Part shown: positions 1 to 14,209 of the stretch, one piece after another
Position numbering within the stretch: position 1 is the first letter of the stretch
Layout of the letters: every line of letters starts with the position of its first letter
Assembly: GCA_029979325.1 (NCBI GenBank)
Contig: JAPOHS010000026.1
Location: forward strand, 1 to 14,209
Length of the DNA stretch: 14,209 nucleotides
Direction of reading: 5' to 3'
DNA from: Pseudomonadota bacterium
GTDB taxonomy: Bacteria; Pseudomonadota; Gammaproteobacteria; UBA11654
The notes under the pieces: model-generated
What the model was told of the DNA's origin: nothing
What the model saw: only the letters and a program-made list of their open reading frames with translations
Databases searched by the model: none
Made by a program: the position numbers and the translations under genes

Positions 1-1
1 A

Positions 2-304
2 TACAAAGAAGGTTCGCTTACTGACATTACTGATTTTACTCCTAGGCCTGACGGCTATGTTGTGAAATTATGCATAAGCAATGAACAGATATCTGAGGAC
101 ATCAAAGAACAGTGTTTGATCCTAGAAGAAGAATCTTTTGTCAATATAAATGAGGATGCTCAGTATAAGATCAAAGATTTAATCTCTGATAGGCCAAAAT
201 TCAATGATTACCTATTATCAATTGGATCATCATTCTCAGATTTAGATTCATACATAGTAAAAACGGGTTCAACCTACAAGATCTTCAGAGCAAAAAAGCC
301 ATAG
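2..304 (+). CDS. C-terminal part of an unrecognised protein (5' end outside window)
   Basis: The reading frame is open from base 2 and stops with TAG at 302-304, so about 100 residues of the C-terminus are visible and the start lies upstream. A GTG at 62 is in frame, but the frame runs through it without a ribosome binding site, so it is not taken as the start. The visible part is acidic and hydrophilic, with no membrane segment, no cysteine pair and no motif I recognise; it ends in a basic tail (RAKKP). A tRNA-Ser gene follows on the same strand after 67 bases. Function unknown. Confidence 0.6.
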   Translation, partial: YKEGSLTDITDFTPRPDGYVVKLCISNEQISEDIKEQCLILEEESFVNINEDAQYKIKDLISDRPKFNDYLLSIGSSFSDLDSYIVKTGSTYKIFRAKKP

Positions 305-322
305 ATGCTCTACAGCTCGTTA

Positions 323-355
323 TTACCTGTGTTTAGAGAATCAGTCAGGTATAAT
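323..355 (+). promoter_or_regulatory. Probable promoter of tRNA-Ser and following genes
   Basis: A perfect -10 hexamer TATAAT lies at 350-355, which puts the start of transcription about 10 bases before the tRNA-Ser gene at 372. The -35 region is weak (CTGTGT at 327-332 with a 17-bp spacer). Short inverted arms TACCTG (324-329) and CAGGTA (346-351) flank the spacer; they may be chance. Confidence 0.55.
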
Positions 356-371
356 CTATAGTTCAAGATAA

Positions 372-462
372 GGAGAGGTGGCTGAGTGGCTGAAAGCGCT
401 CCCCTGCTAAGGGAGTATACGTTAATAGCGTATCGAGGGTTCGAATCCCTCTCTCTCCGCCA
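372..462 (+). tRNA. tRNA-Ser (anticodon GCU)
   Basis: The acceptor stem GGAGAGG (372-378) pairs with TCTCTCC (452-458), ending in a G-U wobble. The anticodon stem CTCCC/GGGAG closes the 7-nt loop CTGCTAA, with anticodon GCT at 406-408, which reads AGU and AGC. A long variable arm (about 415-433) is typical of tRNA-Ser, the T-arm carries GTTCGAATC, and CCA is encoded at 460-462. No T-run terminator follows, and the next start codon is 18 nt downstream, so the tRNA is probably cut from a transcript that also carries the next gene. Confidence 0.97.
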
Positions 463-480
463 GAGAATCAAGGAGTCAAC

Positions 481-783
481 ATGAAAAGTCTAGTCATTGC
501 TACTTTCCCAGCACAAGCCGGCAAGCTTGAAGAGTTAAAACAGTTATTCAGAGATGCTTTAGGAGATACCAGGGCATTTGATGGCTGTATTTCCATTGAT
601 GTTCATGTAGAAAAAGATACTGAAACCATTCATCTGATTGAATATTGGGAATCTTTAGATCATTACGAGGCATATCTTCAGTGGAGAATTGAGAATGGAC
701 TTGCTGAACTGCTAAATCCAATTCTTGAGGGTGGTGCAGAAGGTCTAAAAATCATTAAATGTGGCCCAAAGGAAGACATCTAA
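481..783 (+). CDS. Antibiotic-biosynthesis-monooxygenase (ABM) domain protein
   Basis: A 100-residue soluble protein made of a single ABM domain (ferredoxin-like fold, usually a homodimer). The family pattern is visible: an N-terminal strand with VIATFPAQAGK, a helix rich in E/K/L (about 16-27), then FDGCISIDV (34-42), and the family core HLIEYWESLDHYEAYLQWR (51-69). ABM proteins are cofactor-free oxygenases, quinol monooxygenases (YgiN type) or quinone/aldehyde handlers; the substrate cannot be read here. The start is supported by AAGGAG at 470-475, 5 nt before ATG. It sits 18 nt after tRNA-Ser and 16 nt before the amidohydrolase, so the three are likely one transcript. Confidence 0.85.
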   Translation: MKSLVIATFPAQAGKLEELKQLFRDALGDTRAFDGCISIDVHVEKDTETIHLIEYWESLDHYEAYLQWRIENGLAELLNPILEGGAEGLKIIKCGPKEDI

Positions 784-799
784 CCGATAATTATTAGGT

Positions 800-2509
800 A
801 TGAAAAATAGCTACCTCATAGCCTTCTTACTTATATTTTCATCTGCACAGTCGTCAGCGAACTCTTCCGAGAATCTCATCATATTTAAAGCAAGAGAGAT
901 TGTTACGCTAGATCAGACAATCTCATCAGCAGATTCTGTTTTAGTCAATAATGATCGAGTCATTGCAATTGGCCATATCAATGATTTGATAGATAAATAT
1001 CCAGAAGCAAATATTGATGACCAATTTAAAGATAATGTGATGGTTCCAGGTTTTATAGAACACCATATCCACCCTTTCTTATCTGCCATCACAATGAATG
1101 CCAAAATCATTGCAATCGAGGGATGGGATTTGCCAAAAAACCAGTCTCAAGCTTATCGAGACCGAGATTCCTACTTGAAGAGGTTGTCAGATATTGAGAA
1201 GAGCATGAATGATGATGAGCCACTTGTTACTTGGGGTTTTCATCATTACTTTCATGGCGATTTAACAAGACAAGATTTGGATTTGATTTCAAGTGAAAGA
1301 CCCATACTGGTCATGCATCGGTCTTATCACGAGTTCATTTTAAACACACCCGCAATGGAATATTTCGATATCAGCAGAGATTTTGTTGAATCCCTTGATG
1401 AAGAAGCAAGAATGTATGCGGACTTTGATCGAGGGCACTTTTCCGAGCAGGGAATGATTTCAGTTTACCCAAAGCTGCTCAAATATCTTGGAAGACCAGA
1501 ATACTTGCTATCGGGATTGCAATTGACAGAAGATTATTTGCATCAAAATGGCGTGACAATGATTGCCAATCCAGGAGCGTGGTTGATCGAGCCTATACAG
1601 AAAGCAAAGAATTTGATTTTAGGCGATGAGAATACTCCTTTTCGCTCATTCTTTATTCCAAGTGCACTCATTCTTTCTGAAGAGCATGAGGTTTCAGAAC
1701 TCATTGAAGAATCTAAGAAGCTATTGGATTGGGGAGGAGGTAAAGTCGAATATTTACCGAATAGAATTAAATTATTTGCCGATGGAGCCATGTACTCTCA
1801 AAACATGGTTTTGAGTGAAGGTTACTTGGATGGGCATCAAGGTGCTTGGTTAATGCAGGAAGGTCTTTATCGGTCTGTTTTTAAGCTATTTTGGGATGAG
1901 GGATATCAAATTCACATTCATCAAAATGGTGATGAAGCATTGGATTTAATTTTAGATATTCTAGAAGAGAACATGGAAATAAATCCCAGAGAAAATCATC
2001 GAACAACCATTGTTCACTTTGGAATCTCTAGGGCAGATCAAATGGAGCGTGTGAAATCTTTAGGCGCCATCATCAGTGCGAATCCCTACTATGTAACGGC
2101 ACTCTCTGATTTATATAGCAGAAAGGGTATTGGCCCCGAGAGGGCGCTTGAGATGGTTCGTCTTGGGGATGTTGATCGAGCTGGCATTAGGTTTGGACTT
2201 CATTCTGATATGCCTATGGCACCAGGATCACCTCTAGATTTAATGCATGCTGCTGTTAATCGAATCAATTTTGCAAACGAAGTAGCAGGCCCAAATCAAA
2301 GAGTCAGCCCGATGGCAGCATTGAGGGGCGTGACACTCGATGCAGCATTTATCATGGGCTTGGAAGATGACTATGGCAGCATCAGTGAGGGTAAATTGGC
2401 TAATTTCACAATTCTTTCTGAAAACCCTTTAACCGTGAATCCTGAAAGAATTAAGGATATAGATGTAATCGCCACCATTGTAGAAGGGAAGCACTATCCC
2501 ATTAATTAA
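800..2509 (+). CDS. Secreted YtcJ-type amidohydrolase (Amidohydro_3)
   Basis: A 569-residue metal-dependent hydrolase of the amidohydrolase superfamily, YtcJ/Amidohydro_3 branch. Residues 1-20 look like a signal peptide (MKNSYLIAFLLIFSSAQSSA), which suggests a periplasmic or lipid-free exported enzyme. The N-terminal beta domain is followed by the metal motif PGFIEHHIH (H89-x-H91), a conserved lysine in IKLFADGA (K324), HIHQNGDEA (H372, H374), VHFG (H406) and GLHSDMPMAP (H468, D470). The C-terminal part (SISEGKLANFTIL) closes the beta domain. The family acts on amide or ester bonds of cyclic or N-substituted compounds; the substrate is not predictable. The ribosome binding site is weak (AGG at 796-798), so translation may depend on the ABM gene ending 16 nt upstream. 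Its stop overlaps the convergent selO stop by 4 nt. Confidence 0.9.
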   Translation: MKNSYLIAFLLIFSSAQSSANSSENLIIFKAREIVTLDQTISSADSVLVNNDRVIAIGHINDLIDKYPEANIDDQFKDNVMVPGFIEHHIHPFLSAITMNAKIIAIEGWDLPKNQSQAYRDRDSYLKRLSDIEKSMNDDEPLVTWGFHHYFHGDLTRQDLDLISSERPILVMHRSYHEFILNTPAMEYFDISRDFVESLDEEARMYADFDRGHFSEQGMISVYPKLLKYLGRPEYLLSGLQLTEDYLHQNGVTMIANPGAWLIEPIQKAKNLILGDENTPFRSFFIPSALILSEEHEVSELIEESKKLLDWGGGKVEYLPNRIKLFADGAMYSQNMVLSEGYLDGHQGAWLMQEGLYRSVFKLFWDEGYQIHIHQNGDEALDLILDILEENMEINPRENHRTTIVHFGISRADQMERVKSLGAIISANPYYVTALSDLYSRKGIGPERALEMVRLGDVDRAGIRFGLHSDMPMAPGSPLDLMHAAVNRINFANEVAGPNQRVSPMAALRGVTLDAAFIMGLEDDYGSISEGKLANFTILSENPLTVNPERIKDIDVIATIVEGKHYPIN

Positions 2510-3963
2510 GTTCCACAGAATGTTTGAGTGACTTGCTCATCTTCTTTGGCTGGGAGGGCATAATCTTCCTTATTTTTCTGATCCAAAAATGGATTTGCAG
2601 TGACCTCCAGCAAATCGTCCATGATTTTATGAGTATTATCTTCCTGATATTCTCTGATCGCCCTCTCGATCATATGATTTCTGGGGATATAGATCGGGTT
2701 TATAGAGTTGAGACTCTCAACGACATTGTCATCCAAATTTCCCTTTTCTTTTTTCAATGACTTCTTCCATTTCTTTAGCCAATCTTTGGATTCTTCATCA
2801 TTATCGAAGCATTTTAGGAAGTGATCATCATTGCCCTTAATCGCTGATGATAGAGATCTGAATGTTAGGGTAAAATCGGCACCATTTTTATGCATGATGG
2901 ATAGTAAATTTTTAGTTAGCTCATTACTCTCTTTTGTTTCCTCAAGGCCAATCTTCTTTGTCATCTCTATATTGATTCTTGAGTTCACATCTTTTGAGAA
3001 GTTCTCGAGTGATTCCCTTATGACTTCTTCTTTCTCATTGTCATCCCCGTCCATGATTGGAAGTAGACAACCTGCTAAGCATGATAAATTCCATAATCCA
3101 ATTTTAGGTTGGTTGCTATATTTATATCTTCCGTGTCTATCTATGGAACTAAAAACTGTATCGGGATCGTATGCCTCCATAAATGCACAAGGACCATAGT
3201 CTATTGTCTCTCCAGATATAGTCATATTATCAGTATTCATCACACCATGTATGAAGCCAATGCTCATCCATTTTGATATCAATATTGATTGATTCTTTGC
3301 AATGGCATCAAAAAGTAGTAAGTACTTATTCTTTTGATCAGCAATATCTGGATAAAGTCTCTTGATTGAGAAATCTGCAAGCACTCTAAGGTTATCTAAA
3401 TCTTGCCTGGCTCGGAAAAATTCAAAAGTACCCACTCGAATCAGGCTATTTGAAACCCTTGTAAGAATGCCCCCTTTTAAAGCAGTTTCCCTGAAAACAT
3501 TCTCGCCAGTAGAAATTGCTGCCAATGCTCTTGTTGTTGGAATATTCATTGCATGCATGGCTTCACTCAAGATGTATTCTCTTATAACAGGGCCAATAGC
3601 GGACCTGCCATCACCTTGCCTAGAGAAAGCTGTTACTCCTGATCCTTTGAGCTGAATATCATTGAGCTTTCCACTATTGTCATGCATCTCTCCAATCAAA
3701 ATTGCTCTGCCATCACCCAATTGAGGGACAAAGTTTCCAAATTGATGGCCGGCATAAGCCATGGCTATTGCCCTAGCATCTTTGGGAATAGTATTTCCAG
3801 AAAAATACTCAAGCAATTGAATCTCATTAGAGGTATCAATGGATAATTCATTCGCAAGTTCATAATTCATAGAAAGTATCTTTGGTTTACTGACCGGTGT
3901 TGGTTTGGTTGATCTATGAAAATCTTTCGGTAGTTCAGAGTAGGTATTTTGAAGGTTTTCCAT
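2506..3963 (-). CDS. selO: Protein adenylyltransferase SelO (YdiU family)
   Basis: A 485-residue pseudokinase-fold enzyme, near the usual bacterial length of about 480. SelO transfers AMP from ATP to Ser/Thr/Tyr of target proteins and is linked to redox homeostasis. Family motifs are seen in order: YAGHQFGNFVPQLGDGRA (70-87), QLKGSGVTAFSRQGDGRS (104-121; K106 is the likely ATP-binding lysine), TRALAAI (144-150), FIHGVMNTDNMTI (237-249; D245 and N246 are active-site residues) and IDYGPCAFMEAYDP (254-267; D255 is the metal-binding aspartate). The protein ends in TFCGT: the antepenultimate cysteine is where eukaryotic SelO carries selenocysteine. The ribosome binding site before ATG is not clear. 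It stands alone, divergent from the ATP/ADP-type carrier and convergent with the amidohydrolase. Confidence 0.96.
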   Translation of the reverse strand: MENLQNTYSELPKDFHRSTKPTPVSKPKILSMNYELANELSIDTSNEIQLLEYFSGNTIPKDARAIAMAYAGHQFGNFVPQLGDGRAILIGEMHDNSGKLNDIQLKGSGVTAFSRQGDGRSAIGPVIREYILSEAMHAMNIPTTRALAAISTGENVFRETALKGGILTRVSNSLIRVGTFEFFRARQDLDNLRVLADFSIKRLYPDIADQKNKYLLLFDAIAKNQSILISKWMSIGFIHGVMNTDNMTISGETIDYGPCAFMEAYDPDTVFSSIDRHGRYKYSNQPKIGLWNLSCLAGCLLPIMDGDDNEKEEVIRESLENFSKDVNSRINIEMTKKIGLEETKESNELTKNLLSIMHKNGADFTLTFRSLSSAIKGNDDHFLKCFDNDEESKDWLKKWKKSLKKEKGNLDDNVVESLNSINPIYIPRNHMIERAIREYQEDNTHKIMDDLLEVTANPFLDQKNKEDYALPAKEDEQVTQTFCGT

Positions 3964-4000
3964 TCTTTAAATATTAGTCTTTATTTTATGCTTAGAAGTT

Positions 4001-4030
4001 TTCGATCAATAGAGAGTATTAATTTATACT
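4001..4030 (+). promoter_or_regulatory. Possible promoter of the nucleotide-carrier-like gene
   Basis: In the 101-bp divergent gap between selO and the carrier, a -10-like TATACT lies at 4025-4030 with a weak -35-like TTCGAT at 4001-4006 (18-bp spacer). It would start transcription near 4037, about 28 bases before the GTG start codon. The opposite strand carries several AT-rich -10-like hexamers (for example TAATAT at 3976-3971) that could serve selO. Confidence 0.35.
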
Positions 4031-4064
4031 AAATGCCAAGATAAGCACACTGTGAAATGACTTC

Positions 4065-5342
4065 GTGATTGAGAATTTTAAAAAAAGAATTTTTGATATA
4101 CCTGCTGAGGATAGATCTTCATTATTGAGAGCCTTCTTCTTCTTTTACTTCGTTTTGTGTTCTTGGTATTCAATTCGTCCTGTTAGAAATGAAATGGCTG
4201 TTCAAGCTGGATTAGAGAATCTTCCGAGTCTTTTATCGATTGTTTTATTGGTCATGTTGATTGCAAATCCAGTCTATTCATGGCTGGTTTCTCGTATTAA
4301 TCGAAACAAAATCGTCCTGTATTTCTACCTATTTTTCATTCTAAACCTTTTGTTATTCTTTTTTTCATGGGTTTTGCTTGATGAATCCTGGAAACCAATG
4401 ATCGCAAAGAGTTTTTATATATGGTGCAATGTCTTCTCTTTTTTTGTGGTCTCAATCTTTTGGGTATCCATGATCAACTACTTCAGTGGATCCCAAGCAA
4501 AACTTTACTTTGGTATCATCAGCGCAGGAGGATCAATAGGTGCTTTCGCAGGCTCCTCCATTGCAAGAATCTTTTCTACACAAGTTTGTGGATCAGTGAC
4601 TTTATCTGATTGGGGACCATTTTCATTGATATTGATTTCTGTTTTGTCTTTATCGATTGCCTGTTTATTGAGCATGTCATTTAAATCTAACGCAAATGAC
4701 AAAGCAGAGAGCGTGAGCAATGATAGTTTTTCTGGTTCAGCATTTGAGCCAGTTACAGAAATTGTTCAATCATCTGTGCTTAAAAATCTGAGTTTATATA
4801 TGGTTTTATGGACAGGCTTGATGACATTTGGATGGATGATCGCTTTGGGTATCGTTCAAGAATGGTCAACTGATCCATGTGAAAGAACAGCATTTTTTGC
4901 CAGGATTGAGCAGATTGTTACACCTTTAACACTCATATGTCAGTTCTTCTTGACTTCATTTGTCTTGCGATCTTTTGGTATCAAGAAGGTTTTAATCATT
5001 TACGGATTCATACTATTCGCAGCAATCTATTTCTATGAAATATATCCTGAAATCATGACAGTCTTGATTGTTGTTTCAATCTTGAGAACATTTGAATATG
5101 GCTTATCAAAACCAGCAAGAGAAAGCCTGTTCACTAAGCTCAAAAGAGAGCAACGTTATAAATCAACTGTTTTCATGGATACTTTCTTTGCGAGGGGAGG
5201 GGAAGTCATGGGCAGTTGGTTTGCCGCCAAAGGCGCCTTAATGCTTGGCATTTCCTCCATGGGGGCAACATTATTTATGATTCCATTTGCTGCTCTCTTA
5301 TCTTGGGCCGGATACAAATCTTCAAAGCTGTTAGACGAATAA
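4065..5342 (+). CDS. ATP/ADP-translocase-like membrane carrier (NTP/NDP exchange family)
   Basis: A 425-residue integral membrane protein with about 12 hydrophobic segments. Several patterns match the bacterial group annotated as MFS or NTP/NDP exchange carriers: SIRPVRNEM (36-44) at the end of the first membrane helix, KLYFGIISAGGSIGA (146-160), a WSTDPCERTAFFARIEQ region (267-283), YGLSKPARESLF (345-356) and RYKSTVFMDTFFARGGEVM (364-382). Characterised relatives in intracellular bacteria swap ATP for ADP or import nucleotides. The branch found in free-living proteobacteria has no proven substrate, so nucleotide transport is only a family-level inference. The start is GTG; an in-frame TGA at 4053-4055 excludes a longer form, and no clear ribosome binding site is seen. 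A hairpin terminator follows 11 nt after the stop. Confidence 0.75.
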   Translation: MIENFKKRIFDIPAEDRSSLLRAFFFFYFVLCSWYSIRPVRNEMAVQAGLENLPSLLSIVLLVMLIANPVYSWLVSRINRNKIVLYFYLFFILNLLLFFFSWVLLDESWKPMIAKSFYIWCNVFSFFVVSIFWVSMINYFSGSQAKLYFGIISAGGSIGAFAGSSIARIFSTQVCGSVTLSDWGPFSLILISVLSLSIACLLSMSFKSNANDKAESVSNDSFSGSAFEPVTEIVQSSVLKNLSLYMVLWTGLMTFGWMIALGIVQEWSTDPCERTAFFARIEQIVTPLTLICQFFLTSFVLRSFGIKKVLIIYGFILFAAIYFYEIYPEIMTVLIVVSILRTFEYGLSKPARESLFTKLKREQRYKSTVFMDTFFARGGEVMGSWFAAKGALMLGISSMGATLFMIPFAALLSWAGYKSSKLLDE

Positions 5343-5353
5343 TGGACAAAAAA

Positions 5354-5375
5354 AAACAGAGCATTCGCTCTGTTT
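5354..5375 (-). terminator. Terminator of the candidate non-coding RNA
   Basis: On the minus strand the 9-bp hairpin runs into nine T (complement of A 5348-5356), a strong intrinsic terminator. It is shared back to back with the carrier gene on the plus strand. Confidence 0.75.
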
Positions 5376-5382
5376 CTTTAGT
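5354..5382 (+). terminator. Rho-independent terminator of the carrier gene (works in both directions)
   Basis: A 9-bp perfect stem AAACAGAGC (5354-5362) / GCTCTGTTT (5367-5375) encloses the 4-nt loop ATTC and runs into TTTCTTTA on the plus strand. The A9 run at 5348-5356 on the other side gives a nine-T tail on the minus strand, so the same hairpin can end transcription arriving from either side. Confidence 0.85.
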
Positions 5383-5582
5383 CGAGTCCTTGGGGTGTCT
5401 GAAGCGAGATTCTTTCTTCAGCGCCTCGCCCGGTATCTCTTTCCGAACTTGGTGGGAATCAGTTCTCTTTTGCTGCTAGCTTATCTTCCCTGATTCGCTT
5501 TCACCCTTTAGGTCTCTTTCTCTTTTTGACTCTCCCTTCCGCGTCTTAAGTTACTTTCGGGTCGGTCTCAAGAGATGATTTA

Positions 5583-5610
5583 ATATTACGACTTACTTAT
5601 TTTTTTTCAA
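5583..5610 (-). promoter_or_regulatory. Promoter of the candidate non-coding RNA
   Basis: Read on the minus strand, a -35 hexamer TTGAAA (5610-5605) is followed by a 16-bp spacer and a -10-like TAATAT (5588-5583, four of six consensus bases). Transcription would start near 5576, exactly where the AT-rich DNA gives way to the GC-richer RNA sequence. A TCGCGA palindrome (5617-5622) sits just upstream of the -35. Confidence 0.5.
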
Positions 5611-5654
5611 ATACATTCGCGAGAAAAACCAAAGTTTTTTTCATGGATTTTTTT

Positions 5655-5666
5655 TATGTCCTATAA
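5655..5666 (+). repeat. Direct repeat TATGTCCTATAA, copy 1
   Basis: Exact 12-bp match to 5743-5754, 88 bp away, in an otherwise very AT-rich gap. The GTCC core makes it stand out. It may be a binding site; no known regulator is matched. Confidence 0.5.
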
Positions 5667-5742
5667 AAAATAATATCCAATATTAAGAGTATTTTATAAC
5701 CTACTGATATTTCTAACTATCCAGGAAAAATTGAATAAAAAA

Positions 5743-5754
5743 TATGTCCTATAA
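5743..5754 (+). repeat. Direct repeat TATGTCCTATAA, copy 2
   Basis: Second exact copy of the 12-mer at 5655-5666. It lies 122 bp before the pxpA start codon, with runs of A and T on both sides. Confidence 0.5.
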
Positions 5755-5796
5755 GTATTTTTTTAAAAAAATAAAAAAAATGAAATAAAAAAATAA

Positions 5797-5854
5797 ATTT
5801 GCGCAAATGTAATTATTTGAGGGTTATTATTAGTTTAATAATCCTTATATAAAT
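5797..5854 (+). promoter_or_regulatory. Probable promoter/operator region of pxpABC
   Basis: This stretch upstream of pxpA holds a perfect 12-bp palindrome ATTTGCGCAAAT (5797-5808), an inverted repeat TTATTA-N6-TAATAA (5824-5841), and a -10-like TATATA/TATAAA at 5846-5853. No good -35 is found at the right distance (TTGAGG at 5817 is too far), which would fit an activator-dependent promoter. The palindrome could be an operator. No other promoter is seen before pxpB or pxpC. Confidence 0.4.
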
Positions 5855-5875
5855 GATCATTTTTGACTCAATTTA

Positions 5876-6646
5876 ATGAAAAATAATAAACGAATGGACT
5901 TAAACGCAGATTTGGGTGAGTACAAATCTAGCGATACATTCAAAAATGAGATTTCACTCATTCAGCACATCACATCTGCAAGTATTGCTTGCGGAGGTCA
6001 CGCTGGGGATGAAGAGTCAGTGGGCAATATGATTGACCATTGCATTAGACACAATGTTTTATTTGGCCCACATCCTTCTTATCCCGATAAAAAAGCGTTT
6101 GGGCGAAAGAGATTATCGATCAGCGATGAATCATTGACGCAGTCGATTATTGATCAAATAACATTATTATTGGAAATTGCTGAAAGCCGACAAGCTGAAC
6201 CAACGCATGTAAAATTTCATGGTCAACTTTACAACGATTGCTTTTTAGATGAAGAACTCAGTCAGCTCTGCCTGTCTGCCATGCAAACAGTCTGTCCAAA
6301 TATAGCTCTCATTTGTCAACCTTATTCTGCAATCAGCCAAATCGCTGGAAGATCAGGCATCAAGGTCATAAATGAGGCATTTGTTGATCGCAGGTATCAA
6401 TCAAATGGAGCCTTAGTAAAGAGAATGATTACAGGTGCTGTCATATCATCTCTAGATGAAAAAGCAAAACAGGCAGCTTCAATAACATTCGAAGAGAAAG
6501 TATTGTCTGAGAATGCGGAAGAAATTCAGATAGCAGCAGATACACTTTGTATCCACAGTGACCATAATGAATCTGTGGAAACTGCGATAGCAATCAAAGA
6601 GATGTTGGAAAAACATCAATGTGAAATAAAGAGTTATGAATTTTAA
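5876..6646 (+). CDS. pxpA: 5-oxoprolinase subunit PxpA (LamB/YcsF family)
   Basis: A 256-residue subunit of the bacterial ATP-dependent 5-oxoprolinase PxpABC, which opens 5-oxoproline to glutamate in the cytoplasm. PxpA is thought to hydrolyse the phosphorylated intermediate. Family motifs in order: MDLNADLGE (7-15), ACGGHAGD (38-45), FGPHPSYPD (63-71), FGRKRL (75-80), HVKFHGQLYN (111-120), EAFVDRRYQSNGALVKR (167-183) and CIHSDH (225-230). Most relatives have VKPHGALYN and HGDN at the two later sites, so this is a somewhat divergent member with the catalytic His and Asp kept. ATG 5876 gives six extra residues; ATG 5894 starts directly at MDLNADLGE, closer to the usual N-terminus. Neither has a clear ribosome binding site. 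Its end overlaps pxpB by 11 nt. Confidence 0.93.
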   Translation: MKNNKRMDLNADLGEYKSSDTFKNEISLIQHITSASIACGGHAGDEESVGNMIDHCIRHNVLFGPHPSYPDKKAFGRKRLSISDESLTQSIIDQITLLLEIAESRQAEPTHVKFHGQLYNDCFLDEELSQLCLSAMQTVCPNIALICQPYSAISQIAGRSGIKVINEAFVDRRYQSNGALVKRMITGAVISSLDEKAKQAASITFEEKVLSENAEEIQIAADTLCIHSDHNESVETAIAIKEMLEKHQCEIKSYEF

Positions 6647-7319
6647 CTCCGATATAAAAATTACAATCATCGCTGAAGACATACTTGAAGTAGTGATTGA
6701 TCATGATGATGCAGACATCAAGAGTTCACAATTAAACTGGCACCTAGCTGATCATTTATTGAAAAATCAAAATGATATAGAGGCGGTCGCATCAGAAGAG
6801 ATGATTTCCATTCGATCCAAAATGATTCCAATAGATCCCAAGAAAATCGAGATTGGGATTTCTACTTTTGATTTGAGTTCCATCAATCAAGTCGATCATC
6901 GATTGGAGATTCCAATATGCTATGAAAATACTTTTGGAGTTGATCTTGATGAGATATCCAAACAATTGAACCTTTCTGTTGAAGAGATTATTGAAATTCA
7001 TTCATCCACCACTTATGAAGTCAAAGCCATTGGTTTCACACCAGGATTCGCATATTTGGGAGATCTCGATAAGAAAATATCTATACCAAGACTCAGCAAG
7101 CCTCGATTACAGACACCCATTGGATCTGTTGCCATTGCCAATGATAGAACTGGTATATATTGTTTGGGCGGACCTGGAGGTTGGCCGATTATTGGAGCCA
7201 CTCCTGTCAACCTATTTAATCCTCAAGACAGCCAATCAATGCAATTGATACCTGGAACGAAGATATCATTTAATCGAATTTCAAATGAAGAATACAAAGC
7301 CATGAGAAATAAGAAATAG
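6636..7319 (+). CDS. pxpB: 5-oxoprolinase subunit PxpB (KipI family)
   Basis: A 227-residue cytoplasmic subunit of 5-oxoprolinase; with PxpC it is assigned the ATP-dependent phosphorylation of 5-oxoproline. The C-terminal cyclophilin-like domain shows IPICYE (92-97), a helix with DLDEISKQLNLSVEEII (103-119), IGFTPGFAYLGDL (132-144), SIPRLSKPRLQTPIGSVAI (149-167) and LGGPGGWPIIGATP (177-190), all family hallmarks. The N-terminal 80 residues are less conserved, as usual. Length fits the family (about 215-240). The start ATG lies inside the end of pxpA, so the two are translationally coupled; pxpC follows after a single base. In Bacillus the relative KipI inhibits a kinase, but the complete pxpABC set here argues for the enzyme role. 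Confidence 0.93.
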   Translation: MNFNSDIKITIIAEDILEVVIDHDDADIKSSQLNWHLADHLLKNQNDIEAVASEEMISIRSKMIPIDPKKIEIGISTFDLSSINQVDHRLEIPICYENTFGVDLDEISKQLNLSVEEIIEIHSSTTYEVKAIGFTPGFAYLGDLDKKISIPRLSKPRLQTPIGSVAIANDRTGIYCLGGPGGWPIIGATPVNLFNPQDSQSMQLIPGTKISFNRISNEEYKAMRNKK

Positions 7320-7320
7320 A

Positions 7321-8250
7321 ATGGCAGTCCAGATTCTAGATGCAGGTTTACAGACCACTGTCCAAGATCTTGGGAGAGTCGGAAGGAGGCATATTGGCAT
7401 TCCGCAGTCAGGTGCATTCGATTATCTTTCTGCAGCAAAGGCCAATGCAATACTGGGAAAATCAATCAATTCTCCTTTATTGGAGTGCACCATGACTGGT
7501 CCCACCATAAAGTTTTTGAAAGATATGCAAATATGCGTTACAGGAGCTAAAGTCAGCGAACTAAAAATAGACAATTCATTGGTTGCCCAAGATGCACTCC
7601 TTGATCTCAAAAAAGGAAATATTCTCTCGATGAATCATGCTGAAGAAAATTTAAGATTTTATATCGGGTTTTCAGAGGACATAAAAGGAACAGAATTTTT
7701 GGGTAGCGTTTCAACCTATTTACCAGCAAAACTGGGTGGTCTCAATGGAGAGACCATTCAAAAAGATCAAATGATTGATTTCAAGAAGGCATCTTCTGAG
7801 AAATACGTGGGTGAATCAATCTCTCAAATAGAAAAGCCATACAGCACATCGGTAATCAGGGTAGTGGAAGGATCTGAATTCCATTTATTGAATATGAGTA
7901 GAAGTGAATTAGAAGAAAATGAATACATCATAAGCAATGACTCCAATCGAATGGGGATCAGAACTGTTGGTAAGGAGATGAAGATCAATGAAACTGGATC
8001 AATGATCAGTAAGCCCATCTACCCAGGAACAGTACAGTGCCCAGAAAACGGACTCCCGATTATATTGGGTGCAGATGCTCAAACCTTAGGAGGGTATCCT
8101 AGAATATTGCAAGTGATCAAGGCAGATCGTCATTTGCTGGGACAGTTCAAGCCTAGTGACCGCTTTAGATTCAATTTGGTTTCAATTTCTGATGCCATAG
8201 ATGAGTGGAATGCTTTGAAAAAGGCTTATCCATTCATTTGTGGGTTATAA
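7321..8250 (+). CDS. pxpC: 5-oxoprolinase subunit PxpC (biotin-dependent carboxyltransferase-like)
   Basis: A 309-residue partner of PxpB. Family hallmarks: GLQTTVQDLGRVGRRHIGIP (9-28), SGAFDYLSAAKANAILG (30-46), a LLECTMTGPTIKF stretch (53-65), and FLGSVSTYLPAKLGG (126-140, usually VLGSRSTDL..GGF/LGG). The C-terminal half carries SNRMGIRTVG and PGTVQCPENGLPIILGADAQTLGGYP, also typical. Length matches the family (about 300-330). No biotin-carrier motif is seen in the window, so the urea-carboxylase-like similarity is structural only. ATG begins one base after the pxpB stop. tRNA-Arg starts 10 bases after its stop, with no terminator between. Confidence 0.93.
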   Translation: MAVQILDAGLQTTVQDLGRVGRRHIGIPQSGAFDYLSAAKANAILGKSINSPLLECTMTGPTIKFLKDMQICVTGAKVSELKIDNSLVAQDALLDLKKGNILSMNHAEENLRFYIGFSEDIKGTEFLGSVSTYLPAKLGGLNGETIQKDQMIDFKKASSEKYVGESISQIEKPYSTSVIRVVEGSEFHLLNMSRSELEENEYIISNDSNRMGIRTVGKEMKINETGSMISKPIYPGTVQCPENGLPIILGADAQTLGGYPRILQVIKADRHLLGQFKPSDRFRFNLVSISDAIDEWNALKKAYPFICGL

Positions 8251-8260
8251 TAACGACCAC

Positions 8261-8337
8261 GCGCCTGTAGCTCAGCTGGATAGAGTACCTGGCTTCGAAC
8301 CAGGCGGTCGGGGGTTCGAATCCCTCCGGGCGCGCCA
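8261..8337 (+). tRNA. tRNA-Arg (anticodon UCG)
   Basis: The acceptor stem GCGCCTG (8261-8267) pairs with CGGGCGC (8327-8333). The D-arm is TAGCTCAGCTGGATAGAG, and the anticodon stem CCTGG/CCAGG encloses loop CTTCGAA with anticodon TCG at 8295-8297. The T-arm holds GTTCGAATC, and CCA is encoded at 8335-8337. It lies only 10 bases after pxpC and 18 bases before the next start codon, with no separate terminator, so it is probably excised from a longer transcript. Confidence 0.97.
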
Positions 8338-8355
8338 TATAGAATGGGAGATAAG

Positions 8356-8919
8356 ATGAGTAATGCACACCCGTGGTTAGAAGAGATACCTTGGACAACG
8401 AAGAAACTTCCTAGAGAGAAGCTTGAGCATAGAATTCAGCGTGCTCTTACATTAACCAATCTTGGTATGCTTGGGACCTTAGGACTCAACGGACCCATTG
8501 TCAGTCCACTGGAATTTTACGCTGATAAATTTACAATTTATGTCTTGCCTCAACCTGGAAGCCCTAAACTCAAGGCAATGCAACGTGACCCCAGGGTGTC
8601 ATTTGCAGTAGCGAATCCAATGGCAGGCTGGGTGACTGCACAAGGTGCTCAATTATTTGGTAAAGCCGAGATACTTGAGCCAGGAACTTCTGAATGGGAA
8701 TACGGCATGACTATCTTCAGATGGCAGGCATCTGCTGCAGAAATAAATACAGGATTTGATAATCCACCACATTATCAATTGATGCGTTTAGACCCTGATA
8801 GGATTGTTTATACAGAGCATTTTTTAAGAAAGGACGGTTATGGTCCAAGACAGATATGGCGTCGAGATGAAAAAGATGAGCAAGCTTCAGACGGGTTTTC
8901 TGACTCACAAAAAACTTAA
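8356..8919 (+). CDS. Pyridoxamine 5'-phosphate oxidase-like (PNPOx) flavoprotein
   Basis: A 187-residue soluble protein of the split-barrel flavin-binding PNPOx-like superfamily. Typical pieces are a helix (23-33) leading into LGMLGTLGLNGPIVSPLEFY (36-55), the strand TIYVLPQPGSPKLKAMQRDPRVSFAV (60-85, with the K..A...DPRVSF family pattern) and QLFGKAEIL (99-107). Such proteins bind FMN, F420 or haem and reduce or oxidise small substrates; the substrate is open. ATG 8344 is in frame, but the second ATG at 8356 has GGGAG at 8346-8350 five bases upstream, so 8356 is chosen. The C-terminal tail is polar and unstructured. Its stop touches the stop of the convergent MFS gene. Confidence 0.75.
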   Translation: MSNAHPWLEEIPWTTKKLPREKLEHRIQRALTLTNLGMLGTLGLNGPIVSPLEFYADKFTIYVLPQPGSPKLKAMQRDPRVSFAVANPMAGWVTAQGAQLFGKAEILEPGTSEWEYGMTIFRWQASAAEINTGFDNPPHYQLMRLDPDRIVYTEHFLRKDGYGPRQIWRRDEKDEQASDGFSDSQKT

Positions 8920-10122
8920 CTAGTTTTCTATACCCACTCTAACAAACTGAAAATATACTCCCAAAATAATTGCTCCCAATCCTCCATAATAGAACGGAAA
9001 GATTGGATCAAGATTGTATAACAATGTACCAATCGTAGGTCCAAAGATCATACCAACAACGGGCGCTCCAGCTAAGAATCCTGCAACTTCTCCTTGCTCA
9101 GAAGGCTCAACACTCAATGTTGCAGCTGCATTGAGGCTTGGCGTAATCATGCTGAAGGCAATGCCCATGCCTGCATAAGCTAAGAAAAATCCTGTTAATG
9201 AATCGACAACACTGATTGATATCAAAACCATTCCAAAAATCAAAAAACAGATTCTCAGCAATGTTTGTGTCGAGATATTTATGACTTGTAAAACTACAGC
9301 CTGCATAAAAGTTGATGTTAATGCCATCGATAGCAGTGCGATGCTGGTGAACTTAATGACTTGATCAGGATCTGATATGCCCAATTTATCTTCTATAAAG
9401 AATGCAGAAATGATTTGTACCGATGTGAATACCATAAAGGCAACAGACCAGCCGATAAGAAATGGAAGAACTCTGTAATCATAGAATTTCAGAGATTTTT
9501 TTTGATTGGTTTCTGGGATTTCCGGTACCGAATGAATGAGATACTTTTGAGCCATGATTGCACCAATTAATGCAATCCCAGCACCGCAGTACATTGGGAA
9601 TAGAGGATGAATGAAAGAAAGCGACCCTCCCATGACAGGTCCGATCATTGTCCCTATTCCTGAAGCCATCCCAATAAGAGCCATCGCTTTTGTGCGATTG
9701 CTTGAATCGGTGCTATCTGACATGTAAGCAACAGCCGCAGGTTGAATGCCTCCAATTAAGATTCCATAAATGATTCTTATGGCGAAAAGCAGCATAAATA
9801 GGCTTAAGGGACTGAGTATGCCCCAAATCCCAACTTGAATACCGAATGTAAATATAAGAAATGCAAAACCATAGGAAAGTAGGCCAATTACAAATACTTT
9901 CTTTCTACCAATTTTTTGACTTTTCTTGCCCCAATAGTAAGAGGAAAAGACCAAAGCCACATTTGATATTGCAATCAAAATCCCAAATTGATTAATACTC
10001 AGACCAATCTCTCTTGATAATGGAGCAAAAATTACATAAAGCAGTGAAAATCCTGTTCCATAGATGACAAGACCCACTATCAGAACGACCTTATCAAGGC
10101 CGAGTTTCTGTTTATTTTCCAT
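8920..10122 (-). CDS. MFS transporter (DHA1/TetA-like, 12 membrane helices)
   Basis: A 400-residue major facilitator carrier. Loop 2-3 has the motif A pattern GKKSQKIGRKKV (65-76), helix 5 has the antiporter-type motif C region GMASGIGTMIGPVMGG (151-166), and twelve hydrophobic segments are spread over the length with a short central loop around 190-200 (EIPETNQKK). Motif C points to proton-coupled export, so an efflux pump is likelier than an importer. The start ATG at 10122 overlaps the last base of the DUF1244 stop (TGATG), a sign of translational coupling; GTG 10125 one codon earlier is also possible (then a 4-nt GTGA overlap). The substrate is unknown. Confidence 0.85.
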   Translation of the reverse strand: MENKQKLGLDKVVLIVGLVIYGTGFSLLYVIFAPLSREIGLSINQFGILIAISNVALVFSSYYWGKKSQKIGRKKVFVIGLLSYGFAFLIFTFGIQVGIWGILSPLSLFMLLFAIRIIYGILIGGIQPAAVAYMSDSTDSSNRTKAMALIGMASGIGTMIGPVMGGSLSFIHPLFPMYCGAGIALIGAIMAQKYLIHSVPEIPETNQKKSLKFYDYRVLPFLIGWSVAFMVFTSVQIISAFFIEDKLGISDPDQVIKFTSIALLSMALTSTFMQAVVLQVINISTQTLLRICFLIFGMVLISISVVDSLTGFFLAYAGMGIAFSMITPSLNAAATLSVEPSEQGEVAGFLAGAPVVGMIFGPTIGTLLYNLDPIFPFYYGGLGAIILGVYFQFVRVGIEN

Positions 10123-10409
10123 CACTTATCTTTTCGGGCATTCATTTGATCTAGTTGTTCCTGAGTGGCGGGTTTTTGATTTTTTTCTTTCCATTCTTGG
10201 TATGGCATCCCATAAACAATGTTTCTTGCTTCATCAGGATTGATCTCTTCGCCCATCTTTTCTGCTTCTTCTTGATACCATCGGCTCAAACAGTTTCTGC
10301 AAAATCCCGAAATGATCATCATGTCGATATTTTGGACATTTGATTCTTTTTGAAGATGACTGATGAGTCTTTCAAAGACTGCAGATTGAATCTCTATTTT
10401 CTTATCCAT
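10122..10409 (-). CDS. DUF1244 family protein
   Basis: A 95-residue protein of the DUF1244 (SMc04008-like) family found mainly in proteobacteria. The diagnostic stretch is NIDMMIISGFCRNCLSRWY (27-45), followed by EARNIVYGMPYQEWKEK (60-76). The paired cysteines in FCRNCL (C37, C40) could bind a metal or be redox active, but no function is established. The frame is open upstream to 10520, but that extension has no family similarity and crosses the start of the divergent CoA-transferase gene, so ATG 10409 is taken. No strong ribosome binding site is seen. It shares a transcript with the MFS gene downstream. Confidence 0.85.
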   Translation of the reverse strand: MDKKIEIQSAVFERLISHLQKESNVQNIDMMIISGFCRNCLSRWYQEEAEKMGEEINPDEARNIVYGMPYQEWKEKNQKPATQEQLDQMNARKDK

Positions 10410-10427
10410 AATTAGTGTGATATCTAA

Positions 10428-10456
10428 ACACATTATTATTAGAATAGTAATATAAT
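10428..10456 (+). promoter_or_regulatory. Probable promoter of the CoA-transferase gene
   Basis: A perfect -10 TATAAT lies at 10451-10456, preceded by more AT-rich sequence; the -35 at 17 bp (ACACAT, 10428-10433) is poor. Transcription would begin near 10463, leaving a leader of about 17 nt before ATG 10480. The 70-bp gap also has to hold the promoter of DUF1244 on the other strand. Confidence 0.5.
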
Positions 10457-10479
10457 CTTCCTTGAATCTATTGAAGTGT

Positions 10480-11667
10480 ATGAATACCTCAAATAAACCA
10501 TTATCAGGAATAAAGGTCATCGAAATGACTCACATGGTCATGGGCCCTGCAGTGGGCGCAATACTTGGTGATTTAGGAGCAGATGTCATAAAGATTGAGC
10601 CGATATCTGGAGATAAGACAAGGGTATTAAAGAAGTCTGGGTCAGGCTATTTTCTCACCTATAATCGCAATAAGCGAAGTCTCGCAATGGACATCAAAAA
10701 AGAAGAGGGGAAGAAGGTAGTTAAATCCTTAATTCGTAAATCAGATGTTTTTATTGAGAATTTCAGGCCGGGCGCCATGGACAAGCTTGGATTCAGTTAC
10801 GATGAGTTTTCAAAATTAAATCCAGAAATCATCTATTGTTCTGCCAAAGGATTTCTCAAAGGACCTTATGAAAATAGAACGGCATTAGATGAGGTTGCAC
10901 AGATGATGGGCGGCCTTGCATACATGACTGGACCACCAGGAAGGCCTCTAAGAGCTGGTTCATCGGTAATTGATATCATGGGGGGGATGTTTGGCGCCAT
11001 TGCTATTTTGGCTGCATTGCAAGAGAGGCGAGAAACTAATAAAGGTCAAAAAGTGACAAGCGCATTATACGAAAATGTTGTTTATTTAATGGGTCAGCAC
11101 ATGGCTCAAACTGCGACCACTGGATCGCCTCCACCTCCGATGTCAGTGAGAGTAGCTGCATGGGCTGTATACGACATATTCGAAACCAAAGATGAGGAAC
11201 AGGTCTTTATTGGTGTCGTGAGTGATACACAGTGGAAACTATTTTGCGAATCATTTGGTTTGGAAGATTATGCAAATGATGAATCAATGGATTTGAATAA
11301 GGGCAGGGTGGATCAGAGAGATGCAATCATTCCGCGATTACAAGAACTTTTCAAGACATATACCAAAACCGATCTAATGAAAAAGCTGGATAAAACAGGG
11401 CTTCCTTTTGCTCCAATCAGTAAGCCTGAAGATTTATTTGATGATCCTCATCTGAATGAATCCGGCGGACTATTGGATATCGAGATACCTGCTGGTGGCA
11501 GCACTAAACTTCCTGCAATGCCAATCAATATGAATGACAGAAGATTTGATGTGCACACACCTGTTCCGAAAGTGGGTGAGCACTCGGATCAAATTCTAAG
11601 AGAGCTTGGGTTGGATGATGAGGAAATCAAAGACTTATTTCTCGAAGGCGTTGTTTCTGAGAATTAA
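10480..11667 (+). CDS. Class III CoA-transferase (CaiB/BaiF family)
   Basis: A 395-residue CoA-transferase of the CaiB/BaiF (formyl-CoA transferase) family, which moves CoA between acyl-CoA and a free acid through an aspartyl-CoA thioester. Family features: KVIEMTHMVMGPAVGAILGD (12-31), GADVIKIEP (33-41), NRNKRSLAMDIK (62-73), DVFIENFRPGAMDKLG (89-104), YCSAKGFLKGP (119-129), and GSSVIDIMGGMFGAIAILAAL (160-180), in which D165 aligns with the catalytic Asp. The C-terminus carries GEHSDQILRELGL. The acid substrate cannot be read. A TTG at 10462 is in frame but falls at the predicted transcription start, so ATG 10480 is chosen. The gene is single, with its stop overlapping the convergent MFS stop by 4 nt. 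Confidence 0.92.
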   Translation: MNTSNKPLSGIKVIEMTHMVMGPAVGAILGDLGADVIKIEPISGDKTRVLKKSGSGYFLTYNRNKRSLAMDIKKEEGKKVVKSLIRKSDVFIENFRPGAMDKLGFSYDEFSKLNPEIIYCSAKGFLKGPYENRTALDEVAQMMGGLAYMTGPPGRPLRAGSSVIDIMGGMFGAIAILAALQERRETNKGQKVTSALYENVVYLMGQHMAQTATTGSPPPPMSVRVAAWAVYDIFETKDEEQVFIGVVSDTQWKLFCESFGLEDYANDESMDLNKGRVDQRDAIIPRLQELFKTYTKTDLMKKLDKTGLPFAPISKPEDLFDDPHLNESGGLLDIEIPAGGSTKLPAMPINMNDRRFDVHTPVPKVGEHSDQILRELGLDDEEIKDLFLEGVVSEN

Positions 11668-13010
11668 GCCTCAACACTTTCAATGTATTTTCCATACGGT
11701 CTCACGCCCATAAAGCCAGCGAAGATTCCTATCAAACCAACAATCAGAGATACCACAGCCATTGAGTATGAAATCAAGGATTCATCCTTAAATACATAAT
11801 CTGTAAGCAGTGCGACACTCGTGGGTCCCAATGTGTATCCTGTCATGCTGATGACAAAGAAGTAGATTGCTGTGACTTGCCCTCTTAGCTGGTTTGGTGT
11901 GATATTCAGAATTGCCAATGGAGCCAGTGCTGTTTGACCAGCCGCCATTATTGCTTGAGGCACGAACATTAAAGTTGCCAATTGATAAGTCGGCATCAGT
12001 GGAACCAGTGCTGCTGCAATGGTCAAAATGATCATTGTGTATGCAAACAGTTTTATATGAGCACTGCCACCATAATTTTTAAATACATGATCTCCTAACC
12101 AGCCTGTCCCTATTGCACCTATAGGACCCGATACCAAAAAAGCAATGCCCAACCACAACGTGATGGTTTTGAAATCAACCCCATAAGTTCTGTCATACAT
12201 TGTTGGCATCCACGATAGGAATGCATAACCAATCAGAACCGAACATGCCATTGAGAGAAATAACCATCCGTATGCACTTTTTCTTTCTAAGATGAAATTG
12301 ATCGTTTCTTTGATTGAAACCTCATCTGTTGCATCGCCAACATCGTTTTTGAGGACAATTTTTTCTCTTCGTTCGGGTTCTTTGACCGTCATCATCAGTG
12401 CAGCAACAATCAAACCCGGGAGTCCAACCATGATGAATAAGGCTTGCCATGGATAGATTTCACCTATGATTGGAAGAATGAAATTATCCCTGGAAGCAAC
12501 ATAGGCTATGACCTGACCACCAATGATGAATGCGATTCCGGATCCCACAGACACACCAATATTGAATAAACCCAGAGCTTTGCCTCTTTTTTCTTTTGGA
12601 AAGTAATCACCAATCATAGATAGGCTGCTGGGACTGAGTGTCGCTTCACCCACTCCAACCCCAACTCTTGCAAGAAACAGCTGTGTGTAGTTTTTCGCCA
12701 ATCCACAAGCAGCAGTCATCACGCACCAAAATGAAATTCCAGCTGCAATGATTGCCCTTCGACTTTTCTTATCGGCCAGCCTCCCAATAGGGATTCCCAT
12801 TGTGGTATAGAAAAGAGCAAATGCCAGACCCAATAAGAGACTCACCTGAGTATCAGTCAATAACAAGTCTCTCTTAACTAGCGGGACAACGAGAGAAAGC
12901 AGCTGTCTATCAAGAAAGGAGACCACATAGGCAATGGTCAATATAATCACCGCATACCAAGCTGAGCTACTCGAAGGATAGCTATGATCCAAAGGAGATT
13001 TTTGATTCAT
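11664..13010 (-). CDS. Spinster-type MFS transporter
   Basis: A 448-residue major facilitator carrier of the spinster-like group common in marine and sphingomonad-type proteobacteria. Hallmarks: FLDRQLLSLVVPLVKRDL (32-49) in helix 1, TDTQVSLLLGLAFALFYTT (52-70), motif A GRLADKKSRR (76-85) and RVGVGVGEATLSPSSLS (115-131), followed by MIGDYFPKEKRGKALGL. A polar central loop (about 210-235) separates the two six-helix halves. Bacterial members are often found with catabolic genes and probably import small organic acids or aromatics; the substrate is not known. It is the last gene of an operon with the DUF1838 protein 4 nt upstream and the cytochrome before that. Confidence 0.9.
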   Translation of the reverse strand: MNQKSPLDHSYPSSSSAWYAVIILTIAYVVSFLDRQLLSLVVPLVKRDLLLTDTQVSLLLGLAFALFYTTMGIPIGRLADKKSRRAIIAAGISFWCVMTAACGLAKNYTQLFLARVGVGVGEATLSPSSLSMIGDYFPKEKRGKALGLFNIGVSVGSGIAFIIGGQVIAYVASRDNFILPIIGEIYPWQALFIMVGLPGLIVAALMMTVKEPERREKIVLKNDVGDATDEVSIKETINFILERKSAYGWLFLSMACSVLIGYAFLSWMPTMYDRTYGVDFKTITLWLGIAFLVSGPIGAIGTGWLGDHVFKNYGGSAHIKLFAYTMIILTIAAALVPLMPTYQLATLMFVPQAIMAAGQTALAPLAILNITPNQLRGQVTAIYFFVISMTGYTLGPTSVALLTDYVFKDESLISYSMAVVSLIVGLIGIFAGFMGVRPYGKYIESVEA

Positions 13011-13014
13011 GAAT

Positions 13015-13875
13015 CTATTTTACAGGGGCAGGTGTTTGTTGCCTTGCATAATACTCAAGACTAGAAATACTTGGACCATAGTCCTCGGTTGGAGCCGATA
13101 GCATTCCTGGATACCTTTCTTCTGAGAATTCACGAACATGCTCAGGTATGATTTCAATGTTATCTGATTTCAGCATAGTGCTCATATACAAGCAGTGTCC
13201 TGGTGTATCTCCCATCAACATCCAAGGAAGCCATGGTGTGATTCTATTCCAGGTTCCAGTATAGTTGACAGAGGTCAATTCAGGATTCTCAAGATCTTTA
13301 GCAGAAACAAAGTATCGCATCATTTCAGATACGCGTGCCATTTTACCCGATGACTCTCTGACCCATTTATCTGGTTGCAATGGGTTTGGATAATACAAGT
13401 GCATATCTGTACTGAGGGTAATGACATCACCAGACCTTTTCCATGGGAAAATAAGAGGTATCTTTCTGGGCTCTGCTTTTTCTCCTGTCTTGAAATCTTC
13501 TGGTGCCAAAATAAGCCATTCAGAAATCGTGTAATTAAAAGGATCATTTGCAACATGAACAACATCGACCACTTCTTCAGTATATGGATTGGTCCATTGA
13601 TCAATCATTTGACCAGATCTAGGATCGGTGTAGAAAATAACTTCTTTATTTAAGCGTCGAATGCTTCCATCTTCAGCAGCTGGCATCAATCTTGTGCATA
13701 AGAAAGTCTCAAAACCGCACAACTCTTTAACGGCCTGTCCTGGCCTTACTCCAAGAATCGTTCCTGTGGTATAGCAAATAGTTTCTTTTTCAGAATTGAG
13801 ATCCGCTTGAATTCTTGCCCAAGCATCACGATTCCATGTATTGGATTGAAAGTTAATTTCTGTTTCAAATTTCAT
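13015..13875 (-). CDS. DUF1838 family protein
   Basis: A 286-residue protein of the uncharacterised DUF1838 family. Recognisable pieces are an N-terminal CYTTGTILGVRPGQAVKELCGFETF stretch (34-58, split here by positions), YTDPRSGQMIDQWTNPYT (81-98) and VVHVANDPFNY (104-114). Later come a Trp/Pro-rich region near WNRITPWLPWM and GHCLYMSTML. It is rich in aromatic residues and beta strands, like a lipocalin-type or enzyme barrel, but no catalytic motif is known. No signal peptide is seen at this start, so the form without export is assumed. AAGGGGAG (13890-13883) lies 7 nt before ATG and overlaps the cytochrome stop. It is flanked by a c-type cytochrome and an MFS carrier, which suggests a joint substrate pathway. 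Confidence 0.85.
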   Translation of the reverse strand: MKFETEINFQSNTWNRDAWARIQADLNSEKETICYTTGTILGVRPGQAVKELCGFETFLCTRLMPAAEDGSIRRLNKEVIFYTDPRSGQMIDQWTNPYTEEVVDVVHVANDPFNYTISEWLILAPEDFKTGEKAEPRKIPLIFPWKRSGDVITLSTDMHLYYPNPLQPDKWVRESSGKMARVSEMMRYFVSAKDLENPELTSVNYTGTWNRITPWLPWMLMGDTPGHCLYMSTMLKSDNIEIIPEHVREFSEERYPGMLSAPTEDYGPSISSLEYYARQQTPAPVK

Positions 13876-13879
13876 TTTC

Positions 13880-14209
13880 TTACTCCCCTTTAATTGGTTT
13901 ACTTTCTCTCATTAAGTAGTTCACGATTAATTTTCTTGTTTCTGCATCTTCAATGCCTTGCACTCTCATTCTGTTTCCAGGTATATATTCTGATGGATTT
14001 AGTATGAATGCATCAAGAGTTTCTGGCGTCCAGATCAGACCATTACTCTTCATATTGATCAATGCATCAGAATAAGTATAGTTATTTCCAACTCCAGCGG
14101 GTCTACCAAAGATCCCATAAAGAGTAGGTGCCATTCGATCTCTGTCATCTTTTTTTACAGCGTGACAAAACCTACACTTTCCTCCTTCCCAAGTTTCAAA
14201 AGCATGGAT
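13880..14209 (-). CDS. c-type cytochrome, class I (N-terminus outside window)
   Basis: The frame is open to the window edge, leaving 109 visible residues of the C-terminal part. The haem motif CRFCH sits at visible residues 12-16, and the distal Met ligand is likely M81 in PGNRMRVQGI (the usual form is GTKM.F.G). Between them is the usual APTLYGIFGRPAG segment, and after them the C-terminal helix with ETRKLIVNYL. This is a cytochrome c-like domain that would be exported and act in periplasmic electron transfer; the signal peptide must lie upstream of the window. An internal ATG at 14134 comes after the haem motif and cannot be the start. The gene is followed after 4 nt by DUF1838, so it may accept electrons from a dehydrogenase of the same pathway. 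Confidence 0.9.
   Translation of the reverse strand: MHAFETWEGGKCRFCHAVKKDDRDRMAPTLYGIFGRPAGVGNNYTYSDALINMKSNGLIWTPETLDAFILNPSEYIPGNRMRVQGIEDAETRKLIVNYLMRESKPIKGE
13883..13890 (-). promoter_or_regulatory. Strong ribosome binding site of the DUF1838 gene
   Basis: AAGGGGAG lies 7 nt upstream of ATG 13875 and is embedded in the last codons of the cytochrome gene. This ties translation of the two genes together and fixes the DUF1838 start. Confidence 0.75.

Follow-up and report, generated by a model that had tools for sequence, protein, structure and literature searches.

The minus strand of the DNA analysed here, a stretch of 14,209 nucleotides referred to as the window, carries what by sequence is a genuine gene of IMES-1 (Rfam RF02034), a known but unexplained family of small RNAs. 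The host is a gammaproteobacterium related to draft genomes of 1.1–1.5 Mb, and its copy of this known RNA sits in a group outside the SAR86 order. Sequence comparison reveals a promoter and a terminator that are conserved among kin, a conserved genomic place, the helices P2 to P5 and a hexamer in the P3 loop that is always self-complementary. We consider it likely that IMES-1 is transcribed as a free-standing structural RNA, which would form a homodimer and probably serves, independently of Hfq, ProQ and CsrA, as a scaffold or binding platform. To our knowledge, IMES-1 has been an orphan ocean RNA since 2009. The IMES papers of that year reportedly described a marine origin and a very high abundance of IMES-1 in ocean metatranscriptomes. 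SAR86 counts among the abundant bacteria in surface seawater.

Identification of the minus-strand RNA gene

The first-pass annotation had proposed a minus-strand gene for a structured RNA, bracketed by a promoter and a terminator, called it undescribed and suggested a covariance-model search. When the window was scanned with the Rfam models, RF02034 was matched at 5573–5373 on the minus strand with 112.3 bits, above the gathering cut-off of 81 (E = 6.2e-24). The match covers positions 1–191 of the 191 in the model, is not truncated and includes the conserved hairpins and loops. Apart from IMES-1, the only match in 5330–5640 at E ≤ 1 was a snoRNA (12.4 bits, E = 0.87). The RNA gene itself is thus strongly supported by conservation, but its family is known, and the claim that it is undescribed and of no recognised family therefore fails. 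The window RNA has the same hairpin order and conserved loops as IMES-1 elsewhere. It differs in that its group, outside the SAR86 order, scores 83–113 bits and has a longer P3, whereas most copies from SAR86 reach higher scores, 206 bits at most, although one SAR86 group also lies at 109–140 bits. From the position of the −10 element and the U run we place the putative transcript of about 230 nt at 5576–5348 on the minus strand, starting near 5576 and ending in the U run.

The −35 element TTGAAA (5610–5605, minus strand) and the −10 element TAATAT (5588–5583, minus strand) are separated by 16 bp, as had been annotated. The intrinsic terminator (5372–5348, minus strand) consists of the hairpin CAGAGC-N4-GCUCUG at 5372–5357, followed by nine T at 5356–5348, which are nine U in the RNA. 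On the window alone both signals are weak: a promoter scan gave 7 sites compared to 4.9 (sd 2.4) in shuffles, and a terminator scan of the window listed 0 sites, though the terminator hairpin appears in the computed fold. They become significant because they are conserved in related loci. Of 87 unique upstream stretches, 69 contain a promoter site with a score of 8 or more out of 12, and 68 of these have the 16-bp spacer; among the 10 listed stretches that fall short, the score is 7 in 8, and 2 are without any site. Downstream, a hairpin abutting T6 or longer is present in 86 of 87 unique stretches. Moreover, the terminator stem changes in a compensatory way between groups, from CAGAG/CTCTG to CTGAG/CTCAG.

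The RNA strand has a folding energy of −71.4 kcal/mol, and none of 200 dinucleotide shuffles folds as well (z = −4.16), which agrees with the earlier description of a stable structured RNA. Stops interrupt all three minus-strand frames, leaving no usable reading frame, as had also been noted. The description as a GC-richer island in an AT-rich gap holds on one side only. The GC content is 0.45–0.49 over 5350–5549 and falls to 0.14–0.21 over 5600–5849, but it is still 0.40–0.49 over 5150–5349, on the side of the carrier gene, so that the island is one-sided.

Genomic context and conservation among relatives

IMES-1 lies between a carrier gene (4065–5342, plus strand), with which it is convergent, and pxpA of the LamB/YcsF family (5876–6646, plus strand), from which it diverges. 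The carrier gene had been called an ATP/ADP-type carrier; its sole Pfam match is MFS_1 at 27.5 bits, below the cut-off of 33.4. Ten genomes carry window-like copies of IMES-1 (G052, G013, G027, G029, G016, G004, G009, G020, G077 and G115). The carrier gene adjoins the RNA in nine of them, the exception being G016, where the contig ends, and pxpA likewise in nine, the exception being G115, of which only 3.2 kb were examined.

The closest relative of the window copy is that of G052 (L072), with 97.6% identity over 287 nt of the RNA gene. In the four close relatives L072, L065, L066 and L064, IMES-1 is 95–98% and the promoter 92–100% identical to the window, compared to 70–84% for the compared part of pxpA and 76–85% for the rest of the gap. 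The AT-rich remainder of the gap (5613–5875), with its 76–85% identity to these four relatives, may hold the pxpA promoter.

In SAR86, the neighbours of IMES-1 vary by locus, and the gene therefore looks free-standing and not tied to one operon. Families that recur nearby are those of indoleamine dioxygenase, oxaloacetate decarboxylase, malate synthase, pyruvate kinase and the ammonium transporter. Elsewhere in the window, we found genes for tRNA-Ser(GCT) at 372–462 and for tRNA-Arg(TCG) at 8261–8337, the latter between pxpC and a PNPOx-like gene.

Distribution of IMES-1

A DNA pattern scan of a named genome collection gave 40 stretches, of which 21 carry SAR86 titles, 10 are titled gammaproteobacteria, Proteobacteria, Woeseia or Woeseiaceae, and 9 belong to other groups. 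Together with one viral hit, these stretches trace back to 39 genomes or records, in 29 of which the Rfam model confirmed IMES-1. The ten records without IMES-1 by this model were discarded as chance pattern matches. Among them was the sole viral hit (L041), and a phage origin was rejected on this ground. A tblastn search with pxpC against phage records returned five distant matches, which are uninformative here.

We then considered the order of G003, referred to as the SAR86 order, and that of G029, the second order, which is the group nearest to the window. Searches over more than 40 genomes ran with stricter filters, by which some weak matches were lost. With this reservation, IMES-1 matches were found in 124 of 199 SAR86-order genomes (117 above the cut-off) and in 11 of 196 second-order genomes. 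All 11 bearers in the second order have 1.1–1.5 Mb, while listed members of that order reach 6.7 Mb. In a class-wide sample, IMES-1 was found in 3 of 369 genomes, namely G029 and two from the SAR86-order sample. A model of our own (R1), built from an alignment (A1) in which the hexamer described below is misplaced between groups and containing only 15 pairs, was run on 40 SAR86-order genomes without clear IMES-1. It gave 2 weak matches (E about 0.08) and missed five genomes with weak RF02034 matches; it is therefore no more sensitive there than the Rfam model.

Two or three IMES-1 matches are listed in 29 of the 124 matching SAR86-order genomes, some of them being fragments at contig ends. Several pairs lie 0.3–10 kb apart with equal or near-equal scores, as if dosage mattered. 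In addition, G025 (L034/L059), a metagenome-assembled genome titled Woeseiaceae, carries an IMES-1 of the SAR86 A-group type (189.5 bits). This genome is also the only one of 34 tested bearers with Hfq, and CsrA is present as well; the copy may stem from a misbinned contig or from transfer.

Secondary structure and covariation

From part of all listed matches we extracted 149 sequences, which gave 132 unique cores after identical ones had been collapsed. On the basis of motifs we divided them into the groups W (for window-like sequences), A, B and C, four sets that do not represent a tested phylogeny. The alignment of relatives and the covariation analysis that had been suggested for this region were carried out, and helices P2 to P5 emerged from the sequence comparison. 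In the window, all on the minus strand, the 5′ strand of P2 (GAG A CCU ... GGGUG) lies at 5516–5502 and its 3′ strand (CACCC ... AGG A CUC) at 5397–5384, the inner part being well paired and the outer part weaker. P2 encloses three hairpins: P3 at 5495–5457 with the stem AAUCAG/CUGAUU and a large loop of 27 nt, P4 at 5448–5428 with the loop GAGAU at 5439–5435, and P5 at 5420–5400 with the loop AUCUC at 5410–5406, complementary to that of P4. P3 and P4 are joined by the near-invariant linker CCACCAAG (5455–5448), whose last G is the first base of the P4 stem. This linker and the stretches AAAGC and AAGG are the near-invariant unpaired parts of the RNA.

In the A group (alignment A2), 98.1% of the cells are paired in P3, 93.4% in P4 and 99.2% in P5, with changes on both sides, and the P3 stem covaries in this SAR86 group. 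For P2 the value is 84.1%, the counts of its outer part being lowered because some rows are trimmed and the 3′ end is shifted. In the other groups (alignment A3), pairing amounts to 94.0% in inner P2, 56.8% in outer P2, 98.1% in P4 and 81.4% in P5. The pairs of the window P3 stem fit these groups at only 39.4% of the cells as aligned, because P3 differs there. The covariation of the other-group structure (0.299, compared to 0.145 in shuffles) was not reached by any of 500 shuffles, while two cruder measures did not stand out, with 222 and 273 of 500 shuffles reaching them.

Complementarity between the P4 loop GAGA(U) and the P5 loop (A)UCUC extends to 100% of the A-group cells, where three of the four loop pairs never vary, and to 80.5% of those of the other groups. 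Both hairpins could be parsed in 146 of the 149 sequences, leaving out L161, L162 and L188. At least four contiguous pairs are possible in 78 of 86 loop combinations and three are kept in the remaining 8. Variant loops that still pair include AAGA/UCUU (L062), GAAAU/AUUUC (L070) and GAAGA/UCUUC (L138). The mean complement of 4.25 lies just above the maximum of 4.22 in 500 permutations; by contrast, 44 of 51 loop pairs share four or more complementary bases, a count that permutations also reach (maximum 45). These two loops could thus pair with each other, within or between molecules, with less certainty than the P3 loop described next.

A self-complementary hexamer in the P3 loop

The P3 loop of the window RNA contains the self-complementary hexamer GCUAGC (5480–5475, minus strand), a predicted kissing site for a homodimer. 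Initially, the A-group hexamer was placed from its flanks alone, in 90 of 90 sequences, which show 8 different hexamers. Across all groups, each of the 132 unique sequences (132 of 132) has a self-complementary hexamer, and these hexamers fall into 12 distinct types; the window core has no separate row in this count because it was collapsed with an identical sequence. Watson-Crick pairs alone suffice in 95 sequences, while 37 need G·U pairs. A palindrome acting at the DNA level would not tolerate these 37, which fit self-pairing of the RNA. The window group alone has two types, GCUAGC (8) and GUUAAC (2), and the weakest bare duplexes are those of GUUAAC (−3.4 kcal/mol) and GUUGAC (−2.6 kcal/mol).

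Among the six-base segments tested (at most 10% gapped rows), the hexamer ranks first in each of the four groups. Two other segments are also 100% palindromic, TTCGAA in group B and AGATCT in group C, and both are invariant; second place in the A group goes to a strand of P5, at 95%. When the halves of the 12 types were permuted in 100,000 trials, 3.84 types on average and 10 at most were self-complementary, and never all 12. By pair counting, the hexamer is fully paired in 75 of 75 A-group rows and in 50 of 50 distinct rows of the other groups. Its covariation is 0.435 in the A group (shuffles, 0.268) and 0.541 in the others (shuffles, 0.116), values that none of 500 shuffles reached. When the partner was slid by 1 to 3 columns, covariation was at most 0.110, yet up to 92.4% of the cells could still pair. 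Two of five measures were not clearly above shuffles: 340 and 358 of 500 shuffles reach the number of pairs changed on both sides, and 17 and 204 of 500 that of further pair types. The sequences behind these counts are related and hence not independent; on a tree built without the hexamer, a Fitch count gave 16 palindrome-class changes and 26 hexamer changes. A control that ignored the register of the palindrome was weak, with a Watson-Crick palindrome in 72 of 85 inserts (48.5 expected, maximum 62) and a palindrome allowing G·U in 85 of 85 (72.2 expected, maximum 81).

The hexamer is predicted to be accessible: its unpaired probability is 0.74, compared to 0.49 for the whole RNA, and exceeds 0.5 in 124 of the 132 sequences. 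Furthermore, the innermost pair of the hexamer is formed by neighbouring columns. Such a pair is impossible within one strand and therefore points to two molecules. All these data suggest that the P3-loop hexamer mediates loop-loop homodimerisation of IMES-1, which has a covarying self-complementary loop like the RNA-only homo-oligomers.

RNA-binding proteins in genomes with and without IMES-1

Hfq, ProQ and CsrA were searched for in 56 genomes, 34 with IMES-1 and 22 from the SAR86 order for which no match is listed. Hfq was found in G025 only and ProQ in none of the 56. CsrA was present in 6 of the 34 bearers compared to 18 of the 22 SAR86-order genomes without IMES-1. In the ten window-group genomes, which are draft genomes of relatives, none of the three proteins was found (0/10 each). 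Among these relatives, IMES-1 is thus unlikely to be a CsrA-sponge RNA or an sRNA dependent on Hfq or ProQ, and we rejected the three proteins as its partners in the relatives tested. In 26 chosen second-order genomes without IMES-1, Hfq was found in 21 and CsrA in 17, the five Hfq misses all being genomes of 1.6–1.8 Mb. Bearers of IMES-1 tend to lack CsrA in the SAR86 order, and both Hfq and CsrA within the second order, in counts uncorrected for kinship and completeness. Since the ten relatives have no detectable Hfq, ProQ or CsrA, and 7 of the 10 carry a separate 6S gene, both a 6S identity and the classical chaperone or sponge routes are unlikely.

A model for IMES-1 and alternative explanations

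We propose that a promoter of the sigma-70 type would give a transcript of about 230 nt, which would fold into a 5′ hairpin followed by a domain closed by P2 and holding P3, P4 and P5. The P4 and P5 loops would kiss, and two IMES-1 molecules would be joined by symmetric kissing of their P3 loops. The homodimer may then act as a scaffold or binding platform whose partners contact AAAGC, CCACCAAG and AAGG, without the help of Hfq, ProQ or CsrA. We also lean towards a more far-reaching reading, in which IMES-1 would be a small RNA-only homodimer of about 230 nt that two small-genome lineages, with no detectable Hfq or ProQ and mostly no CsrA, keep under strong selection for self-pairing. It would then be an RNA machine that is independent of protein chaperones.

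A trans-acting antisense RNA that needs no chaperone and targets mRNAs through its purine-rich unpaired stretches, with the dimer only tuning stability or activity, is possible but on balance doubtful. The free-standing gene with promoter and terminator and the several near-invariant unpaired stretches would suit such an RNA. However, the near absence of Hfq and the absence of ProQ from the genomes tested speak against it, as does the composition of the unpaired stretches: typical sRNA seeds against ribosome-binding sites have the opposite composition to these mostly purine-rich sequences. That the hexamer pairs with some other RNA, or exists for another reason, and that IMES-1 is monomeric, is improbable. 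The dimer is a prediction and the large P3 loop could hold other contacts, but a partner RNA would need to track 12 hexamer types that all stay self-complementary, and the G·U variants fit self-pairing of the RNA.

An identity as a diverged, RNA polymerase-binding 6S RNA is very improbable for IMES-1. The two are alike in size and in being encoded by free-standing genes, and 6S matches were not found, in the search with stricter filters, in three close relatives of the window (G029, G013 and the closest, G052). However, RF00013 was absent from the window at the gathering threshold and from 5330–5640 at E ≤ 1, and separate 6S genes occur alongside IMES-1. Of the 199 SAR86-order genomes, 181 have a 6S match, which exceeds the cut-off in 139; these 181 include 110 of the 124 with IMES-1. 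In the second order, 144 of 196 genomes have one, among them 8 of the 11 bearers, including the close relatives G027 and G016. IMES-1 would thus not be the sole 6S-type RNA in most bearers, and a 6S identity was largely rejected, in line with the first-pass annotation, which had doubted it from the genomic position. The literature search on 6S RNA with SAR86 returned nothing relevant. A sponge for CsrA (CsrB/RsmZ-like) or for Hfq/Crc (CrcZ-like) is just as improbable, since the repeated AGAGA-type purine motifs and several GGA in the window sequence are set against the distribution of CsrA and Hfq given above, which rules out this reading in the relatives of the window unless an unrecognised CsrA or Hfq exists there.

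Comparison with known RNAs

The self-complementary P3 hexamer and the complementarity of the P4 and P5 loops appear to be new; the structure line of IMES-1 in Rfam draws neither self-pairing of the P3 loop nor a contact between P4 and P5. No paper on IMES-1 RNA or RF02034 was found in the literature searched, and the term IMES has 0 uses in the main text of PMC2864571 and in PMC13414033. The two original papers of 2009 lie outside this literature, and priority of the homodimer idea is therefore not established. The host range, a testable quaternary structure and the evidence against the 6S, Hfq, ProQ and CsrA routes sharpen the question of what IMES-1 does.

Among known systems, two kinds of dimerising loop invite comparison with the predicted P3 contact. 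The dimerisation initiation site of HIV-1 is a six-base palindrome flanked by purines within a hairpin loop. The window hexamer is similarly flanked (A...A), but there is no homology, and the organism and context are different. Closer in kind are the RNA-only homo-oligomers OLE, GOLLD and ROOL, with which IMES-1 would share symmetric kissing loops. PMC12286853 makes the same palindrome argument for loop-loop homodimers of OLE L9.3 and GOLLD L21a, and describes how the palindrome of OLE L9.3 switches between GGCC, GAUC and AGCU. The Rfam scan of the window found no relation to OLE, GOLLD or ROOL. IMES-1 differs from them in that it has only about 230 nt and its oligomer is a prediction. If the dimerisation holds true, a small RNA of SAR86 would join these recently recognised natural RNA-only oligomers.
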